IMG/VR virus record: IMGVR_UViG_3300042391_000634
Coordinates: 62,001-126,000 of that record
From: a virus
Direction: 5' to 3' (one strand)
Length of the DNA: 64,000 bases
The notes below the pieces were generated by a model. It was given only the letters and a program-made list of their open reading frames with translations. It searched no databases and was not told the origin of the DNA. Both the position numbers and the translations under genes were made by a program. This document shows, piece after piece, positions 1 through 64,000 of the stretch. Position 1 is the first letter of the stretch; each line of letters begins with the position of its first letter.

Positions 1-181
1 CTGAAGTATTTGTTAGTTTATATTGACCACTTTCAAAAGAGTTAGTTATGTTATAATTTTTAGTAGATGAGTTGGTAATTACAGATGGTAATTCTGTTTT
101 AACAATTCGTTGCTCCTTAATGATTCTTTTAACCATTAACTTCAACTGAGACTCCTTAATTCTTATTACTTTTTTGGACAT
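1..181 (-). CDS. N-terminal part of unknown protein with capsid-targeting-like leader (cut by window edge)
   Basis: An open frame begins at an ATG (complement of 179-181) and runs 60 codons off the left edge. The N-terminus reads KESQLKLMVKRIIKEQ, a basic amphipathic stretch ending in I-K-E. The same kind of leader is seen on about nine other proteins in this window. A late-type box lies just upstream (193-201), divergent from the endolysin promoter. The function is unknown; packaging in the capsid is an inference from the leader. Confidence 0.7.
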   Translation of the reverse strand, partial: MSKKVIRIKESQLKLMVKRIIKEQRIVKTELPSVITNSSTKNYNITNSFESGQYKLTNTS

Positions 182-192
182 AAAACTTTATA

Positions 193-201
193 TATAAATA
201 C
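193..201 (-). promoter_or_regulatory. Late-type promoter box GTATTTATA
   Basis: GTATTTATA on the minus strand, 12 nt before the ATG at 181. It is back to back with a plus-strand copy at 218-226, so each divergent gene has its own correctly oriented box. Confidence 0.65.
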
Positions 202-217
202 TATTGTTTTTATAATG

Positions 218-226
218 GTATTTATA
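218..226 (+). promoter_or_regulatory. Late-type promoter box GTATTTATA
   Basis: GTATTTATA 14 nt upstream of the endolysin ATG. Same element and spacing as before the terminase, portal and scaffold genes. Confidence 0.65.
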
Positions 227-240
227 ATAAAAGAAAGACT

Positions 241-1083
241 ATGTTACTAAAATTAGGATCTGAAGGAGAAGACGTTAAAAAACTCCAAATTAAGTTAGGG
301 GTTGACCCAATAGGTAAGTTCGGACCAAAGACTGAATCTGCAGTAAAATCATTTCAAACAAAACATGGAATAACGCCCGACGGTATTGTGGGTGACGGAA
401 CGTGGTCTAAAATGTTCACAGAAGGGACAGTAAGTGCACCTACGGTAATTACAGAACCAGCACCAATTAAGAGTGTGGGTGGTTTAAAATTAGAGGGATT
501 AAGGGGTCATATACCTGATGCGGTAATTGCTCAAATTCCCGATACGGCGGCCAAATTTGAAATCAATACCCCATTAAGACTTGCACATTTCTTGGCTCAA
601 TGTGGTCACGAAAGTGGTGGATTTAGACTTACAAAAGAAAATTTAAATTATTCGGCAAAAGGATTAAACGGGACATTTAAAAAGTATTTCCCAACACTTG
701 AGTCAGCAACACCTTACGAAAGAAAACCAGAAAAGATTGCAAATAAGGTATATGGTGGAAGAATGGGAAATGGTCCTGAATCTTCAGGAGACGGTGCTAA
801 ATTCTGTGGTCGTGGTTATATTCAATTAACAGGTAAAGACAACTACACTGCATTTGGTAAGTCAATCAATGAAGATATGTCGGCCAATCCCGATAAAGTG
901 GCATCATCTTATGCTTTATTATCGGCGGCTTGGTTCTTTAATAAGAACGGATTACATAAAATGGCCGATGGTGGGGCAACTGATGCGGTTGTAACATCTA
1001 TCACCAAACGAGTTAATGGTGGAACAATTGGTTTACCTGACCGTATTAAACACTTTAAAGAATACTATTCATTGTTATCATAA
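241..1083 (+). CDS. Endolysin: peptidoglycan-binding domain plus GH19 chitinase-like lysozyme
   Basis: The 280-residue protein has two domains. Residues about 3-60 match a PG_binding_1 repeat (GSEGEDVKKLQ, GKFGPKTESAVKSFQ, GIVGDGTW). A Pro/Thr linker follows, then a GH19-type lysozyme from about 85 to the end. The HESGGF segment carries the likely general acid Glu124, and CGRGYIQLTGKDNY is the family's substrate-groove motif. It should hydrolyse host peptidoglycan at lysis. There is no signal peptide, so it would need the holin-like protein (38587) or another pore for release. The gene is monocistronic, with a late-type box upstream and a strong terminator downstream. Confidence 0.93.
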   Translation: MLLKLGSEGEDVKKLQIKLGVDPIGKFGPKTESAVKSFQTKHGITPDGIVGDGTWSKMFTEGTVSAPTVITEPAPIKSVGGLKLEGLRGHIPDAVIAQIPDTAAKFEINTPLRLAHFLAQCGHESGGFRLTKENLNYSAKGLNGTFKKYFPTLESATPYERKPEKIANKVYGGRMGNGPESSGDGAKFCGRGYIQLTGKDNYTAFGKSINEDMSANPDKVASSYALLSAAWFFNKNGLHKMADGGATDAVVTSITKRVNGGTIGLPDRIKHFKEYYSLLS

Positions 1084-1110
1084 AAAAAGGGACCATTACG
1101 GTCCCTTTTT
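1082..1110. terminator. Bidirectional rho-independent terminator
   Basis: GGGACC-attac-GGTCCC hairpin with T-runs on both strands, placed between convergent genes (endolysin and the 552-residue protein). Confidence 0.85.
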
Positions 1111-1113
1111 CAT

Positions 1114-2772
1114 TTAGTATGTTTCTCTTATATCTACATCCGTTTCAGGATTAAAATCTGTAATTCTTTGTGTATCATTATCCTCATCATCATTTTTTGG
1201 GTGCATTTTACTACTTAATTCATCCCATTTTTTTGCACCAATAAAATGACCTTTACCTAATTCATTTTCATCATTAACGGGATATACACAATAAAGTGTC
1301 GTATTATCAATATCACCGTTATTTTTTACATATGATTCAACCAAATAATCTTTACCTTGGTCGTCAACATAAAGTAATGTGTTATTTTCATTATATGGAG
1401 GTTCAAATGTGATACCATCATGAATAACCCAATTGTTTTTACCAAAATGATATAAACCAAAACTTTTTTTATTCACTTTACTGTTAAGTAATTGAATTAG
1501 AGGATTATCAATACTGGATCTGGCAACAATGAATTCCTCTCTCATCAAATGTTGATAGATAATACCAACACCCAAATCGGACATATTTTGGTTTACAATT
1601 CTACCATTTTCGTCTAATCTTGAACCTAAAGATTTTATATGTTTATTTAATAAATTAAACTCACTACCAATCATTTTTATAGTTTTCATTAATTCATATG
1701 ATTGGAATTTATCAATAACGTCTCTTGATGTTGTTGTTAAAATATAAAGTTCTCTTAAGTCGAGGTCCATACTTAACCAAGACCTTTCGGTTTTAATTGT
1801 ACCGCCTCTTTCAATATAAGCCTTTTTAATTTCTCTTCTTGCTGCTGCGAATTCGTTTCTTCCTGGTGTTTCAGAAATTCTACTTATTGTGTCTTTATTT
1901 AACAATTCACCTTCATCATATTTAATGTATGTCTCAAATTTCTCTCTATGTTCCGACAACTGAGGATATAATTGAACTACTTGTTCCCATGTTTTTGTAT
2001 TGTCACCATCATTTAATAAACTTGTTACTTTAAATCCAGTATATCTGTTACCTTTATTATCTTGATCATTAACACAATATTGTAATGCTGATAAGTAATA
2101 TTTAAAAACCTCTGAATTTTGATTATCCTTTGGATTTTTTGATTCGTCAATAACAAACCAAAAAGTTCGTTTAGGTCTATAAGAACCCCATAAGTTACCT
2201 CTTGAATCGTTAGTATTTCTACCTGTAACACACCATTGTTGACCTAATCTACCATCTGACCCTTTAAGACTTTCAGTTAATTTTTGTTGATAATAACCGT
2301 ATTTAATTGACTCTCTAGCATCAGATACAAAGTGAACTTTAAAACCTTCCTCATCCACCACCACGTCTCTATCACTTAACCAAAGTTTTTTAGATGCCGC
2401 AACCTTTTCGGGAGAAGAATCTAATTTACCTGCAAATTCATCTTCTTGAGTTGTAAGTGCCTCATCTTTAAATTCATGTAATAAAGATTCAATTTCCTCT
2501 AAAGAATATTGACTAATGTCCATTAATTTTGACGGGTCAAAAGCTGGTAATCCATGATTACCATCATGTCTTAATAAAAAACTGAAAACTGCAGGATTTT
2601 TAGGAGTTAAACCTTTTTGTTTTTCGGAAAATAATGTTAAATCTGTTTCCGCCCTTCTCATTTGTACCGATGTTGGGGTATCCCCAAACCATTTTTTTAA
2701 TAGAAAGTTAAATAATTTCTTATTTTTTACCTCCTCCACTATAACGTCATAGACTAAATCTCGTATGTTCAT
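1114..2772 (-). CDS. Unknown 552-residue phage protein with capsid-targeting-like N-terminus
   Basis: No family is recognised. The first 13 residues (MNIRDLVYDVIVE) resemble the short leaders of T4 internal proteins and end in I-V-E. Residues about 175-230 hold a W-C segment (QQWCVTGR) followed by WGSYRPKRTFWFVIDE, a layout seen in other large phage proteins of unknown role. The C-terminal 30 residues are very acidic. Start: ATG at 2772, with a late-type box 16 nt upstream. It is probably a late, virion-associated protein, inferred only from leader and promoter. Confidence 0.85.
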   Translation of the reverse strand: MNIRDLVYDVIVEEVKNKKLFNFLLKKWFGDTPTSVQMRRAETDLTLFSEKQKGLTPKNPAVFSFLLRHDGNHGLPAFDPSKLMDISQYSLEEIESLLHEFKDEALTTQEDEFAGKLDSSPEKVAASKKLWLSDRDVVVDEEGFKVHFVSDARESIKYGYYQQKLTESLKGSDGRLGQQWCVTGRNTNDSRGNLWGSYRPKRTFWFVIDESKNPKDNQNSEVFKYYLSALQYCVNDQDNKGNRYTGFKVTSLLNDGDNTKTWEQVVQLYPQLSEHREKFETYIKYDEGELLNKDTISRISETPGRNEFAAARREIKKAYIERGGTIKTERSWLSMDLDLRELYILTTTSRDVIDKFQSYELMKTIKMIGSEFNLLNKHIKSLGSRLDENGRIVNQNMSDLGVGIIYQHLMREEFIVARSSIDNPLIQLLNSKVNKKSFGLYHFGKNNWVIHDGITFEPPYNENNTLLYVDDQGKDYLVESYVKNNGDIDNTTLYCVYPVNDENELGKGHFIGAKKWDELSSKMHPKNDDEDNDTQRITDFNPETDVDIRETY

Positions 2773-2787
2773 ACTACATAAATATAT

Positions 2788-2796
2788 GATAAATAC
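2788..2796 (-). promoter_or_regulatory. Late-type promoter box GTATTTATC
   Basis: GTATTTATC on the minus strand, 16 nt before the start of the 552-residue gene. Confidence 0.55.
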
Positions 2797-2823
2797 CTTT
2801 TAATTATATAATAGAACTGATTT

Positions 2824-3177
2824 TTATTGGGATATGAACATTTCGGAATTAGTTAATGTTTTTTTTAAGTTAGATACTTTATCCACTAAAGACCTCAATA
2901 ACTCCTCTATCATTAAAATTTCCATTAAAGTATTAACGTTGGTGCTATTAATATCATTAGTTTGACCACCAAATAATGCTAACTTAATAATACCGTCAGT
3001 TTCATTTTTAGATTGTTTCTCTTTTTTTCTTTGGAAATACCTTTTAGAATTTTCCCTTGTACATTCAATACAATAGGGACTATGACCATCCGACTGTTTT
3101 TTGTGCTTGTAAAAATTATCAAGTGGTTTAGGTGTTTTACAACCACAACATCTTTTTTCCTTTTTTTCTTCAGACAT
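2824..3177 (-). CDS. Small zinc-ribbon protein (endonuclease VII N-terminal-like module without nuclease domain)
   Basis: About 117 residues from the ATG at 3177; an upstream in-frame extension to 3231 would cross the promoter and is rejected. Two Cys pairs, CCGC at residues 9-12 and CIEC about 25 residues later, with the intervening KPLDNFYKHKKQSDGHSPY, match the zinc-binding module found at the start of many phage HNH/endonuclease VII-like proteins. No nuclease motif follows; the rest is helical with a coiled-coil-like tail. The -7/-33 sequence upstream is of host Bacteroidota type, suggesting early expression. A nucleic-acid-binding role is likely but unproven. Confidence 0.75.
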   Translation of the reverse strand: MSEEKKEKRCCGCKTPKPLDNFYKHKKQSDGHSPYCIECTRENSKRYFQRKKEKQSKNETDGIIKLALFGGQTNDINSTNVNTLMEILMIEELLRSLVDKVSNLKKTLTNSEMFISQ

Positions 3178-3199
3178 AATTCTATTTTTTATTAAGACA

Positions 3200-3232
3200 C
3201 AAAGGTAATGTATATTAAAAGAAAAACCCAAA
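3200..3232 (-). promoter_or_regulatory. Bacteroidota-type host promoter TTTG-N21-TACCTTTG
   Basis: On the minus strand TTTG (3232-3229) is followed after 21 nt by TACCTTTG (3207-3200), matching the TTTG/TAnnTTTG consensus of the Bacteroidota primary sigma factor. It overlaps the terminator stem of the preceding gene and lies 23 nt from the ATG at 3177. Confidence 0.65.
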
Positions 3233-3253
3233 TATCATAAAAAATATTTGGGT
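3221..3253 (-). terminator. Rho-independent terminator
   Basis: Perfect 10-bp stem ACCCAAATAT/ATATTTGGGT with T-run on the minus strand, downstream of the 3276-3641 gene. Confidence 0.8.
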
Positions 3254-3275
3254 ATAACTTATATTAAATTATATT

Positions 3276-3641
3276 TTAATAACCACTACCTGTTCCTAAT
3301 CCTAACATACTATTGAACCAATCTAACGCTTTATCGTATAATGGTTTATTTTTATTAATTAAAGATTGCCATAGTTTTTTGTCATTTTCGGGTAACATGT
3401 CCTTACAATCCATCATATGACCTGTTGGTTCACAATTAGGAATAGTTAATTGGTATTTTTTAATTCTATCTGTTAAATCTTTACCTTGAATTTTTTTAGC
3501 GTCTAAGAAAGCTTTCGTACCCGCATTAATTGCCATTTTTTGGTCATCAAGCATTGTTTGTTCTTGTAAATCTTTACTTTCTACGATTTGATTGTCAATA
3601 ATCTTTTTGATTTGGCTTTCTGTGAATATATATTTTTTCAT
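3276..3641 (-). CDS. Small protein with capsid-targeting-like leader
   Basis: 121 residues, unknown family. It begins KKYIFTESQIKKIIDNQIVE, an amphipathic leader ending I-V-E before Ser, as expected for a T4 gp21-type cleavage site. The remainder contains two Cys (NCEP, MDCKD) and ends Gly/Ser-rich (GLGTGSGY). It lies 6 nt downstream of the GAF-like membrane gene and shares its late-type promoter; a strong terminator follows. A minor internal protein is plausible. Confidence 0.8.
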   Translation of the reverse strand: MKKYIFTESQIKKIIDNQIVESKDLQEQTMLDDQKMAINAGTKAFLDAKKIQGKDLTDRIKKYQLTIPNCEPTGHMMDCKDMLPENDKKLWQSLINKNKPLYDKALDWFNSMLGLGTGSGY

Positions 3642-3647
3642 AATGTG

Positions 3648-4274
3648 TTACTTTGATTTAAGGTATACTGATAAATATCCAGCTAAACGACTACCTCTCT
3701 CTATTAAAAAATCTTTTTGTGTTTGTGTTAATTTCTTTTTATCTCTATAATCAACACCCATAGTCCCAATACATTTGTCTGTTACAATATCAAATAACCC
3801 AATTACATATGATGAATTAGTCCCCGTTGCCTCTGCTGCCGACTTTAATCCATAAGTTGCAATAGTATCATCTTTAAAATCGGAAATCCACAAATGTTTA
3901 TTTTCCATAATGTAGTTCATTGATCTTGAATATAACGACAAGGGAATGTCCGTGAATAAATGAATTATACTACTAACACCAGGTTTAACGTCCTCATATG
4001 TTATTGAAAACTTTTGAATTGATTTGTTAGTGTGAAGAAAATGACCACCATTGTGAAACTGACTTATCCAAATTCTATCTCCATCTACCATATCTCTTAT
4101 TTCCGATATTTCATCAAAAATAACCAAATTTCTTTCAATGTCATCTTTAACGATGTCTTTTGATAGTGGTTTAGATAATTTAGCTTTTACATACTCAAGT
4201 CCTGCTGGACCAACTAACGCTGTAATAACGGCAACTAAAACCATACCAATCAATTCTATTGTGTGTTGTTCCAT
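3648..4274 (-). CDS. Membrane-anchored GAF-like protein
   Basis: 208 residues. Residues about 7-27 form one transmembrane helix (IGMVLVAVITALVGPAGLEYV). The rest reads like a single GAF-fold domain: RIWISQFHNGGHFLH, the central IWISDFKDD-type strand and YVIGLFDIVTDKCIGTMGVDY near the end. GAF domains bind small molecules or serve as protein-interaction folds; no output domain is fused. First gene of a two-gene unit with 3276-3641. The ligand and role in infection are unknown. Confidence 0.75.
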   Translation of the reverse strand: MEQHTIELIGMVLVAVITALVGPAGLEYVKAKLSKPLSKDIVKDDIERNLVIFDEISEIRDMVDGDRIWISQFHNGGHFLHTNKSIQKFSITYEDVKPGVSSIIHLFTDIPLSLYSRSMNYIMENKHLWISDFKDDTIATYGLKSAAEATGTNSSYVIGLFDIVTDKCIGTMGVDYRDKKKLTQTQKDFLIERGSRLAGYLSVYLKSK

Positions 4275-4285
4275 AGTAATAATTC

Positions 4286-4294
4286 TATAAATAG
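4286..4294 (-). promoter_or_regulatory. Late-type promoter box CTATTTATA
   Basis: CTATTTATA on the minus strand, 12 nt before the GAF-like gene start. Confidence 0.5.
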
Positions 4295-4404
4295 TATATT
4301 TTAAAATAAAAAATTGAATTTATTTAAGTTGACTTACTTTAAAACCCAAATTAATTTTTTCCTGACAAATAGACATCCTATTTTTGAGTGTTTTTACAAT
4401 ATAT

Positions 4405-4490
4405 AACTTATTTATTTTTGTTGTCGGGGGACAAAATAAACTTATCTAAATTAATATACGGGAGATTTTACAAACTCCCTTTTTTTATGT
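4405..4490 (+). ncRNA. Candidate small RNA in the 4275-4504 intergenic gap
   Basis: No ORF is visible in the gap. It contains a hairpin TTTTGT/ACAAAA around a G-rich loop (about 4417-4436), then a GGGAG/CTCCC stem and seven Ts. It starts near a TTATTTATT sequence and ends about 15 nt before the next ATG. This could be a short RNA, or the leader and attenuator of the kinase gene. Confidence 0.4.
4460..4486 (+). terminator. Rho-independent terminator
   Basis: GGGAG-attttacaaa-CTCCC hairpin followed by T7 on the plus strand, upstream of the 4505 gene. Confidence 0.7.
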
Positions 4491-4504
4491 ATATTAGGTA
4501 AGAT

Positions 4505-5056
4505 ATGAGTAAGATAATTAACTTTTTTGGTGGACCTGGTATAGGTAAATCCACACAAGCATCAGGTTTATTTACCGAGATGAAAAAACACCATATGAGT
4601 GTTGAATATACATATGAGTTCCCAAAAGAAGTTGCGTGGGAAGGAAATGTATCCCAATTAAAAGATCAGTTCTTTATTACCGCAAATCAACATAGAAACA
4701 TTAGTCGTCTTTATGGTAAGGTAGATTATATCATTGTTGATTCACCGATAGTATTGGGTTGTTTCTACGAACAACGATATGGTGAAGGTTATCCCGCATC
4801 ACACTACTCAATGTCAGGTTTAAGTAATTTCCTTTGGAGTTTATTTAAAAGATATGACAACATAAACATATTACTAAAAAGAAATGATGAGACATATGAT
4901 ACAAATGGTAGACTACAGGATTTACAAGAGGCTATTGAAATTGATGATGATATTAAACAAACATTGGATGTTAATCGTATACCTTATAGTGAATTTACTG
5001 TTCATAACGACACTGCTTTGGAGATTTACAAGTATTTAAAAGAAAGCAATTTATGA
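4505..5056 (+). CDS. P-loop NTPase / AAA-type small-molecule kinase-like protein
   Basis: 183 residues beginning with a beta strand and Walker A (GGPGIGKST, residues 9-17); a Walker B-like strand VDYIIVDSP lies near residue 80 and a lid-like basic region LLKRNDETYDTNGR near 120. It resembles phage AAA-type ATP-binding proteins and nucleoside/nucleotide kinase folds. The substrate cannot be told from sequence. Its stop overlaps the next start (ATGA), so it is translationally coupled to a secreted nuclease. Confidence 0.8.
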   Translation: MSKIINFFGGPGIGKSTQASGLFTEMKKHHMSVEYTYEFPKEVAWEGNVSQLKDQFFITANQHRNISRLYGKVDYIIVDSPIVLGCFYEQRYGEGYPASHYSMSGLSNFLWSLFKRYDNINILLKRNDETYDTNGRLQDLQEAIEIDDDIKQTLDVNRIPYSEFTVHNDTALEIYKYLKESNL

Positions 5057-5688
5057 GAAAAAGTTTATTATTGGTTATTTCTATTTTATTTACAGTCGTA
5101 TTATTTGGACAAGATGTGGTGATATTAAAACATACTAATTACACATCACATTATTCGAAATCAAAGAAATATCCTGTGATGGTTGAGTGGTGGATAACTA
5201 AGGCGAAAATAGGTTGCCCAACCCCATTGGCAAGAAAAGACAATTTTAAACCCGACCCTAAATTACCGTCTGAAACTAATTTATTGGAGGATTATAAAGG
5301 TTCAGGAACCGATAGAGGACATATGATGCCGGCAGCTGAGAATTTGTGTCAAACACCGGCAGTTCAAGACGAATGTTTCTATTTTTCCAATATGGCATCA
5401 CAATATCATTCATTAAATGCTGGAGATTGGAAAAGTGTTGAAATGTTGGAAAGACAAATATCATTACAAAATGATAGTGTTAAAGTATGGTGCGGTAATA
5501 TTGGTGTGGCAAAAAGAATAGGTAGAGTTGCTGTCCCAACAAAATGTTGGAAGGTTATATACGTTGTTAAAACCAAAGAATGGTTATGTTTTTTGTTTGA
5601 TAATAACACATCAAAACCTGACGGTATCAATAACAACAAAGTTGGTAAATCTGATATTGAAAAATTAATAAATTTTAAATTTAAATAA
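5053..5688 (+). CDS. Secreted DNA/RNA non-specific endonuclease (DRGH family)
   Basis: 211 residues. Residues 1-19 are a Sec signal peptide (MRKSLLLVISILFTVVLFGQ). The core has DRGHM with the catalytic His, preceded by GSGT, and YFSNMASQYHSLN downstream for the metal-binding Asn, as in the NUC1/Serratia nuclease family. Four or more Cys fit an exported, disulfide-bonded protein. It overlaps both flanking genes by 1-4 nt. An exported phage nuclease may act in the periplasm or outside the cell, against competing phage DNA or for nucleotide scavenging; this role is inferred. Confidence 0.88.
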   Translation: MRKSLLLVISILFTVVLFGQDVVILKHTNYTSHYSKSKKYPVMVEWWITKAKIGCPTPLARKDNFKPDPKLPSETNLLEDYKGSGTDRGHMMPAAENLCQTPAVQDECFYFSNMASQYHSLNAGDWKSVEMLERQISLQNDSVKVWCGNIGVAKRIGRVAVPTKCWKVIYVVKTKEWLCFLFDNNTSKPDGINNNKVGKSDIEKLINFKFK

Positions 5689-5897
5689 TGGTTCCTAAAG
5701 AATTAGTAAATTACCAAGATAAATTATATTACATCTACAGAAAACTCAAACCACATCAAGTCAAAGATGGTTATGTTAATGATATTAAAGAGTTGTGGGG
5801 ATGTGATGTCGTGGTTAGGAGTAAACATAACAACGATGATAATCTTTTATTTTTGAGGGAGATAGTGGAACTACAAATTGAGAAAGAGATAATTTAA
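5688..5897 (+). CDS. Small conserved-looking phage protein
   Basis: 69 residues, no recognised domain; mixed charged protein ending in LREIVELQIEKEII. The ATG overlaps the stop of the secreted nuclease by 1 nt, so it belongs to the same plus-strand unit. It ends tail to tail with the zincin gene on the other strand. Confidence 0.65.
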   Translation: MVPKELVNYQDKLYYIYRKLKPHQVKDGYVNDIKELWGCDVVVRSKHNNDDNLLFLREIVELQIEKEII

Positions 5898-6290
5898 TTA
5901 CATATTTTTCTTAATATGTCTAATACATATTTTAGTATATTTTTCTTCATTTCTTCTAGCCTCTCTTTCTAAAGGATTATGTGAATAATAATGAGTTTTT
6001 TCATAATTATTATATCTTGTTCGAGATTGTAAATAATGCGTATATTCATGTATCATAGTTGCAACAATATCATGTATGGTGGTGTTATTTGGTAAATACA
6101 ATGTTATTTTATTTCTCCAAAAACAATAATTTCCATAAATGTCAGAATTTCCAGATTTTCTTTTTCTTTCACTAACATTAAACAAAAGTTTACGTCTTTT
6201 TCTATCGCATAACCCAAAATTATCCTTACACCATTTTAAGGCTTCTTCAGCATAATACACTTTTGACCCTATGTCGATAGTTCTAGCCAT
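5898..6290 (-). CDS. SprT-like zincin metalloprotease domain protein
   Basis: 130 residues. MIHEYTHYLQSR carries an HExxH zinc site near residue 78; the downstream HNPLEREARRNEEKY likely supplies the third ligand (Glu), as in SprT/WLM-like zincins. The N-terminal half is basic. It overlaps the upstream 6283-6639 gene by 8 nt. The substrate is unknown. Confidence 0.78.
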   Translation of the reverse strand: MARTIDIGSKVYYAEEALKWCKDNFGLCDRKRRKLLFNVSERKRKSGNSDIYGNYCFWRNKITLYLPNNTTIHDIVATMIHEYTHYLQSRTRYNNYEKTHYYSHNPLEREARRNEEKYTKICIRHIKKNM

Positions 6291-6639
6291 TATCTTGGTC
6301 TTTTTTTATTTTTCTAATTGTTCTTTTAACTGGTTTAACAACCTCATTAACAGAGTCAAAATTTTGAGCGATATCGTTTAGTATGGATGCAAATTCATAA
6401 TTTTCAGATTCTTCATTCTTTTTCCAAAGAACACTAACAAAACTCCTCAATTCATTATCTGTAAGTTTAGCCCTCATTTTAACTGCGTTTTTCATTAACT
6501 TAAGAACCATATATTGAACCCCTAATTTTTTGTCTTGATTTAAAGAGAAGTAATTATTAACTGTCACATTTGATAAAATGGAAGTCGATACAGTCTCCAA
6601 AAATGAAATGAACGACGGATGGTTAATGTTTACATTCAT
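6283..6639 (-). CDS. Unknown helical phage protein
   Basis: 118 residues, predicted mostly helical, with a basic C-terminus (KPVKRTIRKIKKDQ). No family is recognised. It is the first gene of the unit with the zincin; the late-type box is 16 nt upstream and the two genes overlap. Confidence 0.7.
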   Translation of the reverse strand: MNVNINHPSFISFLETVSTSILSNVTVNNYFSLNQDKKLGVQYMVLKLMKNAVKMRAKLTDNELRSFVSVLWKKNEESENYEFASILNDIAQNFDSVNEVVKPVKRTIRKIKKDQDNG

Positions 6640-6655
6640 ATGTCTTTTCGTTTTT

Positions 6656-6664
6656 AATAAATAC
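6656..6664 (-). promoter_or_regulatory. Late-type promoter box GTATTTATT
   Basis: GTATTTATT on the minus strand, 16 nt upstream of the 6639 start. Confidence 0.55.
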
Positions 6665-6691
6665 TTTTATTATTGTTATAAAAATGGAAAA

Positions 6692-6720
6692 GGGGATAAG
6701 TTTTTATAAACTTAACCCCC
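6692..6720 (-). terminator. Hairpin terminator
   Basis: GGGG-a-TAAGTTT / AAACTTA-a-CCCC stem followed by a short T-run on the minus strand, downstream of the 6746-7105 gene. Confidence 0.7.
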
Positions 6721-6745
6721 TCATATCCAATTTATTAGAAATTAT

Positions 6746-7105
6746 TTATTTCCCCCATTTACCATTCTTTACTAATTGAGCAATAATGGAATAAACCGAT
6801 AAGTCTTGGTAAGTATCATCCACCGCCTCCCCTACGTTGTCCTGAGCCCCTAAAACGACGAGTTGTTTAATCCTTTGAATCTTATCGTTCATTCTGAACC
6901 AAAGTCCCATTTGAGACAATTTACGGTCTTCCTCCTTACTTAAATCCTTACCTAAGGCGATGTTATCGGGACCATAGTTAGACTGTTTTTTACAAAAAGT
7001 CTCATATTGGTCTCTCATTATTTTTTTGAATTCTTTGGTCATTTCAGGGTATTTTTCCTCGATTTCTTTAATGACCGGATTTACTTGTGATTTCTCTTCA
7101 GACAT
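6746..7105 (-). CDS. Nucleotide-modification-associated domain 1 (NMAD1/DUF1599)-like protein
   Basis: 119 residues. The segments KQSNYGPDNIALG, GLWFRMNDKIQRIKQL and AVDDTYQDLSVYSIIAQ match the pattern of the NMAD1 family (a K-x-DYG-type box, then R-x-x-K-I-x-R, then D-x-x-x-D-L). These proteins are often encoded by phages with modified DNA bases. It may point to base modification elsewhere in the genome, but the biochemical role of the family is not settled. Confidence 0.7.
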   Translation of the reverse strand: MSEEKSQVNPVIKEIEEKYPEMTKEFKKIMRDQYETFCKKQSNYGPDNIALGKDLSKEEDRKLSQMGLWFRMNDKIQRIKQLVVLGAQDNVGEAVDDTYQDLSVYSIIAQLVKNGKWGK

Positions 7106-7153
7106 AAAATTTCATTTATATTATAATATAATGATTTTCTTTTGTAATACAAA

Positions 7154-7162
7154 ATATTTATA
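7154..7162 (+). promoter_or_regulatory. Late-type promoter box ATATTTATA
   Basis: ATATTTATA 15 nt upstream of the RHH-like gene at 7178. Confidence 0.55.
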
Positions 7163-7177
7163 TAAAAACATATAGAC

Positions 7178-7423
7178 ATGGCTTCTAAGAAATACCAAGA
7201 AATGCAGGCATCAGGAGAAACTTCAAAAACGTCTCAACCTAAACATAAACAACTTATTAAGATGTTGACTTTCAGAGTTGTACCTGCATATTATAAAGAA
7301 ATTGAAAAAGTGGCTAATCACCAAGATAAAACCGTTTCTAAATTAATTAGAACGTATATTAAAGAAGGAATGAAAAGAGATGGTGAATTAACCGATAAAG
7401 AAGATAAAGAATTTAGTGTTTAA
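7178..7423 (+). CDS. Ribbon-helix-helix-like DNA-binding protein
   Basis: 81 residues. The central part, MLTFRVVPAYYKEIEKVANHQ, then KTVSKLIRTYIKEGM, fits an RHH (CopG-type) fold: a short beta strand followed by two helices. Flanks are charged and disordered. It is the first gene of a three-gene unit with two leader-bearing small proteins. It may be a late regulator or a packaged DNA-binding protein. Confidence 0.65.
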   Translation: MASKKYQEMQASGETSKTSQPKHKQLIKMLTFRVVPAYYKEIEKVANHQDKTVSKLIRTYIKEGMKRDGELTDKEDKEFSV

Positions 7424-7424
7424 T

Positions 7425-7754
7425 ATGGAAAAACAAATTATTACCGAAAATCAGGTAAAAAATATATTAGATAAAATTTTAATGGAGGATACTTCTAAAG
7501 TTTCTCGTAATGAGTTTAGTAAAGTTCAGTTCAAAATAGAAGAATTACAAAATTCACTTAACGAGACCGTTAAAGAATTAAGAAAATTAGAAGATTCAAT
7601 ACCTTCAGGGTTGCAAATGATTACAAAATCAAGGATTTCAATGATTTCATCTAATTTAAGTAACACACAGAAATTATTATCTATTGTTAAAGATAAAATT
7701 AGAAATTATAAGAGAAATTTATACTCTCAACCTATAGAAGAAAAGAAAAAATGA
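7425..7754 (+). CDS. Small coiled-coil protein with capsid-targeting-like leader
   Basis: 109 residues from the ATG at 7425, just after the preceding stop. It begins EKQIITENQVKNILDKILME then Asp, with L-M-E at the potential protease site. The rest is a helical, Lys/Glu-rich coiled coil (residues about 25-100). It overlaps the next gene by 4 nt (ATGA). A small internal head protein is inferred. Confidence 0.75.
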   Translation: MEKQIITENQVKNILDKILMEDTSKVSRNEFSKVQFKIEELQNSLNETVKELRKLEDSIPSGLQMITKSRISMISSNLSNTQKLLSIVKDKIRNYKRNLYSQPIEEKKK

Positions 7755-8086
7755 TAAAATTTAGTGATTTATTGGTAGAATCTGAAAAAATAGGATTTGA
7801 CGAGTTTTCGGCAAAGAGATTAAAGGGTGCAACCAAGATTACTGAAGATTCTAAGAAAAAAGGTGGACCGGCTATGTTAACATACCACCATTTTGTAGTA
7901 AAATTACCGTATTATAAGAAAGCATCCGAAGGTAAGTTCAAATTAGACGAGGCAAAAACAGAATTTAAAGAAAATCTTGATAAATTATGTAAATTGACGG
8001 AAGATGTTAAAATAGACCAAGTAGAATTTCAGAAATTGGTCGGTTTAATTGAGGTTTTGGGTGAATTAATCATAAAACACTCTTAA
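7751..8086 (+). CDS. Small protein with T4-internal-protein-like leader
   Basis: 111 residues. The start MIKFSDLLVE followed by Ser closely resembles the T4 capsid-targeting leader type (about ten residues ending in hydrophobic-x-Glu). The body is Lys-rich (KRLKGATKITEDSKKKGG, later VVKLPYYKKASEGKF). Basic small internal proteins are typical DNA-coinjected products in T4. Coupled by ATGA overlap to the upstream leader-bearing gene. Confidence 0.75.
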   Translation: MIKFSDLLVESEKIGFDEFSAKRLKGATKITEDSKKKGGPAMLTYHHFVVKLPYYKKASEGKFKLDEAKTEFKENLDKLCKLTEDVKIDQVEFQKLVGLIEVLGELIIKHS

Positions 8087-8454
8087 AGCAAACCGTCTTT
8101 CTTCTTCATTACTCGTTTTCCCTTTTTTGTTAGAAAAAACATCTCCTCGGTCGTATCATCTTCATATGATTCAACTAAACCCCTATCTTTTAGTTCATAT
8201 AATACACTACCGGCAACGATCTCACGTAAAACAACCTCAAATTCATCGTCATTAAATACACCGAGGAATTCATCGTCTTCGTTTTCCAATTCCCCTAAAA
8301 TAAACTTATCCGTTAGCTTATCTAAAAGGTATTTTTTAGCAAATTCGGTAGATTCAATCTCATAATCCTTAAAAAACTCAGTTTCAATTAAATCACTAAT
8401 AATGTCATTAGTCATCTCTATCACGATTGGTTGGTATATCTTACTCATTATCAT
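8083..8454 (-). CDS. Unknown acidic protein
   Basis: 123 residues (two closely spaced ATGs, 8454 or 8448). Acidic central region (ELENEDDEFLGVFNDDEFE); the second half, VVLREIVAGSVLYELKDRGLVESY then FLTKKGKRVMKKK, looks like a winged-helix fragment. It converges with the preceding operon, overlapping by 4 nt. A late-type box lies upstream. Confidence 0.65.
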   Translation of the reverse strand: MIMSKIYQPIVIEMTNDIISDLIETEFFKDYEIESTEFAKKYLLDKLTDKFILGELENEDDEFLGVFNDDEFEVVLREIVAGSVLYELKDRGLVESYEDDTTEEMFFLTKKGKRVMKKKDGLL

Positions 8455-8467
8455 TAAATTGGTCTAT

Positions 8468-8476
8468 TATAAATAA
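8468..8476 (-). promoter_or_regulatory. Late-type promoter box TTATTTATA
   Basis: TTATTTATA on the minus strand, 14-20 nt before the alternative starts of the 8083-8454 gene. Confidence 0.4.
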
Positions 8477-8535
8477 TAATTAAAAAACGCCTAAAAAAGA
8501 AATTTTCATGACTTTTATTTTTCATTTTTTTTTAT

Positions 8536-8551
8536 TATATTAATACAAAAT
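8536..8551 (+). promoter_or_regulatory. Shared 16-nt upstream element TATATTAATACAAAAT
   Basis: The identical 16-mer occurs on the minus strand at 16046-16061, also upstream of a start codon. Here it is 10 nt before the first glycosyltransferase. It may be a third promoter class. Confidence 0.4.
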
Positions 8552-8560
8552 CAATTATAC

Positions 8561-9814
8561 ATGAAAAAAGGAAAAATTTTTGTACAGATAGCATCCTACA
8601 GAGACCCCGAAATGATACCTACCATTGAGGACATGATTAAAAAGGCTAAAAATCCACAAAATTTAACATTTGGTATTTGCTGGCAATATGATAGTAGTGA
8701 ACCTATTACAATGTTTGACGGTATTGAACAATTTAGAGTTAGTAAACATCACTATGGTGAAAGTGAAGGTTTAGGATGGGCAAGACATATTACTAATACA
8801 TTATATGATGATGAAGAATATACATTACAAATTGATTCACATCACAGATTCGTTCAGGATTGGGATGTGATTGTTTTAGAAGATTTTAAACAAGCAAAAA
8901 AATTATCTAAAAAACCTATAATTTCAACATATTGCACACCGTTTAACCCAAAGGAAGATGAAAGTAAATGGAGTCCTACACCTTGTTTAATGTCTCAATA
9001 TGAATTTAGTGGAGATAGATTATTGATGAGTATGCCTTGGTATATTCAAGATTATAAAACAAGAACTAACGTTATTAAAGCAAGAACAATAAGTGGTCAC
9101 TTCTATTTCACTTATGGTAAATTCATTAAAGAAGTTCCGTATGATTCAGATATCTATTTTGGTGGTTACACTGAAGAAACGACATTGAGTGTTCGTGCGT
9201 TTACAAATGGTTATGATTTCTATAGTCCATATCGTATGGTTATGTGGCACGAATATACAAGAAACTACCGTGCCAAACATTGGGACGATCATGGTGTTAA
9301 TAGTGAAACAAAGAAAACAAGTGGCCAACGAGATGTTTACGCTCGTAATAAAACCCGTCAATTATTTGGTACAGAAAACTATGATATTGATATGGGGATA
9401 TATGGTTTAGGAACTGATAGGTCTTTACATGACTATGAAGTTTATGGAGGATTTGATTTTAAAAAATGTGTTATTCAAGATTACACATTGAAGGTTAAAG
9501 AACCACCAAATCCTTCTGATTGGGAAAATCAATTTATAACAAATAAATATGATTTAACGGTAGAATGGGATTTAGAATTCTTTAAGAAATTTGAATTTAC
9601 TAAACCTAAATTTTTAACTTTTGCAATTCACACATCTTCTGGAATAGAATTACATAGAAAAGATTTTACAGTTGAAGAAAATCCACAATATGTTAATTTA
9701 GAAAATAATAAAACTACAGTTAATTTAGAGTGTATTGAGAAACCCGGCAAGATTGTGATGTATTTATTTGATGAAGATAAACAATGGAGCGATAGGTATG
9801 AAAAAACAATCTAA
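8561..9814 (+). CDS. GlcNAc-transferase-like glycosyltransferase (GT60-type)
   Basis: 417 residues. The N-terminal 280 match the family containing Skp1 N-acetylglucosaminyltransferases: IFVQIASYRDPEMIPTIEDM at the start, then GLGWARHITNTLYDDEEY, then LQIDSHHRF with the D-x-H metal motif, and GGYTEETTLSVRAFTNGYDFYSP. The C-terminal 100 residues are a separate beta-rich segment. First gene of a glycan cassette to 14946, with 1-2 nt overlaps or gaps. It likely transfers a sugar to a phage or host acceptor; the acceptor is unknown. Confidence 0.82.
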   Translation: MKKGKIFVQIASYRDPEMIPTIEDMIKKAKNPQNLTFGICWQYDSSEPITMFDGIEQFRVSKHHYGESEGLGWARHITNTLYDDEEYTLQIDSHHRFVQDWDVIVLEDFKQAKKLSKKPIISTYCTPFNPKEDESKWSPTPCLMSQYEFSGDRLLMSMPWYIQDYKTRTNVIKARTISGHFYFTYGKFIKEVPYDSDIYFGGYTEETTLSVRAFTNGYDFYSPYRMVMWHEYTRNYRAKHWDDHGVNSETKKTSGQRDVYARNKTRQLFGTENYDIDMGIYGLGTDRSLHDYEVYGGFDFKKCVIQDYTLKVKEPPNPSDWENQFITNKYDLTVEWDLEFFKKFEFTKPKFLTFAIHTSSGIELHRKDFTVEENPQYVNLENNKTTVNLECIEKPGKIVMYLFDEDKQWSDRYEKTI

Positions 9815-10992
9815 TGAGAATAGCATTTATAGTAATTGGTAATAGTAGAAGAAGTAACTATCTTAATGGTCACAACTTAAGATATGGTAATGGTGGTGGT
9901 TCAGGAACCGATACAAGTTCAGTATTGGTTGCTGAATACCTTGCAAAACAAGGACACGAAGTTGTCTTTGTTGCAGATAAGTTAGAACCAAAATTAGAGG
10001 AAGAGTATAAAGCAAAAGGTAGAGTTTACATACCAGGGGAAGAATTCTACGGGGTAAAATATACCAACGACAATTTTGATGGAATCGATAACAAAGAGTT
10101 TGATATAGTGGTTAGTATGTTATGGTTCCAAGATTATGATAAATTACCAATTACAGTTACTAAAGGTTTAATTTATTGGTCACATATGCAATGGATTTAT
10201 GGTGTTGACCACATCAAAAATTATGTAAAAAATAATAATCTTTCATTGGGGTTTGTTCATATTTCAGAATGGGAAAAAAAGATGACAGGTGGGTTAACGG
10301 AATCGATTAAAAATAACGAAGTTAATACAAATGTTCAAATTTCATTAATTCCTAATCCTATTATGGATGAAATGATAAATGAAGTCGTTAGTTTAACCCC
10401 AACAAGAAAACCACATAAGTTTATATTTCATGCAGCTTGGGCTCGTGGGGGTAATGTTGCAATTGAAGCTGTTAGAAAATTAGATTATCCTGATACTGAA
10501 TTTCATGCATTTGATTATTTAATGGCAACACATAATCACCAAGATTCATTTTTTAATTTACATAATGGTGTTGATAAGAAAACACTTTTTACTAATATTG
10601 CGGAGAGTGAGTATTTTATTTATCCATTATATACACCATATCAGGATGTACATAAAGACACTTTTTCTTGTGTTGTGGCTGAAGCTATTGCGTTGGGTGC
10701 TATTGTTGTAACATACCCGTTAGGTGCTTTACCTGAAAATTTCGGTGAGTTTTGTCAATGGTTAGATTTTCCTGAAGGTGTAGATGTTGAAAAAATGCAA
10801 AACGAAGCATTAACAAAAGATTTAGAAGGTAAGTTTACTATAACTGATAATATTGTGGAGAAGATAAAATATTTAGAAGAAAATCCACAAATAAAAGAAG
10901 AGTTAAGGAAAAAAGGTAAGGAATCTATCAACTCACGATTTAATGTTAATACAGTCGGCCAAATGTGGACCGATTTAATTAATAAACTATAA
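9814..10992 (+). CDS. GT-B glycosyltransferase (GT4-like)
   Basis: 392 residues. N-terminal Rossmann-type half with GGGSGTDTSSVLVAEYLAKQGHEV (split across two strands), linker near 200, C-terminal half FIFHAAWARGGNVAIEAVRKL and DTFSCVVAEAIALGAIVVTYPLGALPE, where the E-x7-E-like motif of GT4 sits. The start overlaps the previous stop by one base. The donor sugar is undetermined. Confidence 0.82.
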   Translation: MRIAFIVIGNSRRSNYLNGHNLRYGNGGGSGTDTSSVLVAEYLAKQGHEVVFVADKLEPKLEEEYKAKGRVYIPGEEFYGVKYTNDNFDGIDNKEFDIVVSMLWFQDYDKLPITVTKGLIYWSHMQWIYGVDHIKNYVKNNNLSLGFVHISEWEKKMTGGLTESIKNNEVNTNVQISLIPNPIMDEMINEVVSLTPTRKPHKFIFHAAWARGGNVAIEAVRKLDYPDTEFHAFDYLMATHNHQDSFFNLHNGVDKKTLFTNIAESEYFIYPLYTPYQDVHKDTFSCVVAEAIALGAIVVTYPLGALPENFGEFCQWLDFPEGVDVEKMQNEALTKDLEGKFTITDNIVEKIKYLEENPQIKEELRKKGKESINSRFNVNTVGQMWTDLINKL

Positions 10993-10993
10993 T

Positions 10994-11704
10994 ATGAAGG
11001 TACAGGATTTTTTTAAAGAATTGTTTTATATAAATTTAGATTCAAGAACAGATAGAAAAGAACAATTTGAAAGTGAAGTGAGTCAATATGAATTTAATAC
11101 TTTCATAAAAAGATCACCCGCTTGTATCCCAAAAATAGATGATGTTGGTGATGATTATGAATTATTAGGTTATAGAAAACATGGTGCTTGTGGAAGGTCA
11201 CATAAAAATTTAGTACAATATGCGAAAGATAAAAATCTTGAAAATATTTTCGTATTTGAAGATGACGCATCATTTTATAATGATGGTGACACAAGTGCAA
11301 TTGAAATAATTGAAAGTGCTTTGGATACGTTAAATACCATTCCCGATTGGGACTTATTTTATATGGGTGGTATTATTTTTGATGAGAATATAAACAAACC
11401 GTTTGGTAATTTATTAAAGGTAGATAAAATTTTAACAACACACGCTTGGGGAATAAATAAAAAATGTTATGATACTATTTTAAAATATAGACCTGGCGAT
11501 GGTTACACCGAACAATTTGATAGCCCAATTGATGGTAATATTGGTCTTAACACAAATTTAAATAAATTTTTAGCATATCCATTAGCGGTATACCAAAGAC
11601 CAAATATTTTATCAGATTGTGCAATTCGTAGTGATGGTGTTATTTTAAAATCTGACGATGTTAGTCCTTGGATTAGAAATTATAATAAAAATATTAGAAA
11701 ATGA
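10994..11704 (+). CDS. GT25-family glycosyltransferase (LPS-type)
   Basis: 236 residues. YINLDSRTDRKEQFESEV at the start and GACGRSHKNLVQYAKDK then IFVFEDDASF are the family signatures (E-D-D metal site near residue 92). Family members act in lipooligosaccharide galactosylation. It overlaps the next gene by 4 nt. Confidence 0.85.
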   Translation: MKVQDFFKELFYINLDSRTDRKEQFESEVSQYEFNTFIKRSPACIPKIDDVGDDYELLGYRKHGACGRSHKNLVQYAKDKNLENIFVFEDDASFYNDGDTSAIEIIESALDTLNTIPDWDLFYMGGIIFDENINKPFGNLLKVDKILTTHAWGINKKCYDTILKYRPGDGYTEQFDSPIDGNIGLNTNLNKFLAYPLAVYQRPNILSDCAIRSDGVILKSDDVSPWIRNYNKNIRK

Positions 11705-12483
11705 AATTAGGTTTATTTTATCAAACTGGATTTAGATATGTTGCGGCATATAATGCATTAAAACAATTTAGAAAATTTTATCCTGACTCACCTGTGGCAA
11801 TGTATGAAGATAATAGTTTTGTAATGGAACCAATATCTAAAAAATTTAACTGTTCATACAATAGAACAAATTTAAATGGATTTAACGATCCAAACAGTGG
11901 TAGACCAGCATTTAATATTACAACGATTCTTGGTTGGTTTGATAGAGTTTATGATGCTTGTACCACCACTTTAATTGATGTTGATTGGGTAATGAATTTT
12001 GAAGATGATGTTTGGTTTAAAAGAGAAATAAATAGAGAACCATTATATGATTTGTCAGGAATAGGTGGTGTAGGTTGGAATGAAAAATTATATTTATATT
12101 TGGGAACTGAAACAAGGTCAATATATGGATGTGGAGGATCTGTTTTTAATAGACTTAAATTTATTGAGGCTTATAAAAAAATAAAAGATATTAAATGGGA
12201 TGAGGTTGAATTAATAGAAAGGAGACCTCTTGAATGGACGGATAGTGCAATTACATTTTTATTTTTATTTTCTAAATTAAGTGTTGGTCAATGGGAAGAC
12301 GCTCAACAATACAGACACTCAAACATCCCACATATGGGGGATAGATTAGGTTGGCCGGGGACTATGGAGGATTTAGAAAATGAACAGGGGGACATTTCGG
12401 TTATACATTGTTGGAAACCATATTATTACCCAACAAAAGAAGAAATAGATTTAGTTGATTTAGATTTAGAAAAATATAAGTAA
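11701..12483 (+). CDS. GT-A-fold glycosyltransferase-like protein
   Basis: 260 residues. LGLFYQTGFRYVAAYNALKQF then DWVMNFEDDVWF gives a D-x-D-type metal motif near residue 100, and YGCGGSVFNRLKFIEAY fits the acceptor-side loop. Weak match to any single family; assigned as GT-A by motif and by position inside the cassette. Stop and next start overlap (TAATG). Confidence 0.7.
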   Translation: MKLGLFYQTGFRYVAAYNALKQFRKFYPDSPVAMYEDNSFVMEPISKKFNCSYNRTNLNGFNDPNSGRPAFNITTILGWFDRVYDACTTTLIDVDWVMNFEDDVWFKREINREPLYDLSGIGGVGWNEKLYLYLGTETRSIYGCGGSVFNRLKFIEAYKKIKDIKWDEVELIERRPLEWTDSAITFLFLFSKLSVGQWEDAQQYRHSNIPHMGDRLGWPGTMEDLENEQGDISVIHCWKPYYYPTKEEIDLVDLDLEKYK

Positions 12484-13307
12484 TGCAAAGTAATAATTAC
12501 ATAACAAGTAGATTACAGGGTAGGACTGGAAATATGATGTTTCAAATAGCACATGGGTTTGCTAAGTCATTAGAATATAATAGACAATTTATTGCTCCGT
12601 CACATGAATCTTCTAGTGGACATTTAGAAAAAACATTATTTAGAAAAATAGATTTTAATATAACGCATACACCTTCAGGTGATATATCTAAACATCTATT
12701 TTTACCGTTTCATTATAATGAAATAGAAGAACCATCATTTGATAAACCAACAGTATATGTTGGTTGGTTCCAAAGTGAAAAGTATTTTAAAAAATATACA
12801 GAAGTTATAAAAGATTTATTTTCACCCACATTAGAGTTTATTAATAGAGCTAAAGTAAATTTTCCGTTTTTAGGTAATAGTGTTGTTGGGGCAATAAATG
12901 TAAGGAGGGGAGATTATTTAACACAACCAACTAGACATCCTGTTGTTTCGATTGATTACATAAATGAGGCTTATAAACATTTACCTAAATGTGATTATAT
13001 TTTAGTTTTAAGTGATGATATACCATGGTGTAGAGAAAATATTAAAATAGAAAATGTAATATTTGTTGATAATTATTTAGATTGTGACGGACTATGGTTA
13101 TTATCACTTTGTAATCATTTTATAATAAGTAATTCATCGTTCTCATGGTGGGGAGCTTATTTATCAAATAGTGAAAATAAAAAAGTAATTTCACCAAGTA
13201 CGTGGGTAGGTCCCGATATTGTTGATAATATGGAAGATATTTGGTGTGATAATTGGGTTAAAATACCAACAAAATATAATGAAGGTAAAATAATATTAGA
13301 TATATGA
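12483..13307 (+). CDS. GT11 alpha-1,2-fucosyltransferase-like protein
   Basis: 274 residues. The start SRLQGRTGNMMFQIAHGFA, the central VGAINVRRGDYL (the family's H/N-x-RRGDY motif), SDDIPWCRENI and the C-terminal SNSSFSWWGAYLS are diagnostic of GT11. It should use GDP-fucose from the host. Fucosylation of phage or host surface glycans is the likely outcome. It overlaps the methyltransferase gene by 4 nt. Confidence 0.88.
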   Translation: MQSNNYITSRLQGRTGNMMFQIAHGFAKSLEYNRQFIAPSHESSSGHLEKTLFRKIDFNITHTPSGDISKHLFLPFHYNEIEEPSFDKPTVYVGWFQSEKYFKKYTEVIKDLFSPTLEFINRAKVNFPFLGNSVVGAINVRRGDYLTQPTRHPVVSIDYINEAYKHLPKCDYILVLSDDIPWCRENIKIENVIFVDNYLDCDGLWLLSLCNHFIISNSSFSWWGAYLSNSENKKVISPSTWVGPDIVDNMEDIWCDNWVKIPTKYNEGKIILDI

Positions 13308-13858
13308 TAAATGAAAGAGGTTATTGGTTAGAAAAGAACAGTCATGAACACAAATATGATTTACCTCTGAACCAAGAATTAATAAAAATTTTAAAAGAAA
13401 TAAATTGTAAGTCAATCGTTGATTTGGGGTGTGGCCCTGGTTTATACACTAAATCTTTTATTGTAAGTAATTTTGATTGTGAATGTTATGATGGTAATCC
13501 ACATACTCCGAATGAAACGGATAATTTATGTTCAATATTAGATTTATCTGAACCGTTTGATTTAAATAAAAAATTTGATTGTGTATTATCTTTAGAAGTT
13601 GGAGAACATATCCCAAAAGAATATCAAGATATTTTTATTGAAAATTTATTAAGACATTCAAATGGATTAATTATTTTATCGTGGGCCACTATCGGTCAGG
13701 GGGGACATGGTCATGTAAATGAACAACCAAATGATTATATTGAAGGTTTATTAACACCTCACAATTATAAAAGAAATACAGAATATGAAAGTAGATTGAG
13801 GAATAGTGCTCAGTGGTGGTGGTTTAAAAATACCGTTATGGTGTTCCAAAAATATTAA
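13304..13858 (+). CDS. Class I SAM-dependent methyltransferase
   Basis: 184 residues. SIVDLGCGPGLYTKSF is the SAM-binding motif I; CVLSLEVGEHIP is motif IV-like. In this context it may methylate a sugar or a capping residue. Located between the fucosyltransferase and UDP-galactopyranose mutase. Confidence 0.82.
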   Translation: MINERGYWLEKNSHEHKYDLPLNQELIKILKEINCKSIVDLGCGPGLYTKSFIVSNFDCECYDGNPHTPNETDNLCSILDLSEPFDLNKKFDCVLSLEVGEHIPKEYQDIFIENLLRHSNGLIILSWATIGQGGHGHVNEQPNDYIEGLLTPHNYKRNTEYESRLRNSAQWWWFKNTVMVFQKY

Positions 13859-13860
13859 AT

Positions 13861-14946
13861 ATGTACGATTACTTAATAGTTGGTGCAGGATTCTACGGAT
13901 CCATTTGTGCACATGAATTAACAAAAAAAGGTTATAAGGTTTGTGTTATTGATAATAGAAACCATATCGGAGGCAATTGCCACACTGAGAACAAAGACGG
14001 TATTAATATACATACTTATGGACCTCACGTATTTCACACATCTAATGAAGAAGTATGGAAATGGATAAATCAATTTGTTGAATTTAATAACTTTACATTA
14101 AGAATTGTTGCAAATTATAAAGGTGAGATTTATGCGTTACCATTTAATATGTGGACATTTAACAAGTTATGGAACGTCGTTACACCTAAAGAAGTGGAAG
14201 ATATAATTAAATCTCAATCAATAGGTATTGATGAACCATCTAATTTAGAAGAACAAGCAATTAAATTGGTTGGTTCGGATATCTATGAAAAATTAATTAA
14301 ACATTACACAGCTAAGCAGTGGAGAAAAGACCCAAAAGAATTACCAAAAGAGATTATCACAAGATTACCAGTTCGTTTAACATACGATAACAATTATTTT
14401 AATGACAAATATCAAGGTATTCCAATTGGTGGATACACACAAATATTTGAAAAATTATTAGATGGTATTGAAGTTAAATTAGGGGTTGATTATTTTAAAG
14501 ATGAATTACCAGAACATAATAAAGTAATTTATACTGGACCAATTGATAAATATTTTAATTACAAGTATGGTGAGTTAGAATATAAAACTACAAGATTTGA
14601 ACATTATATTTTTGGTACGGATAATTATCAAGGTTGTGCCGTTATGAATTATACGGATAGTGAAACAACGCATACGAGAACTATAGAACATAAACATTTT
14701 GAACCTGACGTTAAAACCGAATTAACGTGGGTAACATGGGAATACCCAACACAATATAAAGCAGGAGAAACAGAACCGTATTATCCTGTAAATGACAAAG
14801 AGAATACTGAAATGTATTTGAAATACAAAGAAGAGTCTAATAAGTTAGAGAACATACATTTTGGTGGGAGATTGGCCGAATACAAATATTATGATATGCA
14901 CCAAGTGATATCATCAGCATTAAATTATATAAAGAGTTTTACCTAA
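13861..14946 (+). CDS. glf: UDP-galactopyranose mutase
   Basis: 361 residues, normal length. FAD-binding start YDYLIVGAGFYGSICAHEL, then NRNHIGGNCHTE, HTYGPHVFHTSNEEVW with the active-site region, YTAKQWRKDPKELP, and the C-terminal HFGGRLAEYKYYDMHQV. It converts UDP-Galp to UDP-Galf, so the cassette probably builds a galactofuranose-containing glycan. The substrate is shared with host nucleotide-sugar metabolism. Confidence 0.95.
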   Translation: MYDYLIVGAGFYGSICAHELTKKGYKVCVIDNRNHIGGNCHTENKDGINIHTYGPHVFHTSNEEVWKWINQFVEFNNFTLRIVANYKGEIYALPFNMWTFNKLWNVVTPKEVEDIIKSQSIGIDEPSNLEEQAIKLVGSDIYEKLIKHYTAKQWRKDPKELPKEIITRLPVRLTYDNNYFNDKYQGIPIGGYTQIFEKLLDGIEVKLGVDYFKDELPEHNKVIYTGPIDKYFNYKYGELEYKTTRFEHYIFGTDNYQGCAVMNYTDSETTHTRTIEHKHFEPDVKTELTWVTWEYPTQYKAGETEPYYPVNDKENTEMYLKYKEESNKLENIHFGGRLAEYKYYDMHQVISSALNYIKSFT

Positions 14947-14995
14947 TATTTATTACTACACCATAAACATATAAACAAAATATAGATGGCCGACG

Positions 14996-15241
14996 GTGAT
15001 AGTAAAAACAGTAAACAAATTAAAAACAAAAGATTCAAGATTGAATTTATACAAAGATACATCTCTAATGTTAGCGATGTTCTTTCTCCCGTTTGGATAC
15101 GACGCTTTATTCAAGTTAATAATGGACATGAGTGGTTCATATTGGGTAGCCGATATCGTTTTCTATTCCATTTCAGGATGTTTTTGGTTATCCTATATAT
15201 TACTTACACGGCACTTAAATAAACAAAAAACCTCCAATTAG
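14996..15241 (+). CDS. Small two-helix membrane protein (GTG start, frame uncertain)
   Basis: 81 residues from GTG 14996: LMLAMFFLPFGYDALFKLI and ADIVFYSISGCFWLSYILL are two transmembrane helices. An ATG at 14986 opens a different frame encoding a plausible soluble start (MADGDSKNSKQIKN) that loses membrane character after about 30 codons. Either the GTG is used, or a frameshift joins the two. An ATATTTATT-like box lies at about 14946-14954. Confidence 0.55.
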   Translation: MIVKTVNKLKTKDSRLNLYKDTSLMLAMFFLPFGYDALFKLIMDMSGSYWVADIVFYSISGCFWLSYILLTRHLNKQKTSN

Positions 15242-15259
15242 GAGGTTTTCTTTTTTTCT
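15229..15259 (+). terminator. Rho-independent terminator
   Basis: CCTCC-aatta-GGAGG hairpin followed by a T-rich run on the plus strand; it overlaps the stop of the membrane protein. Confidence 0.75.
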
Positions 15260-15378
15260 TCAGGTTTTTTTAATCCTTTTTTTAAATCGTCTTTTTTGAT
15301 TAAATCAGATTTAATTGCTGTTTTATGTTGATCGGAAATTTTCTTTTTTTCCTCATCGGACATTTGTAATATTGCCAT
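15238..15378 (-). CDS. Very small charged phage protein (46 residues)
   Basis: Begins MAILQMSDEEKKKISDQHKT and ends in Lys/Glu-rich GLKKPEEKKKTS. Its composition is extreme (over 25% Lys). The end lies inside the terminator hairpin of the opposite strand. It sits 2 nt downstream of the 15381 gene in the same orientation, which supports a real third gene of this unit. Confidence 0.65.
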   Translation of the reverse strand: MAILQMSDEEKKKISDQHKTAIKSDLIKKDDLKKGLKKPEEKKKTS

Positions 15379-15380
15379 AG

Positions 15381-15698
15381 TTATATCGTTTTAGTTTTCA
15401 TTATTTCAATCGAATCATCTTTCTTATGTTTCAACATTTCACATTTTTCATAATCTTCCCTTTCTTCAAATATCCTAATTAACTCATCTACTATTTCAAT
15501 GTAAAGTTGTAAATCATTATCATAAGATAAGATGGTACACGTATTATTATACTCATTTAATATCTCATTGTCAACTGCAACCATAAAATTAGTTACCATT
15601 TCCAATTCATCTTCATCATAGTTGTCATTATGTAAAACTCTTGTTGATTGTAAAAGAAAGTTAATTGACATACTCATATCATTATAAATATCATTCAT
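15381..15698 (-). CDS. Small UVR-like motif protein
   Basis: 105 residues. The C-terminal FEEREDYEKCEMLKHKKDD is a UVR-like helical hairpin motif, also present as FFEENEDYEMCGQ in the 44646-44981 protein. The rest is acidic and helical. It overlaps the upstream gene by 4 nt. Function unknown. Confidence 0.7.
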   Translation of the reverse strand: MNDIYNDMSMSINFLLQSTRVLHNDNYDEDELEMVTNFMVAVDNEILNEYNNTCTILSYDNDLQLYIEIVDELIRIFEEREDYEKCEMLKHKKDDSIEIMKTKTI

Positions 15699-16018
15699 AT
15701 TTTGTCTTTTAATTTTTTATCTAATATCTTAAAACATTCTATAAACCCTTCAGTTTCAGTCTCATCTCTGGTTGGTTTTGATTCTTGGGTTGGACCAAAA
15801 ACAACACCGTTTTTAAGTGAAACCGAAAATACCCATTGGTTTGGATTATACATTTCGATGGTTAAATACACACCCTCTTTATCAAAAAACTGATAAAGTT
15901 TTTTTGTGTCATATAAACCTAAAGTCGATAGACTAATAATCCCAACATTGGGAAACATGGTATCCTTAAATCTTTGAAATGAGATGGGATACAAATACTC
16001 AATAACATACCAATCCAT
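15695..16018 (-). CDS. Unknown small protein
   Basis: 107 residues from the ATG at 16018 (MDWYVIEYLYPISFQRF); the upstream in-frame extension to 16066 runs through the 16-mer promoter-like element and is rejected. No domain is recognised; it reads like a compact alpha/beta protein (NQWVFSVSLKNGVVFG). Confidence 0.7.
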   Translation of the reverse strand: MDWYVIEYLYPISFQRFKDTMFPNVGIISLSTLGLYDTKKLYQFFDKEGVYLTIEMYNPNQWVFSVSLKNGVVFGPTQESKPTRDETETEGFIECFKILDKKLKDKI

Positions 16019-16045
16019 ATGTTTAATTATAAGAAAAATATTTCT

Positions 16046-16061
16046 ATTTTGTATTAATATA
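16046..16061 (-). promoter_or_regulatory. Second copy of TATATTAATACAAAAT element
   Basis: Exact minus-strand copy of the 16-mer at 8536-8551, 27 nt upstream of the ATG at 16018. Confidence 0.4.
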
Positions 16062-16112
16062 AACAATATTTTTTGATTTTGATTGAAACCATTATAATTA
16101 TGATTATTTACT

Positions 16113-16352
16113 ATGTATATAAGAGAGTTTTATTATAATGACGATAACAGAATGTTATACGTTGAATTTTCCACCGATAATGATGGAGAAGATACCTATA
16201 GGGTATTAGAATTAACCGTAGAGGATGTCATGTATTATTCTCCTAACATCATTCACGAAAGTGATATGTATGATATGGAGGAGAATGATGTGGTTGAGAT
16301 GATTAATCAATATTCAACCGAAAATGATTTACCCGAAGAATCAATTTTGTAA
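16113..16352 (+). CDS. Small acidic protein
   Basis: 79 residues, strongly acidic (STDNDGEDTY, DMYDMEENDVVEM). No family recognised. It ends 12 nt before the zincin gene start, and its stop overlaps the late-type box of that gene. Confidence 0.65.
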   Translation: MYIREFYYNDDNRMLYVEFSTDNDGEDTYRVLELTVEDVMYYSPNIIHESDMYDMEENDVVEMINQYSTENDLPEESIL

Positions 16353-16360
16353 TATTTATA
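16352..16360 (+). promoter_or_regulatory. Late-type promoter box ATATTTATA
   Basis: ATATTTATA 4 nt upstream of the 16365 ATG; a very short or absent leader would result. Confidence 0.4.
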
Positions 16361-16364
16361 AAGT

Positions 16365-16736
16365 ATGAGTTTTTTAACTGACGAGAAAAAGGAGATTTTA
16401 GACAAGTTTGTCCTATTTGTGAAGAACGAATTGGAACTTGACTCCGTTCCTACTATTAAGGTTCAAAACAACAGGGATGGTCTAAAAACAACCGCAAACT
16501 ACGATTATACCAAAGAAAACAAGATTATTAAGGTTTGTGCTAAGAACCGAGCACTAGTGGACGTATGTAGAAGTATTGCTCATGAGATGGTTCATCACAA
16601 ACAATTTGAACAAGGTCGTCTAAAAGTCCAGCCACCCGATATAGGTGGTGAGATTGAGGATGAAGCGAACGCAAAGGCTGGCCAATTTATCAAAATGTAT
16701 TCCAAAGAAGACCCAAATATCTACAACGAAGATTAA
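16365..16736 (+). CDS. Zincin-type metalloprotease-like protein
   Basis: 123 residues. SIAHEMVHHKQFEQGR provides HExxH near residue 70 and GGEIEDEANAKAGQF may supply a third ligand (Glu). It resembles small phage zincins; it is a second zincin besides 5898-6290 but not clearly its paralog. A late gene by its box, just upstream of the large ejection-protein candidates. Confidence 0.78.
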   Translation: MSFLTDEKKEILDKFVLFVKNELELDSVPTIKVQNNRDGLKTTANYDYTKENKIIKVCAKNRALVDVCRSIAHEMVHHKQFEQGRLKVQPPDIGGEIEDEANAKAGQFIKMYSKEDPNIYNED

Positions 16737-16805
16737 AATCTTTATTATTAACCTAAAAAAGGGTATAATTCCCTATGCCAGTATCGTATTCAAAAGTTTT
16801 ATTGG

Positions 16806-16814
16806 ATATTTATA
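16806..16814 (+). promoter_or_regulatory. Late-type promoter box ATATTTATA
   Basis: ATATTTATA 4 nt before the 16819 ATG. Confidence 0.5.
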
Positions 16815-16818
16815 GACT

Positions 16819-18828
16819 ATGAAGTTGGGTTTAACCGAGAAACAATATAATCATTTACTTACCTTAATATCAGAAACAGAATTGGGGGAACAATCAGAAC
16901 CTGAGGCTGGCACATCAAGTACACAGGCTGGAGGTAAAGGTTATCCTGAAGTGGGTAAATGGGAAAGTGGTGTTACAAGAGGACCTGGTAATCAAGTAGG
17001 TGTTACTAAATGGGCCGATGTTGTTGGTTCTAAATTAACAAGGGGTAAAGCTAATCCGTTGAAGGAACAATCTACACCAAATTTAATTCCAATTGGTGAT
17101 AATTACAATAAATTATTTAAAGGTAAAGAAAAACCAACACCTCCAATTCCTGCAATTGAAAAATACCCAAATAATCAACAAATGGATAAAAATGGTAAAA
17201 TTACTTATCCATATGAGAAAAAAAATATGGAGGGTAACTATCTTTATTGGTATTATAAAAGTCCTATAAAATCAATTGCAGATATTAATTTTCAAGATAA
17301 ACTTAATATAAAATACAGACAAGATTTAAATAGTTGGATGATATCTAATATGAATATGACATTAGAAGATTGGGAAAGATATCACGGTAGAAAAAGTAAA
17401 AGTGGTAAAAATGTACCTAAAGGATTTAATCCAGATTTATATGATGAATATCTTTCTAAAGAACAAGACCTAAGAAAAAAAACTTTAGATATGTTAAAAA
17501 AAACCATATCTGGCGACCCAAAAGACAAACAAAAATATGATAATTTAATTAAACAATTAGATAATTTAAAAAAAGAATATAGTAATCCTCAATTTAGTTA
17601 TGGTATAACTAAAGACGAACTAAATCAATATAACCAAAAGAAAAAGTTAATTGACGATTATTATGGTAATATGTTAAAAACTGTTGATGGTGGAAATAAT
17701 TCACAATCTATATTAGAACCAATAAAAAAAGATAACTTATACATTCCTAAAAATATTAACATACCAAATCAAACCGACACACCAAATCAATATAATTTAA
17801 TTAAAAAAGAATGGTCTGAACAACTAAAAACTTTAGATCTTTTATTTGGTAAAGATAATTGGACAAAAGATGTTAGTATTTTGGGTCAAGAATTTGATAG
17901 GATTTGGGATAAGTGGGGGTCAGTAATACAAATCATTGGTAACATTGCAATAATAGCAGTTTCAGGTGGTATTGCGGGGGTGGTTGAAGGTGCGGCCGGT
18001 GCGATTGGATTTACGGTGTCGTCAGGGGCACTTAGAGCAGCATCCCCTTATGTTGCTGATTCTGTATTTAATACGTTAATTGGTACATATGAATCATCAA
18101 GAGGTAAAAATGAAGAAGCATTAATTTCTTTCTTATGTGCAATGGTACCATATGTAACCTATAGTAAAAATATTGGTAAAGTATCCGTTGAAACGGCGGA
18201 AGGGTTATCTAAAAAGATTATATTAAGTAAATTTGATACAAAAGAAAGTATGGATCGATTTATTAAGTCATTAAATCCAGAGGAAAGACATATTTTTAGA
18301 GAAACAATGTCGTTACCTAAAGAAATGATAAAAAGAAATTTTGATTTATCGGTTAAACAAATAGGTAAAACCATAAAAGGTGCGGGATTAAAGGTGACTA
18401 AAGCTGGAATTTCAACTTGGGGTCCGTTATTATTAAAACAACTTAGTGTAGAAGGTGGAATACCAATTTCTGCTGCTATTACAAATGCTCTTTTTAAATT
18501 TATACAAAATAATGAAATGATAAATTTGAGTTCAGATGATTTAATTAAAACTAGACAATATCTTGATGGCAAATTAAAAAATTCGTCACCACCCACCACC
18601 ATGATGGTATCGGATAAAATTGTTGAGGGTGTGGGAAACGGGTTAATTAAAACTTTCTCTGATGTAAAAAACGTAGTAAATGAAATGATATATAATGAAC
18701 CAACAGATGAAGATATTGATTATCTTAATAAGAAATATGGAAAATATGGTTTAAATTTATCAAAATATAAAAAAACTAAAAAAGTAAACCCTATTAGTTC
18801 TTTTAGTGGGTTAAAATTAAACAACTAA
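16819..18828 (+). CDS. Large internal/ejection-protein candidate with membrane-active segment
   Basis: 669 residues, no recognised family. The N-terminus LGLTEKQYNHLLTLISE then Thr fits the capsid-targeting leader with I-S-E. A Gly/Pro-rich disordered stretch (20-110) and a helical, Lys-rich middle follow. Residues about 373-410 are hydrophobic and Gly/Ala-rich (VIQIIGNIAIIAVSGGIAG, then VVEGAAGAIGF), like glycine-zipper or pore-forming hairpins. This combination suggests a protein packaged with the DNA and inserted into the host membrane during ejection; that role is inferred. Confidence 0.8.
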   Translation: MKLGLTEKQYNHLLTLISETELGEQSEPEAGTSSTQAGGKGYPEVGKWESGVTRGPGNQVGVTKWADVVGSKLTRGKANPLKEQSTPNLIPIGDNYNKLFKGKEKPTPPIPAIEKYPNNQQMDKNGKITYPYEKKNMEGNYLYWYYKSPIKSIADINFQDKLNIKYRQDLNSWMISNMNMTLEDWERYHGRKSKSGKNVPKGFNPDLYDEYLSKEQDLRKKTLDMLKKTISGDPKDKQKYDNLIKQLDNLKKEYSNPQFSYGITKDELNQYNQKKKLIDDYYGNMLKTVDGGNNSQSILEPIKKDNLYIPKNINIPNQTDTPNQYNLIKKEWSEQLKTLDLLFGKDNWTKDVSILGQEFDRIWDKWGSVIQIIGNIAIIAVSGGIAGVVEGAAGAIGFTVSSGALRAASPYVADSVFNTLIGTYESSRGKNEEALISFLCAMVPYVTYSKNIGKVSVETAEGLSKKIILSKFDTKESMDRFIKSLNPEERHIFRETMSLPKEMIKRNFDLSVKQIGKTIKGAGLKVTKAGISTWGPLLLKQLSVEGGIPISAAITNALFKFIQNNEMINLSSDDLIKTRQYLDGKLKNSSPPTTMMVSDKIVEGVGNGLIKTFSDVKNVVNEMIYNEPTDEDIDYLNKKYGKYGLNLSKYKKTKKVNPISSFSGLKLNN

Positions 18829-18833
18829 AATAA

Positions 18834-18842
18834 CTATTTATA
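18834..18842 (+). promoter_or_regulatory. Late-type promoter box CTATTTATA
   Basis: CTATTTATA 18 nt upstream of the 18861 ATG. Confidence 0.5.
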
Positions 18843-18860
18843 TAAAATATACAATTGTAA

Positions 18861-20570
18861 ATGATGAAAAAAATATTAATTAATGAGATAAATAGACAGT
18901 TAAAGTTGATGGGTGTTAATAAAATCTTGTCTGAAGGTGTTATAACCAATTGGGCTAGAGATTTTTTTCAAGCGTCTAAAGTTGGTGTTGGGGTTAGTAA
19001 AAGAAACGATCTTATAAAATTATTTGACGAATCTATTAAAGAGGTTCCGATTGGAGGTTTTAAAACTTTTGAGGATTTAGAAAAGAATTTAGATATTTTT
19101 TTTAGAACTGGCAGATCGAACATTGCGGAAAGTGATTATACTAAATTAGCATTAAAAATGCTTGAGAAACTTTCTAAAGAGACTACAAATTATAAACAAA
19201 TATCTGAGATAATGTTTAATGCTTATAGAGGTGTTAATGGAATTGTTGCCGGAACGCCAAGTGGTGATTTAGTTGAAAAGATGATTAGTTTAGCGAAAAC
19301 AGCCGGTAAATCTCCAAATGATTTAAAAGTGTTTAATCAACTATCACAAGACTTAATAAATAGAAAAATTGTTGATCCGTCAATCCCTAATTTAATAAAA
19401 AATATATTTTATAACGCAATAATTCCAAATGACGTTATAAAAACAATGGATGGGTTTGTTACATATTTAAAAGGTTTACCTGGTATAAAACAAATATATG
19501 AAATAAACGCAAAAAAAGAAATGGACCGACTTGGTATGCAATCAACGTTTGACCAAATTGAATCAATTTTAAGACAATTTGATGACTCTCTTATTGGTAA
19601 TAGTGATATTACGTTTGATGAGGTATCAGCAAGAAATACATTATCAAAACTATCTGAAAAAGTTTCTTATGGTAAAAAGGATATATTAAGAATGCTTTGG
19701 TTAGATGTTAAAAAAAGATTACCTCAAACCACAATAACACAACTTGAAGATGCAAATGGTGTATTAAATTATAATAATCTTAATGAATGGTTTACATATT
19801 TTGAAAAGGCAGCAGGGGTTGAGGGAATAAAAAAACCTAACGAATATATTGGTAGACTAACGGCATTAATTAGAATATTTAACGATCCGGTACATTACAA
19901 AGATGTAAAAACATTTGGTAAAATAAAATTAGCGTCAGAAAGACTTATTAATGAATATTTTAAGGGGTCTGCTAGATTAAAAGATGAAATTGCACAAATT
20001 GAGAAGGTAATGGGTAAGAAGGGAAAATTAGGTTATAATATTGGTGAGAGATTAGTTGCATATGTTTTTTATTATCCACTTGTTGGAGCTTTTCTACAAA
20101 CAATAGGTGATTACCTTGAAAACACCGGATCGGTAACAAATGATGGTAAAGGATATAATATACCATTGCTTGGTGTGGTAGGAAAAGATTGGAGCGCTTT
20201 ACATGGAGAGACATGGAATACACCAGGAAAAAGAACAGGGTCTAATCTTGAAGGATTATGGAACTCATTTGCAACAAACTCAAAACAATTTATAAATCCA
20301 TTAAGTGCGAGTTTTCAACAAATAAGTGTTATATCACCAGCACTTGCTGACTTTATTAATAGATTTGCAACAAACAAAGCTGGAGATAATATAGATCTTA
20401 ACGAATTGAATAAAACTAAAAAAGCTATTATTGTAGAACAAACAGATACTTTACAAACAATACAAATTGAAGGTGGAAATGATTCAGAGATTAAAAAATT
20501 TATAGATACTGTAGGTATGGAACCATTGAATAAAACAAATGAAATTTTTAAAATAGATACGACACAATAA
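18861..20570 (+). CDS. Large internal/ejection-protein candidate
   Basis: 569 residues (ATGATG, start 18861 or 18864). The leader KKILINEINRQLKLMGVNK then I-L-S-E before Gly gives a clear L-S-E/G site. The protein is mostly helical; a hydrophobic segment RLVAYVFYYPLVGAFLQTIG lies near residues 395-415. It is the second of three consecutive late genes and shares the architecture (leader, helical body, one membrane-active segment) of the 669-residue protein. No homology was recognised between them by eye. Confidence 0.78.
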   Translation: MMKKILINEINRQLKLMGVNKILSEGVITNWARDFFQASKVGVGVSKRNDLIKLFDESIKEVPIGGFKTFEDLEKNLDIFFRTGRSNIAESDYTKLALKMLEKLSKETTNYKQISEIMFNAYRGVNGIVAGTPSGDLVEKMISLAKTAGKSPNDLKVFNQLSQDLINRKIVDPSIPNLIKNIFYNAIIPNDVIKTMDGFVTYLKGLPGIKQIYEINAKKEMDRLGMQSTFDQIESILRQFDDSLIGNSDITFDEVSARNTLSKLSEKVSYGKKDILRMLWLDVKKRLPQTTITQLEDANGVLNYNNLNEWFTYFEKAAGVEGIKKPNEYIGRLTALIRIFNDPVHYKDVKTFGKIKLASERLINEYFKGSARLKDEIAQIEKVMGKKGKLGYNIGERLVAYVFYYPLVGAFLQTIGDYLENTGSVTNDGKGYNIPLLGVVGKDWSALHGETWNTPGKRTGSNLEGLWNSFATNSKQFINPLSASFQQISVISPALADFINRFATNKAGDNIDLNELNKTKKAIIVEQTDTLQTIQIEGGNDSEIKKFIDTVGMEPLNKTNEIFKIDTTQ

Positions 20571-20579
20571 ATTTAACTA

Positions 20580-21680
20580 ATGGCAAAGAATACAGGAGAA
20601 GAAAGAAGAATATTTTTATTTAAAAATTTTGGTAAATTACTCAAAGTTAATTACAAAAATAAACCAACTAGTTTTGTGGATTTAAATTTAGGAGAAGAAG
20701 CTCCGAAAGGTGCTGGTTGGAATAAATTTATTGAAATGTATTTTAGTGATGAAAATGGAGTATTAACTTTTTTTAAAGATGCAAAAAAACTTTACGGTAC
20801 ATACAACAGTAAAAACCAAACAACTTTACAAAGTATAGTACCAAAAGTTAATTTACAACAGAACGACCCAACCAATATGTTTATTTTTTATGCTTGCGAT
20901 TTAGATTGGGCTAAAGATATTGGATATTGTAATGGAGGAAATAGTTCAACTTTACAGGATTATACCGGTTTTTATAAAATTGAGGGTAATGAACATGTTA
21001 GTGGTGCTGTTATTAATTACGATGAAACTAAACCTGATATTTTAGATGTGACGTTTCCAGATTTGGCGGATGCAAACTTTGGAAATTCCGCAATATTTCA
21101 AAAATATTCTAAAATTGAATTAAGAAAGGTTAATGATTTAAAATTTGACATATATTCACAAGATAAACAAATCAAATTTTCAGAGGTTATATTTAATGCA
21201 AATAAAAAAGAATTTACCTTTAAAATTGCACAAGTCTTTACGGGTAAAGGAGTAAAAGTGGAAGAATCGACACCCACTTCAGATACAGATACAACAGTAG
21301 ATAAGAAAAAAGATACAACATTACCTGTAGAAAAGAAAAAAGATGAAATACCGGTGGTTAGAACCAACACATTACGTTTCAACAATGAAAAGAAAACGTA
21401 TGTGGCAACAAAAAAATGTGACGATTTTCCTTTCACTTTAGGTTGTTCTAATAAATTAATCGGTGATTTAAATGCTGCACTTTTTAATGGAGATAGAATG
21501 AATGATGTTTATAATGATGAATTACAGAATGATTTAGATAATAGTGGTAATTTTGGTATAAATTCTAATATGGAAATTACAAAGAAAATATACGGTGATG
21601 TAATGGATAGATTACGAAAAAGAGGTGTAATAAAAGAAATGGTAAAAAAAGTTTTAAAAGAGTATATTATTAAGAAATAA
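20580..21680 (+). CDS. Unknown late protein of the ejection module
   Basis: 366 residues. N-terminal half mixed alpha/beta, no leader. A Thr/Asp/Lys-rich linker (about 225-260) leads to a C-terminal domain with CSNKLIGDLNAALFNGDR and DELQNDLDNSGNFG, reminiscent of peptidoglycan-binding-like repeats but not a firm match. The last residues, EMVKKVLKEYIIKK, resemble the leader peptides found at other proteins' N-termini. It lies 9 nt after the previous stop. Confidence 0.7.
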   Translation: MAKNTGEERRIFLFKNFGKLLKVNYKNKPTSFVDLNLGEEAPKGAGWNKFIEMYFSDENGVLTFFKDAKKLYGTYNSKNQTTLQSIVPKVNLQQNDPTNMFIFYACDLDWAKDIGYCNGGNSSTLQDYTGFYKIEGNEHVSGAVINYDETKPDILDVTFPDLADANFGNSAIFQKYSKIELRKVNDLKFDIYSQDKQIKFSEVIFNANKKEFTFKIAQVFTGKGVKVEESTPTSDTDTTVDKKKDTTLPVEKKKDEIPVVRTNTLRFNNEKKTYVATKKCDDFPFTLGCSNKLIGDLNAALFNGDRMNDVYNDELQNDLDNSGNFGINSNMEITKKIYGDVMDRLRKRGVIKEMVKKVLKEYIIKK

Positions 21681-21683
21681 AGA

Positions 21684-21692
21684 GTATTTATT
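21684..21692 (+). promoter_or_regulatory. Late-type promoter box GTATTTATT
   Basis: GTATTTATT directly upstream of the small structured RNA candidate at 21695-21790. Confidence 0.45.
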
Positions 21693-21694
21693 TA

Positions 21695-21790
21695 TCAGAG
21701 TTTGGCGGTTTGGTCGCCGTTAAATGATAAACTCTAAAACGAAAAGGAGGTATTCTAAATCTCGACAAAGGGTCTTCGGACCTTTTGTTG
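21695..21790 (+). ncRNA. Candidate structured small RNA with UUCG terminator
   Basis: Intergenic, no ORF. Outer stem AGAGTTT/AAACTCT (21697-21703 with 21729-21735) encloses a GGCG/CGCC hairpin. An unpaired segment contains AAGGAGGT (21744-21751), a full complement to the 16S rRNA anti-Shine-Dalgarno, although genes here lack such sites. It ends with AAAGGGTC-TTCG-GACCTTTT and a T-rich tail. Shares the motifs AAACGAAAAGG and TCGACAAAG with the intergenic element at 47626-47648. Confidence 0.6.
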
Positions 21791-21809
21791 TTTAATGGAC
21801 TTTTTAAAA

Positions 21810-21818
21810 TTATTTATA
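21810..21818 (+). promoter_or_regulatory. Late-type promoter box TTATTTATA
   Basis: TTATTTATA 11 nt upstream of the 21830 ATG. Confidence 0.45.
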
Positions 21819-21829
21819 TATATTTTAAT

Positions 21830-23581
21830 ATGAACTTTATAAATTTTGATACAATATACGTTAATGGTTCTTCATTAACTGCAGGTGGTGGTTTATCCGA
21901 TTTTGGGGTTAAACAAGAATATAAAAAACAACATGGGGTTGAGTGGGTTAATGAAAAAGACGTAACATATCCAAAATATATTGCAGACCATTTTGGGGTT
22001 AAATTGGTTCATGATGCGTTTTCAGGTTCTGGAGCACCAAGATTGGTTAGAAGAACATACGAACATATACAAAAAATTGGTTTAGATAATGCAAGAAAAA
22101 CATTGTTTTTATTTGAAATAACGGACCCACCTCACAGAGTTGATTTATATGTGGAAAAGGTAAATGATTACGTTATAACCAATGTAAGATATGATGATGA
22201 TAGAAATATTGGTTCAATATCATCCATACAAATGCAAGACGTTTTAACAAAGGACGGCATAAAATATGACCACGATTACTTTAAAGGTCAAATATCGGAT
22301 GAAGTTAAAGATTACTTATCAAAATATCACAATCCTATAACATACTTTAATAAGTTTGTCGGTGAACTTGTTGGTTTATTTAGTTTTTTAGAAGAAAATA
22401 ATATTGAATATTTTTATTGGTTTGATAATGATTCACTACAAATGCCGTTTAAAGATTTTTATGTTGATTATGATAAAAGAAGAAACTTAAAATTTGGTGG
22501 GTTTAACTGTGTTAACCAATTCTGCACATTCCAAAATATGAGAATATGTGACGAATTAAACGGTGCAAGTGGTGATATGCATCCTGGTTATTTTGGTAAC
22601 AAAAACTTTGCGGAAAAGGTCATTAAAATGATTGAGGGTAAATTAAAACCGACCTTATATGTATTTGGGGATTCCCATACTCAAACATTTGAAAATCATT
22701 TTAAATCGGATTTATCATGGGCTAAACAATATGTAAATCATTTGGGTGAAACACCAAAAAATTATCCTGATTTAATTGCCGAACATTATAATATTGATGT
22801 TGTAAATTATGGTATGGGAGGATGTTCTAATTATACAATATTTGAGTCATTCATAAACAATCATAAAAATATAAAACCAAAAGATTTGGTTGTATTTGGT
22901 TGGACATCAATTAGTAGATTTAGAGTTGCTAATAACGTTAATGACCTTGTCGACATTATTCCGTTTACACCACATCCAAAACAAAATGACGATGTTGAAA
23001 AGAAAACTACGGAACAAATAGCCTACAATAAAGAAACACATTCAGTTTGGTGGACCGAAATTGAAAATTTTGTAAAGATTATTAATCATACATTAAAAAA
23101 TAATAAAGTATTACATTGGACATGGGTTAAACCAGAAAACATTTTACCAACAAGAATATGGTCTCAAGAAAGTATTGATTTAAAACATTCATATATCTTC
23201 AATAATTGGAACGAGTCAGAACCAAAAGTTCAAGAATTAATGAGAAAAAATTGTGATTATTTAGTTAATCTTACTGAAAATATAGATTTAAATGAATTAA
23301 AAACATTTGCGGAAAATGATAAAAGAATAATTTTTTATAACATTGAATTATGTAATGAGGAAAAAAGACAATTTGTTTTTCATAATTTTAAAATAAAACA
23401 TTACCAATCAAGAAACTTTAAAAAAGATTGTTATCAACATTTCATTCCATATAAAAAATATCAAAGCATACTTGAAGAAACCAATGGTGCCGTTGATGAT
23501 CTACACATTGGTAGATTTGGACACGTAGAACTATCGAAAGATTTAATTAAAGAATTTGAAATGAAAAAACCCATCAATTAG
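21830..23581 (+). CDS. Tandem SGNH/GDSL-like hydrolase
   Basis: 583 residues from the ATG at 21830; an in-frame ATG at 21785 lies inside the upstream terminator tail and promoter. Two SGNH-like units are visible. Unit 1: YVNGSSLTAGGG (nucleophile-type block), C-terminal SGDMHPGYFGNKNFAEKV (D-x-H). Unit 2: LYVFGDSHTQTFENHF, GMGGCSNYTIF, then DDLHIGRFGHVELSKDL (D-x-H). The spacing is alike, indicating an internal duplication. Likely an esterase acting on acyl groups of surface glycans or a virion enzyme. The gene ends in a terminator shared with the convergent GIY-YIG gene. Confidence 0.78.
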   Translation: MNFINFDTIYVNGSSLTAGGGLSDFGVKQEYKKQHGVEWVNEKDVTYPKYIADHFGVKLVHDAFSGSGAPRLVRRTYEHIQKIGLDNARKTLFLFEITDPPHRVDLYVEKVNDYVITNVRYDDDRNIGSISSIQMQDVLTKDGIKYDHDYFKGQISDEVKDYLSKYHNPITYFNKFVGELVGLFSFLEENNIEYFYWFDNDSLQMPFKDFYVDYDKRRNLKFGGFNCVNQFCTFQNMRICDELNGASGDMHPGYFGNKNFAEKVIKMIEGKLKPTLYVFGDSHTQTFENHFKSDLSWAKQYVNHLGETPKNYPDLIAEHYNIDVVNYGMGGCSNYTIFESFINNHKNIKPKDLVVFGWTSISRFRVANNVNDLVDIIPFTPHPKQNDDVEKKTTEQIAYNKETHSVWWTEIENFVKIINHTLKNNKVLHWTWVKPENILPTRIWSQESIDLKHSYIFNNWNESEPKVQELMRKNCDYLVNLTENIDLNELKTFAENDKRIIFYNIELCNEEKRQFVFHNFKIKHYQSRNFKKDCYQHFIPYKKYQSILEETNGAVDDLHIGRFGHVELSKDLIKEFEMKKPIN

Positions 23582-23592
23582 ATGGGTTTTTA
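23570..23592. terminator. Bidirectional terminator overlapping both stop codons
   Basis: CCCATC-aatta-GATGGG hairpin flanked by A-run and T-run; it lies within the last codons of both convergent genes. Confidence 0.8.
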
Positions 23593-24239
23593 TTTATTCT
23601 ACCTAATTTCCATCCTGTTGGTATTATCCCCATCATTTTTATTTTTTTATTTTTAATACCATTATTAATCCATTGAGAACCATATTGTGAATTTGATTCG
23701 CCAATACCTTGTCCTTTTTTTGATGATTTTATTTTCTCAATTGTTTCAGGTTTATGTTTTTTACCTTCCCAAGAATAATATTCTTGTATTGGTTTCATTT
23801 CACCCATTTGATATCTTTTTTTATTTGATTCAGATATTTGTGTAGAACGTTTTTTTCGATATTCTTCATCTGTTTTTAATCTTTCACTATGTTTTAACCC
23901 AGCAGCTTGGGAACATTTAAATTGATGTTTTTGATTGTTAAACCCACCTGAACCACCAGGTTTCATATTATAACAATTAACATCGTAAACATATTCTTCG
24001 GTGACAATTTCCTTTTCTCTTTGAATTAAAATTTCTCTATTTTTACACCATTCAATTATTTCAATTTTAAAATTTTCTTCACCATATTTTCTAATCGCAT
24101 ATCTTAAACTTTTACCACTACCTAAATAACCATCTTTTAAATTACTTGTTGAATGCATACCAATATAAAACTTATTGTTAAGTAAATTGGTTGTTTTATA
24201 AATGAAGTGGTATTTTTTTAACTTAATTGAGTTCGACAT
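23574..24239 (-). CDS. Free-standing GIY-YIG homing endonuclease
   Basis: 221 residues. HFIYKTTNLLNNKFYIGMHS carries the GIY-YIG core (I-Y near 13, Y-I-G at 25-27), followed by GYLGSGKSLRYAIRKYGEENF with the catalytic Arg and IVTEEYVYDVNCYNMKPGG with the Glu. The C-terminal half has NUMOD-like DNA-binding repeats (KKHKPETIEKIKSSKKGQG). Encoded next to the tmRNA gene, a likely intrusion site. It has its own late-type box. Confidence 0.9.
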   Translation of the reverse strand: MSNSIKLKKYHFIYKTTNLLNNKFYIGMHSTSNLKDGYLGSGKSLRYAIRKYGEENFKIEIIEWCKNREILIQREKEIVTEEYVYDVNCYNMKPGGSGGFNNQKHQFKCSQAAGLKHSERLKTDEEYRKKRSTQISESNKKRYQMGEMKPIQEYYSWEGKKHKPETIEKIKSSKKGQGIGESNSQYGSQWINNGIKNKKIKMMGIIPTGWKLGRINKNPSN

Positions 24240-24242
24240 ACT

Positions 24243-24251
24243 AATAAATAT
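24243..24251 (-). promoter_or_regulatory. Late-type promoter box ATATTTATT
   Basis: ATATTTATT on the minus strand, 3 nt before the GIY-YIG start; it lies between the tmRNA 3' end and the gene. Confidence 0.45.
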
Positions 24252-24276
24252 GTCGAAAACTCAAAAAAGTCGAGGG

Positions 24277-24679
24277 TGGAGACGAGGGGAGTCGAACCCC
24301 TGTCCGATCCGCCGTACCATAAATGGACTACACGTTTATTCAATTAGTTCACAATTGACAAATATTTGGTTCCTATTTTGACATCGTAACCAATAACTGT
24401 GTCGAGTTCACTTTAAGGTAGCCCTCTGAACGAGACCTTTGACACATTTTAAGTGGTATCATCACTGTGGGGACTTCTGTTCCTAGGTTATATGTCCTTC
24501 GACCCGAGTGTAGTTTCGCCTTAGGCTACTGCTACAGTAGAAGTTGCGATTAAACCGCAAGCTTCCATGTTTGTATAAACGTTGTCGTTTAAATTTTACC
24601 ACCATAGATTTAAGTCATAGATGACATCTGACTACGTGCCCATTTACCATACCAACGCCCGTCAATTCCAGGCGTCCCC
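24277..24679 (-). ncRNA. ssrA: Transfer-messenger RNA (tmRNA)
   Basis: About 403 nt, one piece. 5' end GGGGACG pairs with 3' CGTCTCC-A (one G-U), forming the acceptor stem. The D-like segment CTGGAATTGACGGG and the T-arm GGGGTTCGACTCCCC are canonical. CCA is not encoded (CCC follows). The tag frame (24521-24562) reads ACGLIATSTVAVA then TAA, if the resume codon is GCT at 24560-24562. The stop codon follows a perfect CTACTG/CAGTAG hairpin. The tag ends VAVA rather than the usual LAA. Confidence 0.95.
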
Positions 24680-24700
24680 ATTTATAATCAAATATAGATA

Positions 24701-24730
24701 AAAAAGGGTTAAAAAACTAATTTTAACCCT
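24701..24730 (-). terminator. Rho-independent terminator
   Basis: GGGTTAAAA/TTTTAACCC stem with T-run on the minus strand, between the Ala/Lys-rich small gene and the tmRNA. Confidence 0.75.
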
Positions 24731-24755
24731 GAATAACATATATGTTAGAAAAAAA

Positions 24756-24953
24756 TTACTTAGTAGTAGTTTTCTTAGCTTTTGGAGCTTTGTCAGTTAC
24801 TTTTTTAACTTTAGCTTTAACTTCAGCCACTTTCTCTTTAACAACTGCAACTTCAGCAACAACCTCAGTTTCTAATTGTTGTAATTCAACCGCTTTTTCA
24901 GCCATTGTTCCAGCACCTAAAATTTTCTTAATTAAATCAATAATTTTTTTCAT
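24756..24953 (-). CDS. Small Ala/Lys-rich histone-H1-like protein
   Basis: 65 residues. N-terminal IIDLIKKILGAGTMAEKAVE, a Val/Ala/Glu/Lys heptad-like helix (20-50) and a basic tail KAPKAKKTTTK. It resembles the basic Ala/Lys tails of bacterial histone-H1-like proteins; DNA binding is inferred from composition only. A late-type box lies 15 nt upstream. The opposite strand is open by composition alone and is not a gene. Confidence 0.7.
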   Translation of the reverse strand: MKKIIDLIKKILGAGTMAEKAVELQQLETEVVAEVAVVKEKVAEVKAKVKKVTDKAPKAKKTTTK

Positions 24954-24967
24954 AAATTTTCTTTTTA

Positions 24968-24976
24968 TATAAATAT
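24968..24976 (-). promoter_or_regulatory. Late-type promoter box ATATTTATA
   Basis: ATATTTATA on the minus strand, 15 nt upstream of the 24953 start. Confidence 0.55.
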
Positions 24977-24996
24977 ATCAAAAAACGACTAAATTG

Positions 24997-25677
24997 TCAA
25001 GAGGTCAATGGGAGAGATTTTTCATATAACGCCTCAAAAAACAACTTGTTCTTTTCCCATTTTTTATTGGTCATACCTACAGATTTATGGGTAACCCCAA
25101 ATCTTGTTGTTAAACCAATCTTAACCCCATCCAAAAAGTTTTCAACACAGAAGGAAATATCGTAGAAATGAAACCCTTCAAACTGTTCGTTAAATTCCTT
25201 CTTTATACGTCCTTTATGAACCGCAAAGAATAAACCATCCACTATTACCACATCCTTAAGAACGTCGTTAAATACCCCCTTAGAATAGTGATTTACATGT
25301 CTTTTACCCTCATGAAGATGACCAACCACACCAAACATATTCTCACGGTTTTGCCACCACATTCCACTTGTTAATTTATCGGTTCCAGCAATACCGATAA
25401 TTCCATATTCAGGATGTTTATCAAATAACTTAACAATCTTTGGTGTCATGTTTGGTGTTTCCAAAATAAGGTCATCATGCATGAAAACAATGATGTCATT
25501 AACACTTTCTTTTAACCCTTTGTTATAGACTTGTGTTAATGACATTTCACCGTCATTTTCATAAACAAGTATTTCTGTTTTGGGATGTGAAAACATACGT
25601 TCAACATGTTTAACATATTCATCATCAATTTTTCTTGTGGATATCACCACACTTATTGGTTCATTATTCTTCGACAT
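24997..25677 (-). CDS. GT2-like glycosyltransferase
   Basis: About 226 residues from the ATG at 25677 (start chosen to minimise overlap; an ATG at 25707 is possible). PISVVISTRKIDDEYVKHVER, then TEILVYENDGEMSLTQVYNKG and NDIIVFMHDDLILE with an H-D-D metal motif, then FYDISFCVENFLDGVKIGL. It matches the short glycosyltransferase-like family in which D-D follows M-H. It overlaps the phosphoesterase gene by 14 nt. Target unknown. Confidence 0.8.
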   Translation of the reverse strand: MSKNNEPISVVISTRKIDDEYVKHVERMFSHPKTEILVYENDGEMSLTQVYNKGLKESVNDIIVFMHDDLILETPNMTPKIVKLFDKHPEYGIIGIAGTDKLTSGMWWQNRENMFGVVGHLHEGKRHVNHYSKGVFNDVLKDVVIVDGLFFAVHKGRIKKEFNEQFEGFHFYDISFCVENFLDGVKIGLTTRFGVTHKSVGMTNKKWEKNKLFFEALYEKSLPLTS

Positions 25678-26413
25678 AAAGTACTTGTATTTTACCGTTG
25701 ATTTCAATTAAGTCAACAACGATCGGTTTATTAATTGGTCTATAATTGGCTGTACATATTGAGGCATTTACAAATAAAGTTTTTTTACCATATTCAATAC
25801 CGTAACCTTCATGAATATGACCAAATACGTTTACCAATGGATTAATTAAACCAATTCTATTTATCAAACATTCACATCCAACATTTGTATTTGGTTGTCT
25901 CCAATTGTTTACTAAATCTCTATACCCGTTTGGTGGACCGTGTGTAATTAACACATCGGTGTCTTCAGGAATCATATTCCATTTTTCCTGTAATTCAATT
26001 CCTAATCTTGGTAAATTAAATGCCCAATCGTAAAATTCTGGTTGCCAAGGACTACCGTAAAATTTAATAGGTCTTGAGAACTCAGGAGTTTCAATTGTTA
26101 TAAAACTATCTTCTAAATAAGTCACATCGGACTGTGATAAATTCTCAGGGGACATTAAATGATGTAACCAATCGTAATCACCTTTATGATGTGGTTGATT
26201 AACCTTTTCAAAACAAAAATCATGATTACCTGATATAAATATTTTTTCGTCCCATCCACCTAAGTTTTGGAACCAATGAATAAAATCAGTAACGTCTTTT
26301 TCGCCACCTTTGTTTGAGATGTCGCCTGCATGAATTAACACATCACCTTTTGGTAAAGGATGTTCCATCTGATGATGAAGGCTGTGGGTGTCGGATATTA
26401 ATACTAATCTCAT
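25664..26413 (-). CDS. Calcineurin-like metallophosphoesterase
   Basis: About 249 residues from the ATG at 26413. Metal-site motifs in order: LISDTHS (D-x-H), VLIHAGDISNKGG (GD), ISGNHDF (GNHD), LITHGPP (H) and VFGHIHEGYG (GHxH). Complete catalytic set, so likely active on a phosphodiester or phosphomonoester. A possible -7 box, TATATTTG (26425-26418), lies just upstream, but no good -33 is visible. Confidence 0.88.
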   Translation of the reverse strand: MRLVLISDTHSLHHQMEHPLPKGDVLIHAGDISNKGGEKDVTDFIHWFQNLGGWDEKIFISGNHDFCFEKVNQPHHKGDYDWLHHLMSPENLSQSDVTYLEDSFITIETPEFSRPIKFYGSPWQPEFYDWAFNLPRLGIELQEKWNMIPEDTDVLITHGPPNGYRDLVNNWRQPNTNVGCECLINRIGLINPLVNVFGHIHEGYGIEYGKKTLFVNASICTANYRPINKPIVVDLIEINGKIQVLYVEE

Positions 26414-26447
26414 AAAACAAATATACAAATTATTTTCGAATATGCAT

Positions 26448-26474
26448 AAAAAAAGTCAGAATTTCTTCTGACTT
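26448..26474 (-). terminator. Rho-independent terminator of the giant RNA
   Basis: GTCAGAA-gaaa-TTCTGAC hairpin followed by T7 on the minus strand. It defines the 3' end of the 26475-27420 RNA region. Confidence 0.88.
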
Positions 26475-27425
26475 AATAGGGCCTTAGGTTTTCATAGAGA
26501 ACAAGGTCATTTACCACCACTTTGTTTTTCTAAACAAAGAAAATAAAACTCTGAGAATACAAGTTTTAACAACCGACTTAGGAACATTATTTGTTTCTTT
26601 CCTTTTCCACGAACTTTTGATTCGTACCGATCAATGACGGTCAATTAGATTAACCAATCCTAAAGTCATCAGATACTCTTTTATTACTTATTACTCAACA
26701 AATCTGCCGACCTGTTTCAACCTTGCGGGTTTAGAGAACTTTCTTAAAAATCATATTGGGATTGAGTCCCTTTATGGCCGTGAACCTCTCACGACTAAGT
26801 AGTCACCTGTCTCCAATGACTGACGAACACTTTTTCAGTTTAATTATGATTTTTATATCGTAATAAAAATTTAGTTTCCGAATTAGGAAAGTAGTGGTTC
26901 GTCACCTAGCCAAGTTATCTTTTGAACAACTCGATACTAAACTACTCTCTGAAGTGTCCCCACCTCCATATTTTTGGTTTCCTTCGAAATTAAACCCTTG
27001 GTAGGATTTAGTCAAGGACACTAACAGCACCACCTGTTTTTTGTCATACCTTCCATCTTACGACGCTACGGTTTTAAGACCACCATTGTATTGAATCACG
27101 CAATTGTATAATCGGATAACTATACTTCTCACAAACTAATTCTATGGATTATTCTTATTGGTGTTCCCACCTCAACCAAACAACTCGGATTGCTTGGTCA
27201 TCTAACCATTTCGCTACGGAGTTACCCTCACTACTTCAGGTCAAATGATATTCCACTTGTCTACTCGAGATCCATTACTGAATCCGCAACTTACCCCAAC
27301 CAAGGGTTTGTCACTTTATCCCACTTTCATGGTTTATTTTATTGACTATAGACGGCCAATATTTTTATTCAAAGAACTTTATCTTTTGGGTTATTCACCC
27401 TTCTTTTACAAAGATAAGAAATGTT
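26448..27425 (-). ncRNA. Giant structured noncoding RNA candidate (about 1 kb; GOLLD/ROOL-like setting)
   Basis: Nearly 1 kb without a credible ORF on either strand, ending in a strong terminator. Many helices are visible on the minus strand: an 11-bp perfect long-range pairing (26992-27002 with 27299-27309); a 7-bp stem (26953-26959 with 27016-27022) that crosses it, giving a pseudoknot; a 9-bp stem (26887-26895 with 26941-26949); a 7-bp hairpin (26520-26526/26533-26539); an 8-bp stem near the 5' end (27379-27386/27410-27417); and a GGTG-GGAA-CACC hairpin with a GNRA loop. Not RNase P, SRP, 6S or intron-like by motif. The class is inferred from size and from location beside phage tRNAs. Confidence 0.7.
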
Positions 27426-27440
27426 TTCTAATATTCCAAA

Positions 27441-27656
27441 TTATTTAGAAACTTTTTTAGATTTTTTTTCTTTTTTAATTTCATATGATCCACCCATGTC
27501 ATGACCAACTTCCACATTCTCTTTTGGAGATGGGGATGCTACACCTCTCCACTCTGATTTTGTTGTGTATTTCCATGTTGTACCAGCCATTTGATAAGCT
27601 TGTTTTTCGTCAACTCTGATGATATTTCCAGTTTTAGTATTTTTTAAACACTTCAT
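27441..27656 (-). CDS. Small conserved-looking phage protein
   Basis: 71 residues. MKCLKNTKTGNIIRVDEKQA, then GTTWKYTTKSEWR in the middle, and a Lys-rich tail. This pattern is familiar from small proteins of T4-like phages, without known function. Lies just upstream of the giant RNA in the same orientation. Confidence 0.75.
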   Translation of the reverse strand: MKCLKNTKTGNIIRVDEKQAYQMAGTTWKYTTKSEWRGVASPSPKENVEVGHDMGGSYEIKKEKKSKKVSK

Positions 27657-27679
27657 ATTTTTTGTTTTTAATAATATAG

Positions 27680-27830
27680 GAAATTTTTGTTAAAAAACAA
27701 AATAATCAATAGGAACAGTTCCTTCACTTCTGTCTTGTATCTCCGTAGCAGTCAGCACTATTGATATTTGATGGATGAAAAACATCTATTCTTCTTGCGG
27801 ACTTCCATCGGAGTCCCATATCTTACAAAA
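27680..27830 (-). ncRNA. Candidate small structured RNA
   Basis: ORF-poor gap of about 165 nt. A closing 8-bp stem ATCAATAG/CTATTGAT (27758-27765 with 27705-27712) encloses an AGGAA/TTCCT hairpin. Upstream is a GGACT/AGTCC hairpin, and downstream TTTTGTT/AACAAAA (about 27684-27700). All on the minus strand. Confidence 0.45.
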
Positions 27831-28050
27831 ACTTATTTCGGTTTATTCTTGTCTCTTCAGCCTCTTTATACCAACGAATCCAAGTTAATGAAACATCAAC
27901 GGGGGCAAGTATCCAAGCCATTACTAAAACCATGATAGTATCTAATTCTGGTGAACCACCTGTTGGGTCGTTAGAATATCTTTTGTCTAAATTTTTAAAC
28001 AATTGATACAAACAATAAATAACACAAATAACATAATAACCTATAAACAT
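27823..28050 (-). CDS. Small membrane protein
   Basis: 75 residues with two hydrophobic segments (FIGYYVICVIYCLYQLF and IMVLVMAWILAPVDVSLTW). Unknown function; 13 nt after the 28064-28414 gene, probably one unit. Confidence 0.65.
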   Translation of the reverse strand: MFIGYYVICVIYCLYQLFKNLDKRYSNDPTGGSPELDTIMVLVMAWILAPVDVSLTWIRWYKEAEETRINRNKFL

Positions 28051-28063
28051 AACTTTTAATTTT

Positions 28064-28414
28064 TTATTTCCAAAATAACGATATAATAATAATTGTGAAA
28101 GCCAACAGTAATTGAACTGATGTTTTCATTGTGAACAGTTGACCAAAATGATATGGATATAAAAATGATGCAATAAAAATACCTGTTACAAAAAATATAA
28201 ATCTATTACTCCACATTTCACCATTAAACGCCTTTACACCATAATGAGATGCTTTAATCCACAAGAATGTACATCCAACAGCAATTAAATAGGGCCACGG
28301 GGTCTTAATCCAATTTTCCATTTTAAATTGCCAATACATTATATACCAATGACCAACTGATCCTAATAGGAAAAGTGATATTGATGTAAGCAAATTAAAA
28401 ATTTGTGGTTTCAT
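28064..28414 (-). CDS. Polytopic small membrane protein
   Basis: 116 residues from the ATG at 28414 (MKPQIFNLLTSISLFLLG). A longer in-frame reading to 28534 would cross tRNA-Glu and is rejected. Four hydrophobic segments are visible, ending LLLAFTIIIISLFWK. Function unknown. Confidence 0.65.
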   Translation of the reverse strand: MKPQIFNLLTSISLFLLGSVGHWYIMYWQFKMENWIKTPWPYLIAVGCTFLWIKASHYGVKAFNGEMWSNRFIFFVTGIFIASFLYPYHFGQLFTMKTSVQLLLAFTIIIISLFWK

Positions 28415-28452
28415 GATAATAATATACGAAAAATATTCCAATAAACAAAATG

Positions 28453-28524
28453 TATTCTCGACGGGATTCGAACCCGTATTACCTCCGTGAAAGGGAGGTG
28501 ACCTAACCCTTAGTCGACAAGAAC
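28453..28524 (-). tRNA. tRNA-Glu (UUC)
   Basis: Cloverleaf: acceptor GTTCTTG/CGAGAAT with terminal G-U, anticodon stem CCTCC/GGAGG with loop CTTTCAC (anticodon TTC), T-arm ACGGG-TTCGAAT-CCCGT. CCA not encoded. Confidence 0.92.
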
Positions 28525-28529
28525 AAATA

Positions 28530-28765
28530 ATCACTCAAATGGGTATTTGTTATAATATCACAATTGTTGCGCTATACTCTGGTTAATTACTCCGTCTGTA
28601 TCCAACAGCTTTATGTTGGCTTATAATTGGCTACTTTATTATAACTCACATTTTTATTTGTGATTAAAAATCCTCGTCTTTCCGAGGTGCCAAACAACCT
28701 TAGTCTCAATCTACTCTTCCGATTGTTAATCGTGTAGTGGATCCTCCCCATTAGACTTTTGGTTC
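28530..28765 (-). ncRNA. Densely folded spacer between tRNA-Ser and tRNA-Glu
   Basis: No ORF. In 240 nt there are consecutive minus-strand hairpins: CGATT/AATCG nested in CTAC/GTAG and AGTCT/AGACT; CCTCG/CGAGG; TCACA/TGTGA; TTATAAT/ATTATAA; CCAACA/TGTTGG; CAAAT/ATTTG. This is denser than ordinary tRNA spacers. Confidence 0.5.
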
Positions 28766-28766
28766 G

Positions 28767-28853
28767 CGGAAGCGCAGGGATTCAAACCCCGGTTACAGTT
28801 TCCCGTAAAGCAGTTTTCAAGACTGCCGCATTCGATCGCTCTGCCACGCTTCC
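28767..28853 (-). tRNA. tRNA-Ser (UGA)
   Basis: Acceptor GGAAGCG/CGCTTCC, anticodon stem GCAGT/ACTGC with loop CTTGAAA (anticodon TGA), long variable arm around ACGGGAAACTGT, T-arm with TTTGAAT loop. CCA not encoded. Confidence 0.92.
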
Positions 28854-28855
28854 AT

Positions 28856-29050
28856 TGACACCTTTATTTATCCAACTCACAGGTGTCTTAGCTGTCCCCT
28901 TTCGGGTTAGGAATAGACCATTGGGTTACTATATTTACCCCTTATAGTAGACGGTCAATCTAAATAGAACCTTGTCCTATCATCAGTTCCATATGGTCGT
29001 CAAACCACTTCTCTTCATATTGGACATACTATTCGGTGACTAACCGAACC
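28856..29050 (-). ncRNA. Folded spacer between tRNA-Met and tRNA-Ser
   Basis: No ORF. Minus-strand hairpins: TACTATA/TATAGTA; CCC-GAAA-GGG with GNRA loop; and GACACC/GGTGTC directly against the 5' end of tRNA-Ser. Confidence 0.45.
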
Positions 29051-29053
29051 GTG

Positions 29054-29126
29054 TGGACCCGGAGGGGTATGATCCCCCGACCTCGACATTATGAGTGTCT
29101 TGCTCTACCAGCTGAGCTACAAGTCC
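29054..29126 (-). tRNA. tRNA-Met-type (CAU) with altered T-loop
   Basis: Acceptor GGACTTG/CGGGTCC, D-arm GCTCAGCTGGTAGAGC, anticodon stem GACA/TGTC with loop CTCATAA (anticodon CAT), T-arm GGGGG/CCCTC. The T-loop is ATCATAC: A54 and T58 replace the near-universal T54 and A58, a swapped pair. Could be elongator Met or lysidine-modified Ile. Confidence 0.85.
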
Positions 29127-29129
29127 TAT

Positions 29130-29515
29130 TAGTCTTTTCCTTACCTCTTAATAATCACATTGCCATCCCGGTGTTACTGCCGGGTGCTTACCACTTGCGT
29201 GGAGTGATTATCACATTAATGTTTGATTCCAATCCAACTTAAATTGCACCATCCGATTCATTGATCTGGTTGACAAAGTCCTCGATTGGATTAGTCTCAA
29301 AAAGTTACAGGTTTTTTGTACCATCTATGTACATCATGACCGAAGTTTGGTTGGATTTACATCACGTCTCAGCAAACTTTACTCGGTGGTTACATTTTCG
29401 TATTGGGGTAATTATTCCCGACTTATAGTAACTCTACCCTCACCGCCCTACCTCGCGAGTCAGACGGATCTTTTGGGATTCATAGACAGTGGGGTTACAC
29501 CACCGTCGTCACCTG
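29130..29515 (-). ncRNA. Structured RNA spacer with three-way junction
   Basis: About 390 nt without ORF. At 29151-29211 an 8-bp stem (ATAATCAC/GTGATTAT) encloses two hairpins: CCAC-GCAA-GTGG with a GNRA loop (in RNA sense) and CCCGG/CCGGG. Further 5', AAGTTTG/CAAACTT plus ACCG/CGGT (29339-29349 with 29373-29387) forms an 11-bp bulged helix; TGTAC/GTACA and TCCAATC/GATTGGA are also present. Confidence 0.55.
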
Positions 29516-29518
29516 TTG

Positions 29519-29590
29519 AGCCTCCACTCGGAATCGAACCAAGTTATCATGATTACAAGTCATGTGCATCGCCATCAATGCTTTAGAGGC
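29519..29590 (-). tRNA. tRNA-Thr (UGU)
   Basis: Acceptor GCCTCTA/TGGAGGC, D-stem GCAT/ATGC, anticodon stem CATGA/TCATG with loop CTTGTAA (anticodon TGT), T-arm CTTGG-TTCGATT-CCGAG. CCA not encoded. First tRNA of the cluster. Confidence 0.92.
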
Positions 29591-29677
29591 TTATTTTATA
29601 TCAATATGTCAAAGAACCACTTATTTCACAAAGATAATTAATAAATTCGGATATACAAAATTATTTTTAATCTTTTA

Positions 29678-29708
29678 CAAAAAACCCTCACTTTTTAGGG
29701 TGAGGGTT
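29678..29708 (-). terminator. Rho-independent terminator
   Basis: AACCCTCAC/GTGAGGGTT stem with T-run on the minus strand, downstream of the dioxygenase gene and upstream of the tRNA cluster, so the RNA cluster probably has its own promoter. Confidence 0.82.
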
Positions 29709-29728
29709 ACTAATATACCAATATATCA

Positions 29729-30511
29729 CTATTCTCCCCAATGTTTATCTCTAAGTTCATAGATATCAATTGGTTCACGTTTCATATGACTTCCTTGATT
29801 GTAAAAAGCACCTTTTTTCAAGAAACCACCTAAAAAGTTTCTTCTCATTCTGTTTGAGTTGTTAGCTTCCGACCCGTGTACACAATGTGAGTGTAATAAA
29901 ACCACTTGTCCTTTTTTTAGGATTCCTTCTATTTTACGGAAATCATGTCCTTCAGGCATGATACAAGGTTTACCTCTTTCATTTCTCCAAAAAGATGGGT
30001 TAGTTTTTGCTCTTTCTTCGTCAATCTCAATAGGTAACGTTTGTAATCTATGTGAACCCTCGTAGTTCCAAACTGACCCATTACCGTCGTCGTGATTGTC
30101 TAACGCTAATGCTGTATTAATAATTTCATTGTGTTTACAACCCGTGTAAAAGGCGTTTTGGTGCATATCTCTACCTAATTGTCCCGGTGGTTTAAAGTAT
30201 GCCCAACTTTGCATCCCAACAATTTCACCTTCCATTAAAAACTGACAAGCCTCAATTAATTTAGGATGAACATATAGTTTTGCAAGTTTATCGGATAATT
30301 TATGTGGATATGCAAATGGATCCCATTCACCCCACTCCTTACCATCGTCTGTTAACGTTCCTTTTCTCTCCTGACGTAAACGTTCAAGTTCGTCATTGAT
30401 TTCATCACATTCTTCTTCGGTTAAGAGTTCTAATGCTGTAAATCCTCGGTATCTCCAATCAAATGTCATTTGTTGAATTTCCAATTCTGTGAGATGTTTA
30501 AAATTTCCCAT
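29729..30511 (-). CDS. PhyH-type (phytanoyl-CoA dioxygenase-like) Fe(II)/2-oxoglutarate oxygenase, D-to-N at metal site
   Basis: 260 residues. The fold is recognisable: GFTALELLTEEECDEINDEL at the start, SWAYFKPPGQLGRDMHQNAFY centrally, WNYEGSHRLQTLPI, and the C-terminal VVLLHSHCVHGSEANNSNRMRRNF with distal His and Arg. The family's H-x-D iron ligand reads H-Q-N here, so Asp is replaced by Asn. It may be inactive as a canonical dioxygenase or use altered chemistry (halogenases replace this Asp). The substrate is unknown. Confidence 0.8.
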   Translation of the reverse strand: MGNFKHLTELEIQQMTFDWRYRGFTALELLTEEECDEINDELERLRQERKGTLTDDGKEWGEWDPFAYPHKLSDKLAKLYVHPKLIEACQFLMEGEIVGMQSWAYFKPPGQLGRDMHQNAFYTGCKHNEIINTALALDNHDDGNGSVWNYEGSHRLQTLPIEIDEERAKTNPSFWRNERGKPCIMPEGHDFRKIEGILKKGQVVLLHSHCVHGSEANNSNRMRRNFLGGFLKKGAFYNQGSHMKREPIDIYELRDKHWGE

Positions 30512-30610
30512 AATAATTTATTTAATATTATAATATAGGTTATTTTTTTATGAAAACAAAATTTTTTCAATAAAATAACTCATGAGTTTCATCAGTAGAC
30601 CAATTTATTA

Positions 30611-30619
30611 GTATTTATA
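30611..30619 (+). promoter_or_regulatory. Late-type promoter box GTATTTATA
   Basis: GTATTTATA immediately before the left 31-nt direct repeat, about 88 nt upstream of the first gene of the envelope block. Confidence 0.55.
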
Positions 30620-30623
30620 GACA

Positions 30624-30654
30624 GACAAAAAATAAACGTATCTCTCTCAAGATA
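30624..30654 (+). repeat. Left 31-nt direct repeat flanking the envelope-gene block
   Basis: Begins GACAAAAAATAAACGTAT and ends CTCTCTCAAGATA. It matches 28 of 31 positions of the repeat at 44591-44621. Its CTCTC can also pair with GAGAG near 30681 in the leader. Confidence 0.65.
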
Positions 30655-30706
30655 TTATGTATTATATTAATATGTAGTTCTGAGAGAATTTTAAACTTGG
30701 AACAGT

Positions 30707-31354
30707 ATGGAAAAATTAAGAACATTAACAAACAACATTGGTGAAAAAATCTTTTTAGGTTTTTTATACTTTGCAATAACATGGGTAATATTAGCCGTCA
30801 TATTCGGTATATCCATGACATACTTGGAATTAGCAGGTAAAACGGAAACAACAAGAAACATAGTAAATTGGATTGATTGGAGAATTGATGGCACGTTTAA
30901 AAACTTACCTGAAAACATGTGGTATAATGCTGAAGACCATATTTGGGTTGAAAGTGTTACCAATGAGGTTAAGATGGGTAAATTGGCTGGAAATAGAAAT
31001 TTAGCTTTCGGTGTAAAAAATACATTGGAAGAATTCTTACAGGAAAAGGGTTATGATTTAACACCTTCAGCCCCATACAAATTAAAAGTTCAAATAATCT
31101 ATTTGGATGTTCTAACTACAAAAAAGAACATTTCTGTTTTTCATAAAAATGAAGAAGAAGTTGTCATTCGTATGAAAGGAACTTTATATAAGGATGGTAA
31201 AAAAGAAAAGGAAATAATGGTTGAAGAGTCATCTTCAGAAATATCAATGTCAACATTAATTGTAGATGAGGGTGGGAAATTTAATCAAACATCTTTAAGT
31301 AATGCTTTAAAAAAATCGGCGGATAAATTAATAACCAAATTATTTGATAAATAA
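30707..31354 (+). CDS. Membrane-anchored periplasmic protein (YajG/CsgG-like fold suspected)
   Basis: 215 residues. One N-terminal transmembrane helix (FLGFLYFAITWVILAVIFGI), then an exported domain with LKVQIIYLDVLTTKK, EEVVIRMKGTLYKDGKKEKEI and a C-terminal SLSNALKKSADKLITKLF helix, like lipoproteins that carry a YajG-type beta sandwich. First gene of the block; a 30-bp leader stem may control it. Confidence 0.6.
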   Translation: MEKLRTLTNNIGEKIFLGFLYFAITWVILAVIFGISMTYLELAGKTETTRNIVNWIDWRIDGTFKNLPENMWYNAEDHIWVESVTNEVKMGKLAGNRNLAFGVKNTLEEFLQEKGYDLTPSAPYKLKVQIIYLDVLTTKKNISVFHKNEEEVVIRMKGTLYKDGKKEKEIMVEESSSEISMSTLIVDEGGKFNQTSLSNALKKSADKLITKLFDK

Positions 31355-31356
31355 TC

Positions 31357-33006
31357 ATGAAAAAACTATTAACGCTACTTGGAATACTAGTAATATCCAT
31401 AGCAACAAATGCACAATTAACGGTTAATCAATCAGTAACACCAACAACAGGATTAAAGGTTGGTGATACAGTTTCGGTAAAATACACAGTTGCAAGAGGT
31501 ACAACCACACCTCGTTATTTTTGGTTAAGATATCAATTTAACAATAAGGCACTTGCATATGTTTCAACAACGTTCTCACAAGGAACGTCGGTTCAAACAT
31601 TCTACACAGGTTGGTCGTCTTATAAGTTTACCTCAAGTGCCGCAAATAGTATTACAGCTAAAGATTTATATTCACAATATCTAATATCTCCATGGGGTTA
31701 TGCAACTAATGCAGATTGGAATGTTGGTCAATTAACAGTTCAAAGAACAGACGCTTCAATCAATGGAGATGTTGCAACTCAAAAATATGTAATTAAAGAT
31801 TTGGGAGCATATACCGACATCCACAAATTAGACTTATCATATTCAATTGACGCAACAAGTGCATACATTACACCAATTACGACTGACCCAGGTACAATGT
31901 CTTTAACAAATGTCGTGGGTAATACGTCTCAGTTCAAACTAAGAGTTTTATTCCCAACAGGATATGATATTACATCACATACGGTTGCTTTATTCCCAAT
32001 AAAAACAGATGGAACAATTGATTTTAATGTAACCCCTATTGCAACTAAAGTATTGGATGCAAGTGGTGAGGCGACATTTACAACAGAAGTTAAAGTGGGT
32101 GATAGTTTGGCGGTGTGGATGTATGGAGCAACAGGAAAAACTTTTATGAATAACATTATAACAGTATCGGATGCATATAAAGCATTTTTAGGTATTTCAC
32201 AAACGGATATTGCGGGTGTAAAAACTTATTTTACAAGACCACAATTACAAAAAAATATAGGACAAATTACAAAGAGTAAAGGTGTATTTAGTGAAAGTGA
32301 TTCATATTATATGTTTGCTTATGTAATGGGTATTGCTAATGTAAAAGATAGTGCATGGATTCCATTGAGTACAAATAGTGGTTTATTCAAATGGTATAGT
32401 GGTTTATTAAATCAAAGTTGGTTAGATGGTATACCTACTTACAAAACAAAAGTAACATCATCAAATCAATCGGTAGATATGGTATACGCATGGGGTGGTG
32501 ATTTGGATTGGTCTCATTCATCTGACCCCGATGTAATTGCATCTAGAATTGCCGCAGGAACTTACGCAAATTCAATTAATCCAAACGAACAAACTATAAA
32601 AACATTTTCAGTTCAATCAATGGCATACACACCTGTAATTGAAAAGGCAACATTAGGATTAGTTTCAACAATTTCTAACGGTAAAGTTGTTTTAACAGGA
32701 ACATTAACAAAAGACGGATTGGCGGGTTTAGAGGTAATCTTACAATATGACAATTCAAAATTAACATTTGAAAATATATCATTTGACGCTGGTCCAAATG
32801 TAACTAACTTCTCAACAAACGGAGATGGTAGATTAACATTCGGTTCTATGGATCAAATGAAAACAGGTAGAATTAAAATAGGAACACCTTACAAATTAAC
32901 TTTTACACCAAAAGAAACCATAACAAATACTGCAGGTTTATTCTATACAGTTTTAGCTGACGCGGTTGATGGAAACGGAAACAAGATTAATTTGATTGTT
33001 GAATAA
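31357..33006 (+). CDS. Exported protein with dockerin-like and cohesin-like C-terminal domains
   Basis: 549 residues. Signal peptide MKKLLTLLGILVISIATNAQ. Long beta-rich N-terminal region. Residues about 268-330 (TVSDAYKAFLGISQ and KGVFSESDSYYMFAYVMGI) align with the dockerin-like EF-hand region of the next protein. About 430-549 is cohesin-like (LAGLEVILQYDNSKLTFENI, GRIKIGTPYKLTFTPKE). It is a paralog of the next gene in its C-terminal half. Likely cell-surface or periplasmic, in an adhesion or assembly role; inferred. Confidence 0.75.
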   Translation: MKKLLTLLGILVISIATNAQLTVNQSVTPTTGLKVGDTVSVKYTVARGTTTPRYFWLRYQFNNKALAYVSTTFSQGTSVQTFYTGWSSYKFTSSAANSITAKDLYSQYLISPWGYATNADWNVGQLTVQRTDASINGDVATQKYVIKDLGAYTDIHKLDLSYSIDATSAYITPITTDPGTMSLTNVVGNTSQFKLRVLFPTGYDITSHTVALFPIKTDGTIDFNVTPIATKVLDASGEATFTTEVKVGDSLAVWMYGATGKTFMNNIITVSDAYKAFLGISQTDIAGVKTYFTRPQLQKNIGQITKSKGVFSESDSYYMFAYVMGIANVKDSAWIPLSTNSGLFKWYSGLLNQSWLDGIPTYKTKVTSSNQSVDMVYAWGGDLDWSHSSDPDVIASRIAAGTYANSINPNEQTIKTFSVQSMAYTPVIEKATLGLVSTISNGKVVLTGTLTKDGLAGLEVILQYDNSKLTFENISFDAGPNVTNFSTNGDGRLTFGSMDQMKTGRIKIGTPYKLTFTPKETITNTAGLFYTVLADAVDGNGNKINLIVE

Positions 33007-33009
33007 TTT

Positions 33010-35619
33010 ATGAAGAAACTATTAGTAGTATTATTTTTATTTATATCATTTTTAGGGTTTGGTCAGTCAGTAACGGCCCCAGACCCTAAATCATTTACTG
33101 TGAATACCACAGGACAAGACGCTAGTGGATTTTCATTAAGTGGATTTAGTGCAACATCTACTTTATTAGCTTCAATCAGTTTAGTTAATCCACCATCGGG
33201 AACTACATTCTATCTTAACACAACAACAGGTTTAATTGCCGCAAGTGGATTTACTTTAAGTGGTAATAAAACACGTTTAGTGGTAACTGGAACGATGGCA
33301 AGTATTAATACCGCATTAGCATCTCTAAAAATAAATACAGGAACAATAATAGGAGACATAAATATTTCAGTAGCAACAACTGTCAATCCCGTTGGGTTTT
33401 ATTATAATGGAGTAAACGGACATTTTTACAAACCGGTAACTACTGGTACAACATATACAAACGCAAGATCATCATCACTATTAACAACATTCAAAGGACA
33501 GACGGGTTATTTACTAACACTAACATCATCATCGGAAGATTTATTTATTCAAGCTAATGTACCACAATCAAATATATGGTTTGCGGCAACGGATGAAGTA
33601 ACTGATGGAACTTGGGTAATTGATGCGGGTCCTGAAAAGGGGACTGTGATGAAAACATCCAACGGACCAACTGCCGGAAACCGACCAGGTGTATATAATA
33701 ATTGGGCAAATGGTGAACCAAACGGATATAATCATAGTGAGGATTATGCGGTAACAAAATGGAATGGTAACCAATGGAATGATTTATCAAACAATTGGAG
33801 TAACCCATATGTAATTGAATATGGAACTTGGTCTAATCCCGATGATGCTACATTTACAGAATTTTATACCAATTCAGTAACACATTCAAACGGAGAAACT
33901 ATAAAAGCATTATTTGGATTTAAGTTTAATACTTCAATAGATAAAACAAAATTCTTAGCACAGATATTCAAAAGAAACGACACATATTCAAATTGGGCGG
34001 CGGCGGATGGTTATAAATCATTGAGTGGTTTGGGTAAAGTATTTCTTTCAAACCAAATAGATACTTCAAAGATTTATACAACTGGCATTCCATTAACAGC
34101 AGGAACATCCGATATGCAACAATTTAATGAATCGGATATTGGTAAGATATATAGAATAACAATAACAGGTACAACAGGTGGAGCAATATGGGGAACTGAT
34201 ATCTATACAAGTGATTCATATATTTCAGCTGCAGCGGTACATGCTGGTGTAATATCAAACGGACAAACAAAAGAAGTTTATATTAAAGTAGTGCAAGGAT
34301 TAAATGAATATATCGGATCAACTCGTAATGGAGTATCAACATCTGGTTATGGTGGTTGGGGGTTAAGTTATCAATTCGTATCAGCACCGGCATCATATAA
34401 AGCAACTATATCACCAGGAGGTGTTGAATGGTCTTATACAAATCCAAATGCAAGTTGGTTAAATGGTAATAGTAGATTGTTAATTGACATGAGACAAGTT
34501 GGAAGTATAGATCCAACTAAAATATCAAATGTAAAAATATTAGATGCATATGATGGACCGGTTACATACACATCTCATGATGCTAATGGTTGGGCAATAT
34601 ACACAGTTCCATCTCCATTAACAAAGGTAACTGACGGAACTTCGGCGTATAATCAATATATTAGAAATATGAATGGTTCAAATACCGAATATGCATTTGC
34701 ATGTGGTATTGGACTTACTCAACAAGGTGCGTTCAAACAACACAAAATGGAATTACAAGAATATGATAGTACACAATTAAAAACTTTATATAATAGTATT
34801 GTAACAGTATCAGATGTGTATTTGGCGTTTAAGGAATTGGCAAATGGCGGTATATTCGGAAATCAAAGTGGTAATGAATTTGGGTATGGTATTCAATATA
34901 AAAACGCAGATGTAAATGACGATGGTTTATTTAATGAAGCGGATTGTTTCAAATTATTACAAAACTTAACAGGTGTTCAAGATTTAGTTAGTAGTTACAC
35001 CTTAGATAATACAATACGTTTAATACCTGATTCAATTTATAATAAAATTGGTAAATCTACTTGGAAATCGTTTCAAAATTTTTCAGGAAAAACTTATAAT
35101 TTTAGTTTATTAGATAATGTAATAAGTTATAACTACGATTTGGCTGTTAGTTGGAAAGGTGACGTAAACTTATCTCATTCAGCAACTCCCCCGTCAAATA
35201 ATATTACAACGATGACAGTTAGAACATCAATGAGTACACCAATATCAACTGACATCAACGCATCTATTATGACCGAAGTAATTGGTGATAGTGTTTATGC
35301 TTACATCACATTTGACCCATTACAACAAAACGTGGTAGGAACTCAATTTCAATTAAACTATGATAATTCGGTCTTAAATTTTAAAGGAATACAATTTACC
35401 ACAAAAGGTTCACCTACCAACTATGCAACCAACAAGGGTAATTACATTAATTTAGGTTCGTTGGTAAGTGATGGTAGTACAAGTTTGGATAACACAACAA
35501 CATATAAGATTTCATTTTCGGCAAATACAAAATTGGATAACATATTGGGTTTAATTTCAATAGGTTCAACGGATGCGGTTAATAAAGATGGAAAATCATT
35601 AAAAATAAAAATAAATTAA
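33010..35619 (+). CDS. Exported C-type-lectin adhesin with dockerin-like and cohesin-like domains
   Basis: 869 residues. Signal peptide 1-19 (FISFLGFGQ end). Residues about 130-272 form a C-type lectin-like domain with NNWANGEPNGYNHSEDYAV (the EPN-type sugar-binding motif), WNDL and PYVIEYG. About 634-646 is a Ca2+-loop, DVNDDGLFNEADC, of dockerin type. About 745-869 is cohesin-like (GTQFQLNYDNSVLNFKGI). It probably binds carbohydrate at the cell surface. An exported lectin is unusual for a phage late protein, since virion fibres are not normally exported. Confidence 0.8.
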   Translation: MKKLLVVLFLFISFLGFGQSVTAPDPKSFTVNTTGQDASGFSLSGFSATSTLLASISLVNPPSGTTFYLNTTTGLIAASGFTLSGNKTRLVVTGTMASINTALASLKINTGTIIGDINISVATTVNPVGFYYNGVNGHFYKPVTTGTTYTNARSSSLLTTFKGQTGYLLTLTSSSEDLFIQANVPQSNIWFAATDEVTDGTWVIDAGPEKGTVMKTSNGPTAGNRPGVYNNWANGEPNGYNHSEDYAVTKWNGNQWNDLSNNWSNPYVIEYGTWSNPDDATFTEFYTNSVTHSNGETIKALFGFKFNTSIDKTKFLAQIFKRNDTYSNWAAADGYKSLSGLGKVFLSNQIDTSKIYTTGIPLTAGTSDMQQFNESDIGKIYRITITGTTGGAIWGTDIYTSDSYISAAAVHAGVISNGQTKEVYIKVVQGLNEYIGSTRNGVSTSGYGGWGLSYQFVSAPASYKATISPGGVEWSYTNPNASWLNGNSRLLIDMRQVGSIDPTKISNVKILDAYDGPVTYTSHDANGWAIYTVPSPLTKVTDGTSAYNQYIRNMNGSNTEYAFACGIGLTQQGAFKQHKMELQEYDSTQLKTLYNSIVTVSDVYLAFKELANGGIFGNQSGNEFGYGIQYKNADVNDDGLFNEADCFKLLQNLTGVQDLVSSYTLDNTIRLIPDSIYNKIGKSTWKSFQNFSGKTYNFSLLDNVISYNYDLAVSWKGDVNLSHSATPPSNNITTMTVRTSMSTPISTDINASIMTEVIGDSVYAYITFDPLQQNVVGTQFQLNYDNSVLNFKGIQFTTKGSPTNYATNKGNYINLGSLVSDGSTSLDNTTTYKISFSANTKLDNILGLISIGSTDAVNKDGKSLKIKIN

Positions 35620-35624
35620 AAATT

Positions 35625-35906
35625 ATGGAATTTAATTTTGGATATGATGAAATGAAAAATTTTATCATTAAAAGTGGAAAATATAAAATTGTAAATGTTA
35701 AGTGTTTTAATCAAGTTCCTGGTAACTGGTATAATGGTTTCCGATATACGGAAGAAGAAGTATATGTAGAAGTGGCTTATCTAATAGATGATATTGAAAC
35801 TGAAAAATGGTTATTTAATGATGGATATAAACGAAAAGATATTCTGCAGGGGAGGATTGAATTAGCTTTTCACACAGAGATGAAAAATAAACTATTAAAT
35901 TTATAA
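35625..35906 (+). CDS. Unknown small protein
   Basis: 93 residues, no signal peptide, mixed alpha/beta (YKIVNVKCFNQVPGNWYNGFRYTEEEVYVEVAYL). It lies 6 nt after the lectin gene and 5 nt before the barrel gene, so it is in the same unit. Confidence 0.65.
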   Translation: MEFNFGYDEMKNFIIKSGKYKIVNVKCFNQVPGNWYNGFRYTEEEVYVEVAYLIDDIETEKWLFNDGYKRKDILQGRIELAFHTEMKNKLLNL

Positions 35907-35911
35907 TATAA

Positions 35912-36799
35912 GTGAAAAAAATATTATTAATTATATCATTAGTTTTAATTGGTTTTGTTGCAAACGCACAAACGCCTGATACATTACAACTATCAGCAAA
36001 AGAATTATTTGGAGAAAGTGGTGATTGGAATAACTTAGGTATATTAGAGTCGTATATTGATTTTTCAAAAGATGTTCTTTCATCCTCAAATTTATCAGTA
36101 GGTGTAATTGGAAAACAAGTATCTACTACCTTAAATTTAGGATATAGTAAATCATCTAAAAATGGTAAATGGGGTCACTCATTCGCATCATCAATAAATC
36201 CTATATGGAATTATTATGGAGTAGGATATGGGTTCAGTAGAAATACGAATACAAGAACTACTACATTACAATCATTTTATTCAACCGATTTTGATTTTCA
36301 AAAAGATATTTCTCTATCATTTATTGATGTATTCAGAACTAAAAAGTTTGGAACATTTGGTTATAGTGTGATTGCGTCAAAATCGTTTTGGGGAAGTTAT
36401 CAAGGTCAATGGGAAGGAAAATATATAGTAGATGAAAATGGTGATTTTAAAGATTTAATATATCCACAAATGCCATCATCAAGTCAAATTAGTTATAGAG
36501 GTATGGCAATGTATACGTATACATTCAAAACAAAGAGAGTAAACATCTCACCACAAATATTTGCAATGAGTGATATCTACAAAGTATTCAAAGATGGGAC
36601 TGAATCGGATTTAGCATATGTGGATGATTTCAATTTGGACTTATATTATGGCACATCTATTGATTGGAAAATAACTAAAAAATTTGTATTGAATACTAAT
36701 GTTAGATATAACACAACTTGGGATAAATTAAGTGAATCGGTTGGGTATAAAAAGAGTAATCCAATTCTATTTATGATAGGAACAAACTTTCAATTTTAA
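35912..36799 (+). CDS. Outer-membrane beta-barrel protein (GTG start)
   Basis: 295 residues, start GTG 35912. Signal peptide KKILLIISLVLIGFVANAQ. Alternating hydrophobic strands through to a terminal Phe (LFMIGTNFQF), typical of outer-membrane barrels. The C-terminal half is related to the end of the 42977 protein (VNISPQIFAMSDIY with LTVSPQVFTMFSPI; similar final strands). It may change host permeability or receptor state; the role is inferred. Confidence 0.75.
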   Translation: MKKILLIISLVLIGFVANAQTPDTLQLSAKELFGESGDWNNLGILESYIDFSKDVLSSSNLSVGVIGKQVSTTLNLGYSKSSKNGKWGHSFASSINPIWNYYGVGYGFSRNTNTRTTTLQSFYSTDFDFQKDISLSFIDVFRTKKFGTFGYSVIASKSFWGSYQGQWEGKYIVDENGDFKDLIYPQMPSSSQISYRGMAMYTYTFKTKRVNISPQIFAMSDIYKVFKDGTESDLAYVDDFNLDLYYGTSIDWKITKKFVLNTNVRYNTTWDKLSESVGYKKSNPILFMIGTNFQF

Positions 36800-36802
36800 A
36801 AT

Positions 36803-37156
36803 ATGAAACGTATTAAAATTATATTATTGTGTTGTTTGGTTTTTATATTATCATGTAAAAAAACGATTCCGTTTACACCTGTGTCACCGACAAATGTGGA
36901 ATTTTTCTCCTTATCTGAAAATAAGGTAAAAAACGGGGATGTTATTAATATTAATTTAACTACAGTAGGAACATATACTTTAACAATGATTGACACGGTT
37001 CAAAACCAAGTAGTATCAAGGGAAAGATTTACTGGTAAAGTAGGATTAAACTCTCTTAAAATATTTACTAATACCTTACCGACAAAAAACCTAAGTGTCG
37101 TATTAAAGGATCAAAATAATAATCAAATAGGTAAAACAAGAATAATTATAAATTAA
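36803..37156 (+). CDS. Lipoprotein
   Basis: 117 residues. Lipobox LVFILSC at residues 12-18, then an Ig-like beta domain (NGDVININLTTVGTYTLTMID). It lies 4 nt after the barrel gene. Probably surface- or periplasm-anchored; related in layout to the following lipoprotein. Confidence 0.75.
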   Translation: MKRIKIILLCCLVFILSCKKTIPFTPVSPTNVEFFSLSENKVKNGDVININLTTVGTYTLTMIDTVQNQVVSRERFTGKVGLNSLKIFTNTLPTKNLSVVLKDQNNNQIGKTRIIIN

Positions 37157-37168
37157 AAAAGACAAAAA

Positions 37169-37537
37169 ATGAAAAAAGTATCTCTCGTACTCTTTGGATT
37201 AATCTTCCTTGTTGGTTGTAGAAAAGTAGACATACCAATGCAACCACAAGTGATTAGCGACAACCTTAAAATCTCAAGTTCAGTGGGATTAAAATTAGAA
37301 ACTTCATTTATAACAAATGAAGTTGCGATGAACATAAAAAGTGATGTTGCACAAACCGTAACCGTTAAGATTTTTGATATTTCCAACAGAGTGGTATCAA
37401 AATCAACAAGTGAGGTTAAGGTTGGTGATAACATTTTAAGGGTGTATACATCCGCTTTACCGTCTTCATCATATAGGATTGCATTATATGATGTTGCGGG
37501 TAATATGTTAGGAATTACTGATTTTAATAAAATTTAA
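37169..37537 (+). CDS. Lipoprotein with T9SS sorting-domain-like beta fold
   Basis: 122 residues. Lipobox IFLVGC. The C-terminal part VTVKIFDISNRVVSKSTSEV, then LPSSSYRIALYDVAGNMLG, resembles the type IX secretion C-terminal sorting fold of Bacteroidota. A true T9SS signal on a lipoprotein would be unusual, so it may only share the fold. Confidence 0.7.
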   Translation: MKKVSLVLFGLIFLVGCRKVDIPMQPQVISDNLKISSSVGLKLETSFITNEVAMNIKSDVAQTVTVKIFDISNRVVSKSTSEVKVGDNILRVYTSALPSSSYRIALYDVAGNMLGITDFNKI

Positions 37538-37569
37538 GATAATTATATAAAGACAAAAAACACAAAATT

Positions 37570-37884
37570 ATGGCAGAAGAACAAGAAAAATCAGAAAGTA
37601 CCGGTGGTTCAATTAAGAACATAATTATCGGTTTAGTAAGCACTATCACATTAGGTGTGGGTGGTTGGTTTACAACAAAATTAACAGGTGGTGACGAAAA
37701 AGAGGCTCCCGTTCAACAAGCGGCACCTGTAATCAACATTACCAATTCACAAACTCAACAAGCGAGTGGTGGTAAAACTGTAATCATTAACAAAGGTGGA
37801 GACGGTAGTGCTAAACCTGTACCAGCACCAAAACCTAAGAAAAAAGAAGGTGATGAGTTTAAAGAAGAGGCACCTAAGTGGTAA
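37570..37884 (+). CDS. Single-pass membrane protein with Pro/Lys tail
   Basis: 104 residues. One helix at about 15-35 (IKNIIIGLVSTITLGVGGWF), then a Gln/Ala/Gly-rich stretch and a Lys/Pro/Glu tail (PVPAPKPKKKEGDEFKE). It may be a spanin-like or holin-associated small protein, or a membrane anchor. The leader contains AAAGACAAAAAAC, as before neighbouring genes. Confidence 0.6.
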   Translation: MAEEQEKSESTGGSIKNIIIGLVSTITLGVGGWFTTKLTGGDEKEAPVQQAAPVINITNSQTQQASGGKTVIINKGGDGSAKPVPAPKPKKKEGDEFKEEAPKW

Positions 37885-37909
37885 TTTAACATAAAAAAAT
37901 TTATATAAA

Positions 37910-38530
37910 ATGGCAGACAAACAACCACCAAGTGGTTTTAAGGATTTATTAAGTAATATGATGGCCAGACGATGGTACATCACAGCATTGGTATTGGGTG
38001 GATTTATGTTAATTATAGGGGGTATGTTCTTCGCTATATTAAGTAAATCGGAAATAGCAGGAGAATGGAAAGAACTTTTATTATTGTTATTGGGTGCGTT
38101 CATCGGTAGTTATGGTAAAATCATTGACTATTGGTTTAGTGATACTGATAAGGATAAGATGTTAGTTCAGAAAATGGATGAGGAGGATGGTACAACATTA
38201 AGTAATACTGCGGATTTACCTGTAACTCCACCAAATAATACTCCATTAATACCTGATGCGTTTGTACAAGCAGCAAAAAATGCACATGAAATCAATTTAA
38301 TAGAAGCCAACAAACCAAAAGAAGAAATTAAAGTTGAATCACCAAAACCAACACCGAGAACTGGTGTTGAAGTAGATGAAGATGGTGATGGAACTATGGA
38401 TGGTATTGATTTTGACGGTGACGGAAAAATTGACATATATTTCGCACACAGACAATGTGAACACGTATGGGGTGATTTAGATGGTGATGGTACTGAAGAG
38501 TGTTTAAAATGTGGTAAAATAAAAGATTAA
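37910..38530 (+). CDS. Membrane protein with DxDGDG repeats and Cys motif
   Basis: 206 residues. Two transmembrane segments (about 23-70), then a Pro/Glu-rich linker, then three Asp-rich Ca2+-binding-like loops (DEDGDGTMDG, DFDGDGKID, DLDGDGTEE) and a zinc- or disulfide-type CEHVW...CLKCGK. The function is unknown. Confidence 0.65.
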   Translation: MADKQPPSGFKDLLSNMMARRWYITALVLGGFMLIIGGMFFAILSKSEIAGEWKELLLLLLGAFIGSYGKIIDYWFSDTDKDKMLVQKMDEEDGTTLSNTADLPVTPPNNTPLIPDAFVQAAKNAHEINLIEANKPKEEIKVESPKPTPRTGVEVDEDGDGTMDGIDFDGDGKIDIYFAHRQCEHVWGDLDGDGTEECLKCGKIKD

Positions 38531-38586
38531 AATGTAGAAATACATACGGAAGGATAAAATAAACAAAAGACAAAAAATAAAAAACT

Positions 38587-38835
38587 ATGACATTTAAACA
38601 ATGGGTTATTGAACTTTTCAAAGATGAAAGAGGTTCTATTTCAGTTAAACCAGTTATTGCATTTATAGGAGCATTATTCCTATGTGTTACTATGGTTTTA
38701 AATTCGTTCTCTCACGCGGATTTTGCTCCATCACCTGAATTGGTGAATGCGGTGATGTTAATCACGGGAATCGGAATGGGTGCAGATACTTTGGATAAAT
38801 TCTCTCACAAAAAGAAAGAAGAAACAGAAGGTTAA
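38587..38835 (+). CDS. Holin-like small membrane protein
   Basis: 82 residues, two hydrophobic helices (VIAFIGALFLCVTMVLNSF and LVNAVMLITGIGMGADTL) and a charged Lys/Glu tail. Fits a class II holin in size and topology. The terminator directly after it marks the end of the first part of the block. The endolysin gene is 37 kb away. Confidence 0.6.
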   Translation: MTFKQWVIELFKDERGSISVKPVIAFIGALFLCVTMVLNSFSHADFAPSPELVNAVMLITGIGMGADTLDKFSHKKKEETEG

Positions 38836-38842
38836 TACGAAA

Positions 38843-38866
38843 GGGAGTTAAAAACTCCCTTTTTTT
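38843..38866 (+). terminator. Rho-independent terminator
   Basis: GGGAGTT/AACTCCC stem followed by T7 on the plus strand. Confidence 0.85.
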
Positions 38867-38868
38867 AT

Positions 38869-38877
38869 GTATTTATA
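38869..38877 (+). promoter_or_regulatory. Late-type promoter box GTATTTATA
   Basis: GTATTTATA 10 nt upstream of the 38888 ATG, directly after the terminator. Confidence 0.6.
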
Positions 38878-38887
38878 TTAAAAGAAT

Positions 38888-39961
38888 ATGATAAAAGAAC
38901 AAATTCCTACAGGTTGGCAAGGTGGTTTTCCCTCTGAAAATCAAAATCAAATGCTATATCCTACTACAGATTTAACTTCATTACCTATGTTAGGTAATAT
39001 GGATAACATTAATTTACTACAAAGACAATGGGGTGTTAAATGGCCAATGTTTAGTTGGAATACCCTAAATGGGGAAAAAGACCCAAAACGTTGTTATGTA
39101 CAATTTGCTCCTTATATTTCAAGAATAGGATATACCAATGAAGGTAGAATTTATTCCATAATCTGTCCTCAACAAGGGATGTGGATTGGAGATGAGATTT
39201 GTATCAATGTGGAAGTAACAGTTACGGGACAAAGAGGATGGGTTAATGAAGACACAAAGGAAATTGCTGCGGATATGATGGTTGAGGGAAAAATTTGGTT
39301 AACACCAGGTGAAAATCAAGGTGGTCTATTAAGAGCAATTTGGCCATTATTAAAATACAGTTCTCGTAAGTATCCTATCAACAAAGAAAATGCTATTCGT
39401 GTTTTAACACATCTACCAGGAAATCCTAAAGAACCTATATTTCAACTCGGAAAGGGTTTATCACCAAGATTTAAGAATCCTGATTTTGCCATAAAGGAAG
39501 AAGCATATAGTACAGGACATATCAATGTAGAAATAGGAGGAATGGTAACAACAAGTGATCACAAATTAGATAAGTTTAATCAATACTTTTTAAATCTTTT
39601 TAACTTAGGTACGGGTAATATGTTACAAAAGGGTAATGTATTATCGTGGAATTTATTTTTTGATTCACCTGAATTAGTTTCAGTTCCTGAATGGCAAAAT
39701 CACGCTGACTATTGGCGTACTTCCATAGGTGCACATCACGGTTCACCAGGTGGTGAGGGAACAAGTCCAAGATATTTTGATGGAACCTATTTTGATACCA
39801 AAAATTTCGCCATTAAAGAGGTCATAAAAGATATTTTAGAACACGTTGTAAAAAACTCCACATTGAGAAAGGGTTTAATATTACTTGTAGAATATTGTCC
39901 TAAAACAATATTTGATATATTCTTAAAGAAAGGTGATCAATCTAAAACAAAAACACAATAA
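38888..39961 (+). CDS. Unknown virion-like protein
   Basis: 357 residues, no signal peptide, Trp/Pro/Gly-rich (PTGWQGGFPSENQNQMLYP, VKWPMFSWNTLNG). No family recognised. Its promoter is late-type and it precedes the tail-collar gene, so a tail or fibre component is plausible. Confidence 0.7.
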   Translation: MIKEQIPTGWQGGFPSENQNQMLYPTTDLTSLPMLGNMDNINLLQRQWGVKWPMFSWNTLNGEKDPKRCYVQFAPYISRIGYTNEGRIYSIICPQQGMWIGDEICINVEVTVTGQRGWVNEDTKEIAADMMVEGKIWLTPGENQGGLLRAIWPLLKYSSRKYPINKENAIRVLTHLPGNPKEPIFQLGKGLSPRFKNPDFAIKEEAYSTGHINVEIGGMVTTSDHKLDKFNQYFLNLFNLGTGNMLQKGNVLSWNLFFDSPELVSVPEWQNHADYWRTSIGAHHGSPGGEGTSPRYFDGTYFDTKNFAIKEVIKDILEHVVKNSTLRKGLILLVEYCPKTIFDIFLKKGDQSKTKTQ

Positions 39962-39964
39962 ACT

Positions 39965-40201
39965 ATGGAAGAAGAATTAATTGGGTCAATTAAATTATTT
40001 GCAGGGGGCTACGCTCCTCAAGGATATGTAGAATGCAACGGACAATTATTAAACATAAGGGAAAATGAGGCGTTATATGTATTACTGCAAGATAGATACG
40101 GAGCAACACCAAATTTATTTGCAGTACCTAAAATGGAACCACCTATGGATGGTATGAAATACATAATAGCCACTCGTGGTATATGGCCAGCAAGACAGTA
40201 A
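39965..40201 (+). CDS. Short phage tail-collar domain protein
   Basis: 78 residues. LIGSIKLFAGGYAPQGYVEC, then NGQLLNIRENEALYVLLQDRYG and TPNLFAVPKM are the tail-collar (microcystin-dependent protein) signature. Only the collar domain is present. Likely a fibre-tip or adhesin component. Confidence 0.82.
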   Translation: MEEELIGSIKLFAGGYAPQGYVECNGQLLNIRENEALYVLLQDRYGATPNLFAVPKMEPPMDGMKYIIATRGIWPARQ

Positions 40202-40225
40202 TATTATAACAAAAACAAATACACA

Positions 40226-40969
40226 ATGACAAAAAACGAAATACTATACAATGTCGGTTTAACCGAGAAAGTATATTCAGAACAAAAAGACATTGATTTT
40301 AAAGCACAAAGATTAAAATTAATTAAATGGATTGACGATAAAAAAACAGATACACAAGGATTTGTTGCCACAAAGGATAAATCTATCTATATCGTTTGGA
40401 GAGGAAGTTCTTCTAAAAAGGATTTCCAAAACGACGCATCAATTGATAAAGTTCCATTTGTTCAAGATGGTGAAAAAGTTCACATTGGATTTAAATCATC
40501 TTGGGACGCTGTTAAAGACGAAACTTATAAATCATTTGAAAAAGCATTATCCACATTAGGTGGAGAAGGCGAAGTTGATAATATTATTGTTTGTGGACAC
40601 AGTTTGGGTGCTGCAGTTTCTACCTTGTGTGCGTATGAGATATATTCAATTTATAAATCAAATAAGATTATATGTTGTACTATCGGTAGTCCAAGAGTTG
40701 GTAATAAAGTATTCAAACAAAACTTTGATAAATCATCAATTGAATCATTGAGAATCGTTCATAATAACGACGTGGTAACACATTCTCCATATATTGGATA
40801 CTATCACGTCAATCAGATGTTACGTATCGATAGTGAGGGTAATATTAAGAAGTTCATGATTGATTGGGAACGTGCTTGGAATTATTTTAAATCTATGGTA
40901 ACGGGTAAGAACATTAAAGACCACATGACCGATGGATATATCAGTTCATTAAATAAATGGAATCCCTAA
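40226..40969 (+). CDS. Lipase class 3 family protein
   Basis: 247 residues. IIVCGHSLGAAVSTLCAYEI contains the nucleophile elbow G-H-S-L-G near residue 128; TIGSPRVGNKVFKQNF and NNDVVTHSPYIGYYHV supply the Asp and His region. Fold typical of fungal-type class 3 lipases found in phage lysis or surface modules. No signal peptide. May hydrolyse membrane lipids during lysis or entry. Confidence 0.85.
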   Translation: MTKNEILYNVGLTEKVYSEQKDIDFKAQRLKLIKWIDDKKTDTQGFVATKDKSIYIVWRGSSSKKDFQNDASIDKVPFVQDGEKVHIGFKSSWDAVKDETYKSFEKALSTLGGEGEVDNIIVCGHSLGAAVSTLCAYEIYSIYKSNKIICCTIGSPRVGNKVFKQNFDKSSIESLRIVHNNDVVTHSPYIGYYHVNQMLRIDSEGNIKKFMIDWERAWNYFKSMVTGKNIKDHMTDGYISSLNKWNP

Positions 40970-40978
40970 AAAAAATAT

Positions 40979-41698
40979 ATGAAAAAATTATTAATATTAT
41001 TAAGCGTTTGTTTAGTAGGTCTTGTTGCAAATAGTCAAACAATAGGTTCAACAAAAACCGAACAATATAAAGCAGATTTTGAAAAGAAAAGAGACATAAG
41101 TGCGTACATGGACTACGATGGTCCTCAAATACCCATCCAAATACTAAAGGCGGGTATTTCTGATGAGATGTACGAGATGTATCCTGAATTAAAAGAAAAA
41201 CGTGTTGGTTTGGGTGTTGCTAACATTTCAATGGAATACCTTGAAAACTTAAACAGATTCAAATTTACCGAGGATAAGACAGAAATTAAGAATAGGATGG
41301 TAAAACAATTTCAAGCATCTGCGGCAGGTATTTCCGAGAATAAATTAGATGGACGTGGTAAAATCAATTTGGCGAAGTATTTTGTTACGATTGAGTGTTA
41401 TGACTACTCGGTGTCAGAAGATGAAACTATCAACCTAAAAGACGGTATTAAAGACAATATGGTGACTCGTATAGGTCTTCAGGTTAGATTTACTGACGCT
41501 GAGACAGGTGTCTTGTTTGGTGGGTCAGGTTTAGGTGAGGCAACAACAAAAAGAGAACTAACTCTTTTATCCGATGCAACAGTTGACCCAATTAAATTTA
41601 ATCAATCAACAATTAGTATTGCAACGAAGAAAGCTTTAGACATTGCATGCGCTAATATCCTTGATAGAATGATTAAAAAAGGTATATTCACGAAATAA
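40979..41698 (+). CDS. Exported CsgG/HfaB-like protein
   Basis: 239 residues. Signal peptide LLILLSVCLVGLVANSQ. RVGLGVANISMEYLENLNRF, then VTIECYDYSVSEDETINLKDG, then GLQVRFTDAETGVLFGGSGLG and SIATKKALDIACANILDRM match the order of CsgG-type secretion/assembly proteins. No lipobox Cys. Stop and next start overlap (TAATG). Confidence 0.65.
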   Translation: MKKLLILLSVCLVGLVANSQTIGSTKTEQYKADFEKKRDISAYMDYDGPQIPIQILKAGISDEMYEMYPELKEKRVGLGVANISMEYLENLNRFKFTEDKTEIKNRMVKQFQASAAGISENKLDGRGKINLAKYFVTIECYDYSVSEDETINLKDGIKDNMVTRIGLQVRFTDAETGVLFGGSGLGEATTKRELTLLSDATVDPIKFNQSTISIATKKALDIACANILDRMIKKGIFTK

Positions 41699-41931
41699 TG
41701 AAATACGAAGTAGTGGACGTTCCACAAAATAATCCTTGCGAAAATTGTACACCATGTATGAGATTAAAATTAATGGAAATGGGGTTTATACATGGGCAAG
41801 AAATTGAAATAAGTGAAAAGAAACTTGGGCTTTATTTAGTAAATATTATATCCGATGGAGGACAGATAGATTCGACTGTAGCACTCAGACAAGAAGAATT
41901 AGATAGAATATGTTTAAAAGGGGTTTTATAA
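41698..41931 (+). CDS. FeoA-domain protein
   Basis: 77 residues. CMRLKLMEMGFIHGQEIEISE, then ISDGGQIDSTVALRQEELDRI, matches the small SH3-like FeoA domain; a CENCTPC motif precedes it. FeoA partners FeoB in ferrous uptake in bacteria; no FeoB is nearby, so a regulatory role is possible. The stop lies inside the terminator. Confidence 0.75.
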   Translation: MKYEVVDVPQNNPCENCTPCMRLKLMEMGFIHGQEIEISEKKLGLYLVNIISDGGQIDSTVALRQEELDRICLKGVL

Positions 41932-41941
41932 CCCCTTTTTT
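41916..41941 (+). terminator. Rho-independent terminator
   Basis: GGGGTT-ttat-AACCCC stem followed by T6 on the plus strand, just after the FeoA-domain gene. Confidence 0.85.
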
Positions 41942-41942
41942 A

Positions 41943-41951
41943 ATATTTATA
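41943..41951 (+). promoter_or_regulatory. Late-type promoter box ATATTTATA
   Basis: ATATTTATA 4 nt upstream of the 41956 ATG. Confidence 0.5.
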
Positions 41952-41955
41952 TTAT

Positions 41956-42135
41956 ATGAAAAAGTTTAAGAGAGTTCACGACGATAAAGTTTTCTTTGGT
42001 GTGTGCAGTGGTTTAAGTCACCGTACCAATGTTGACCCATTAGTTTGGAGGTTGTTGTTCTTTTTTTTAATATTTTCACCAGTCCCAATAATAACCGGTT
42101 ATTTACTAACCACAATTTTAACTGAAACAGTATGA
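41956..42135 (+). CDS. PspC-domain small membrane protein (59 residues)
   Basis: MKKFKRVHDDKVFFGVCSGL, then a Val-Asp-Pro-Leu-Val-Trp-Arg segment and a transmembrane helix, is a compact PspC domain: the R-x-x-D-x-x-F-x-G-V-C-x-G-L motif is intact. PspC domains sense envelope stress in bacteria. It overlaps the next gene by 4 nt (ATGA). Confidence 0.85.
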   Translation: MKKFKRVHDDKVFFGVCSGLSHRTNVDPLVWRLLFFFLIFSPVPIITGYLLTTILTETV

Positions 42136-42977
42136 AAAAGGTTTTATTAGTTACAGGATTAACAATATTGTTAATTTTAATCTGTGCAATAATGTTGAAG
42201 GCTCAAGTATCAACTTGGAGACAAACTGGTGGAAGTGTTCCGGCATCATCACAAACATCACAATCAACTCAAACAAGAGTTCAACCATCTATACCACAAC
42301 AACAAAATGTGAGTAGTTGGAGAAATAATCAACCGCAACAACCTAATCCAGACCCACGTGGTAGAGTACGTGTTCAAAATTGGAATAGAAATAATCAATT
42401 TGGTTACTATTGGGGTAATTGGGGATGGTATCAACCAATGCCTTACATTTGGTATGATGATTTTGGATGGAGACAAAGAAGTATAATTCATATCTATGAA
42501 AATGGAAAAAGAGATACAATCCCATCAAAACCTGTATTGTTTTCAGTTGGACTTGGTCATACTACTAATAAACAGGCAAATTGGTGGGGAATGATCGGTA
42601 GAGATAAATTATATTTTATTTTAGATTATGTAATGACTTATGATATTGACCATAACCAATACTATCCATATGGTAAAATTAATAATGTAGATTTTCCACT
42701 CGATCCAAATGATTTTATAAAAGAAGGAACATTATATTTTGGTATGGGTAAAAAAGTTAATGGATTTGGTATTCATACTATGATAGGATTTGGTAACGAA
42801 GTAATTAGATATCAAGGTAAAGATGACTTGGGAGGTATTTCATTTCCAAAATCAAAATCAAATTTTACAACATTTAAAATTGGATTAATAAAAGAATTTA
42901 AAATTATTACAATAAAATTAGATGCTGACCCAATAAGAGGATATACACAAATAGGAATAGGCTTGAATAACAAATAA
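42132..42977 (+). CDS. Exported Trp/Asn/Gln-rich protein with beta-rich C-terminus
   Basis: 281 residues. Signal peptide ends AIMLKAQ. Ser/Gln-rich linker (30-80), then an Asn/Trp-rich segment (WNRNNQFGYYWGNWGWYQP) and a beta-rich C-terminal part (about 135-281), likely outer-membrane or surface. Overlaps the upstream PspC gene and is adjacent to the 42977 gene. Confidence 0.65.
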   Translation: MKKVLLVTGLTILLILICAIMLKAQVSTWRQTGGSVPASSQTSQSTQTRVQPSIPQQQNVSSWRNNQPQQPNPDPRGRVRVQNWNRNNQFGYYWGNWGWYQPMPYIWYDDFGWRQRSIIHIYENGKRDTIPSKPVLFSVGLGHTTNKQANWWGMIGRDKLYFILDYVMTYDIDHNQYYPYGKINNVDFPLDPNDFIKEGTLYFGMGKKVNGFGIHTMIGFGNEVIRYQGKDDLGGISFPKSKSNFTTFKIGLIKEFKIITIKLDADPIRGYTQIGIGLNNK

Positions 42978-44557
42978 TGAAGAAATATATTATCTCTCTC
43001 CTAATATTATTTTTTTGTGGTGAGTCGTTTGGTCAAACCATAACACAAACATATATCGATCCGTGTGATCAAAAGGTATATGTGGTTATTATTCCATTCG
43101 GACAAAATCAAACTATTGCAGTTATTAGAGGTAAATCTAAAATTGTAACATTATCGGATATCAGTAGTGGTGCATTTCAAACATGGGTCAATAGTGTATT
43201 TGCAACTCCATGTCCACAAAACGAAACAATTAGATTAGCACAAGAAGCCGCTGCGAGGGCGGCTGCGGATGCTGCGGCAAGGGCTGCTGCTGATGCTGCG
43301 GCAAAAGCTGCGGCGGATGCTGCCGCAAAGGCCGCGTCAGATGCTGCGGCAAAAGCTGCTGCGGATGCTGCAGCATCAAGTGCATCATCTGCGGCAAGTA
43401 ATTCGGCATCTACCGCAGCTTCATCGGCAGCAAGTTCAGCGGCAAGTTCTGCCGCGAGTGGTGCCGCTGGTGGAGCTGCAAGTTCTGCTGCGGCAAGTGC
43501 ATCAACACCACCACCAATAACAGCACCACCTCCACCTGCTGCGGCACCTCCACCAGCAAGTAGTTCATCATCACCACCTCCTGCAAGTGGTGGTAGTTCA
43601 TCATCGAGTAGTGGTGGAAGTTCTTCTTCATCGGAAACTAAAACAGAAACTAAAACTGAAGCAAAAACAGAAAGTAAAACTGAGGAAACTAAAACAGAAA
43701 GTAAAACAGAAGAAAAGAAAACAGAAAGTAAAACAGAAGAAAAGAAAGAAGAATCAAAAACTGAAGAAAAGAAAGAAGAATCAAAAAAGGAAGAAACTAA
43801 AAAAGAGGAGGAGAAGAAAGAAGAAAGTAAAAAAGAAGAAGAGAAAAAGAAAGAGGAAGAGAAAAAGAAAAAAGAGGAAGAAAAGAAAAAACAAGCAATA
43901 ACAAATCCATTACTTTTATCTTCTGATTTAACAACAGCACAAACGGTGGATAATAGATATTTGGTGCAAATTTCTATGGGTGTAAGTAAATCATCTATGG
44001 CTGGCGATGAAAGCTTTAGTGGGGGATTGACAATTAATAGTGATTTAAGTTCAATTGTAACAACTGGTGGATACACTAAAATGGCAATGACAGAAGATGG
44101 TAATTTAGATGCCATACATTCGTATGGAACCGCGTTCGCATATCTTGCAGGAAATTACATGAATTTATTAGGTTATACTTGGATTAAACCAACACCTAAA
44201 AAAGGAACATTTGGTTATAATGTTGGTGTTATTAATTTATTTCTTAAAAACGATAAGGGTGGTTTTGATTATAATATGGCATCGTCAGCAATTGCATTTT
44301 GGACTAAACCATATGTTTATTCTAAAAAACTAACAGTATCACCACAGGTGTTCACAATGTTCTCACCTATCTCTTGGAATAGTGTTACAGGAGTATCGAC
44401 GGTTAACAGACATATGGGATTTTTATTAGGTAGTTCTTTTGATTATAAATTAACCAAAAGATTTGGATTTAGTTTTAACTACAAAATGAGTGGTAACACA
44501 AAACCTGGTTCTCCGTTCTTAAGTAATTTCTTGATAGGTAGTAGAATGATGTTGTAA
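42977..44557 (+). CDS. Outer-membrane barrel protein with long Ala/Ser and Lys/Glu low-complexity arms
   Basis: 526 residues. Signal peptide ends FGQ. Residues about 90-165 are Ala-rich repeats (AAADAAARAAADAAAK...); about 170-215 Ser/Pro/Gly; about 218-310 Lys/Glu/Thr-rich (KTESKTEEKKTESK...), probably long helical or flexible arms. The C-terminal 200 residues form barrel strands related to the 35912 protein (see there). The reverse strand is open over this stretch only because of composition. Confidence 0.7.
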   Translation: MKKYIISLLILFFCGESFGQTITQTYIDPCDQKVYVVIIPFGQNQTIAVIRGKSKIVTLSDISSGAFQTWVNSVFATPCPQNETIRLAQEAAARAAADAAARAAADAAAKAAADAAAKAASDAAAKAAADAAASSASSAASNSASTAASSAASSAASSAASGAAGGAASSAAASASTPPPITAPPPPAAAPPPASSSSSPPPASGGSSSSSSGGSSSSSETKTETKTEAKTESKTEETKTESKTEEKKTESKTEEKKEESKTEEKKEESKKEETKKEEEKKEESKKEEEKKKEEEKKKKEEEKKKQAITNPLLLSSDLTTAQTVDNRYLVQISMGVSKSSMAGDESFSGGLTINSDLSSIVTTGGYTKMAMTEDGNLDAIHSYGTAFAYLAGNYMNLLGYTWIKPTPKKGTFGYNVGVINLFLKNDKGGFDYNMASSAIAFWTKPYVYSKKLTVSPQVFTMFSPISWNSVTGVSTVNRHMGFLLGSSFDYKLTKRFGFSFNYKMSGNTKPGSPFLSNFLIGSRMML

Positions 44558-44588
44558 AAAAAATCCCCGAAGTAGAAACCTCGAGGAT
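44556..44588 (-). terminator. Rho-independent terminator of the RNA-repair operon
   Basis: ATCCTCGA/TCGGGGAT stem (one mismatch) followed by T8 on the minus strand. Confidence 0.75.
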
Positions 44589-44590
44589 GT

Positions 44591-44621
44591 GACAAAAAAT
44601 AAATGTATCTCTCTCCTGATA
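44591..44621 (+). repeat. Right 31-nt direct repeat flanking the envelope-gene block
   Basis: Begins GACAAAAAATAAATGTAT, then CTCTCTCCTGATA; 28 of 31 positions identical to 30624-30654, same orientation. Confidence 0.65.
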
Positions 44622-44645
44622 CTTTACTAATATATTAATTAGATT

Positions 44646-44981
44646 TCAAGAAGTCAATTCTTTATGTAAATTTAATACTTGACCACACATTTCATAATCT
44701 TCATTTTCTTCAAAAAAAGGTAATATATCTCTTTTTAAAACAATTGTTTCATTACGATGAAATTCAAATTCAGTGTTCCAATCTGCATTTTTAAATTTAG
44801 CGGAAATCTTTAAGACTAAAGATTTTTCTTTAGTGTTTTTAAACTCCTCAAAAATTTCAATTATTGATTTATAAATTTCTTCTTTATTTGGGCCATAAAA
44901 ATCTTTCCAATCTCTATACAAACCATTAATAATCAATTCTTTGTAAGGTTTTTTGTTTGATTTTTGAGCATTTTTTTCCAT
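44646..44981 (-). CDS. Small UVR-like motif protein of the RNA-repair operon
   Basis: 111 residues. N-terminal Lys-rich; the final FFEENEDYEMCGQVLNLHKE resembles the UVR-like hairpin of the 15381 protein. Last gene of the minus-strand operon before its terminator. Function unknown. Confidence 0.6.
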   Translation of the reverse strand: MEKNAQKSNKKPYKELIINGLYRDWKDFYGPNKEEIYKSIIEIFEEFKNTKEKSLVLKISAKFKNADWNTEFEFHRNETIVLKRDILPFFEENEDYEMCGQVLNLHKELTS

Positions 44982-45035
44982 TGGGTAAGTTTTAGTTTAG
45001 ATTATAAAGTTAGTAAATATTATTAATAAAAAAAA

Positions 45036-45515
45036 TTATTTTTTACTACGGTCCCATTTAGCCTTTCTTAACTCAGGGGATATTAAATGACTCTCATCTA
45101 TTGTATGTTCAATTTTAACGTTTATACAGGTTTGGGGTAAACTACAATTTTTTAAATAATTGTTAATATATCCCATCATATTAGCACTACCAATAGGGTT
45201 TGCCGAATGAATATAAACCTGGGGTAAAGGTATTTTTTCATTCATACTTTCAGCAACCAAATACCTACAACAATCCATACCAGTTTTTTCTTCTATGTTG
45301 TTATAATCCAACATATAATTATTTTTTACATTTGTATAATATTCTATCATGGCACCTTCACCTAAATCATGATCTAAAGATATTACATCAAAATTACCTA
45401 AACTATGTAATTTAATTGCAGCCACAAATTCATCGTAATTACGGGCAATAACCCAATCCTCAGCATTAGGGGTTCTAACGTCATCGAGATATAATCTCTT
45501 TTTTTCAATTTTCAT
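45036..45515 (-). CDS. Cyclic-phosphate-processing receiver (cREC) domain protein
   Basis: 159 residues. RLYLDDVRTPNAEDWVIARN, then DVISLDHDLGEGAMIEYY, then a TGMDCCRYLVAE helix and PQVYIHSANPIGSANMMG carry the cREC signature (L-D-D-x-R-T-P, S-L-D-H-D-L-G and the H-S-A-N-P-x-G motif). In other repair systems such domains are thought to open 2',3'-cyclic phosphates before ligation. It overlaps the RNA ligase gene by 11 nt. Confidence 0.85.
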   Translation of the reverse strand: MKIEKKRLYLDDVRTPNAEDWVIARNYDEFVAAIKLHSLGNFDVISLDHDLGEGAMIEYYTNVKNNYMLDYNNIEEKTGMDCCRYLVAESMNEKIPLPQVYIHSANPIGSANMMGYINNYLKNCSLPQTCINVKIEHTIDESHLISPELRKAKWDRSKK

Positions 45516-46623
45516 CTTTCTTAAAAGGTTTTTCGTATTTAGGTTTCATTATTCTCCATATAATATGTTCATATGGTTTTCCGTCCCACATGGCAAACAT
45601 AATTGGTCTATAATAAGATTCTACATCACATTTTTCTAAATGTAATGCAAAGTCTTTTTTTGATGGTGTAACTTCTTTATCGTTATATTTTCCATATTTA
45701 AAATAGTCCACAACCTTACCACAATGATTTGATATATTATACATACCATATTCAAAAGAACTTACTTGTTGTTTAACCCATTTATAAAATTCATCGGGAA
45801 CCCTATCTAAAAATTCATCCATAGGTTTTCCTTCTTTCATTAATTCCCAAATATCTTTTGATGAAAAATTTGTTAAAATTTTGTGAAGACGTTTATATTC
45901 TTCTCCTTTGATTTTCATACGAAAACCATTCTTAAATTTAATTACATATCCCTCTCTATCTTTACTAATTTCTTCTTTAAGTAAGTCGTATCCTTCACCC
46001 CATGTTTTATATGTTGTTACAACCTCAAAGCCCGAGTCTTGTGTCCAAAATAAACTACTATCAGGTATTTCTTCACCTGTTTCAGTATGAATCGCACCAA
46101 GAACAACTAATTTTTCTTCACCTTTATAATCAACAACAATTCTATTTTCAGGATAAATAATTTCAAATAAATATGTATTGTCTTTTCTCCATGCACTGAT
46201 GTCATGTCTATCAAGAATTTCTTTTCCTTTAATTGATTGTGGTGATGTGAAGGATCCGCGTGTAGCCATTATCCATTCATTTTCATAATTAAAAAGAATA
46301 CCTAAAGATCCATCCATCTTTTCATAGACAACGTAATTTTCATTAGGAATATCTTCTGGTTTATGTTCTTCGTAATTAAAAAATTTCTTAAATGGTCTTG
46401 CAACAATATCACCTTTTGAATTGGTAACTAATCCACGGCATTGTAAAGTAATATCATCCCACAATCTTTCGTATTGAACTTTAGGAGAATAATTCCATAT
46501 AGTCAAATCTTTAGTAGGATGTGTTTGTTTATGTAACAAACCATCATTATGATATTTCTCTAAAATTTCTAACATTAGTTTATTATTTTGTGGAATCCGA
46601 TGTTGTATGTATATTTTAACCAA
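45505..46623 (-). CDS. T4 Rnl1-like RNA ligase
   Basis: 372 residues if started at 46623. Nucleotidyl-lysine motif YEKMDGSLG (Lys102), preceded by CRGLV and ARPFKKFFNYEE; later LFEIIYPENRIVVDY (motif IIIa) and EGYVIKFKNGFRMKIK (motifs IV-V). A second start is M17 (46575), linked by TAATG to the small upstream ORF. It should seal RNA ends, probably tRNA breaks. Partners are the kinase and the cREC protein. Confidence 0.92.
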   Translation of the reverse strand: MVKIYIQHRIPQNNKLMLEILEKYHNDGLLHKQTHPTKDLTIWNYSPKVQYERLWDDITLQCRGLVTNSKGDIVARPFKKFFNYEEHKPEDIPNENYVVYEKMDGSLGILFNYENEWIMATRGSFTSPQSIKGKEILDRHDISAWRKDNTYLFEIIYPENRIVVDYKGEEKLVVLGAIHTETGEEIPDSSLFWTQDSGFEVVTTYKTWGEGYDLLKEEISKDREGYVIKFKNGFRMKIKGEEYKRLHKILTNFSSKDIWELMKEGKPMDEFLDRVPDEFYKWVKQQVSSFEYGMYNISNHCGKVVDYFKYGKYNDKEVTPSKKDFALHLEKCDVESYYRPIMFAMWDGKPYEHIIWRIMKPKYEKPFKKDEN

Positions 46624-46817
46624 TTAAAGGACAAATATATCCCACATATTTTGTTTTTCCAAATTGATACATGAGAATCTGGTTGACATGTTTCAAAATA
46701 AAAATAAACAAAAGGTAATGGATATAATGACCATTGGTTTCTAAGTAAGTTAGCGTGAAATTTCATCTTTGGTTTTGGATTTATGGACTCAATAAAAGAA
46801 ACAATAAATTGACTCAT
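46575..46817 (-). CDS. Possible small protein coupled between kinase and RNA ligase
   Basis: 80 residues. Its ATG directly follows the stop of the kinase (TAGATG), and its stop overlaps the alternative ligase start (TAATG), which argues for coupling. Sequence is Phe/Tyr/Trp-rich (YPLPFVYFYFETCQP). The host-type promoter for the ligase lies inside it. No family known. Confidence 0.45.
   Translation of the reverse strand: MSQFIVSFIESINPKPKMKFHANLLRNQWSLYPLPFVYFYFETCQPDSHVSIWKNKICGIYLSFNWLKYTYNIGFHKIIN
46632..46663 (-). promoter_or_regulatory. Bacteroidota-type host promoter TTTG-N20-TATATTTG
   Basis: Minus strand: TTTG (46663-46660), 20 nt, TATATTTG (46639-46632). Transcription should start about 7 nt further on, close to the first ligase ATG and 50 nt before M17. 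Confidence 0.6.
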
Positions 46818-47246
46818 CTATAACTTTATTTCAAACCTATTCTTCATTTGTTGGAGTTTATTTTCAGGCACTCCGTGAATATTTTGATTTCCGTGTCTAT
46901 TTTCAACAATTACCGTATGAACTCTATAATTGTATCTTTCTGCCATTTTAAAATATTCATCCATTTCCCATTCTTGGGTAAATGTGTTTGCCACAACAAT
47001 ACGTGCAATTTCTTGTCTCATTCTTTCTGAACATCTAAATTGACAATAATTATGAGCTTCTTTTATTTTGGAACCATCAAAAATATAATCACCATTATCA
47101 TCCACAAAAAAATCATCAGCTGATAAAACTTCTTGCGGATTATTATTTGGTTGTTGTAAAATGATATTAGCTAATGTTGATTTCCCTGAACCGGAAACAC
47201 CCCTTAAAAGTATTAAGTCACCTTTTATTTCGTTTACATTATCCAT
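46818..47246 (-). CDS. Polynucleotide kinase-like P-loop protein
   Basis: 142 residues. Walker A GVSGSGKS (residues 16-23), then EVLSADDFFVDDNGDYIFDGSK and a helical lid with AHNYCQFRCSERMRQEIAR, then VVANTFTQEWEMDEYFKMAERYNYRV. This is the AAA_33-type kinase found with RNA-repair ligases (T4 Pnkp-like 5'-kinase part); no phosphatase domain is fused, and the nearby cREC protein could do the 3' side. Confidence 0.85.
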   Translation of the reverse strand: MDNVNEIKGDLILLRGVSGSGKSTLANIILQQPNNNPQEVLSADDFFVDDNGDYIFDGSKIKEAHNYCQFRCSERMRQEIARIVVANTFTQEWEMDEYFKMAERYNYRVHTVIVENRHGNQNIHGVPENKLQQMKNRFEIKL

Positions 47247-47302
47247 AGATAAAAATTTAAATTAAAAAATAGGGGGTAGATATTTCACAACCCCCTAATT
47301 CC

Positions 47303-47515
47303 TTATTTTACAGCTTCAAGAGATACTGGTTTTTCAGCGTCTTCTTTTACCACTTCAGCTTCCACTGTTGGAATTTGAGCTGTTGTAGAATCTGTTACAC
47401 CAACTGATGCAGAATCTACTGTTGAGTCAGTTGTTTGAGTTGCGGTTGACCCTGAACCACATGCTGTTAGTGTAAGTGCTACACCAAGAGCCAAGATAAA
47501 TGTTACTTTTTTCAT
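47303..47515 (-). CDS. Small lipoprotein, Thr/Ser-rich
   Basis: 70 residues. Signal and lipobox KVTFILALGVALTLTAC; then Ser/Thr/Val-rich low complexity. Likely lipid-anchored in the inner or outer membrane. It ends 57 nt before the kinase start. Confidence 0.75.
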   Translation of the reverse strand: MKKVTFILALGVALTLTACGSGSTATQTTDSTVDSASVGVTDSTTAQIPTVEAEVVKEDAEKPVSLEAVK

Positions 47516-47558
47516 ATATAGTAAATATATGAAAGTTTAACGATAAAACAAAATTCAA

Positions 47559-47588
47559 TAAAAAAACCCCAACGAGATGTCGGGGTTT
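47559..47588 (-). terminator. Rho-independent terminator
   Basis: AACCCC-GACATCTCGT-TGGGGTT stem and T7 on the minus strand. Confidence 0.75.
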
Positions 47589-47662
47589 AAGGTCTTTCGG
47601 TGGGTTCAACCCCACTTAATTTAAGAAACGAAAAGGTTATCGACAAAGAGAACCTACAGAGA
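47559..47662 (-). ncRNA. Candidate small RNA with late-type promoter and terminator
   Basis: ORF-poor gap between the lipoprotein and unfoldase genes. On the minus strand the late-type box is at 47671-47663, then AGGTT/AACCT and GTGGG/CCCAC hairpins, ending with AACCCC/GGGGTT and a T7 run. It contains, in reverse complement, AAACGAAAAGG (47626-47636) and TCGACAAAG (47640-47648), also found in the 21737-21770 RNA. Confidence 0.5.
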
Positions 47663-47671
47663 TATAAATAT
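47663..47671 (-). promoter_or_regulatory. Late-type promoter box ATATTTATA
   Basis: ATATTTATA on the minus strand upstream of the small RNA candidate. Confidence 0.45.
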
Positions 47672-47704
47672 ATATAATTTTACTAAAAAGTAAACTATTT
47701 ATGA

Positions 47705-49717
47705 TTATTTTTTAGAAATTAATAATTTTTCGTCTTTATATTTCAAAATGTATTGTTCATTTTCTAAAATATTACCTTTTAATATTTCTTCACTTAAAAA
47801 ATCTTCACAAAGATTTTGTATAATACGTTTTAGTGGACGAGCACCATACTCTTCTTGTGAATTTAATTCGTAAATTCTATTAGTAACTGTTTTATCAAAA
47901 TTAATTTTATAATTTTTATCGGTTAATCTTTTATTTAATCTACCAACTTCAATATTAATAATTTTCTTTAATGTTTCATCATTTAAAGAGTTAAATAAAA
48001 TAACATCATCAACACGATTTAAAAACTCTGGATTGAATTGTTGTTTTAGTGCTTTTTGAATCATTGTTTTTCTAACCTCATATTGTTGTTCTTCACTTGA
48101 TGATGTTTTAAACCCAACACCCCCACCTAATTCAGATACTTTCTTAGCACCAACATTTGATGTCATGATAATAATCGTATTTGTGAAATTAATTTTTCTA
48201 CCGAATGAATCTGTTAAATGACCTTCATCTAAAATTTGAAGTAGAATATTAAAAACATCTTTATGAGCCTTCTCAATTTCATCGAATAAAATCACAGAGA
48301 ATGGGTTATTTTTAACTTTCTCAGTCAACTGACCTCCTTCATCATAACCAACATAACCAGGAGGAGAACCGATTAATTTTGATACATTATGTTTTTCCAT
48401 ATACTCACTCATATCCACACGAATAATTTTATCGGAGTCACCAAATAAAACCTCAGCAATTGATTTTGCTAAAAATGTTTTACCAACTCCCGTTGACCCT
48501 ATGAATATAAATGAACCAATTGGTTTATTCGTTTCTTTAATACCAACACGATTTCTTCTAATTGATTTTGAGATTGTTTTAATTGCCTCATCTTGACCTA
48601 TTACTTTTGCTGATAATATATCCTCAAGTTGTAATAACTTTTTAGTCTCTTTAGTATCGAGTTTAGTAATTGGAACTCCTGTCATATCTGTAACAATGTT
48701 ATATACATCATCTAAAGTAACTGGAGTTTTATTATCCTTTTGTTTGTTTGACCATTTTAATTTTTCATCGTCTAACTTAGTTGTTACTTTTTTCTCCTCA
48801 TCACGTAGTTTTGCCGCTTGTTCGTAATTTTGACTTTTAACAACTTGAACTTTTCTTTCTTTAATATTGTCAATTTCTTTTTTTAATTTTTCAATCGACT
48901 CAGGAATTTTAGATGAAACTCTTTTTTCGGAACCCAATTCATCTAATACATCGATTGCTTTATCTGGAAATTGTCTATCTGTAATGTAACGACCTGAAAG
49001 TTTAACAATTGTTTCTAATACACCTTCCTCATAACTTACTTTATGAAAGTCTTGATATGATGTGGTTAAGTTTTTAAGAATTTCTAAAGTTTCTTCTTCT
49101 GTTGGTTCATTCAATATTATTTTTTGAAAACGACGAACTAAAGCTGCATCTTTTTCAATATGTTTTTTAAACTCGTCAAAAGTTGTTGCTCCAATACATT
49201 GTAATTCCCCTCTTGCTAATGCTGGTTTTAAAATATTGGCGGCGTCCATGGCACCACTTGCATTACCAGCACCAACCATAGTATGTAATTCATCAATGAA
49301 GATGATTACATTAGGTGCCTCTTGTAATTCATTAATGATTGCTTTAATTCTCTCTTCAAATTGACCACGATACTTTGTGCCGGCAACTAATGAGGTTAAA
49401 TCTAACGACATAATACGTTTGTCAATAAGATTGGGAGGACAATCACCTTTGTAAATCATTAACGCTAATTTTTCAACTAACGCAGATTTACCAACTCCCG
49501 CTTCTCCAACAATAACGGCGTTGTTTTTCTTTTTACGAGAAAGAATTTGTGCAATTCTTTTTACCTCCTTGTCTCTACCGACAACGGGATCAATTTTACC
49601 TTCTTCGGCCATCTTAATAAGATCACGAGAGAAGTTATCTAAAATTGGTGTGTTAGAACCCTTTCTAACTTTTTTTGGGTTTGTGGTTGGACCATCTTCA
49701 AAAAAATCTACTGACAT
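47705..49717 (-). CDS. ClpC-like two-ring AAA+ unfoldase lacking the N-terminal domain
   Basis: 670 residues (bacterial ClpC about 820-850). Starts almost directly at D1: Walker A GEAGVGKS (71-78), Walker B VIIFIDE (137-143), pore loop KYRGQFEER, UVR-type linker near 294-315, D2 Walker A GSTGVGKT (407-414), Walker B VILFDE (475-480), pore segment GSPPGYVGYDE. The VGF tripeptide (534-536), the site for ClpP docking, is kept. The two N-domain repeats are absent. It probably works with host ClpP. Its promoter is of host type. Confidence 0.93.
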   Translation of the reverse strand: MSVDFFEDGPTTNPKKVRKGSNTPILDNFSRDLIKMAEEGKIDPVVGRDKEVKRIAQILSRKKKNNAVIVGEAGVGKSALVEKLALMIYKGDCPPNLIDKRIMSLDLTSLVAGTKYRGQFEERIKAIINELQEAPNVIIFIDELHTMVGAGNASGAMDAANILKPALARGELQCIGATTFDEFKKHIEKDAALVRRFQKIILNEPTEEETLEILKNLTTSYQDFHKVSYEEGVLETIVKLSGRYITDRQFPDKAIDVLDELGSEKRVSSKIPESIEKLKKEIDNIKERKVQVVKSQNYEQAAKLRDEEKKVTTKLDDEKLKWSNKQKDNKTPVTLDDVYNIVTDMTGVPITKLDTKETKKLLQLEDILSAKVIGQDEAIKTISKSIRRNRVGIKETNKPIGSFIFIGSTGVGKTFLAKSIAEVLFGDSDKIIRVDMSEYMEKHNVSKLIGSPPGYVGYDEGGQLTEKVKNNPFSVILFDEIEKAHKDVFNILLQILDEGHLTDSFGRKINFTNTIIIMTSNVGAKKVSELGGGVGFKTSSSEEQQYEVRKTMIQKALKQQFNPEFLNRVDDVILFNSLNDETLKKIINIEVGRLNKRLTDKNYKINFDKTVTNRIYELNSQEEYGARPLKRIIQNLCEDFLSEEILKGNILENEQYILKYKDEKLLISKK

Positions 49718-49739
49718 ATGTTATAAGTTTAATTCAATA

Positions 49740-49771
49740 CAAACATAACACAAATAATACTAAAAAACAAA
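49740..49771 (-). promoter_or_regulatory. Bacteroidota-type host promoter TTTG-N20-TATGTTTG
   Basis: Minus strand: TTTG (49771-49768), 20 nt, TATGTTTG (49747-49740), a near-perfect consensus, 22 nt upstream of the unfoldase ATG. Confidence 0.72.
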
Positions 49772-49776
49772 CGTGA

Positions 49777-49787
49777 GACAAATTGTC
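49777..49787. promoter_or_regulatory. Operator-like palindrome GACAAATTGTC
   Basis: Perfect inverted repeat GACAA-N-TTGTC, 6 bp upstream of the -33 box of the unfoldase promoter. Confidence 0.55.
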
Positions 49788-49807
49788 AAAAAGTTTTTAA
49801 TTATTAT

Positions 49808-49818
49808 GACAAGTTGTC
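49808..49818. promoter_or_regulatory. Operator-like palindrome GACAAGTTGTC
   Basis: Second GACAA-N-TTGTC, centre 31 bp (about three turns) from the first. It lies between the divergent unfoldase and Hsp20 genes. Confidence 0.55.
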
Positions 49819-49873
49819 CAAATGTATTCGTTGGCAAATTTTTTGTTTATATGAAGGTATAAAACAATATAAT

Positions 49874-50230
49874 ATGATAACATTATTTAAAGACCCATTT
49901 TTTAGAGGATTGGATACGAAGGGATTTCTATCTACTCCTGAAACTAACATCGAAAAAGATGAATTAGGATACACGGTATCCATAAGTGTACCTGGATTAA
50001 CAAAGGACAACTTAAAAATTTTAACCAAAGAAGGTGTATTAAAAATTACCTATCAAAAAGAAGAGAGTGATAATACACATCATTTTATTGGAAGTTTTGT
50101 GAAATCCTATAATATTCCAGAAGATGTTAAAGAAAAAGATATCGAAGGAAAAGTTGAAAATGGAGTTCTAACTCTCTCATTACCAATTGATAAGAAGAAA
50201 AGTTTGGAGAGATTGATTTCATTAAATTAA
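49874..50230 (+). CDS. Small heat-shock protein (Hsp20/alpha-crystallin)
   Basis: 118 residues. ELGYTVSISVPGLTKDNLKIL, then VLKITYQKEESDN, then SFVKSYNIPEDVKEKDIEGKV and NGVLTLSLPIDK form the alpha-crystallin beta sandwich with the IPE and NGVL motifs. The C-terminal extension is short. Acts as an ATP-independent holdase; it may protect phage assembly. Divergent from the unfoldase and shares its operator-like region. Confidence 0.93.
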   Translation: MITLFKDPFFRGLDTKGFLSTPETNIEKDELGYTVSISVPGLTKDNLKILTKEGVLKITYQKEESDNTHHFIGSFVKSYNIPEDVKEKDIEGKVENGVLTLSLPIDKKKSLERLISLN

Positions 50231-50235
50231 ATTTT

Positions 50236-50268
50236 TTTGTTTTAAATTTTTTTTTATGGATATATTTG
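50236..50268 (+). promoter_or_regulatory. Bacteroidota-type host promoter TTTG-N21-TATATTTG
   Basis: TTTG (50236-50239), 21 nt, TATATTTG (50261-50268), upstream of the first KTSC gene by 29 nt. Confidence 0.7.
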
Positions 50269-50297
50269 CGTAGATTTATAATATAAAAATTAACACC

Positions 50298-50549
50298 ATG
50301 TCAGTAAAAAAAGAAAAAATCAACGGAAAAATGATTGAGGTTTCAATCAAGTCAACAAGTGTAAACAAAGCAACTTACGACGCTTTAAAAGAAAACTTGA
50401 GAGTATCTTTCGTAAATGGTAGCATTTATGAATACCAAGGAGTTCCATCTACAACTTTTACAAAGTTTAGATTGGCTAAGTCGCAAGGTAAGTTCTTAAA
50501 CGAGAGTATCGTTAAGACTTACAAATACAAAAAAGTTAGAACTATCTAA
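50298..50549 (+). CDS. KTSC-domain protein, copy 1
   Basis: 83 residues. Matches the KTSC domain: LRVSFVNGSIYEYQGVPSTT, then FTKFRLAKSQGKFLNESIV, then KTYKYKKV. About 42% identity by eye to the next copy. Promoter of host type and a strong terminator follow. Confidence 0.82.
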   Translation: MSVKKEKINGKMIEVSIKSTSVNKATYDALKENLRVSFVNGSIYEYQGVPSTTFTKFRLAKSQGKFLNESIVKTYKYKKVRTI

Positions 50550-50557
50550 TTAAACTT

Positions 50558-50587
50558 AAACCCCTCTAAATGAGGGGTTTATTTTTT
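50558..50587 (+). terminator. Rho-independent terminator
   Basis: AAACCCCTC/GAGGGGTTT stem followed by a T-run on the plus strand. Confidence 0.85.
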
Positions 50588-50588
50588 G

Positions 50589-50597
50589 GTATTTATT
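50589..50597 (+). promoter_or_regulatory. Late-type promoter box GTATTTATT
   Basis: GTATTTATT directly after the terminator, 26 nt upstream of the second KTSC gene. Confidence 0.5.
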
Positions 50598-50623
50598 ATC
50601 TATAATATAAAAAACATTATAAT

Positions 50624-50869
50624 ATGGGTATAACATCAGAAAACATTGACGGAAAACTTATTACCGTTATCATCCAATCATCCAATCTTAAAGAGTCTAC
50701 TTACAATACAGAAACTGAAGATTTAACCGTTATATTCAATAACGGAAGTATTTATGAATATAATAAAGTTCCTTGGCAGAAGTTTACCAAATTTAGGTTA
50801 GCGGAATCACAAGGAAAATATTTTAACGAGAATATCGCTAAAAGTCATAATTACACAAAAAAAGGATGA
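50624..50869 (+). CDS. KTSC-domain protein, copy 2
   Basis: 81 residues; same order as copy 1: LTVIFNNGSIYEYNKVPWQ, then FTKFRLAESQGKYFNENIA. Overlaps the nucleotidyltransferase-like gene by 4 nt (ATGA). Confidence 0.82.
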   Translation: MGITSENIDGKLITVIIQSSNLKESTYNTETEDLTVIFNNGSIYEYNKVPWQKFTKFRLAESQGKYFNENIAKSHNYTKKG

Positions 50870-51618
50870 GTTTATTTGAAGAACTTATTGAGGACAAAAA
50901 GAAAGACAAACAAATTGTAAAATCTTTCGAAACAAAAGAAACTTTATCTAACCAAATATTTGGGGAAGAAAAAGGTCATTTTGTTATGCGTGACGAAATT
51001 AGAAAAAGATTATTAGAAATTTCAAATGATTTTATTGAGAGTTTGGGTGTTGAATTTTTTATTCACGATGTAGTTCTCACTGGATCTTTAGCGAACTATA
51101 ATTGGTCACAATACTCTGATGTTGATTTACATATCCTTATTGACTTTGAAGAATCCAAATATGAAATGGATATTTTAAAAGAGTTTTTTGATGCAAAGAA
51201 AAACGTGTGGAATGAAAAACATGACATTATAATAAAGGGATATGATGTTGAAATTTATGTTCAGGATGTAAATGAACCACATATTTCATCTGGAGTTTAT
51301 TCAATATTACATAACAAGTGGGAAATTGAACCTAAAAAAGAAACACCAAATATTGACGATAGAAAAATATTAGAGAAGGGAGAAGACTTTGCAAAAAGAA
51401 TAGACCATCTAATTAAAACTCCAAAAGACGTAACAATTGACCATCTTGAAAATCTTAGAAAGAAGATAAAAGAGTTTAGACAGAGTGGTCTCGAATCCGG
51501 TGGAGAATACTCCTATGAAAACCTAACGTTTAAATTATTAAGAAGAAACGGATATATTCAAAAACTTTTAAAGCTAAAAACACAACTAATAGATAAGAAA
51601 TTGTCTATAACACAATAA
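50866..51618 (+). CDS. Nucleotidyltransferase-fold protein
   Basis: 250 residues. VLTGSLANYNWSQYSDVDLH, then ILIDFEES, carries the G-S and D-x-D of the Pol-beta superfamily (near residues 69-88); a third acidic strand YDVEIYVQDVNEPH follows. The C-terminal part is helical. Acceptor unknown (tRNA-end or protein modification are possibilities). Coupled to the second KTSC gene. Confidence 0.78.
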   Translation: MSLFEELIEDKKKDKQIVKSFETKETLSNQIFGEEKGHFVMRDEIRKRLLEISNDFIESLGVEFFIHDVVLTGSLANYNWSQYSDVDLHILIDFEESKYEMDILKEFFDAKKNVWNEKHDIIIKGYDVEIYVQDVNEPHISSGVYSILHNKWEIEPKKETPNIDDRKILEKGEDFAKRIDHLIKTPKDVTIDHLENLRKKIKEFRQSGLESGGEYSYENLTFKLLRRNGYIQKLLKLKTQLIDKKLSITQ

Positions 51619-51646
51619 CTATACCTATTTTTTTCTATATATCTAT

Positions 51647-51655
51647 GTATTTATA
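51647..51655 (+). promoter_or_regulatory. Late-type promoter box GTATTTATA
   Basis: GTATTTATA 35 nt upstream of the 51691 ATG. Confidence 0.6.
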
Positions 51656-51690
51656 GGATAAGAATAAGTATATCTTAACAATTTTATAAA

Positions 51691-52677
51691 ATGGCAGAAT
51701 TAAAACCACTAGGAAGTGAAAAATTAAACGGGGACGACAAATTAAAAAGAATCCTTGAGTTAACATACTTCAACAGTAACAAAAATAACAGTCGTTCTTC
51801 GAGTAAACCCGAATTAGTGAAAGAATCTAAAAACGGGGGTGTATATGGTGTCGTTAAAGAAAAAGACGGTTACTATGTAAAGAGAGGATTAAATGAATCA
51901 TCACTCGATTATATCGGTGGGATGTTCATGAAGAACAAGAATAAGTTCTCTTCGTATGCCGAAGCGTTCAAACGACTTGATTTGTTGAAAGGACAAGAGG
52001 AATTACAGGAAGCAACAAAATATGTGTTGAAGCAAAACAAACCTCAACAAGAGGCACCAATTGCTGAACCATCTATGGATTTACCTCCATCACCTGCAGC
52101 TGATGCATCAGGTGACGTTCCTCCCCCACCTGTAGATGGTGGTGCTCCAATGGATACACCTCCTGTTGAAGGTGGTGAAGATGAGGATGGTGGTAAGAGG
52201 TCATCTTATATGGCTGAAGCTCAAAAATATGCTGGTAAATTAGGTCAAGAATTGAGAGATTTACATGATAGAATGGAAAGTGATGATATTAAGTATATTT
52301 TAAACATGGTTATTTCTGCGGTTGATTTAGATAAATTATCTGACGAAGATATTGAGGATATTGCAACTAAATTTGAAAGAGAGGAAGAAGAAGGTGGAAT
52401 GGGTTCAGAAGAACCAACAGGTGAAGAACCTTCACCATCACCTGAAGAGGCCCCTTCAGATATGAACGAATACGATTCAATGTCAGCATTAGATGAGTTT
52501 GTTAATACTCCAATGGATACTAACGAACCATCAGATGTTCAAGATATTGATTTATCAAAATATGCAATTAAAGAAGAAGGAATGGACGATGAAGAAGTTC
52601 AAGAATTAGACTTAGATGAAATGAAAAGTGAAATTAATAACGCAATAGGGTCAACGTTAAGCAAATATTTTAAATAA
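51691..52677 (+). CDS. Acidic, Pro-rich head-associated protein candidate
   Basis: 328 residues. N-terminal soluble segment (GVYGVVKEKDGYYVKRGL), then Pro/Asp/Glu-rich disordered parts and a central helical domain (AQKYAGKLGQELRDLHDRM). No family known. Similar acidic composition to the next genes and scaffold; located directly before the head module. Function unknown. Confidence 0.7.
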   Translation: MAELKPLGSEKLNGDDKLKRILELTYFNSNKNNSRSSSKPELVKESKNGGVYGVVKEKDGYYVKRGLNESSLDYIGGMFMKNKNKFSSYAEAFKRLDLLKGQEELQEATKYVLKQNKPQQEAPIAEPSMDLPPSPAADASGDVPPPPVDGGAPMDTPPVEGGEDEDGGKRSSYMAEAQKYAGKLGQELRDLHDRMESDDIKYILNMVISAVDLDKLSDEDIEDIATKFEREEEEGGMGSEEPTGEEPSPSPEEAPSDMNEYDSMSALDEFVNTPMDTNEPSDVQDIDLSKYAIKEEGMDDEEVQELDLDEMKSEINNAIGSTLSKYFK

Positions 52678-52680
52678 AAA

Positions 52681-53082
52681 ATGCATCTAATATATGTCAA
52701 TGAAATTGGGTCAGATTACAAAGGTCAAAAACAATACGAATTCGTATTCAGTGAGACCACTGAAATTGATATGGGTGATTGGTTCGTTATACCTGCTTCG
52801 GCTAACCAACGATCTAAATCGCCTGACATCGAATATGTTGATGTAGTTGGTTTATTGAAAGATACAGATTTACAATTAGAACTTATTCAGAACTCCGATT
52901 ATTTCGGAGTTATTGATGCTGTAGATGGTGTAATTTCGTTGGCTTGGGAAAAGTTTGATTTTGATAATACAGAAGAAAGACTAACATTTAAGTTTGCGGA
53001 ACCAATTGAAAACGTAACAAAAAAATTAAAATCAAGAGGATTTATCCTCTTAAAAGAAGAAATAAAATTCAAGGAATCATGA
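52681..53082 (+). CDS. Unknown small protein of the head region
   Basis: 133 residues. Compact alpha/beta (KQYEFVFSETTEIDMGDWFV). No domain recognised. It overlaps the next gene by 4 nt (ATGA) and lies 3 nt after the previous one. Confidence 0.7.
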   Translation: MHLIYVNEIGSDYKGQKQYEFVFSETTEIDMGDWFVIPASANQRSKSPDIEYVDVVGLLKDTDLQLELIQNSDYFGVIDAVDGVISLAWEKFDFDNTEERLTFKFAEPIENVTKKLKSRGFILLKEEIKFKES

Positions 53083-54314
53083 AAAGAACAGAATTAATCG
53101 GAAAACTTTTAAAGGAAGGATTTTCTGAAAAGACATTAGTTAATTTTAGCGATAACCAATTAAAACAATTGGCTTCGAGAGTATTAGGTGAGGGGGAAAC
53201 AGATGAGGACATCATGGTTTCTAAAAATGATCCTGAATTACAGAAAAAAGTTGCCGATGCTAAACAAGGTGGTAAAACCATTGAGACATACGAGGAGTTA
53301 AAAGGTAAACAATCTAAAATTGACAAAAACAAGAATGGTAAAATAGATTCTGATGATTTTGCAATTTTAAATAAAGAGAAGAAAGGTGAGGTTAAAGAAA
53401 CTGAGGACTGTTGTTCAAAATGTGGTGAAAAGACTTGTAAATGTGAAAGTGTAAATGAGGTTGATATGGGTTTAACTATTAAAGGTTCAAAATCAAGTAG
53501 TTCATCTGTATTTGGTGGATCACCTAAAAAACCAAGTTCTCCTAAAAAGAAATCTACCCCTAAGAAAAAGGAAGAAGGTGAAACTGAAGAGGGAGAAGTG
53601 GATGAATCATTAAACGGTCTTATGCTTGGTGTAATTAAAGATAAATTAAGTAAAGATTTAGGTAGAGAACCTGAGAATCACGAAATTGATAAAGCACATG
53701 AAGATTTTGTCAACAGTTGGAAAAAAGACAATGAATCTAAAGAAAAAAAGAAAAAAGGATTCGCAGTAGGGAAACAACCTTCACCAAACTTTAACGGTCA
53801 TAAAAAGAAAGAAGAAGAAAAAGAGGGTGATTATCACAATGAAAGAAGTGAAAAAGCATTAGAGAAATCTAAAGAAGATTTCCCACAACTTAAAAATATT
53901 AAAAAATGTGATGATTGTGGAAAGGTTGAATCTAAATGTAAGTGTAAAAAAGAAGATGTTAAAGAAATAAAAAATTGGGTTAAAGGTTTGGTAGAGAACA
54001 AAGAATTTCATAGCTTTACGTCTAAAAACGAAATTATGGAACTTATTCAAACTAAACTAACTGAATCAAATACAATGGTTCAACACGGACCTAAAGTTAA
54101 AAAAGGACACAACGGTATTCCTGAGTTTATGTCATATGATGCTATTGTAAGTGCGGAACCAAAAACTGCACCATCAAAACCAGCACCATCAACTAAACCT
54201 GGTACAAGACCTACACCAACAAGAAGAGAAGACCCAAGAAAAACTCCTTTTCAACCTGGACCTGGACCAAACCCTAAACCAAAGGCTAAGATAGCTGAGG
54301 AGAAAAAAAAGTAA
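53079..54314 (+). CDS. Protein with leader, EF-hand loop and two Cys-rich motifs
   Basis: 411 residues. Leader MKRTELIGKLLKE before Gly, with L-K-E. At about 85-100 a canonical EF-hand loop DKNKNGKIDSDDF; at about 108-124 CCSKCGEKTCKC, and near 270-285 CDDCGKVESKCKC, zinc-knuckle-like. Lys/Glu-rich linkers; Pro-rich end. Candidate internal protein that binds Ca2+ and Zn2+; unknown family. Confidence 0.7.
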   Translation: MKRTELIGKLLKEGFSEKTLVNFSDNQLKQLASRVLGEGETDEDIMVSKNDPELQKKVADAKQGGKTIETYEELKGKQSKIDKNKNGKIDSDDFAILNKEKKGEVKETEDCCSKCGEKTCKCESVNEVDMGLTIKGSKSSSSSVFGGSPKKPSSPKKKSTPKKKEEGETEEGEVDESLNGLMLGVIKDKLSKDLGREPENHEIDKAHEDFVNSWKKDNESKEKKKKGFAVGKQPSPNFNGHKKKEEEKEGDYHNERSEKALEKSKEDFPQLKNIKKCDDCGKVESKCKCKKEDVKEIKNWVKGLVENKEFHSFTSKNEIMELIQTKLTESNTMVQHGPKVKKGHNGIPEFMSYDAIVSAEPKTAPSKPAPSTKPGTRPTPTRREDPRKTPFQPGPGPNPKPKAKIAEEKKK

Positions 54315-54320
54315 TCTAAA

Positions 54321-55715
54321 ATGCAATTTTCTAAGAAAAAACTGTTATCTTTAATTAAAGAAAATTTGAACGAAATGCCGATGGATTTTGATAGTCAGGA
54401 TAGACCTGACCAAGGGGTGCAAGATAAATTAGCGGCGGGGGAAACTCCACTGAAAAAAATACCTTTCCCAAAAACTGGAAATGAACCTAATAACAATTTC
54501 CAAGAACTTTTAGCTTCAGAAAGATATAAGCAAGTTGTTGATAAGATGAGACAATATACTGGTGCAAATACCCCTATGAGAGGTATGGAAGGATTGACTC
54601 CATTGATGCAACAAATGATGAGTGCTCATAATCAAATTTTATCATTTGAACAAAATCATAGAAGAGAATTAGAACAATTGGCGGTTGAATTAGTTATTAA
54701 GGAATTAGGTGTTCCTGAAGGTTCAGTTCAATATGATGCAAGAATTATTGGTATGGGTGAATTTAACCCTGAAGATTTTGGTCATGACCAAGAAGAAGAA
54801 GGTGGTGAAGAAGGTGGTGAAGAAGAAATGAATTTTGGTAATGAAATTGAAATTGTTAATGATTTAGAGGAACTTGATTTGGAGAAAGCAAAAAGAAGAT
54901 TTATAAATACAATTATACAAGGTGCTTCTAAAAGAGGTCATTACATGTATCATTATGTTGAAGATAGGGTTAGACAAATTGTTGGTAACGATAATATTAT
55001 AGGTTTATATGGTATAATGATGTCAGTAAATGATGCATTATATTGGCAACTACCTGATGATACCATGAAATCAATGGGACAATCTGGTTCGGTTGCTGGT
55101 AGAGAAGATGTAGACAGACAAACAGACCCACCAACAATTAAAGCAAGAGCGGTAAACTTTCCAGTTTTAATTCACGAATTAATTAAAGGAACATTAGAGT
55201 TGGTTGCGTTACAAGGTAGAAAAAGAGATGAGGAAGGTAATGAAGAAGATTTTACTGATGTTGAAGAAAGTGAAGATACATTAGAAAAGGAAATGTGGGA
55301 TTTACGTTTAGGACCAGCAATTTGGGATAGAATTAGATCTAAATTTCCTGAAGATGTGTTAACCGATGAAACTAAAGGAATTATTCAATTAATGGTATTC
55401 CAACATATATTCAAAAAACCAGCAAAGGAATTCTTAGTGTTCATGAAAGAAATAGTTTCCAATTCAGAAAATGGAAATCGTTTAATGGAGACTTTAGTTC
55501 GTGCAATTGAAGAAGATATTAACAATTATGAATACGAAGAAACAATGTCAGAATTTGATGAAGATTTAACAAATATTTCTGACGAAACAGATAACGACGA
55601 ATTAAAGAATTTTATATCAGGAATACCTGGTATTAGTTTATCTAATGATAATGACGAAGAGGATGACGACGATGACCTCTTTAAAGAGTTAGGTTTAGAT
55701 AGACCTACGAAATAA
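54321..55715 (+). CDS. Acidic head-region protein with capsid-targeting-like leader
   Basis: 464 residues. Leader MQFSKKKLLSLIKE before Asn (I-K-E). Predicted mostly helical with Glu-rich loops (QEEEGGEEGGEEEMNFG); the C-terminus is very acidic (NDNDEEDDDDDLFKELG). Immediately precedes the terminase. Function unknown. Confidence 0.72.
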   Translation: MQFSKKKLLSLIKENLNEMPMDFDSQDRPDQGVQDKLAAGETPLKKIPFPKTGNEPNNNFQELLASERYKQVVDKMRQYTGANTPMRGMEGLTPLMQQMMSAHNQILSFEQNHRRELEQLAVELVIKELGVPEGSVQYDARIIGMGEFNPEDFGHDQEEEGGEEGGEEEMNFGNEIEIVNDLEELDLEKAKRRFINTIIQGASKRGHYMYHYVEDRVRQIVGNDNIIGLYGIMMSVNDALYWQLPDDTMKSMGQSGSVAGREDVDRQTDPPTIKARAVNFPVLIHELIKGTLELVALQGRKRDEEGNEEDFTDVEESEDTLEKEMWDLRLGPAIWDRIRSKFPEDVLTDETKGIIQLMVFQHIFKKPAKEFLVFMKEIVSNSENGNRLMETLVRAIEEDINNYEYEETMSEFDEDLTNISDETDNDELKNFISGIPGISLSNDNDEEDDDDDLFKELGLDRPTK

Positions 55716-55718
55716 TAC

Positions 55719-55748
55719 AAAGGTGGTTTACTTAAACCACCTTTTTTT
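55719..55748 (+). terminator. Rho-independent terminator
   Basis: Perfect 11-bp stem AAAGGTGGTTT/AAACCACCTTT followed by T-run; ends the 51691-55715 unit. Confidence 0.87.
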
Positions 55749-55757
55749 GTATTTATA
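55749..55757 (+). promoter_or_regulatory. Late-type promoter box GTATTTATA
   Basis: GTATTTATA 5 nt upstream of the terminase ATG, directly abutting the upstream terminator. Confidence 0.6.
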
Positions 55758-55762
55758 CATAT

Positions 55763-57538
55763 ATGAATACCAGAGCAGAACAATTAATGGAGTATGCTAA
55801 GATTATTAAAGATACCCCATACGCCCTTAGAACATACCTTCAAACATTTGATAATACACAGAAGAAGTATGTTCCAATGGATTTGTTTGAGGACCAAATT
55901 CAATTAATTAAGGATTACGAAGACTACAACGAAAACATCACAAGAAAGTATAGACAGGCCGGCGTTACAACAGTAACAGCTGCATGGTTATCAAAAAAAT
56001 TACAATTAGCAAAACCCGATAATCCTGAGAGAGTTCTACTTATTGCGAACAAACGTGATACTGCGGTGGAGATGGCTAATAAGGTTAGACATTTCTTAGA
56101 ACAATGGCCTGATTGGTTAAATGTTGGGTTCTCACCTGATAAAAACTCAGAGAGTAGATTTAGATTAAATAACGGTTGTGAGGTTAAGGCGGTTGCAACA
56201 TCGGCGGATGCCCTTCGTGGTTATACACCTACCATACTTGTATTTGATGAGGCTGCATATATTGAAGCGGGAGATGATTTTTGGGCTGCATCTATGGCGT
56301 CCCTATCAACGGGTGGTAAGATTATTCTTATTTCCACACCAAATGGTTATGACGCTATCTATTACGGTGTTTACGACCAAGCATTACGTGGAATCAATGA
56401 TTTCCATATAACAGATTTAAGGTGGTTTAAAGACCCTCGTTATACTAAAGATTTACGTTGGATTAAATGTCAAGATATCTGTCACTACATGTTGAATAGA
56501 GAACAGTATAACGACGATGAGGTTGTTTTATATGACTTTGACATGAAAGAATATCTAAAACTTTTAGAGGACGGTTATAAACCGTTTTCATCTTGGTTTG
56601 AGTCAATGTCTAAGAAATTTAAATACGATAGACGTAAGATTGCTCAAGAATTGGAATGTGATTTCTTAGGTTCAGGAGATGGTGTTATCCCTGGTGATAT
56701 TCAAGAGAATATTGCTAAGAACATGATTAGAGAACCTATTGAGAAATACATGCAGGCCACTTTTTGGCAATGGAAAGAACCAATTATCGGTCATCGTTAT
56801 ATTATGGGTGTGGATGTGAGTAGAGGAGATAGTGAAGATTTTTCAGCAATATCAATTATCGATTTTGACGATAGAGAACAAGTTGCAGAATATATCGGTA
56901 AGATACCTCCCGATGACTTAGCTGCGGTTGCATATAAATGGGCTATCTTATATGGTAACGCATTTATCGTAACGGATATTACAGGTGGAATGGGAGTTGC
57001 CACATCAAGAAAATTGACTGAGTTAAATTATAAAAACGTTTATATTGAGGGAATTAATACGCAAAATATTTGGGACTATAATGCTAAGGCGATGGAGAAA
57101 ATACCAGGTCTTAACTTTAATAACAAAAGAACTCAAATTGTTGCTGCGTTTGAAGAACAACTTAGAAAGGGGTTTATTGTTAGATCTGCAAGATTATTAA
57201 ATGAACTTAATACGTTTGTTTATATGAATGGTAGACCTGACCATATGAAAGGAACACATGATGATGCCATTATGGGTATGTCAATGGCATTATATGCTGC
57301 CGATGTATCATTTAATTTATTACAAAAGAATGAAAACGCAAACAAAGCAATGTTAGATTCTTGGACTATGACTGAAAGATCATATGAGACAAGTAAATCA
57401 TTCTATTCATATGGTACTGCATTTGATCAGATAGGGTCGATGGGAACAGATAACAATAGTTTATATTATCAAGATAACTCAAACGTAAGTAAACAAGCAT
57501 ATCAAGAGAATTCATGGTTATTCGGTAAGCGTAAATAA
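55763..57538 (+). CDS. 17: Terminase large subunit (T4 gp17-like)
   Basis: 591 residues. ATPase: RKYRQAGVTT at 61-70 in the Walker A position, Walker B TILVFDEAAY (157-166) with catalytic Glu163, coupling motif ISTPNGYD. Nuclease: GVDVSRGDSEDFSA near 349 and HDDAIMGMSMAL near 500 supply acidic metal ligands. The usual Walker lysine (T4 RQLGKTT) is Val here; a Lys two residues before the RQ may substitute, as in lambda-type deviant boxes. Confidence 0.96.
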   Translation: MNTRAEQLMEYAKIIKDTPYALRTYLQTFDNTQKKYVPMDLFEDQIQLIKDYEDYNENITRKYRQAGVTTVTAAWLSKKLQLAKPDNPERVLLIANKRDTAVEMANKVRHFLEQWPDWLNVGFSPDKNSESRFRLNNGCEVKAVATSADALRGYTPTILVFDEAAYIEAGDDFWAASMASLSTGGKIILISTPNGYDAIYYGVYDQALRGINDFHITDLRWFKDPRYTKDLRWIKCQDICHYMLNREQYNDDEVVLYDFDMKEYLKLLEDGYKPFSSWFESMSKKFKYDRRKIAQELECDFLGSGDGVIPGDIQENIAKNMIREPIEKYMQATFWQWKEPIIGHRYIMGVDVSRGDSEDFSAISIIDFDDREQVAEYIGKIPPDDLAAVAYKWAILYGNAFIVTDITGGMGVATSRKLTELNYKNVYIEGINTQNIWDYNAKAMEKIPGLNFNNKRTQIVAAFEEQLRKGFIVRSARLLNELNTFVYMNGRPDHMKGTHDDAIMGMSMALYAADVSFNLLQKNENANKAMLDSWTMTERSYETSKSFYSYGTAFDQIGSMGTDNNSLYYQDNSNVSKQAYQENSWLFGKRK

Positions 57539-57579
57539 TCTTTAGTTTTTCATAATTTTAGTTTATATTGTAAAGAAAA

Positions 57580-57588
57580 GTATTTATA
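57580..57588 (+). promoter_or_regulatory. Late-type promoter box GTATTTATA
   Basis: GTATTTATA 4 nt upstream of the portal ATG. Confidence 0.6.
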
Positions 57589-57592
57589 TATA

Positions 57593-59422
57593 ATGGCAAA
57601 CCAAAATTTAACTGTATTTCAGAAATTAACAAAGATGTTTGGTTATCCGGGAAAACCTCAGGTAACACAAGCGCCTTCATTTAATTTTAATAAAGACGAA
57701 TTATTAAAGACAGACAGTAAAGAAGAATATGAGAAAGCAATGTTACAGGCTCAACAGAGTCAGTATGTTGCAGACAAATGGACTAAATTAGATCAGTCTC
57801 TTTATAATCAATCGGTTTATTATGAACCAAATAGATTGGCGGCATATTACGATTATGAGGCAATGGAGTTTACTCCAGAGGTTTCGGCGGCATTAGACAT
57901 ATACTCGGAGGAGTCCACCACAATGTCAGAAAAGGGTCAAATTTTAACAATATTTTCTGATTCGGATAGAATTAAAGAAATATTAGAGGACCTGTTTAAC
58001 AATAGATTAGATGTTAATACAAACTTACAAATGTGGACTAGAGGTGTTTGTAAGTATGGTGATAATTTTGTTTATTTAAAATTAGACCCTGAAAAGGGTA
58101 TTGTTGGATGTCAACAATTACCGAATATTGAAATAGAAAGACTAGAAGGTGCTGCAGCTAAAGGAACAACTCAAAATAGAGACACAAAGATTCCATCAAG
58201 AGAATTAAGGTTTCAATGGAAAAATAAAGACTTGGAATTTCAAGCATGGGAAATTGCTCATTTTAGATTATTAGGTGATGATAGAAAACTTCCTTATGGA
58301 ACTTCTATGTTGGATAAGATTAGAAGAATTTGGAAACAACTTTTACTTGCTGAGGATGCAATGTTAATTTACAGAACATCGAGAGCACCTGAAAGACGTG
58401 TATTCAAAGTATTCGTTGGTAATATGGACGATAAGGATATTGAATCTTACGTTCAACGTGTTGCTAACAAATTTAAAAGAGACCAAATTTCAGATCCTCG
58501 TAATGGTCAAGTTGATATGAGGTATAATCAGATGGCGGTTGACCAGGATTATTTTATTCCTGTTCGTGACCCATCACAAACTAGCCCAATTGAAACATTA
58601 CCTGGAGCACAAAACTTAGGTGAGATTGCTGATATTGAATATATTCAAAAGAAAATGTTAGCGGCGTTACGTATACCTAAAGCTTTCTTAGGATTTGAAG
58701 AAGTTGTTGGTGATGGTAAGAGTTTAGCATTAATGGATATTCGTTTTGCCAGAACTATTAACAGAATACAAAAATCATTAATACAGGAATTAAATAAAAT
58801 TGCTCTAATTCAATTATACCTTTTAGGTATGGAAGATGAGTTAAATAATTTCTCATTATCATTAACTAATCCGTCGGCACAATCTGATTTATTACGTCTT
58901 GAACAATGGAAAGAAAAGATTACACTTTACAAAGATGCAACATCAGACCAATCACAAGTTGGTATCTTACCTGTATCACATACATGGGCTAAGAAGAACA
59001 TTCTTGGATTTAGTGATTCTGAGGTTATGTTAGATTTACAACAACAACGTTTAGAACGTGCATTAGGATTTGAATTAACGAATACTCAGAATGTTATTAA
59101 ACGTTCAGGTGTGTTTGATGAAGTGGATGCTAAGTATGGTATTCCTGAAGAGGATAGAGAAAAAGCAATGGAAGCTGCAGGTGCAGAAGCCGGTGGAGAT
59201 ATGGGTGGCGGAATGGATATGGGTGGAGGATCACCAGCGGCACCAGCACCAACAGGTGGAGGTGAAGAACCTTTAAGTGAGTCTACCAAATCAAAGAAAT
59301 CAAAAATATTAGGTATGTTGGGTGAAGAAAAGGAAGATTTTAATGTTCTATTTGATATGGAAAGAGCACAACAGAATATTTATGAGATAGAGACTAAAAT
59401 AAATGATATTTTAAACGATTAA
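57593..59422 (+). CDS. 20: Portal vertex protein (T4 gp20-like)
   Basis: 609 residues (T4 gp20, 524). NRLAAYYDYEAMEFTPEVSA, then ALDIYSEEST, APERRVFKVFVGNMDD, DYFIPVRDPSQTSPIETLPG and AALRIPKAFLGFEEVVGDGK (the portal helix region) are characteristic. The C-terminal 100 residues (after about 510) are Gly/Ala-rich plus a leader-like tail (LSESTKSKKSKILGMLGEE) beyond the usual end. Nucleates head assembly and anchors packaging. Confidence 0.95.
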   Translation: MANQNLTVFQKLTKMFGYPGKPQVTQAPSFNFNKDELLKTDSKEEYEKAMLQAQQSQYVADKWTKLDQSLYNQSVYYEPNRLAAYYDYEAMEFTPEVSAALDIYSEESTTMSEKGQILTIFSDSDRIKEILEDLFNNRLDVNTNLQMWTRGVCKYGDNFVYLKLDPEKGIVGCQQLPNIEIERLEGAAAKGTTQNRDTKIPSRELRFQWKNKDLEFQAWEIAHFRLLGDDRKLPYGTSMLDKIRRIWKQLLLAEDAMLIYRTSRAPERRVFKVFVGNMDDKDIESYVQRVANKFKRDQISDPRNGQVDMRYNQMAVDQDYFIPVRDPSQTSPIETLPGAQNLGEIADIEYIQKKMLAALRIPKAFLGFEEVVGDGKSLALMDIRFARTINRIQKSLIQELNKIALIQLYLLGMEDELNNFSLSLTNPSAQSDLLRLEQWKEKITLYKDATSDQSQVGILPVSHTWAKKNILGFSDSEVMLDLQQQRLERALGFELTNTQNVIKRSGVFDEVDAKYGIPEEDREKAMEAAGAEAGGDMGGGMDMGGGSPAAPAPTGGGEEPLSESTKSKKSKILGMLGEEKEDFNVLFDMERAQQNIYEIETKINDILND

Positions 59423-59424
59423 AA

Positions 59425-60162
59425 ATGAATAAATTCGGGGTTATAAAAACCAAACTTTTAAATAAATTAACTGAATCTTACGCTAAAGAAAATAAAGCTG
59501 AGATAAAGAATATTTTAACAACAATTAAAGAAAACAAAGATTTTAAAGAAATGTATTTGTTTTACGAAGAAATTGAAAACAAATACATTGACGATAAAGA
59601 AACTGCAAAGTTATACGTTGAGGGTGTCATTGGTATTTTAAAACAACAAATGGATGACTTAACTATCTTTTGCACGTCATTAAATAAAATGATAAATGTA
59701 GAACAAATTAATGAAAATGAAATATACAATTCATTAGATATTTTAATTGAAAAAGATAGTTTATCAAATATTGAAAAGAAAGTTAAAGCTAAAAAGAAAT
59801 TAGTAGAACATTTAACAACTAAAAAGGAAATTAAAGAATCTAAAGATTCGACGTTAGTTCCGAATGAAAATTTATTAAACGCAGTATTAACAAATAACTT
59901 TAATGCACTTTATTCTAACACATTGTCAGAAACAGAGAAAGGAGAATTAAAAAACATCCTTTCAATTCCTTATGATGAGATTGTTGATAAAACAGGTGAA
60001 TTAAAAGAATCAATCATTAATCAAGTATCAACACTTTTAAGTGAATCAAACGACACGGATTTATCCATTAAATTAAAGGCGGTAAAGGATGAGGTAACTC
60101 AGATGTATCCGTCACGATATAACTACTACAGATTAAACGAATTAAAAAATGGACTTAACTAA
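59425..60162 (+). CDS. Head-region protein with capsid-targeting-like leader
   Basis: 245 residues. Leader MNKFGVIKTKLLNKLTE before Ser (L-T-E). The rest is Lys/Glu-rich and helical. Position between portal and prohead protease equals that of small core proteins (gp67/gp68) in T4. Probably a prohead core component. Confidence 0.72.
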   Translation: MNKFGVIKTKLLNKLTESYAKENKAEIKNILTTIKENKDFKEMYLFYEEIENKYIDDKETAKLYVEGVIGILKQQMDDLTIFCTSLNKMINVEQINENEIYNSLDILIEKDSLSNIEKKVKAKKKLVEHLTTKKEIKESKDSTLVPNENLLNAVLTNNFNALYSNTLSETEKGELKNILSIPYDEIVDKTGELKESIINQVSTLLSESNDTDLSIKLKAVKDEVTQMYPSRYNYYRLNELKNGLN

Positions 60163-60177
60163 GTCCATTTCTTTTTT
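60147..60177. terminator. Bidirectional terminator overlapping two stop codons
   Basis: AAATGGACTT-aact-AAGTCCATTT hairpin with T-run on the plus strand and A-run/T-run on the minus strand; both convergent genes end inside it. Confidence 0.78.
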
Positions 60178-60346
60178 GTTCTATATAAATAGCTTTTAAT
60201 TTTTCGGTTCTTTTTTTAACAGAAGGTTTTACAAACTGTTGTCTTGCCCTTAATTTTTGAACTTGCTTTGTTTTTTGAACTTTTTGTTTATAGGTTCTTA
60301 ACGCTGTCTCAATACTTTTTTCTTTAGATAAATCAATAATAATCAT
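60155..60346 (-). CDS. rpsU: Ribosomal protein bS21
   Basis: 63 residues, a full-length bS21. KSIETALRTYKQKVQKTKQV, then LRARQQFVKPSVKKR, then KLKAIYIEQKR match the family motifs (ALRxYKxKxxKTxxxxxLRxR, F-x-KPSVxxR). The only minus-strand gene in the head module. The box ATATTTATT (60359-60351) and a TATATTTG -7-like sequence (60371-60364) lie upstream; no Shine-Dalgarno sequence is visible. Confidence 0.95.
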   Translation of the reverse strand: MIIIDLSKEKSIETALRTYKQKVQKTKQVQKLRARQQFVKPSVKKRTEKLKAIYIEQKRNGLS

Positions 60347-60350
60347 ATAT

Positions 60351-60359
60351 AATAAATAT
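60351..60359 (-). promoter_or_regulatory. Late-type promoter box ATATTTATT for bS21 gene
   Basis: ATATTTATT on the minus strand, 4 nt upstream of the bS21 ATG; TATATTTG overlaps the region just beyond. Confidence 0.45.
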
Positions 60360-60448
60360 ACTACAAATATATGAAAATATTTTTGGTATTCCCGTTTATT
60401 TTACTTATTTTTTACTAACACCATAAAATAAAATAATATGAAATATTA

Positions 60449-60874
60449 ATGAAAACAGGTAAGTATATCTCATTAGGGATTTACAATGATGTAAAAATCG
60501 GTTATGGCACCGTAGATTTTAAAAATCTTAAAACCATATATCTTAAATTAAATTCTTGGGTTCAACCAGAAAACGAAACAGATGATTTTATTAATACGAT
60601 TAATAAATCAAGAAGAAAAATAAAAGAAATAATATATAACCTTAAAAATTCTAATTTTAAACAACAATCTATTGTTGATTTGGACATTAGAACAAAGAGT
60701 ATAAAATTAGAAAAAAGGTCTTTTATGAATTTGGAAATAACATTATATGTTGATAAACAGTTCGATGTTAAATCTAAAGATGTTAAAAATAATATAAAAG
60801 AAATCTTATCTCGTGTTATTGAGGAGGGTCTTTCTGATGAAAAACTATTTAATTTCTACAAATCTAAAAAATAA
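60449..60874 (+). CDS. Unknown small protein
   Basis: 141 residues, predicted alpha/beta (ISLGIYNDVKIGYGTVDFKN) with a Lys-rich C-terminus. No domain recognised. Located between bS21 and the prohead protease in the T4-like head cluster. Confidence 0.7.
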   Translation: MKTGKYISLGIYNDVKIGYGTVDFKNLKTIYLKLNSWVQPENETDDFINTINKSRRKIKEIIYNLKNSNFKQQSIVDLDIRTKSIKLEKRSFMNLEITLYVDKQFDVKSKDVKNNIKEILSRVIEEGLSDEKLFNFYKSKK

Positions 60875-60887
60875 TAGGGTTATCGAT

Positions 60888-60896
60888 GTATTTATA
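60888..60896 (+). promoter_or_regulatory. Late-type promoter box GTATTTATA
   Basis: GTATTTATA 16 nt upstream of the prohead protease ATG. Confidence 0.6.
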
Positions 60897-60912
60897 GTAA
60901 TAAAATCTATAA

Positions 60913-61596
60913 ATGAAGATATTAGGACCAAGAGAACTGGGAACAGGAATTTTAATAGAATACGACGCAGGACACGTATCTCCAGAAGAGAATAGGAAAA
61001 TTATACAGGAAATGAAGGGTGTGGACTTCTCTGAAGACATAATCCTCTATGCTGTTTTACAAAAATTCGATACTCCGAATAAGAACGGAAGGATATATCC
61101 TGAAATGTTACTTAAGAGAGAAAACGAAAAGTATCAATCACTAATTAAAAAGGGTGGAGCATTAAATGAATTAAATCACCCTTCATCTTCACTAATCGAT
61201 TTAGATCGAGTATCACATTCAATTTTAGAAACTTATTGGGATGGTAAAATCCTAATGGGTAAAATTAAGTTATTCACTTCTCCAGGTTGGAAGAAGATGG
61301 GTATCGTTTCAACTAAAGGAGACCAAGCCGCAATGTTATTAATGAACGGAGCAACTTTGGGAATCTCTTCACGTGGTGTAGGATCACTTAAACAAGTTAA
61401 AGGTGAAAACATTGTACAAGATGATTTCGAATTAGTTTGTTTTGACTTAGTATCATCACCATCAACTCCAGGTGCTTATATTTTTAAAGATCCATCAGAA
61501 AGAGACCAATATCAAGAGTCGGAAATTAAAAAACCAACACTTGACAGTAGAATGTCTAAACTTATGGGCAATTTAGATACATTTCTATCTAAATAA
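60913..61596 (+). CDS. 21: Prohead core/maturation protease (T4 gp21-like)
   Basis: 227 residues. IILYAVLQKFDTPNKNGRIY, then GALNELNHPSSSLIDLDRVS with His89, then AMLLMNGATLGISSRGVGSL with the Ser nucleophile at 152 or 153, are S80-family motifs. It should cut scaffold, capsid and internal-protein precursors at [IL]-x-E sites, which is why the leaders noted elsewhere matter. Order 20-(core)-21-22-23 as in T4. Confidence 0.93.
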   Translation: MKILGPRELGTGILIEYDAGHVSPEENRKIIQEMKGVDFSEDIILYAVLQKFDTPNKNGRIYPEMLLKRENEKYQSLIKKGGALNELNHPSSSLIDLDRVSHSILETYWDGKILMGKIKLFTSPGWKKMGIVSTKGDQAAMLLMNGATLGISSRGVGSLKQVKGENIVQDDFELVCFDLVSSPSTPGAYIFKDPSERDQYQESEIKKPTLDSRMSKLMGNLDTFLSK

Positions 61597-61628
61597 TAAA
61601 CTTTTTAGGGGCAGGAATATTAAAAAAC

Positions 61629-61648
61629 ACGATTTTTTATAAAATCGT
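61629..61648 (+). other. Perfect hairpin abutting the scaffold promoter
   Basis: ACGATTTT-TTAT-AAAATCGT directly before AGTATTTATA. It lacks a good T-run after it, so it may be an RNA processing site, a weak terminator or a promoter-upstream element. Confidence 0.5.
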
Positions 61649-61649
61649 A

Positions 61650-61658
61650 GTATTTATA
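61650..61658 (+). promoter_or_regulatory. Late-type promoter box GTATTTATA
   Basis: GTATTTATA 27 nt upstream of the scaffold ATG. Confidence 0.65.
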
Positions 61659-61685
61659 AGGTAATAAAAACAATTAATTTTCACA

Positions 61686-62948
61686 ATGAGCGAAAAATCA
61701 ATTTTAGAACAAGCGTTACTTCAAGTACAAAATCTTGAAGAGGCCGTAAAGCAAAATGCAAAGGGTATACTTGCTTCAACCATGAAACAAGAACTGAATG
61801 ACTTGCTTAAAGAATCATTGGAAGAAGAGGAAGAAGATGAAGTTATGGAACAACCAGAAACTGAAACTGATCCTGAAGGAGAGGAAGAACAAGATGTAAC
61901 AGCTGACGACGAGTCTGCAGATGATGAATCTGAAGATGATGTTGATACAGATGTTGATACAGATACAAACCTCGATAATTTAGATTCAACAGATGACGTT
62001 GATTCGGATGTTGATGCTGACGTTGACATGGATACCGATATGGAATCTATGAGTGACGAAGGTTCAATGGATGATGAAGATGTTATGGATATGACTGGCG
62101 CTTCAGATGATGAAGTTCTTAAAGTATTCAAGGCTATGAAACCAGAAGATGGTATTGTAGTTAAAAAAGACGGTAACAATGTAGAATTCGGTGACGGAGA
62201 AGATGAATACATCATCAAATTAGATGGTGGAGATTCTGGTCTTGATGCTGGTATGGACATGGGAACTGATGTTGATTCTGAAATGGATTCTGAAATGGAT
62301 TCTGAAATGGATTCTGACGTTGATACTGATATGGATACAGATATGGACACAGATGTTGATGCTGATACTGATGTTGACGCTGAAACAGATGAGGAAACAA
62401 TCTATGAAATAGAATTAGACGAGGAAGACGAAATTGAAGAACCTAAAAAAGTTGAAGCTACTGAAGCTGCTCGCACAAAATCAAACCCTCATGGAAACAA
62501 GAATGGTATGAATCGTGCTGGCTTACCAAGTAAAAAAACTTATAAGGCCGGTTCATCAATCAACGAAGAAGTTGAAACATTGAAAAAACAAAATGCTGAA
62601 TATAAAAAGGCGTTAGTGTTATTCAAAGATAAATTAAATGAAGTTGCTGTGTTTAACGCAAACTTAGCTTACGCTACACGTTTGTTCACTGAACATTCAA
62701 CTACAAAACAGGAGAAATTGAATATATTAAAGAGATTTGATACAGTTTCTACTATGAATGAAGCTAAGTCTTTATTCTCAACAATCAAAACTGAATTAGG
62801 TTCAAAAACTACGGTTACCGAATCAGTTGCGAAAAAAATCTCTAACACTCCATCAACATCTTCTTCTACAGAGGTATTATCTGAGTCAAAAGCTTATGAA
62901 AATCCTCAATTCAGTAGAATTAAAGAAATGATGAGAAAAATAAAATAA
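61686..62948 (+). CDS. 22: Prohead scaffolding core protein (T4 gp22-like)
   Basis: 420 residues (T4 gp22, 269). N-terminal ILEQALLQVQNLEEAVKQNA helix; a long acidic low-complexity part of Asp/Val/Met repeats (about 40-245); then a basic helical C-terminal half (VETLKKQNAEYKKALVLFK, FSRIKEMMRKIK). By position and composition it is the gp22 scaffold; length is increased by the acidic repeat. The tandem 12-bp repeat at 62276-62365 supports recent expansion. Confidence 0.88.
   Translation: MSEKSILEQALLQVQNLEEAVKQNAKGILASTMKQELNDLLKESLEEEEEDEVMEQPETETDPEGEEEQDVTADDESADDESEDDVDTDVDTDTNLDNLDSTDDVDSDVDADVDMDTDMESMSDEGSMDDEDVMDMTGASDDEVLKVFKAMKPEDGIVVKKDGNNVEFGDGEDEYIIKLDGGDSGLDAGMDMGTDVDSEMDSEMDSEMDSDVDTDMDTDMDTDVDADTDVDAETDEETIYEIELDEEDEIEEPKKVEATEAARTKSNPHGNKNGMNRAGLPSKKTYKAGSSINEEVETLKKQNAEYKKALVLFKDKLNEVAVFNANLAYATRLFTEHSTTKQEKLNILKRFDTVSTMNEAKSLFSTIKTELGSKTTVTESVAKKISNTPSTSSSTEVLSESKAYENPQFSRIKEMMRKIK
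62276..62365 (+). repeat. Tandem 12-bp coding repeats in the scaffold gene
   Basis: GAAATGGATTCT repeats in frame give EMDS repeated, then DVDT/DMDT variants. Confidence 0.75.
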
Positions 62949-62970
62949 AAAATTAAAACCAATATTAAAA

Positions 62971-64000
62971 ATGGGAGCATTATTAGAAAGCGGTATGGTT
63001 GGTAACATAGGTCTTAAGCACCTACGTGTTATCAAAGAAGATACCATCAAAAAATGGGACGAACTAGGATTCTTAGAAGGTCTAGAAGGTCACCAAAAAG
63101 ATAACATCGCGCAATTGTATGAAAACCAAGCGTCTTACTTAATCAACGAAGCGGCAGTAGCTGATGCGTCTGGTTCTTTCGAGACTGTAGTTTTCCCTAT
63201 CATTCGTCGTGTGTTCTCTAAATTATTAGCTAACGACATCGTGTCTGTTCAAGCTATGAACTTACCAATCGGTAAATTATTCTTCTTCATTCCTAAAATT
63301 CAGGAAAGAACTGGAACAGACCATTACTCACCTTATGGTGGAGCAAATAACGATTTAGGTTTACCTACAAATCCAACATCAGGATACCCTACAACTGCGA
63401 AAAGTCTTTACGATCGTTTTTACGAAGGATCTGACGCTAATGACCAAGGTCTTTTTGATTACTCAAAAGGTAAATATGCGGTAACAAGTTTAGTTGTTAA
63501 CGGTTTTACAACTTTTGCAAATGGTGTTGTAACTACAAGTTCATCTGCTTTAACAAGTGCAACTTGTGTAAACAAATCATATGTAATCATCGAGGTTACA
63601 GGATTTACATCGGCAGGTGCTGGTAAATTAAAAGGTGCTAACGGTAATGAAATGGATTCTGAAGAATTCTTAGCTTCATTACAAGTTACTACTACTGACG
63701 CAGGTTTGTTAGCTCACTTAGGTGTTACTGATTCAACTGCATTACCAATCAATATCGTAACTCAGAAATACGGTAAAGGTATTGTTGAATATGGTGCAAA
63801 AGCAGGTTCTGCTCAAGCTCAATATTATGATGTTTGTGATGCTGACGGTAAAATCTATATTCAAGTTGATCTTGAATCATATAGTGCAACTGCAGGTTTC
63901 ACTCCATTCACTTTAACCGGTTCAACTACACTTGCTACCTCTGAATTAGTTTCAACATTCCGTTTGTATGAGTCTTTAGAATTTGAAGAGCAAATTGGTG
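62971..64000 (+). CDS. 23: Major capsid protein (T4 gp23-like), cut by right edge
   Basis: The first 343 residues are in the window. N-terminal GHQKDNIAQLYENQASYLINE, then AAVADASGSFETVVFPIIRR, resembles T4 gp23 (ENQ and the downstream FP-R-R segment). I-N-E before Ala (Glu60) is the expected gp21 cleavage site (T4 cuts after Glu65). LPIGKLFFFIPKIQERTG follows, as in T4. No promoter box of its own; it shares the scaffold transcript. Confidence 0.95.
   Translation, partial: MGALLESGMVGNIGLKHLRVIKEDTIKKWDELGFLEGLEGHQKDNIAQLYENQASYLINEAAVADASGSFETVVFPIIRRVFSKLLANDIVSVQAMNLPIGKLFFFIPKIQERTGTDHYSPYGGANNDLGLPTNPTSGYPTTAKSLYDRFYEGSDANDQGLFDYSKGKYAVTSLVVNGFTTFANGVVTTSSSALTSATCVNKSYVIIEVTGFTSAGAGKLKGANGNEMDSEEFLASLQVTTTDAGLLAHLGVTDSTALPINIVTQKYGKGIVEYGAKAGSAQAQYYDVCDADGKIYIQVDLESYSATAGFTPFTLTGSTTLATSELVSTFRLYESLEFEEQIG

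Follow-up and report, generated by a model that had tools for sequence, protein, structure and literature searches.

The stretch of DNA analysed (the window) comprises 64,000 bases (62001-126000) of a virus record 335,630 bases long, which comes from a very large lake phage. A one-piece tmRNA gene (ssrA) was located by ARAGORN on the minus strand at 24275..24679, and the Rfam model RF00023 matches at 24274-24679 with 91.4 bits as compared to a gathering score of 47 (E 3.1e-34), so that the match is not attributable to chance. The model is covered end to end (positions 1-374 of 374), which places the RNA in this family. The concurrence of ARAGORN and RF00023 bears out the preliminary description of the window as carrying a complete one-piece tmRNA, and adds the strand, which had not been given. 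No second full tmRNA was found in the whole 335,630-base record. A blastn comparison with phages produced matches in 22 records, confined to the 3' end of the tRNA-like domain, and a hand-made pattern gave 0 matches.

The 5' half of the acceptor stem, GGGGACG (24673..24679, minus), pairs at 7/7 positions with the 3' half, CGTCTCC (24278-24284, minus), and carries the G3.U70 alanine identity pair. Pseudoknot 1 (PK1), with limits set approximately by alignment at 24598..24633 (minus), has the stem AGTCA/TGACT, the fifth pair of which is A-T in 73, G-C in 35 and T-A in 1 of 109 sequences. A strict stem reading, confined to the 62 of 109 sequences with both ends directly read (the window and 61 relatives), gave 7/7 acceptor pairs and 5/5 T-stem pairs in all 62, and the acceptor stems vary among these sequences by compensated changes. 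G3.U70 is found in 62/62 sequences of the strict reading and in 94/94 of a looser one, in which the acceptor is unread in 15 of 109 (9 with a T-arm insertion, 6 truncated or with no readable end) and in which L133, L135 and L173 are misregistered with 6/7 pairs, as compared to 7/7 in the strict reading. The 3' CCA is incompletely encoded in the window tmRNA, and ACCA is encoded in 47 of 94 copies. Decay of the tmRNA gene was considered and rejected on account of the intact stems, the compensated changes and the intact G3.U70.

Two departures from the usual T arm were recorded among the relatives. The arm is interrupted in 9 of 109 sequences (L125, L148, L156, L157, L191, L202, L205, L215 and L217), and a group I intron was recognized by Rfam at the break in 5/5 of those scanned (L125, L148, L156, L202 and L215). 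The T loop reads GGCGGTA, GGCGGTG or GGCAGTG, not the usual TTCRANN, in L126, L152, L209, L213, L197, L198 and L203.

A promoter-like box TATATTTG is situated upstream of the tmRNA at 24689..24696 (minus). Its motif, TANNTTTG, occurs 12-30 nt before the tmRNA in 64 of 71 distinct upstream sequences as compared to a background of 1.6% when windows are drawn at random from these loci. A TT(T/A)G-like box farther upstream accompanies it in 54 of the 64; the pair of boxes resembles the Bacteroidota -33/-7 promoter consensus. The presence of a terminator-like hairpin directly upstream (24705-24730) suggests that the tmRNA may be made as a separate transcript.

On the other side, a homing-endonuclease-like gene (GIY-YIG, SegE-type; 23574-24239, minus) begins 35 nt downstream of the tmRNA. 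A GOLLD RNA (290 bits; 26548-26949, minus) shares the strand of the tmRNA and separates it, at a distance of about 2 kb, from the tRNA genes; a GOLLD RNA is also present in relative L202. An 869-residue protein encoded at 33010-35619 (plus) displays LCCL, C-type lectin and cohesin-like matches, and is perhaps a virion surface protein.

Reading frame of the tag

The tag frame occupies 24524..24586 on the minus strand, with GAC as the resume codon (24584-24586) and TAA as the stop (24521-24523). No stop interrupts it between codon 85 and this TAA, which occupies nt 157-159 of the tmRNA gene. The C-terminal VAVA of the preliminary description is correct. The start given there (ACGLIATSTVAVA) is too late, as conserved residues lie upstream of it; the start called by ARAGORN in the window, which leaves only ATSTVAVA, was rejected for the same reason. 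In the relatives, the equivalent frame is started by ARAGORN farther upstream, at a codon for Gly, Asp or Ala, as exemplified by GNVYNNMEVSGLLATSKVAA, GNVYKNMEIAGILATSNVAVA and DNVYNTMEIAGLLATSKVAA and, from the Ala codon, by ANVYNNMEIAGVLATSKVAA.

The resume codon lies 13 nt beyond the end of the PK1 pattern in 91 of 108 phage sequences, the distance being 12 nt in another 15 and 14 nt in the last 2, and the base at -4 is A in 108/108; a resume codon 12-14 nt past PK1, together with a stop, is present in 108 of 109 sequences, the remaining one being truncated. For E. coli, PMC2481249 puts the resume codon 12 nt downstream of PK1 and names A86, at -4, as the main determinant of the tag frame. 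Tag residues 3-4 are VY in 41/41 distinct group-A sequences, their codons changing synonymously. The upstream start in relatives, the A at -4 and the conserved VY together lead us to read the window tag as DNVYTNMEACGLIATSTVAVA, of 21 residues.

The perfect CTACTG/CAGTAG hairpin that had been noted before the stop exists as an inverted repeat (24526-24540), but it was rejected as a functional element. Among 125 tag sequences it is carried only by the window and the near-identical L111, and because it is confined to these 2 it is not a conserved element; it is incidental.

Tags of the phage family and of Bacteroidota

The phage origin of the tmRNA, claimed at the outset, is supported by the viral nature of the record and by a search by PK1 pattern, in which this type of tmRNA was found in 108 viral contigs as compared to 0 bacterial genome contigs. 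A second pattern matched 44 stretches, of which 17 were new loci, and 17/17 of these were readable. The loci of the 108-contig survey and the 17 new ones, the window included, make up a set of 125 tags, 54 of them distinct.

Tag length is 20 residues in 46, 21 in 73 and 22 in 6 of the 125, and the last residue is Ala in 125/125. Among the 54 distinct tags, residue 11 is invariably Gly, and position 7 is occupied by Met in 52 and by Leu in the other 2. The tags end in VAVA, VAA, VTA and similar, VAA being the end of 20 of the 54 distinct tags and of 47 of the first 108 tags; an LAA end was found in 0/54 and an aromatic-x-x-AA end also in 0/54. The usual ssrA degron is short and closes with ALAA or something very similar, a form that the 54 distinct tags do not have. 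For group A (41 distinct sequences) pN/pS is 0.41 in frame as compared to 0.78 and 1.99 in the shifted frames, and for group B (20 sequences) 0.64 as compared to 0.67 and 0.91, the latter ratio not discriminating between the true and a shifted frame; such ratios are only indicative, because RNA structure also constrains the tag bases. The tmRNA is real and recurs throughout a large family of phages; what sets it apart is how long its tag is and how the tag ends.

When the SmpB genes of two relatives were used as queries, 19 bacterial loci were retrieved, all of them titled as Bacteroidota-type organisms. In both of these relatives SmpB adjoins a conserved 153-residue ORF (L270, 1492-2393; L271, 639-1528). 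RF00023 is above its cut-off in 13/19 of the genomes located in this way. When 61 genomes were taken from the phylum to which one of these belongs, 59 exceeded the cut-off, the 59 phylum tmRNAs scoring 106-198 bits. ARAGORN read 68 tags from 73 Bacteroidota tmRNA loci, 66 with an AA end; the two odd ones, ERSQPFSKSSRAGN and DQVDKLNSVP, are perhaps misreadings. Direct reading returned a usual-type tag of 9-10 residues for 70 of the 73 loci by means of a pattern modelled on the kind of tag that was anticipated; the ARAGORN reading is the unbiased one. A phage-type tag was found in 0/73 of these loci; a tag identical to the host's was looked for, and not encountered, at phylum level, and the claim that the phage tag departs from that of its host holds for the likely host phylum, with short usual tags in 70/73 loci.

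As compared to the one-piece tmRNA of Bacteroidota (RF00023), the phage RNA has the same tRNA-like domain, PK1, resume-codon context, G3.U70 and one-piece order, but differs in a tag of 20-22 rather than 9-10 residues, in the lack of an [LM]AA end, and in its pattern being found in no genome contig. Phage tmRNAs as such are already known, from mycobacteriophages, Bacillus phage G, Melnitz and huge phages. The accessible parts of the respective texts list ten phages with tmRNA (PMC4131195), tmRNA in 402 of 18,146 phage genomes (PMC9004378), and huge phages with tmRNA and SmpB (PMC7162821), and in those parts an extended tag or a phage Clp partner is not mentioned; the tmRNA website is described in PMC4383926. 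The variation here is the tag of 20-22 residues with its LAA-free end, and in the passages retrieved from openly licensed papers no phage tmRNA was described as having an extended tag. The huge phage LR756511 differs from the present family in having a tag of the usual kind, ANPEFAMAA. In the tmRNA of the huge phage L385 (LR756508.1, 92434-92880), an open frame, known from this one sequence and with its start placed by eye, could encode 36 tag residues, GVNNADYESAGFTAEDFAQMDGESLYHGSERKPAAV.

Phage-encoded Clp unfoldase and ClpP

The window also encodes a Clp-family unfoldase of 670 aa (47705..49717, minus) with two AAA+ domains and a VGF loop (Pfam AAA_2, AAA_lid_9 and ClpB_D2-small; alignment of 18). 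Two AAA+ modules together with an [LIV]GF loop are the features of ClpA/ClpC, and the ClpP-docking loop is VGF or IGF in 18/18 aligned phage unfoldases. The N-domain, which in ClpA and ClpC is the docking site of adaptors, gave no Pfam match in the phage unfoldase. The enzyme is named Clp-like because it lacks this domain and falls below the NCBIfam equivalog cut-offs (725 vs 993 bits for ClpA, 801 vs 1232 for ClpB). A ClpP of 225 residues is encoded beyond the window, at record bases 212530-213207, far in the record from both clpC and the tmRNA. It matches PF00574 with 193.9 bits as compared to a cut-off of 20.2, and is under the NCBIfam ClpP equivalog cut-off (187.8 vs 308.6); the Ser/His/Asp triad motifs are found in 12/12 aligned phage ClpPs. 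SmpB was not found in the 335,630-base record, and occurs in 2/21 tmRNA-bearing relatives; no Lon_C match was obtained in the record, and no ORF of the window has a tag-like C-terminus.

An RNA-repair-like cluster (45036-47246, minus), consisting of a T4 Rnl1-like RNA ligase, an AAA_33 kinase-like protein and a cyclic-phosphate processing receiver domain, adjoins the unfoldase gene, and would fit a phage that meets RNA-cutting defences.

The distribution of the Clp genes was surveyed in 21 tmRNA-bearing records, drawn from the 22 for which a length of 100 kb or more was listed; 28 of the 108 PK1-pattern loci had no listed length. The record of L127, which was left out, is G002 of the portal survey described below, and has an unfoldase match. 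The unfoldase is present in 19/21 of these records, which may be fragments, and damaged copies were noted in G012 (frameshifted) and G042 (full of stops). ClpP is present in 11/21 and absent from 10, which are possible fragments; in records above 250 kb it is present in 6/7. Neither Clp gene was found in G028 (131 kb) and G030 (181 kb), which may also be fragments.

The portal protein of the window is T4-like (Portal_T4), with at least 581 relatives among viral contigs. In a survey of the records of 26 of 80 portal loci, the unfoldase was found in 21/26 portal-bearing records irrespective of whether a tmRNA was detected, and it is therefore regarded as a gene of the lineage; on this survey, the co-occurrence of tmRNA and Clp appears inseparable from lineage. 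Two other huge phages have a relative of the unfoldase (54% and 53% identity) and no tmRNA above the cut-off. By description, the present phage resembles the moraphages, large aquatic phages with a ClpA-like core gene and predicted Bacteroidota hosts (PMC12619734), and also some jumbo phages, in which ClpP is known (PMC7824862); it differs from both accounts in its tmRNA, the word "tmRNA" occurring 0 times in their main texts.

Possible fate of the tagged products

We propose a working phage trans-translation RNA whose 21-residue tag would be a degron for the phage-encoded Clp unfoldase and ClpP, a reading that is put forward tentatively and carries somewhat under half of our confidence. The phage tmRNA would be charged with alanine by the host alanyl-tRNA synthetase and would free the ribosomes stalled during infection, with SmpB presumably supplied by the host, since none was found in the phage record. 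The stalled product would gain the tRNA-borne Ala and then the 21 residues, where the host tmRNA would add a short tag of YALAA or YAMAA type. The 21-residue tag, in which the middle part and the final Ala are conserved, would act as the degron, and the phage unfoldase and ClpP would degrade the product. The sequences compared support the tmRNA and its reading frame, and they show the tag and the two Clp subunits to be conserved. Expression, the use of host SmpB and, above all, the reading of the tag by the phage Clp enzyme are what we infer. The tag is probably read by the phage Clp protease, and this link is stated with reserve because the unfoldase belongs to the lineage as a whole, and because an aid to virion assembly has been suggested for jumbo-phage ClpA or ClpX (PMC7824862). 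The redirection of tagged peptides to a different protease, already raised in the preliminary description, is plausible, as both a Clp ATPase and a ClpP are among the genes of the phage.

The switch of degron is proposed by analogy with the mycoplasma tags, which have been lengthened and switched to Lon. The tag of mycoplasma ends in AFA and ClpXP is absent (PMC3985003), and Mesoplasma florum has an orthogonal tag with its own Lon (PMC9097571). These tags are thought to reflect a protease switch and, like those of the phages, are long and have a non-ALAA end and a final Ala; they differ in their AFA end and in their protease, the phage candidate being a Clp pair in a record without Lon. The combination of an AFA end with a cognate Lon was not found in the phage.

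The same RNA could work while its tag is degraded by the ClpXP, ClpAP and Lon of the host, the tag sequence having drifted under loose recognition of a hydrophobic end with a terminal Ala-COOH, and the phage Clp being used elsewhere, e.g. in host takeover or virion assembly. This alternative is unlikely on balance, though it has to be taken seriously: all 54 distinct tags end in Ala and the VAA of 20 of them might be near enough to LAA for acceptance by host ClpX, the assembly role mentioned above has been suggested, and the unfoldase is found in portal-bearing records with tmRNA or not. Conservation of the inner tag over 20 residues, however, goes beyond the needs of a drifting ClpX signal, and LAA or aromatic-x-x-AA ends are wanting among the 54. 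A tag that frees ribosomes yet shields the product from the proteases of the host, whether to keep truncated phage proteins in service or to relieve those proteases of excess load, is considered rather improbable. It would account for the absence from all 54 of ALAA, the canonical C-terminus on which ClpX and ClpA act (PMC3985003), but a purely protective tag would need no conserved sequence of 20 residues, and the Clp pair of the phage looks complete.

That the gene is a relic, i.e. a decayed host tmRNA kept by chance, or a decoy RNA that titrates SmpB, is very improbable. The RF00023 score of 91.4 bits lies below the 106-198 bits of the 59 phylum tmRNAs, and the 3' CCA is only partly encoded in the window, as such a reading would have it; it is largely contradicted by the intact stems with their compensated changes, G3.U70, the A at -4 and the conserved tag, and also by ACCA being encoded in half of the copies (47/94) and by the confinement of the type to viral contigs (108 vs 0 genome contigs). 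To return to the proposed phage Clp degron, its more specific form is an orthogonal, largely phage-encoded pathway, in which a degron of 20-22 residues, supplied by the private tmRNA of a widespread group of lake phages, would be read directly by the N-domain-less Clp unfoldase with phage ClpP; it is possible, though we hold it with some doubt, at about a third of our confidence.

Phage tmRNAs have been catalogued already. Here a long tag, conserved and different from the host's, is common to more than 100 phage contigs, in a lineage that also encodes an unfoldase and a peptidase and that might run a tag-and-destroy pathway of its own. If the orthogonal pathway is true, the phage would decide what becomes of stalled products without relying on host ClpXP or its adaptors, and the tag and its enzyme would constitute a new orthogonal degron/protease pair.

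Follow-up and report, generated by a model that had tools for sequence, protein, structure and literature searches.

A GOLLD RNA of a large phage with a putative rRNA-like gene start and a probable role related to translation

What kind of molecule is encoded by about 1 kb of phage DNA that lies between tRNA and tmRNA genes and lacks a convincing open reading frame? This question was raised by positions 26448–27425 of a 64,000-nt window (the whole stretch of DNA analysed here), which corresponds to bases 62001–126000 of a 335,630-bp IMG/VR virus record. Judged from the letters alone, the initial annotation had described a giant structured noncoding RNA resembling GOLLD and ROOL RNAs, either a member of these families or a new class. 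Taken together, we consider it likely that the locus encodes a GOLLD RNA of a large Bacteroidota phage, which would be expressed in the manner of rRNA, assemble into a cage and play a translation-related role.

Family membership and structure of the RNA

Comparison with the Rfam covariance models by cmscan, a check suggested at the outset, revealed a match to GOLLD (RF02032) on the minus strand from 26949 to 26548 (E = 7e-82). This match covers the complete model (1–416) with a score of 290.1 bits, the gathering score being 150 bits. The RNA at 26446–27404 (minus strand) is thus a member of the existing GOLLD family and not the new class offered as an alternative. ROOL, OLE, HEARO, intron or ribozyme families gave no Rfam match between 26400 and 27480, neither at the gathering score nor at E ≤ 5. 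Further parts of the initial description were confirmed: the longest overlapping reading frames comprise 67 aa (plus strand) and 45 aa (minus strand) and are not convincing, a terminator scan located the strong terminator as an intrinsic one at 26474–26453 followed by a T run on the minus strand, and tRNA and tmRNA genes are present near GOLLD. The predicted transcript (about 27404–26446) nearly coincides with the proposed interval. Heavy structure is also apparent, as the minus strand has a minimum free energy of −213 kcal/mol (z = −3.4; none of 20 shuffled sequences reached this value), compared to z = −1.9 for folding of the plus strand.

The RF02032 model with its 416 positions represents the 3′ domain of GOLLD only. 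Full-length relatives were present in the phage records LR756502 (642 kb) and LR745206 (635 kb), and search patterns built either from the alignment of these records or solely from the 3′ domain led to many IMG/VR loci; a whole-RNA profile recognised 140 distinct full-length viral GOLLD copies. The earliest DNA patterns, taken from the 3′ end, hit mostly by chance (GOLLD in 4 of 44 records tested). Among the 92 matching loci that the 3′-domain pattern initially retrieved, 76 contain the entire RNA, so that in this collection the 3′ domain usually occurs together with this 5′ domain. The remaining loci are cut by contig ends except for L396 and L398, in which the GOLLD 3′ domain is joined to a different 5′ part. 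The closest copies to the window GOLLD are those of L082 (95%) and L165 (85%). Scans of genome contigs revealed no bacterial GOLLD, and one bacterial candidate (L487) was rejected as a chance match.

Covariation was deduced from 74 non-redundant sequences, which yielded 238 pairs in about 50 helices, and evaluated with 24 held-out sequences, each <90% identical to any training row, using partners slid by 1–3 as controls; here and below, cells and counts tally sequences and not independent events, except for counts made on a tree. For both domains, 97.4% of the held-out cells were paired compared to 38–45% in the slid controls, and double changes were found in 149 of the 238 pairs (39–51 in the controls). 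The 5′ domain alone was likewise paired to 97.4% in the 24 held-out sequences (37–43% when slid), with a double change in 77 of its 113 consensus pairs. The window sequence itself forms 96% of the consensus pairs. Compensatory changes, named initially as the evidence to look for, thus exist in both domains among held-out homologues. The 5′ half is a covarying domain outside the Rfam model that is conserved to the same degree as the 3′ half, and the 140 homologues provide a well-supported structure for this missing part.

An 11-bp long-range helix (26992–27002/27299–27309), which had been emphasised in the initial annotation, is located in the 5′ half (27359–26950) where no Rfam family applies. 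It is indeed perfect in the window, but homologues form on average only 4.5 of its 11 pairs (3.2–5.7 in slid controls), and it clashes with covarying hairpins at 27309–27290 and 27013–26988. Being private to the window sequence and devoid of covariation, it was rejected as a real element; the assignment to GOLLD was right, yet it had been reached partly via a helix that homologues do not back.

The window RNA shares the complete 3′-domain match and the two-domain 5′/3′ plan with the known RF02032 members env-38 and the L. brevis prophage GOLLD, and its 814 nt are similar to the 833 nt of known GOLLD. The hallmarks of GOLLD, namely a length of about 800 nt, a 5′ domain that is separate and less conserved, and a linker that varies, are all present, as are the A+U-rich nature of this linker, the B7 pseudoknot, the palindromic B8 loop and the phage setting near tRNAs. 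An increase in expression during lysis counts as a further trait of the family. In contrast to known GOLLD RNAs, the window RNA has a Bacteroidota-type promoter, a boxA-like leader, a jumbo-size phage as its carrier and a linker free of tRNA. ROOL is also a large phage RNA encoded near tRNAs, with a solved member that forms a cage, but besides lacking an Rfam match here it is unrelated to the window RNA in sequence and fold. The features of the locus are collected in Table 1.

Table 1. Features of the GOLLD locus and its surroundings (positions in the window)
Feature	Position	Strand	Evidence or remark
tmRNA gene, 1.9 kb downstream of GOLLD	24274–24679	−	RF00023, 91 bits; ARAGORN
Intrinsic terminator AAGTCAGAAGAAATTCTGACTT + T run	26446–26474	−	Terminator scan, sequence
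GOLLD structured core, 814 nt	26546–27359	−	Full-length-homologue HMM, 697 bits; 140 distinct full-length relatives
3′ domain (RF02032)	26548–26949	−	cmscan, 290.1 bits
B7, L20 strand	26664–26673	−	Pairs with 26821–26812
Hairpin taken as L21a, palindromic loop dinucleotide (B8 self-kissing loop)	26718–26732	−	95/98 palindromic
B7, 5′ strand (J13/15)	26812–26821	−	Partner 26673–26664 (L20); 10/10 pairs in window
A+U-rich variable linker	26839–26872	−	Enclosed by the cage in PMC12286853
Staple 1, linker strand UUCGG	26878–26882	−	Partner of loop 27188–27184
5′ domain, no Rfam model	26950–27359	−	Kept in relatives; 113 consensus pairs
Staple 1, loop CCGAG of 5′-domain hairpin	27184–27188	−	Pairs with linker 26882–26878
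Staple 2, loop UUGGUU of 5′-domain hairpin	27298–27303	−	Pairs with linker AACUAA, about 26877–26872
boxA-like GTTCTTTGA in transcribed leader	27369–27377	−	Between promoter and RNA
Bacteroidota-type promoter TTTG-N20-TATCTTTG	27409–27440	−	Transcription start predicted near 27404
tRNA operon Thr-Met-Ser-Glu, upstream of GOLLD	28452–29590	−	No further tRNA found in the 335,630-bp record
Leader of tRNA operon	29609–29659	−	Promoter TTTG-N19-TATCTTTG (29659–29629), boxA-like GTTCTTTGA (29617–29609)

Gene start and tRNA neighbourhood

Upstream of GOLLD, the arrangement TTG-N18..22-TAnnTTTG was found in 110 of 135 homologues compared to 0.9 in shuffled sequences; TAnnTTTG is the form of the Bacteroidota housekeeping promoter (PMC9723704). 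The promoter of the window is kept in L082, and its −7 box in both L082 and L165, though the flanks diverge. Judging from this promoter, the host of the phage probably belongs to the Bacteroidota. The boxA-like motif GTTCTTTGA is exact in 105 of the 135 GOLLD leaders (0.05 when shuffled), and a looser form occurs in 130; all 94 leaders with both signals carry it downstream of the promoter. At 80% clustering it is present in 27 of 38 leaders, with GTTCTTTAA in eight of the other 11, while the background elsewhere in GOLLD loci is 0.0066 per 250 nt. The motif is located outside the structured core at a variable distance (10–130 nt), and its spacing from the promoter varies too.

A promoter followed by GTTCTTTGA was also observed in the 16S leaders of Prevotella, Persicobacter and Segatella, and the motif recurs in the 16S leader of Hymenobacter; it is exact in four of the seven Bacteroidota 16S leaders compared, the other three rRNA leaders having variants alone. 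These operons resemble that of GOLLD in that TTG-N-TAnnTTTG and then GTTCTTTGA stand ahead of a long structured RNA, and differ in that rRNA instead of GOLLD follows the leader. In rRNA, boxA is the NusB–NusE site and is tied to antitermination and correct rRNA maturation (PMC4807359). From sequence and layout, on which the boxA assignment is based, we infer that the GOLLD leader borrows the host rRNA boxA system. A search for literature on boxA in Bacteroidota yielded nothing useful. Acinetobacter-phage GOLLDs showed no boxA in the stretches scanned, hence boxA is no family-wide need.

The only other convincing boxA-like copy in the window belongs to the tRNA operon, whose promoter is perfect and whose leader reads GTTCTTTGACATATTGA, with 17 bases identical to the Persicobacter 16S–23S spacer copy. 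A third match in the window (31740) falls within an ORF; two TAnnTTTG...GTTCTTTGA sites elsewhere in the record, L504 and L507, also overlap with ORFs and appear fortuitous. In several GOLLD relatives, boxA-like sites lie 4–22 nt before tRNAs or tmRNA.

All four tRNA genes of the record are situated upstream of GOLLD at distances of ≤2.3 kb, and the proximity of phage GOLLD to tRNAs holds for the family. The tRNA density around the 140 homologues was 2.92 per 10 kb compared to 0.22 in 257 control loci (13-fold), which were chance pattern matches from the same collection, unmatched for phage size, so that part of this excess may reflect large phages. The 140 GOLLD loci contained 23 tmRNAs, the controls none. 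In 45 of 79 loci the tRNA nearest to GOLLD is Met (CAU), in many cases with the hallmarks of an initiator, i.e. a mismatch at 1:72 and GGCTCATAACC. Of the 72 tRNAs located ≤500 nt from GOLLD, 24 were initiator-like, compared to one of 342 farther away (Fisher p 3e-19), and this enrichment persisted with one locus per 85% cluster (13 of 37 near versus 1 of 184, p 1e-10); because the comparison is made within loci, it is free of phage-size bias. In the window, a profile detected no initiator tRNA, and the Met tRNA there is elongator-like.

In 18 loci a tRNA starts 7–23 nt past the GOLLD 3′ end, and this end would then be generated by RNase P cleavage as well. Among the 29 loci with an upstream tRNA, the order tRNA – boxA – GOLLD is found in 25 and resembles the 16S–23S spacer of rRNA operons. 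Six loci (L413, L224, L438, L227, L194, L206) contain odd tRNA-Met-like genes with unusual arms 8–14 nt after GOLLD; these may represent either initiator tRNAs that have diverged or tRNA-like elements.

The rRNA-operon-like gene start and the frequent adjacency of relatives to start-tRNA genes look new, as rRNA-style signals and an initiator-tRNA link were not found in the GOLLD literature searched, which lay outside the original GOLLD description. The boxA-like leader and the initiator-tRNA link constitute specific, testable ties of GOLLD to the host machinery for rRNA synthesis and translation.

The tag encoded by the phage tmRNA is ATSTVAVA according to ARAGORN, with the unusual ending VAVA; comparison with L082 suggests that the tag may be longer, DNVYTNMEACGLIATSTVAVA. 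A SegE-like GIY-YIG endonuclease gene (23577–24239, minus strand) adjoins the tmRNA gene and scores 24.5 bits against a Pfam cut-off of 25 bits.

Quaternary contacts and possible function

According to the published cryo-EM study, env-38 GOLLD forms a 14-mer hollow cage in which L20 is linked through B7 to J13/15 of a different chain, while the B8 loop pairs with its own copy on another chain; the cage is large and empty and encloses the A+U-rich linker (PMC12286853). Among the homologues, B7 is paired in 97% of cells with 55 different strand sequences. The loop dinucleotide of B8 is GC in 77, CG in 16 and AU in 2 of 98 sequences, and a palindrome that is kept while its letters switch is the pattern expected of self-pairing. 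We assigned L20 and L21a according to their positions in the Rfam structure and to the alternation of GC and CG described in that study. By analogy, the conservation of B7 and B8 supports a putative cage of the same kind for the window RNA. The linker comprises 24–52 nt in 92 homologues (82% A+T), and in none of the 140 homologues does it contain a tRNA.

Two additional pairings connect loops of the 5′ domain with the linker. Staple 1 is paired to 99%, with 11 different loop strings and, counted on the tree, about 15 events of double change. The linker strand of staple 2 is directly downstream of that of staple 1; with a longest complementary run of 5.47 compared to 4.85 ± 0.10 for shuffled partners, its signal is weaker. 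Covariation fits intra-chain as well as inter-chain pairing, and both staples may be either. In its text, the cryo-EM paper gives a single A-minor interaction as the only contact of a 5′ region with the 3′ region of a different chain and does not mention the staples, which may already be contained in its figure (PMC12286853).

These observations suggest the following course of events. Host RNA polymerase would initiate at the housekeeping promoter near 27404, and the boxA-like signal of the leader may then recruit the host rRNA antitermination and folding factors, NusB–NusE and partners, enabling an untranslated structured RNA of about 0.95 kb to be produced at a high rate and to fold without premature termination, until the intrinsic terminator ends the transcript. 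On folding, the 5′ domain would form a cap and the 3′ domain a ring, held together in part by the pairing of the two 5′-domain loops with the start of the linker, and, as judged from the env-38 homologue, copies of the RNA would assemble into a hollow cage that encloses the linker. Within the infected cell this cage would most likely serve translation, either by holding or protecting tRNA, initiator tRNA above all, or by engaging ribosomes.

The rRNA-like leader, the company of tRNA and tmRNA genes and the initiator-tRNA link are the reasons why we think that GOLLD function is probably translation-related, and a reported GOLLD ribosome pull-down (cited in PMC12286853) agrees with such a role. 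A direct role in translation is conceivable, and we put it forward tentatively. The L. brevis prophage GOLLD is reported to be dispensable for phage production (cited in PMC7567579), which suggests that the role is conditional, e.g. countering host defence. One may further speculate, though we regard this as doubtful, that GOLLD is a mock ribosomal RNA: its operon would copy the host rRNA plan of host promoter, tRNA including the initiator, boxA and giant folded RNA, and its cage would use the rRNA folding machinery and act on the translation apparatus. In that case it might, for example, capture ribosomal particles or initiator tRNA as the phage takes over the cell.

A rival role for the cage would be to enclose or bind phage tRNAs and thereby protect them from host defences that cut tRNA, such as anticodon nucleases and VapC-type nucleases, the latter acting on initiator tRNA. 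The initiator-like tRNAs enriched beside GOLLD in a tRNA-rich setting, the 18 tRNAs that begin 7–23 nt past its 3′ end, the large and empty cage (PMC12286853) and the dispensability in the laboratory (cited in PMC7567579) are consistent with this idea; nevertheless, gene linkage is not binding, the linker is devoid of tRNA in all 140 homologues and the window GOLLD has no initiator tRNA, and we consider it unlikely. Alternatively, the boxA-bearing transcripts could titrate NusB–NusE off host rRNA operons, thereby shutting down ribosome synthesis and freeing polymerase, with the cage as a mainly stabilising scaffold. Strong transcription of lambda nutL RNA is reported to sequester Nus factors and thereby reduce the expression of rRNA (PMC4807359), and GOLLD has the boxA-like motif in its leader. 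This motif, however, is placed outside the structured core, 10–130 nt away, as for a cis signal, and is also found ahead of tRNA and tmRNA genes, while a decoy could do without quaternary contacts and a pair of conserved domains, which makes such a function quite improbable.

A symmetric RNA assembly (PMC12286853) encoded by a phage also brings to mind a ring-shaped structural or motor part of the virion, comparable to the phi29 packaging RNA. The neighbours in the window, however, are tRNA, tmRNA and miscellaneous genes without packaging genes, and the host-type promoter and boxA-like leader are similar to those of stable RNA genes; this role therefore has very little probability. That the stretch is a chance structure or a decaying, non-functional intergenic region can practically be dismissed: single-sequence folding is merely moderately unusual (z = −3.4), but compensatory changes in held-out homologues refute it, and the promoter and boxA-like motif are conserved.

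Two further observations concern the loci with a different 5′ part. A Pistol self-cleaving ribozyme (837–912, minus strand) is located about 360 nt upstream of the GOLLD 3′ domain of L398. The region upstream of the 3′ domain of L396 shares a 50-bp similarity with positions 3001–3050 of Cellulophaga phage phi14:2 (L496), in which no GOLLD was found.

Shorter GOLLD RNAs of about 700 nt (207–219 bits) were detected within tRNA arrays of the Acinetobacter phages YMC13/03/R2096, Ab15, vB_AciJM_313 and AM24 (L492–L495), which carry no GOLLD annotation. With vB_AciJM_313, which infects Acinetobacter johnsonii, such a relative is available in a cultured system. In three of these four phages a tRNA starts within about 10 nt of the GOLLD end.
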